Shown here in pieces: positions 1 to 7,268 of a stretch of DNA of 7,268 nt (positions are counted from its first letter, which is position 1; each line of letters starts with the position of its first letter). Origin of the DNA: Clostridia bacterium (GTDB taxonomy: Bacteria > Bacillota_A > Clostridia > Oscillospirales > Acutalibacteraceae). The stretch lies in contig JAFPAK010000006.1 of NCBI GenBank assembly GCA_017390825.1, forward strand, positions 1-7,268, read 5' to 3'. The notes under the pieces were generated by a model. That model saw nothing but the letters and a program-made list of their open reading frames with translations, made no database searches and was not told the origin of the DNA. The position numbers and the translations under genes were made by a program.

Positions 1-9
1 CATATAGTG

Positions 10-38
10 TTGACATATATATAAATATATGTTAATAT
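10..38 (+). promoter_or_regulatory. Strong sigma-A-type promoter for the early operon
   Basis: A perfect -35 hexamer TTGACA (10-15) is separated by exactly 17 bases from TAATAT (33-38), which matches four of six positions of the -10 consensus. Transcription would start near 45, leaving a leader of about 40 bases before the first gene at 87. It is the only convincing plus-strand promoter in the window, so the co-directional genes downstream are probably transcribed largely from here. The spacer is filled by a palindrome, which suggests the promoter is repressible. Confidence 0.75.
11..34. promoter_or_regulatory. Palindromic operator candidate inside the promoter
   Basis: TGACATATAT (11-20) and ATATATGTTA (25-34) are inverted repeats matching at 9 of 10 positions around a 4-base centre (ATAA). 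The dyad spans from within the -35 box, across the spacer, into the first bases of the -10 box, so a dimeric repressor bound here would block RNA polymerase. The AT-rich alternating sequence makes some palindromy likely by chance, so the operator role is an inference. The protein that would bind it is not known; a CI/Cro-type repressor could lie upstream of the window. Confidence 0.45.
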
Positions 39-56
39 ATATGCAGAAACAAAACA

Positions 57-66
57 GCCGAAAGGC
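57..66 (+). other. Small GAAA-capped leader hairpin
   Basis: GCC (57-59) and GGC (64-66) pair around a GAAA tetraloop in the untranslated leader, 8 bases upstream of the GAGGT ribosome binding site (75-79) of the first gene. Only three base pairs are certain, so it may be incidental. It shares the GAAA loop with the larger hairpin at 327-342. Confidence 0.2.
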
Positions 67-86
67 GGAAAGATGAGGTAATTACA

Positions 87-308
87 ATGACTGATTATAG
101 TACAACAAATTTTAAAGGGAAAAAGTATATGCTTACACAGGAAGCATATTGGAATGCCGGCACACAGATGTATCAGGCAAGTGCAGAAGACGAAGAAGGA
201 AACGTTTATATGGCGTATTTTGGAATCCTCGAAGGGCACGAGGACGATGAGTTCGAAGATACGATGTGTGATTGGGATCATGCGACAGATATCGAAAAAT
301 TGTGTTGA
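87..308 (+). CDS. Small acidic phage protein of unknown function (73 aa)
   Basis: This is the first gene after the promoter. It starts at ATG 87, seven bases after GAGGT (75-79). The 73-residue product is rich in Asp, Glu and aromatic residues (Tyr, Trp, Phe), with an acidic stretch around residues 51-58 and the sequence CDWDHATDI near the C-terminus. No signal peptide, membrane segment or nucleotide-binding motif is visible. The layout (a short beta-rich start with a Lys-Tyr pair, an EEGNVY turn, and a C-terminal C-D-W-D followed by an I-x-K-L ending) recalls small hypothetical proteins frequent in Clostridia phages and mobile elements, but I know no function for them. Small acidic early phage proteins are sometimes inhibitors of host or defence proteins; for this one that is speculation. 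Confidence 0.7.
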   Translation: MTDYSTTNFKGKKYMLTQEAYWNAGTQMYQASAEDEEGNVYMAYFGILEGHEDDEFEDTMCDWDHATDIEKLC

Positions 309-309
309 A

Positions 310-380
310 TAGCTTAACGCTGACGGCAGGGCGAAAGTCCTGTAAAGCTACACCCGACAGATTCAAAGCAGTCGGCAGGC
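310..380 (+). promoter_or_regulatory. Candidate structured RNA element in the intergenic leader of the HTH gene
   Basis: The gap between the first gene and the HTH gene has no ORF but folds well on paper. TAGCTT (310-315) pairs with AAGCTA (345-350) as an outer helix. Inside it CAGGGC (327-332) pairs with GTCCTG (337-342), with one G-U pair, closed by a GAAA tetraloop. A second hairpin pairs CCGAC (354-358) with GTCGG (371-375). CGGCAGG occurs twice (324-330 and 373-379), so the CCTG strand at 339-342 has two possible partners. The Shine-Dalgarno of the next gene begins at 391. There is no T-run, so it is not a terminator. I do not recognise a known riboswitch or ribozyme. A role in translation control or mRNA processing is inferred. 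Confidence 0.45.
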
Positions 381-390
381 TAAAAAATTT

Positions 391-396
391 AAGGAG
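391..396 (+). promoter_or_regulatory. Ribosome binding site that argues for an ATA start
   Basis: AAGGAG (391-396) is a near-perfect Shine-Dalgarno but overlaps the first base of the only upstream canonical start, GTG at 396. The codon correctly spaced behind it (8 bases) is ATA at 405. See the HTH gene. Confidence 0.55.
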
Positions 397-599
397 TGAT
401 AAACATAAACGTAGATGAATTGAAATTGTTGATTATCAACCGTGGGTTGACGATCGACAAGGTCGCTGAATTGCTGGGCATAAGCAGGAAAGCCATTTAT
501 AACAAAATGTACAGCAAAAACAAACGGTTTAATTTCACGCCGGGAGAGGCAAAGAAGTTAGCAGAGATTTTGAACATTGACGTATCAATGTTACTTTAG
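396..599 (+). CDS. Small helix-turn-helix DNA-binding protein (phage regulator)
   Basis: The product is a 64-67 residue XRE/Cro-like protein. The HTH lies in the segment reading T-I-D-K-V-A-E-L-L-G-I-S-R-K-A-I-Y-N-K-M, with the conserved Ala and Gly of helix 2 and turn and a recognition helix S-R-K-A-I-Y-N-K; a C-terminal helix (GEAKKLAEILNI) would complete the fold. It fits phage early regulators, possibly acting on the operator at 11-34 (inference). The coordinates use the longest canonical start, GTG 396, but AAGGAG overlaps that codon. ATA 405 sits 8 bases after it and would give M-N-V-D-E-L-K, the N-terminus I expect for this family, so the real protein is more likely 64 aa (405-599). 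TTG at 420 is too far from the site. The HTH call is firm; the start is not. Confidence 0.85.
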   Translation: MININVDELKLLIINRGLTIDKVAELLGISRKAIYNKMYSKNKRFNFTPGEAKKLAEILNIDVSMLL

Positions 600-611
600 G
601 AGGAATAAAAA

Positions 612-680
612 ATGGATTTGCTAGAAAAGCACCTGTTAAAGCTGCAAAAGCTGAAAAATGCGGGGGTGCTGAAAGAGTGA
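612..680 (+). CDS. 22-residue micro-ORF with a perfect Shine-Dalgarno
   Basis: ATG at 612 lies 8 bases behind a perfect AGGAGG (598-603) that overlaps the TAG stop of the HTH gene. The 22-codon product is Leu- and Lys-rich (MDLLEKHLLKLQ, then KLKNAGVLKE) and would form an amphipathic helix, possibly a short coiled-coil segment. Its TGA (678-680) overlaps the GTG start of the next gene (677) as GTGA. It may be a functional microprotein, or mainly a device that delivers ribosomes to the next gene, whose own site is weaker. The quality of the ribosome binding site and the exact junctions on both sides make translation likely; function is unknown. Confidence 0.55.
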   Translation: MDLLEKHLLKLQKLKNAGVLKE

Positions 681-1000
681 AAGCGAGAATACTGCCATCG
701 AAAAAGGAGCAAAAGTACATAGAAAAAGTCGCAGCTATGGCGGCAAAGGAAAAGCTTCAAGAGCAGCAGCACGGTTTTACACGGCGATTTTACAAGCTTA
801 TATGTTATACGCTGAACCGTGAGTTTGGATTTGGCAAAGGTCGGCTAATGAAAATTATTAACAGCATAAACCGGACTTTGACAGAACACCGAGATGACGT
901 GATGTTTTGGAATCATCTTGACAGAGTCGTAATTGATGAACTTGGCGTTAAGCTTGAGCGTGAAAAAGTCAACCCGGACGGAGTGATCGAGAGTGACTAA
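677..1000 (+). CDS. Conserved phage protein of unknown function (107 aa)
   Basis: It starts at GTG 677 inside the stop of the micro-ORF (GTGA overlap, 677-680), with GGGGGTG (662-668) as a modest ribosome binding site, so translational coupling is likely. The 107-residue product is basic and helical at the N-terminus (K-K-E-Q-K-Y-I-E-K...), followed by a core Y-T-L-N-R-E-F-G-F-G-K-G-R-L (about residues 44-57) and a C-terminal half with W-N-H-L-D-R-V-V-I-D-E-L-G. The YTLNxxFGFGKxRL core recurs, as I recall, in small hypothetical proteins of Firmicutes phages near replication genes. No catalytic motif is evident. Nucleic-acid or protein binding is plausible from charge and size but not shown. 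The last 8 bases overlap the next gene. Confidence 0.8.
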   Translation: MKARILPSKKEQKYIEKVAAMAAKEKLQEQQHGFTRRFYKLICYTLNREFGFGKGRLMKIINSINRTLTEHRDDVMFWNHLDRVVIDELGVKLEREKVNPDGVIESD

Positions 1001-1133
1001 GCAGACAAACCGCCGCCCCGGCTGCAGGTATCGTATATGCCGTAAATGCGGGTTGGAGTGGAATGTAAGCAAGAAAGACAACTACCCCGTGTACATCTGT
1101 CCGATATGCGAGTATAAGGAGAAGAAGAAGTGA
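993..1133 (+). CDS. 46-residue zinc-ribbon protein
   Basis: This short gene starts at GTG 993, nine bases behind GGAG (980-983), overlaps the previous stop by 8 bases and ends at TGA 1131-1133, itself overlapping the next GTG start (1130). The 46-residue product has two CxxC knuckles, C16-R-K-C19 and C36-P-I-C39, 16 residues apart, with a basic N-terminus (K3, R7, R8, R12, R14) and a Lys/Glu-rich tail. This is a classic zinc ribbon, a fold used to bind nucleic acid or protein. Perfect nesting between two coupled genes and a clean four-cysteine pattern make it a real gene despite its size. The partner is unknown; adjacency to the methyltransferase-like protein suggests, but does not show, joint action. 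Confidence 0.75.
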   Translation: MTKQTNRRPGCRYRICRKCGLEWNVSKKDNYPVYICPICEYKEKKK

Positions 1134-1807
1134 AAGTATTAATTGCGTGTGAAGAATCGCAAAGAGTTTGTACAGCCTTTCGAGAGCGTGGGCACGAAGC
1201 ATACAGCTGTGATATACAAGAACCGTCAGGCGGTCACCCTGAGTGGCATATATTGGGCGATGTGCTGAGAGTTCTTAATCCGAGATTTTATAAAGAGTTT
1301 GGCGGGATAAAATTCAGCACGATGGACGGGGAAACACATATTGTTTATAGATGGGACATGATTATTGCTCACCCGCCGTGTACATATTTAAGCAATGCAG
1401 GCGCATGCAGACTGTACCCGAAGAAAGGTCAGCTGAACCAAAAACGCTATGAGAAAGGTTTGGAAGCAAAAGACTTTTTTATGAAGTTTCTCGAAGCAGA
1501 CTGCGACAAAATAGCGGTTGAAAACCCTATACCGACACGCATTTTTGGATTGCCGCCCTACACTCAGATAATACAGCCTTATGAACACGGAGAACCTTAC
1601 AGCAAAAAGACTTGTTTATGGCTTAAAAATTTACCGAACTTACAACCAACGAATACTGTAAAGCCTATTTGCTCATGGGTATCAGGCGGCAGCAAAGACG
1701 CACACGGGAATGAGAGGAGCAATACCGGGATGAAGTTCCGTGACAGCAAAACAAAGGCGAAAACCTTCCCCGGCATAGCCAAAGCAATGGCTGAGCAGTG
1801 GGGATAA
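1130..1807 (+). CDS. Short C5-cytosine-methyltransferase-like protein
   Basis: Start GTG 1130 overlaps the zinc-ribbon stop (GTGA), with AAGGAG (1116-1121) 8 bases upstream. The 225-residue product opens V-L-I-A-C-E-E-S-Q then G-H-E-A-Y-S-C-D-I, occupying the place of the Rossmann SAM-binding motif of C5 methyltransferases. H-P-P-C (81-84) corresponds to the catalytic Pro-Cys motif IV, V-E-N-P (130-133) to the ENV motif VI, and the C-terminal F-P-G-I-A-K-A-M-A-E-Q-W (213-224) to the closing helix seen in phage members. Phages use such enzymes to methylate their DNA against restriction. It is shorter than typical C5 enzymes (300 residues or more), lacks the usual FxGxG glycines and leaves little room for a target-recognition domain. 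A DNA- or nucleotide-modifying enzyme is likely; the exact reaction and target site cannot be read off. Confidence 0.8.
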   Translation: MKVLIACEESQRVCTAFRERGHEAYSCDIQEPSGGHPEWHILGDVLRVLNPRFYKEFGGIKFSTMDGETHIVYRWDMIIAHPPCTYLSNAGACRLYPKKGQLNQKRYEKGLEAKDFFMKFLEADCDKIAVENPIPTRIFGLPPYTQIIQPYEHGEPYSKKTCLWLKNLPNLQPTNTVKPICSWVSGGSKDAHGNERSNTGMKFRDSKTKAKTFPGIAKAMAEQWG

Positions 1808-1829
1808 GACAAGAAAGGAAGAAACAAAA

Positions 1830-2078
1830 ATGAACCTATTAGAAGGATTTGTAAAAAGCTTAAAAAAGCTGAAAGAAACGTGGATCACCCCGCCCGACGA
1901 ACCAGAGCAGGGTTTTGTACAGTTGAGAACAGCAGACGGCAAAACGGCAATAACCGTGAACATTGCAGACGGTAAAGACGCACATAAAGCTAAACAGCTT
2001 GTAGACCTTGCTTTGCAGGATACGGAAAGCTATGACGATGAGCCGTATCATTTCGGTATGGTTGACATGGAGGAGTGA
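1830..2078 (+). CDS. Hypothetical phage protein (82 aa)
   Basis: ATG 1830 follows AAAGGAAG (1814-1821) at good spacing, 22 bases after the methyltransferase-like gene. The product starts with a basic amphipathic helix (L-L-E-G-F-V-K-S-L-K-K-L-K), followed by a proline-rich acidic linker (P-P-D-E-P-E-Q) and a probable beta hairpin (V-Q-L-R-T-A-D-G-K-T-A-I-T-V-N-I). It ends in an acidic tail (E-S-Y-D-D-E-P ... D-M-E-E). I do not recognise the family. No catalytic or metal-binding pattern is visible. Its 3' end carries the GGAGGAG ribosome binding site (2069-2075) of the next gene, whose start lies four bases after this stop, so the two are likely translated together. Confidence 0.7.
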   Translation: MNLLEGFVKSLKKLKETWITPPDEPEQGFVQLRTADGKTAITVNIADGKDAHKAKQLVDLALQDTESYDDEPYHFGMVDMEE

Positions 2079-2082
2079 AAAA

Positions 2083-3282
2083 ATGAACGTCTTAGAAAAA
2101 ATGCAAGCGGAGAACACTAAAGAACATATACAGCGTTTTATGGATAATCAAAAAATGCCCTACCCGCAAAAGAAATACCACGCATTGAGTCGTGTTATTG
2201 ATTTTTACCGCAAATGCGATCAGGAAGGCTACAACTATCATGTTTCCGTAGGCGGACTTGACAGCATAGTTTTATACTTGTTTATAAACTATTCCCCGAT
2301 GTTTAACGCATACAGAAATTATATCCCGTGCGGTTCTGTACCGGGTATATCTGCCAGTTACCTTGAGGACCCAAGCATTATAAGAGTACATAAAGCACTG
2401 GGCATTGAATGCGTCAAGCCTATGACTTACAAAGACGAAAACGGCGAAAAGAAGATGTACACCAAAACAAGCGTCATAGAACAGTTTGGTTTTCCGGTGT
2501 TGTCTAAAGAAATTGCCACAAAAATCGAAACCTTGCAGCATCCAACAGACAAAAACAAAACCGTAAGACACGCTATCATCACAGGCGAAACAGGTGCTTA
2601 CGGAGGTTATCAGAAAAACAGCAGAATGAAAATAGCCAAGAAATGGCTTGAATTGTTCGGTGGCTATGAAAATGAAACTGAAGGTACAAATTATGGTACT
2701 CCTGACTTTCAAGTGTCCGCAAAATGCTGCTATTACCTCAAAGAACAGCCTTGCGACAAATGGGCTAAAGAACATCATTCCGTACCATTTCTCGGACTCA
2801 TGGCAAGCGAGGGCGGCAGAAGAGAGAAAGTACTGAAAATGCATGGCTGTAACTACTGGGGCAAAACTTCTATCAGAAGTTGTCCGTTTGCTATTTTTAA
2901 CCGGCAAGACCTTTTGAAACTTGCTCTTGAAATGGATGATTTGTATAAATCAGAAATCAAAGAGCAACTGTACAAAGATGGAATAAAAAGCGGACGCTTA
3001 AAACCGAATTTTGAAATGCCTGGAAGTATTATACCGTCAATCTACGGCGAAATAGTCAAGGAAGATAACGGAGAACTCAAAACAACAAAGGCGCAAAGAA
3101 CAGGTTGCTCAATGTGCGGATTTGGAATCCACCTTGAAAAGCGACCTCACCGTTTTGATCTGCTCCGCGAACGTGACCCAAAGCAGTGGGAAAGGTTAAT
3201 GTATCACTTAGTTCAAGACGATGATGGTGATTGGTTCGGCTGGGCGAAGGTGCTGGACTATATCGGTGTAGACTACTTATAA
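2083..3282 (+). CDS. PP-loop (PAPS-reductase-like) ATP pyrophosphatase family protein
   Basis: An in-frame ATG exists at 2008, but ATG 2083 has GGAGGAG (2069-2075) 7 bases upstream and avoids a 71-base overlap, giving 399 residues. V-S-V-G-G-L-D-S (54-61) is the PP-loop that binds ATP pyrophosphate in the PAPS reductase/adenine nucleotide alpha-hydrolase superfamily; the usual first Ser of SGGxDS is Val here. K-C-C (214-216), G-C-N-Y-W-G (255-260) and T-G-C-S-M-C-G-F-G (340-348) with a following H-L-E and R-F are hallmarks of the phage branch. CC plus CxxC resembles the 4Fe-4S ligands of assimilatory APS reductases. The family also contains DndC/SspD of DNA phosphorothioation. The phage role is not established; sulfur chemistry or nucleotide activation on DNA or RNA is an inference. 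No cysteine synthesis genes are nearby. Confidence 0.88.
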   Translation: MNVLEKMQAENTKEHIQRFMDNQKMPYPQKKYHALSRVIDFYRKCDQEGYNYHVSVGGLDSIVLYLFINYSPMFNAYRNYIPCGSVPGISASYLEDPSIIRVHKALGIECVKPMTYKDENGEKKMYTKTSVIEQFGFPVLSKEIATKIETLQHPTDKNKTVRHAIITGETGAYGGYQKNSRMKIAKKWLELFGGYENETEGTNYGTPDFQVSAKCCYYLKEQPCDKWAKEHHSVPFLGLMASEGGRREKVLKMHGCNYWGKTSIRSCPFAIFNRQDLLKLALEMDDLYKSEIKEQLYKDGIKSGRLKPNFEMPGSIIPSIYGEIVKEDNGELKTTKAQRTGCSMCGFGIHLEKRPHRFDLLRERDPKQWERLMYHLVQDDDGDWFGWAKVLDYIGVDYL

Positions 3283-3320
3283 AAAAACCGCCCCCAAAAG
3301 CGGCAACTTTACGGGGGCGG
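3281..3320 (-). terminator. Intrinsic terminator oriented for the minus strand
   Basis: CCGCCCCC (3288-3295) pairs perfectly with GGGGGCGG (3313-3320). Within the 17-base loop AAAG (3297-3300) can pair with CTTT (3307-3310). Seven A at 3281-3287 become seven T immediately after the stem when read leftwards, the classic Rho-independent layout. Read rightwards the stem is followed by AAAGAAAATA, with no T-run, so it should not terminate the operon efficiently. It sits directly after the stop of the PP-loop gene. Confidence 0.75.
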
Positions 3321-3336
3321 AAAGAAAATAAATCAT
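3281..3336 (-). ncRNA. Predicted small antisense-strand RNA (about 55 nt)
   Basis: The minus-strand promoter at 3343-3371 should start transcription near 3336, and the minus-strand terminator hairpin with its T-run ends at 3281. The result is a transcript of about 56 nt: some 16 bases of U-rich leader, then a stem of 8 G/C pairs with a partly paired 17-base loop and a U tail. It is antisense to the untranslated stretch between the PP-loop and zinc-protein genes and to the last base or two of the PP-loop gene. Read-through would run antisense into that gene. A leaderless 19-codon reading frame (ATG at 3336 down to TAA at 3277) also fits but runs through the hairpin and may be chance. No sRNA family is recognised; existence is a prediction. 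Confidence 0.5.
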
Positions 3337-3342
3337 ACTAAA

Positions 3343-3371
3343 ATATTATCAGAAAAAAGAAAGGATGTCAA
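3343..3371 (-). promoter_or_regulatory. Minus-strand promoter pointing at the terminator
   Basis: Read on the minus strand, TTGACA (3371-3366) is followed after exactly 17 bases by TAATAT (3348-3343). The hexamers and spacing are the same as in the promoter at 10-38. GATAAT two bases earlier is an alternative -10. The -35 region adjoins the Shine-Dalgarno (AAAGGA, 3360-3365) of the zinc-protein gene on the other strand. Transcription would run left into the terminator at 3320-3281. Confidence 0.6.
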
Positions 3372-3373
3372 GA

Positions 3374-3583
3374 ATGAGCTACGAAATAAAAGGATTAGGC
3401 GCTGCACAAACAGCGTACGACAACTTTACTCCGGGTGATGAATCGCCGCTGTATCACTGCGATACCTGCGGTACGGAGATATACGAGGGTGAAGAGTGCT
3501 ACTACAACGGCTATACAGAAAAGTGGTATTGTGACAGCTGTGTTCGTAAAAAAACGGCAGAAAGAGAGGTATACGAGGAATGA
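3374..3583 (+). CDS. Small zinc-binding phage protein with two CxxC pairs (69 aa)
   Basis: Two in-frame ATGs lie at 3365 and 3374. The first overlaps the Shine-Dalgarno AGAAAGGA (3358-3365), while 3374 is 8 bases behind it, so 3374 is preferred. The 69-residue product carries C29-D-T-C32, a further C42, and C53-D-S-C56, with G-D and Y-Y-N-G/K-W-Y-C between. This resembles the paired-knuckle layout of LIM-like or zinc-ribbon proteins that mediate protein or nucleic-acid contacts. The ends are Gln/Ala-rich and Glu-rich. TGA overlaps the ATG of the Gp157-like gene (ATGA, 3580-3583), tying it to the recombination cassette. Specific function unknown. Its translation start region faces the minus-strand promoter. 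Confidence 0.75.
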   Translation: MSYEIKGLGAAQTAYDNFTPGDESPLYHCDTCGTEIYEGEECYYNGYTEKWYCDSCVRKKTAEREVYEE

Positions 3584-4104
3584 GTATATACAACATTTCG
3601 GCAAATTATAGGGCGTTGTTTGACACATTTGACAACGCAGAAGACTTGACAGACGAAGAGATTGAGGCATATTTTGACACGCTCGAAGGCATTGAGGACG
3701 AGTTTGACATAAAAGTCGAGAACATAGCTTGCTACATTAAAAGCCTTAATGGAGATGTAGACCTGATAGACAAAGAGATTGAGGCTTTAAAGAGAAGAAA
3801 ACAGGTCAAAGAGAACCTCATTACCCGCCTGAAAAAAATGCTGGTTGAGAATATGCAGAGAATCAAAAAGACAAAAATCGACCGTCCGAGGGCAAAGCTA
3901 ACTTTAAAAAACAATGCCGAACAAGCGCATTTTACCGATGAAACAGCGTTTTTGAACTGGGCAAAAGAACAGCATAAAGACAGGTTTATAAACACGTCAA
4001 TTAAACAGACGTTAAGCAAAACAGCGGTCAAAAATGCATTACAAAACGGTGAAAAACTCCCCGGAGCGTGGCTTGAAAAGTCCGTTTCGGTTATCATAAA
4101 ATGA
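3580..4104 (+). CDS. Siphovirus Gp157-like protein
   Basis: ATG 3580 overlaps the previous stop by four bases, with AGAGAGGT (3563-3570) 9 bases upstream. The 174-residue product has an acidic N-terminal part (A-E-D-L-T-D-E-E-I-E-A-Y-F-D-T-L), a long heptad-like charged helix (about residues 45-100, E-I-E-A-L-K-R-R-K...), then a short C-terminal domain ending W-L-E-K-S-V-S-V-I-I-K. This is the organisation of the Sipho_Gp157 family, first described from Streptococcus thermophilus phage Sfi21, whose expression was linked to phage resistance. In Firmicutes phages it commonly precedes an ATPase, DUF669 and helicase, as here, implying a role in DNA replication or recombination. The coiled coil suggests oligomerisation. 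Mechanism is not established. Confidence 0.85.
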   Translation: MSIYNISANYRALFDTFDNAEDLTDEEIEAYFDTLEGIEDEFDIKVENIACYIKSLNGDVDLIDKEIEALKRRKQVKENLITRLKKMLVENMQRIKKTKIDRPRAKLTLKNNAEQAHFTDETAFLNWAKEQHKDRFINTSIKQTLSKTAVKNALQNGEKLPGAWLEKSVSVIIK

Positions 4105-4122
4105 TAAAGTGAGGTGCTATTA

Positions 4123-4749
4123 ATGGGTATGCCCGTACTGATCTACGGCAAATCGGGGAGTGGAAAGAGCCGCAGCCTGAAAGAGTTTGCCGAAGACGAG
4201 ATTTTTTTAGTAAATGTTGAGCGAAAATATTTACCGTTCCGCAAGAAGTTTAAATATATATATGAATCCGACGACGCCGAAAAAATCAAAGCAGGCTTGA
4301 AAAAAATGCCTACAAAAGCCGCCATCATCGATGACGCAGGCTATATTTTGACCAACATTTTTATGCGGGGAAATTCGAAGAAAAAAACAGGCGGCGATGT
4401 TTTCGACTTGTACAATCGTATCGGCTACGAGTTTTGGAACTTGTTTGAGTTCATCAAAACAGATCTGCCAAAAGACGTAATTGTATATATTATTATGCAC
4501 GATGAAACTGACGATTATGGCAACACAAAGCTTAAAATGCTCGGCAAATTGCTTGAGCAAAAAGTCTGTGTCGAGGGAATGGTGACTATATGCCTGCGCT
4601 GTTTTACAGACGAAAAAGGGCATCATTTTCTCACGAACACAGATGGCAATGACATCACAAAGTCACCCGAAGAAATGTTTACAGACAAAGTCATTGACAA
4701 TGACTTAAAGTTTGTTGATGATACGATAAGAAAATATTATGAAATTTAA
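4123..4749 (+). CDS. P-loop ATPase of phage recombination modules (Sak4/RecA-like or AAA)
   Basis: GTG 4114 overlaps the Shine-Dalgarno GAGGTG (4111-4116); ATG 4123, 6 bases after it, is the better start and gives 208 residues. Walker A G-K-S-G-S-G-K-S is at residues 9-16, right at the N-terminus, and Walker B A-I-I-D-D-A-G-Y at 67-74. V-I-V-Y-I-I-M-H-D-E (119-128) is in the position of a sensor strand. Such minimal RecA-core ATPases next to Gp157 and an SSB-like gene are annotated as AAA ATP-binding proteins, and many are related to the Sak4 single-strand-annealing mediators. The likely role is ATP-dependent loading or remodelling on single-stranded DNA. Sak4 membership versus another AAA family cannot be settled by eye. 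Confidence 0.85.
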   Translation: MGMPVLIYGKSGSGKSRSLKEFAEDEIFLVNVERKYLPFRKKFKYIYESDDAEKIKAGLKKMPTKAAIIDDAGYILTNIFMRGNSKKKTGGDVFDLYNRIGYEFWNLFEFIKTDLPKDVIVYIIMHDETDDYGNTKLKMLGKLLEQKVCVEGMVTICLRCFTDEKGHHFLTNTDGNDITKSPEEMFTDKVIDNDLKFVDDTIRKYYEI

Positions 4750-4769
4750 TAATAAGAGAGGTTTTAGAA

Positions 4770-5363
4770 ATGAAAGGATTACCCGACTACAACAACATTC
4801 CCGAGTATACAGACTCCGTTAAACTCCCTGCTGGGGCGTACGAAATCACCATAAGTAGGGCAGAGGAGAAAAGCGACAAAACAGGCGATCAGCTTTGTAT
4901 TCTGTTTGATATTTCAAACGGTGAATACGCAAACTATTATATGGATAAATTTAAAGCTGAGAAAAGGTCTTACCCCGATAAAGCAAAATACAAGGGCGTT
5001 CTCCGCTTGTGGTATCCAAACGGCGGGCAGTACGATGACAGCAACAAAAAGCGCATGAAAACTACACTTGAACGCATAAAGCAGAGCAATAACCTGCGTA
5101 TTGACTTTTCAAAAGACTGGGACGGCGCAGCTCTCAAAGGCTGTAAGGTCGGAATGATATTCCGTGAGCAAGAATGGAGCTACAACGGCATGACAGGTAT
5201 GACAGCACAGCCTTATCAGGTCATCACGCTTGATGCACTCAAAAACGGCGATTTTACCCTGCCGAACCCGAAATATCTATCACCCAGTGATAACGATAAC
5301 TATGTACCGAATAACAACTTTGTGCCGCTTGAAACTCCTGCTCCTGATGATCTGCCGTTTTAA
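4770..5363 (+). CDS. DUF669 family single-stranded-DNA-binding-like protein
   Basis: ATG 4770 has AGAGAGG (4755-4761) 8 bases upstream. The 197-residue product begins with a short N-terminal arm and L-P-A-G-A-Y-E-I-T-I-S-R-A, continues through L-R-L-W-Y-P-N and G-C-K-V-G-M-I-F-R-E-Q-E-W, then a disordered Asn/Pro/Asp-rich linker (about 170-190) ending in D-D-L-P-F. The linker plus acidic tip is the hallmark of bacterial SSB C-termini (DDDIPF in E. coli), which recruit replication and repair proteins. DUF669 proteins sit between the ATPase and helicase in many Firmicutes phages and are regarded as phage SSB equivalents. It would coat single-stranded DNA and contact the helicase, ATPase or host proteins. 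Confidence 0.87.
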   Translation: MKGLPDYNNIPEYTDSVKLPAGAYEITISRAEEKSDKTGDQLCILFDISNGEYANYYMDKFKAEKRSYPDKAKYKGVLRLWYPNGGQYDDSNKKRMKTTLERIKQSNNLRIDFSKDWDGAALKGCKVGMIFREQEWSYNGMTGMTAQPYQVITLDALKNGDFTLPNPKYLSPSDNDNYVPNNNFVPLETPAPDDLPF

Positions 5364-5365
5364 AA

Positions 5366-6754
5366 ATGGAGCTTAGAGACTATCAAAAAGACCTTATCGA
5401 ACGATTTTTTTCTGCATTGGATAACGGCTATAAAGCCCCTTGTATTGTACTGCCTTGCGGCGGCGGTAAGTCCATTATCCTTGCGGAAATCGCACGGCGA
5501 TACACTGCAAACTATAAAGATGTATTGTTTTTAGTGCACCGACAAGAGTTGGTAAGGCAGATATTTTCAACATTCGTTCGTTACGGCGTTAAAATGGATT
5601 TTTGCGAAATCGCTATGGTTCAAACGCTCACACGACACGTTAAATCAACTCGGAAACCCGAGCTGATAATAACAGACGAAAATCATCATTCTTTAGCTAA
5701 ATCATATAAACACATTTACAATTATTTTTCAGACGTTCCCCGAATAGGTGTGACAGCGACGCCGGAAAGAATAGACGGGTCCGGCTTGCAAGATGTAAAT
5801 GACATATTAATCGAGGGTGTAACGGCTAAATGGCTGATAGATAACGGCTATTTAGCACCGTATGACTATTACGCTCCTGCTGTTGAAATGCCGAAATTCC
5901 ATACCCGAAACGGCGATTTTATACAGTCTGAAGTCGCAGGATTTTTTGAAAAAAACAAAACTAAAATCTACGGTGATGTAATTAAACATTATCGAAGAAT
6001 CGCAGACGGAAAGCAAACTATTTGCTATCTTCCGACCGTGGAATTTTCGAGAAGAACAGCGGAAAATTTTACTGCAAACGGAATACCGTCAGCGCATATT
6101 GACGGAACTACACCGCAGAGGGAACGAGAACAGGCGATAGAAGATTTCAGGCAAGGTAAAATTAAAATACTTTGCAATGTCGATATTGTTTCCGAGGGCT
6201 TTGACGTACCCGACTGCGAATGCGTCATTCTTTTACGTCCTACGAAGTCGCTGATTTTGTACACTCAGCAGTCTATGAGATGTATGCGGTATAAACCGGG
6301 AAAGCGTGCGATAATCATAGATCACGTCAACAATATCGGTCGTTTTGGTTTTCCGGATCGGGAAAGGGAATGGCTTTTAGAGGGACACCCACACAAAAAA
6401 AGCGAAAGCGAACAGCCGATGAAAGTCTGTAAGATGTGCTATGCAGCAGTGCCGATAAGCACAAGAGTTTGCCCGATCTGCGGCACGGAATTTGACTTTG
6501 AAAAGCATGACAAACAAAAGGTCGATACAGACCTTATAAAGCTTGACAGCACAAAAAATAGGGTTAAATACTACTTAACTCCTGCCGAATGTCAGACGGT
6601 TGAGGAGCTTAAAGCGTACGCAAAAATGAAAGGCTATAAGCCCGGTTGGGTGTACTATCAGCAAAAGCAAAGGGGGTGGCTCGGTGGTGAAAAACGAAGA
6701 AACGAAACTGCAAGACGCTATCCGTGCAGAGCTATCGAAGGCTGGAATAGTTAG
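5366..6754 (+). CDS. Superfamily 2 DEAD/DEAH-type DNA helicase with C-terminal zinc ribbon
   Basis: ATG 5366 comes two bases after the DUF669 stop with no clear Shine-Dalgarno, so it probably depends on reinitiation. The 462-residue product has Q-motif-like L-R-D-Y-Q (3-7), Walker A P-C-G-G-G-K-S (30-36), D-E-N-H (104-107) in the DEAH position, T-A-T-P (130-133), motif V D-I-V-S-E-G-F-D-V-P (273-282) and motif VI Q-S-M-R-C-M-R (302-308; the usual Gly before the first Arg is Met). A zinc ribbon follows (C355xxC358 and C369xxC372), then a C-terminal stretch with G-W-V-Y-Y. It resembles RecG/UvsW-style phage helicases that unwind or branch-migrate DNA. The last 23 residues (from about 440) are encoded inside the nuclease gene and look like a tail beyond the family's usual G-W ending. 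Confidence 0.93.
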   Translation: MELRDYQKDLIERFFSALDNGYKAPCIVLPCGGGKSIILAEIARRYTANYKDVLFLVHRQELVRQIFSTFVRYGVKMDFCEIAMVQTLTRHVKSTRKPELIITDENHHSLAKSYKHIYNYFSDVPRIGVTATPERIDGSGLQDVNDILIEGVTAKWLIDNGYLAPYDYYAPAVEMPKFHTRNGDFIQSEVAGFFEKNKTKIYGDVIKHYRRIADGKQTICYLPTVEFSRRTAENFTANGIPSAHIDGTTPQREREQAIEDFRQGKIKILCNVDIVSEGFDVPDCECVILLRPTKSLILYTQQSMRCMRYKPGKRAIIIDHVNNIGRFGFPDREREWLLEGHPHKKSESEQPMKVCKMCYAAVPISTRVCPICGTEFDFEKHDKQKVDTDLIKLDSTKNRVKYYLTPAECQTVEELKAYAKMKGYKPGWVYYQQKQRGWLGGEKRRNETARRYPCRAIEGWNS

Positions 6755-7007
6755 GCGTAATAATGTCGGCACGTTTCTTACAATCAATGGAAATCCTATC
6801 AATATAGGACTGCCTGGAGAGGCTGATTTAACGCTTTTTCAAAGGAGCGGTAAAACTATATTCATTGAAGTAAAAACACCCACAGGGCGGCAGAGCAAAC
6901 AGCAGAGGGCATTTCAAAAGCGTGTCGAAGAACTGGGATTTAAGTACAAAATCGTTCGCAGTTTAGATGATGCAAAAAATTTGATTTTAGAGGTGTCAAA
7001 TGAGTGA
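6684..7007 (+). CDS. VRR-NUC domain nuclease
   Basis: GTG 6684 (or the adjacent GTG 6687) follows the G-rich site AAGGGGGTGG (6670-6679). The 107-residue product is a stand-alone VRR-NUC domain, a PD-(D/E)XK-type fold. V-R-R-N-N-V-G (23-29) is the N-terminal signature, G-L-P-G-E-A-D-L (42-49) supplies the catalytic Asp, E-V-K-T (62-65) the E-x-K pair, and G-R-Q-S-K-Q-Q (68-74) the conserved Gln region. Phage members are thought to cut branched DNA such as replication or recombination intermediates, as the related FAN1 domain does. Placement directly behind the helicase, overlapping it by 71 bases, suggests a joint helicase-nuclease function (inference). The last 8 bases overlap the next gene. 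Confidence 0.92.
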   Translation: MVKNEETKLQDAIRAELSKAGIVRRNNVGTFLTINGNPINIGLPGEADLTLFQRSGKTIFIEVKTPTGRQSKQQRAFQKRVEELGFKYKIVRSLDDAKNLILEVSNE

Positions 7008-7268
7008 TTTAGGTGGATTCATTGTCATTTACCGAGATATATTAAACTGGGAATGGTACACTGATGTTAACACGGCTCATTTGTTTGTGCACTGCATTTT
7101 GAAAGCCAATCACACCGACGCTAATTGGCGAGGAGTCGAGATAAAAAGAGGTAGCTTTATCACAAGTTTGCAATCACTATCCACAGAAACAGGTTTGACC
7201 GTCAAACAGGTGCGAAATTCCCTTGAAAAATTAGAAAAAACAGGGGAAGTGGCAAACTGCTCAACCTC
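7000..7268 (+). CDS. Phage replication initiator (DnaD-like, winged-helix N-terminus), partial
   Basis: ATG 7000 follows AGAGGTG (6989-6995) and overlaps the nuclease stop by 8 bases. The frame is open to the window end (89 codons visible), so the 3' part is missing. The visible part reads G-G-F-I-V-I-Y-R-D-I-L-N-W-E-W-Y-T-D-V-N-T-A-H-L, then R-G-S-F-I-T-S-L-Q-S-L-S-T-E-T-G-L-T-V-K-Q-V-R-N-S-L-E-K-L; the second half is a winged-helix unit with recognition helix V-K-Q-V-R-N-S-L. This is the usual start of Firmicutes phage replisome organizers / DnaD-domain proteins, which bind the phage origin and recruit helicase loader. In such phages the origin is often inside or just after this gene, which would lie beyond the window. 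Confidence 0.85.
   Translation, partial: MSDLGGFIVIYRDILNWEWYTDVNTAHLFVHCILKANHTDANWRGVEIKRGSFITSLQSLSTETGLTVKQVRNSLEKLEKTGEVANCST

What the first reader, a model, noticed from the sequence alone, without database searches (positions are those of the whole stretch)
3281..3371. A complete minus-strand transcription unit hidden in a plus-strand operon
Within 91 bases, read leftwards: TTGACA (3371-3366), exactly 17 bases, TAATAT (3348-3343), about 20 bases, then an 8-bp G/C stem (3320-3313 with 3295-3288) and seven T. This is a promoter aimed straight at an intrinsic terminator, predicting an RNA of about 55 nt opposite to all genes. The hexamers and spacing match those of the operon promoter at 10-38, so the same polymerase should use both. 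It could be a regulatory sRNA, an antisense control on the PP-loop gene by read-through, or a transcription roadblock that lowers expression of the replication cassette. No family is recognised.
Basis: partly seen in the sequence, partly recalled or inferred. Interest (0 to 1): 0.72.

Follow-up and report, generated by a model that had tools for sequence, protein, structure and literature searches.

The report
Phage antisense small-RNA gene
A tiny gene on the strand opposite a phage early operon looks like a real small-RNA gene, one of a recurring family in phages of related gut bacteria, laid out like two classic phage antisense RNAs.

Summary
It is not chance: related phages carry the same unit, and a covariance model built from 21 other copies, the window left out, finds it at 65.2 bits, E 1.6e-11. 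An earlier model finds the unit in 29 of 394 genomes of one order of Clostridia but in 3 of 391 sampled across the class. In the window it fills the gap between two genes: hairpin at the upstream stop, -35 box at the next start codon. No Rfam family reaches its cut-off there. It works like lambda oop and P22 sar, short antisense RNAs at similar junctions, and shares their U-N-N-C-[A/C]-G hairpin loop, but the model does not detect those RNAs. Best reading: a ~56-nt small RNA, probably antisense to the early mRNA just before the recombination/replication genes. Hfq-assisted action in trans is open: three prophages with the unit carry their own Hfq. No RNA has been seen; expression and function are inference.

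The parts
3366..3371 (-). -35 box TTGACA
3343..3348 (-). -10 box TAATAT, 17-nt spacer, TG in front of it
3336..3336 (-). predicted RNA start (A after T, 7 nt behind the -10; aligned copies have GTR here)
   Evidence: inference; no 5' end was mapped
3321..3336 (-). U-rich unpaired leader of the predicted RNA
3288..3320 (-). hairpin: outer G/C stem 3320-3313/3295-3288, inner stem 3310-3307/3300-3297, loop UUGCCG 3306-3301
   Evidence: family structure and covariation
3281..3287 (-). T-run of the terminator; its complement contains the AA of the upstream stop codon
2083..3282 (+). upstream gene, PP-loop/PAPS-reductase-like (phrog_424), stop TAA 3280-3282
3374..3583 (+). downstream gene, 69 aa, cysteine-rich; no PHROG or Pfam match (an alternative ATG lies at 3365)
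3580..6754 (+). cassette behind it: Gp157, AAA_24 ATPase, a gene without Pfam match, ResIII/Helicase_C helicase

Best explanation
It is a small-RNA gene, one copy of a recurring family in temperate phages of one order of Clostridia. The host sigma-70 polymerase would start near 3336 and stop after about 56 nt at the hairpin by the upstream stop codon. The RNA is perfectly complementary to the early mRNA between the PP-loop gene and the recombination/replication genes. Most likely it pairs there, hairpin loop first, and leads to cleavage (RNase III type) or lower expression across that junction, as lambda oop does for cII-O. Because the early operon reads through its promoter, it should be most active when the operon is off. 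Shown here: anatomy, conservation, covariation, antisense placement. Inferred: that it is transcribed (about 0.9), that it acts as cis antisense (about 0.45), and the timing. The confidence given is for the whole statement.
For: Model without the window finds it at E 1.6e-11, full length, all pairs standard. Covariation on 57 distinct copies: 93.8% of cells paired against 73.2% shuffled, score 0.610 against 0.232; a plain MAFFT alignment folds into a two-part hairpin, 7 of 12 pairs with compensatory changes. Start codon with Shine-Dalgarno at the -35 in 17 of 34 held-out and 8 of 24 seed-group copies against 59 of 3507 control hexamers. 29 of 394 genomes in the order, 3 of 391 across the class. 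Same kind of layout and hairpin loop as lambda oop, P22 oop and P22 sar, for which antisense action is reported (PMC5869508 and PMC5415839, passages).
Against: No transcript seen. The RNA starts about 24 nt before the Shine-Dalgarno sequence of the next gene and hardly overlaps coding sequence, so it cannot mask that ribosome site as sar is said to. R2 does not detect oop or sar. Part of the copies lie inside a sense reading frame (14 of 58 without a start codon at the -35). The covariation alignment was fitted to the model. Of 32 newly found loci, 6 have more ORF length on the unit's own strand; L283 is resolved as antisense by a larger map, the other five are not, and the larger map of one of them (L300 for L267) still shows ORFs on the unit's strand.
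Confidence: 0.55

Rival explanations
1. Trans-acting, Hfq-assisted small RNA: U-rich leader, hairpin and U-tail form an Hfq-binding end, and the RNA regulates other phage or host mRNAs; some phages bring their own Hfq.
For: Leader 62% T against 31% in 458 control terminators. Of 394 genomes only G268 and G352 have more than one Hfq match; both carry the unit, and the three extra copies lie 1.4-4 kb from it in prophages. Hfq in 19 of 29 unit-bearing against 160 of 365 other genomes, p 0.03.
Against: Leader of only about 15 nt; pairing of 18 leaders to start regions of neighbouring genes is no better than shuffled (mean z -0.07, the window's own +2.49, i.e. worse). Hfq not found in 10 of 29 unit-bearing genomes, one of them with six units. 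No new full prophage Hfq in 87 family genomes or by two viral scans. An abstract says that sRNAs of Gram-positive bacteria bind targets independently of Hfq (PMC10628458, listing).
Confidence: 0.25
2. Transcription interference: the sitting or firing antisense polymerase hinders the operon; the RNA is a by-product.
For: Near-consensus promoters facing the operon, placed over the ribosome site of the next gene.
Against: Does not need the conserved two-part hairpin, its loop or the U-rich leader.
Confidence: 0.12
3. Sense-strand mRNA element: the hairpin stabilises or spaces the sense mRNA, and the promoter match is incidental.
For: 14 of 58 copies lie in an open sense frame without a start codon at the -35.
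Against: Antisense promoter and hairpin go together at PP-loop junctions without use of any model (7 of 21 against 8 of 121, p 0.0017), sense ones do not (0 of 2, 3 of 140); T-run and U-rich leader are on the antisense strand.
Confidence: 0.04
4. Replication primer or origin part.
For: Stands before the recombination/replication genes in the window.
Against: Copies also lie in the repressor-side operon (L243, L255, L110). For lambda oop a review says the RNA is not the primer (PMC12197685, passage).
Confidence: 0.04

Closest known systems
P22 sar RNA (Rfam RF00262)
   Same: Antisense unit fitted between two genes (arc ends 15022, RNA 15021-15090 minus, ant starts 15091); two-part hairpin with UUACCG loop
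   Different: sar reaches up to the ant start and its promoter lies inside ant; here the -35 is at the start codon and the RNA ends some 24 nt before the ribosome site. Rfam model scores 15.8 bits (cut-off 43); R2 does not find sar
Lambda and P22 oop RNA
   Same: Short antisense RNA with intrinsic terminator in the early operon at the border of the replication genes; loops UUGCCG and UUCCCG; P22 oop has the same outer stem/internal loop/inner stem
   Different: 52 bases of lambda oop overlap the end of cII (PMC5869508, passage), whereas the window's RNA overlaps only the stop codon; longer leader; not found by R2
Enterococcus Ref84 (Rfam RF02846, type antisense)
   Same: Best Rfam match to the window, aligned over the whole unit incl. 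U-rich part and terminator
   Different: 24.8 bits against a cut-off of 52, E 0.17
Hfq-binding sRNA ends
   Same: U-rich stretch, hairpin, U-tail (layout recalled; two abstracts on sRNA terminators seen in the listing)
   Different: Very short leader; binding untested

Membership tests
Recurrent antisense unit of this report (R1, R2) | Full-length match to a model built without the window | tested here: met
   65.2 bits, E 1.6e-11
Recurrent antisense unit of this report (R1, R2) | -35 box at the start codon of the next opposite gene | tested here: met
   window ATG 3374
Recurrent antisense unit of this report (R1, R2) | A transcript | not testable with these tools
   no expression data at hand
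lambda/P22 oop | Sequence/structure match to the RNA | tested here: not met
   R2 finds neither oop RNA in L338 and L339
lambda/P22 oop | Antisense RNA with terminator between a CII-type gene and the replication gene | tested here: inconclusive
   before a recombination/replication cassette, but the upstream gene is PP-loop; a CII-like upstream gene in 1 of 42 relatives scanned
P22 sar (RF00262) | Rfam gathering score 43 bits | tested here: not met
   15.8 bits
P22 sar (RF00262) | RNA covers the ribosome site of the downstream gene | tested here: not met
   predicted start 3336, Shine-Dalgarno 3360-3365
Ref84 (RF02846) | Rfam gathering score 52 bits | tested here: not met
   24.8 bits
Hfq-dependent sRNA | Binding to Hfq | not testable with these tools
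   only layout and gene neighbourhood

The most novel reading that the evidence does not exclude
A family of tiny phage small RNAs, spread over temperate phages of one order of gut Clostridia, that works with host or phage-encoded Hfq from both the early and the repressor-side operon to set the lysis-lysogeny balance, and that shares its U-N-N-C-[A/C]-G hairpin loop with lambda oop and P22 sar because that loop does a common job in phage antisense RNAs.
Probability: 0.22. Interest if true: 0.85.

Novelty: new variant of a known kind. Interest (0 to 1): 0.66.

Why it matters
Phage antisense small RNAs are known mostly from single enterobacterial cases (as far as I recall and as the reviews seen in passages present them). 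A family with a searchable model in phages of gut bacteria would let RNA control of phage development be studied across many phages at once. The loop shared with oop and sar, and the prophage Hfq genes near the unit, give direct tests of how such RNAs act.

Tried and rejected
Chance: rejected. Known Rfam family: none at gathering score for the unit in 14 sources (112,400 bases; only FuFi-1 and a tRNA elsewhere); in the window only matches below cut-off. Pairing of leaders to start regions of neighbouring genes: no signal in 18 loci. Searches with the window's own proteins in viral and genome contigs found no relative; an alignment of homologues did. Prophage Hfq in viral contigs: two scans gave pattern matches but no confirmed relative, so the Hfq link rests on three prophages in two genomes. 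In 87 family genomes G831 has a second Hfq match, but over profile positions 1-25 only, not followed up. The weak single Hfq matches of G100 and G239 cover part of the profile (26-63 and 1-25), and R1 finds no unit there. Perfect 12/12 promoters alone are not special: 16 on plus and 13 on minus in 1.23 Mb.

Novelty searches: (open-licence PMC only) showed no description of this unit among the listed titles and abstract starts. Papers: passages of PMC12197685, PMC5869508, PMC5415839 and PMC13397905; every other paper as search listing only.

Full report
What is there. The minus strand of 3281-3371 carries TTGACA (3371-3366), 17 bases, TAATAT (3348-3343), a G/C hairpin and seven T. The 17-base 'loop' folds further (AAAG/CUUU around UUGCCG), and the predicted RNA folds at -22.8 kcal/mol against a shuffle mean of -11.4, 0 of 200 as good. 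In 400 dinucleotide shuffles of the window none holds such a promoter-hairpin pair, by criteria set after seeing it. The unit fills the gap between two plus-strand genes: its T-run takes in the AA of the upstream stop codon, and its -35 box lies between Shine-Dalgarno and ATG (3374) of the next gene.

Where it lies. Upstream is a PP-loop/PAPS-reductase-like gene (phrog_424). Downstream come a small cysteine-rich protein without family match, Gp157, an AAA_24 ATPase, a gene without Pfam match and a ResIII/Helicase_C helicase. No whole genome is held for the window.

How the family was found. Homologues of the PP-loop protein gave alignment A1 (20 sequences) and 80 viral plus 80 genomic loci, the best 80 of 216 and of 120 (L076-L235). 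Scanning the antisense strand showed near-perfect promoters with the -35 at the next start codon and a hairpin with T-run behind. With loci turned so that the PP-loop gene is on plus, distinct promoter-terminator pairs were 34 on minus and 6 on plus. A pattern scan of viral contigs gave 21 further stretches, some with the unit, some plainly something else. Eighteen copies chosen by eye for promoter and hairpin were aligned (A2) and made into model R1.

Independent support. R1 finds 29 of 394 genomes of the order of G001 at E <= 1e-4 per genome, 45 matches listed; about 0.04 would be expected if the E-values were exact, and they are rough. G001 itself holds seed copies; it is the genome of L223, Anaeromassilibacillus senegalensis (title). 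That its order is Oscillospirales is recalled, no call names it. Across the class 3 of 391 genomes match, two of them (G001, G039) already in the order set. In the family of G352 it is 25 of 87 at E <= 0.001. Eight whole genomes of 2.3-3.6 Mb with known copies hold one to seven matches at E <= 0.01, so R1 is not simply a promoter or terminator finder. R2, built from 21 copies without the window (A8), finds the window at 65.2 bits, E 1.6e-11 over 7268 bases, full length; its only other match there has E 0.99.

Structure. On 57 distinct copies (A3) 93.8% of pair cells are standard against 73.2% in shuffles, 95 cells have both sides changed against 26.4, the covariation score is 0.610 against 0.232, and sliding the partner by 1-3 columns gives at most 0.185. 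A3 was fitted to the model's structure, which favours it. RNAalifold on the plain MAFFT alignment A8 predicts a two-part hairpin, 7 of 12 pairs with compensatory changes.

Placement. In 38 of 58 copies a start codon (ATG, GTG or TTG) of a sense ORF of at least 35 codons lies at the -35 box, and 14 more lie inside an open sense frame. Stricter (ORF of at least 50 codons plus Shine-Dalgarno): 17 of 34 held-out and 8 of 24 seed-group copies against 59 of 3507 control hexamers. The upstream stop lies 0-4 bases from the unit's edge in 14 of 58. In 26 of 32 newly found loci more ORF length lies opposite to the unit (crude ORF tiling). Of the six others, L283 is resolved as antisense by the larger map L294, where an AAA_23 gene starts at the unit; L260, L263, L265, L267 and L269 are not resolved, and the larger map of L267 (L300) still shows ORFs on the unit's own strand. 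At PP-loop 3' junctions, without any model, antisense hairpin and promoter go together (7 of 21 against 8 of 121, p 0.0017), sense ones do not (0 of 2 and 3 of 140).

Neighbours. I scanned 41 of the 50 downstream and 42 of the 57 upstream proteins collected; near-duplicates and unclear frames were dropped by hand. Downstream: AAA_23 in 5, SbcC-like phrog_77 in 4, phrog_424 in 3, PcfK, PcfJ, DUF4041 and a phage integrase in 1 each, most families without known function. Upstream: phrog_424 in 5, several regulator or repressor families (phrog_8 in 5, phrog_2967 in 4, phrog_4 in 3; members can overlap), a CII-like regulator in 1. In larger maps the unit stands before genes that look by eye like recombination/replication genes in L301, L304 and L305; L297, L302 and L300 are less clear. 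L243, L255 and L110 have a second copy opposite the repressor-side operon.

What it works like. P22 sar is annotated at 15021-15090 minus, between arc (ends 15022) and ant (starts 15091); P22 oop lies at the c1/orf48 junction; the lambda oop region lies at the cII-O junction. The folded hairpins have loops UUGCCG (lambda), UUACCG (sar) and UUCCCG (P22 oop). The pattern U-N-N-C-[A/C]-G on a stem of at least 3 bp is in 27 of 57 units and in 16 of 416 other terminators of the loci (p 2e-17); at least four of those 16 are further copies of the unit (L187, L189, L249, L254), so the contrast is understated. The other 30 units have other loops, heptaloops among them. Of ten annotated P22 terminators the pattern is in sar and oop only; the a23 and aI terminators lack it. 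The pattern was chosen after seeing the data. R2 does not detect lambda or P22 RNAs: likeness, not membership.

Hfq. The 12 nt before the hairpin are 62% T against 31% in 458 control terminators; R1 partly selects for this, and I did not compute the seeds apart. U-rich stretch, hairpin and U-tail is the layout of Hfq-binding sRNA ends (recalled). Of the 394 genomes 179 have Hfq, and only G268 and G352 have more than one match; both carry the unit, and the three extra copies lie 1.4-4 kb from it in prophages, two of them beside an integrase gene. Hfq is in 19 of 29 unit-bearing against 160 of 365 other genomes (p 0.03); intergenic units are in Hfq-positive genomes in 18 of 21 cases, in-gene units in 1 of 8 (p 0.0005; sorted by hand, genomes partly incomplete, clades not controlled). 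Against: G001, with six units, has no detected Hfq; no new full prophage Hfq in 87 family genomes or by two viral scans; leader pairing no better than shuffled.

Mechanism. Shown: a conserved antisense promoter-leader-hairpin unit. Inferred: an RNA of about 56 nt. Most likely action: antisense pairing with the early mRNA at the border of the replication genes, with cleavage or reduced expression, as reported for OOP (PMC5869508, PMC5415839, passages). It cannot mask the downstream ribosome site, because it starts about 24 nt before it. Since the early operon reads through its promoter, I expect the RNA mainly when the operon is off.

Verdict.

Noticed in passing
L292:4393-4620 (-), L293:9750-9977 (+), L294:7965-8159 (-): Prophage-encoded Hfq proteins (Pfam Hfq, 64 to 100 bits), two beside an integrase gene, all in prophages that carry the antisense unit.
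   Followed up: partly
window 300-390 (+): G/C-rich repeats (CTGACGGCAGG..., GACAG...CAGTCGGCAGG) between the first two plus-strand ORFs look like another structured intergenic RNA; no Rfam match.
   Followed up: no
downstream of the PP-loop gene in L111, L112, L117, L193, L213, L219: A recurring stretch of the form GGAACCTCC...GGGGTAAC...GGTTCCT before the next gene, seen in the output; a possible second structured element.
   Followed up: no
L178:3451-3609 (-): FuFi-1 RNA (Rfam RF02986, 126.9 bits) upstream of the PP-loop gene in a locus that also carries the unit.
   Followed up: no
L156, L259, L258, L223, L243, L255, L257: Where the unit lies inside a gene, the sense frame reads as a similar N-terminal stretch (K-K-x-A-x-G-x-A-x-P/T-like) in otherwise different proteins.
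   Followed up: partly
L243:780-891 (+), L255:2186-2300 (+): The repressor-side copies have operator-like inverted repeats (GTGATATA...TATATCAC) over the promoter, so these copies may be controlled by the repressor.
   Followed up: no
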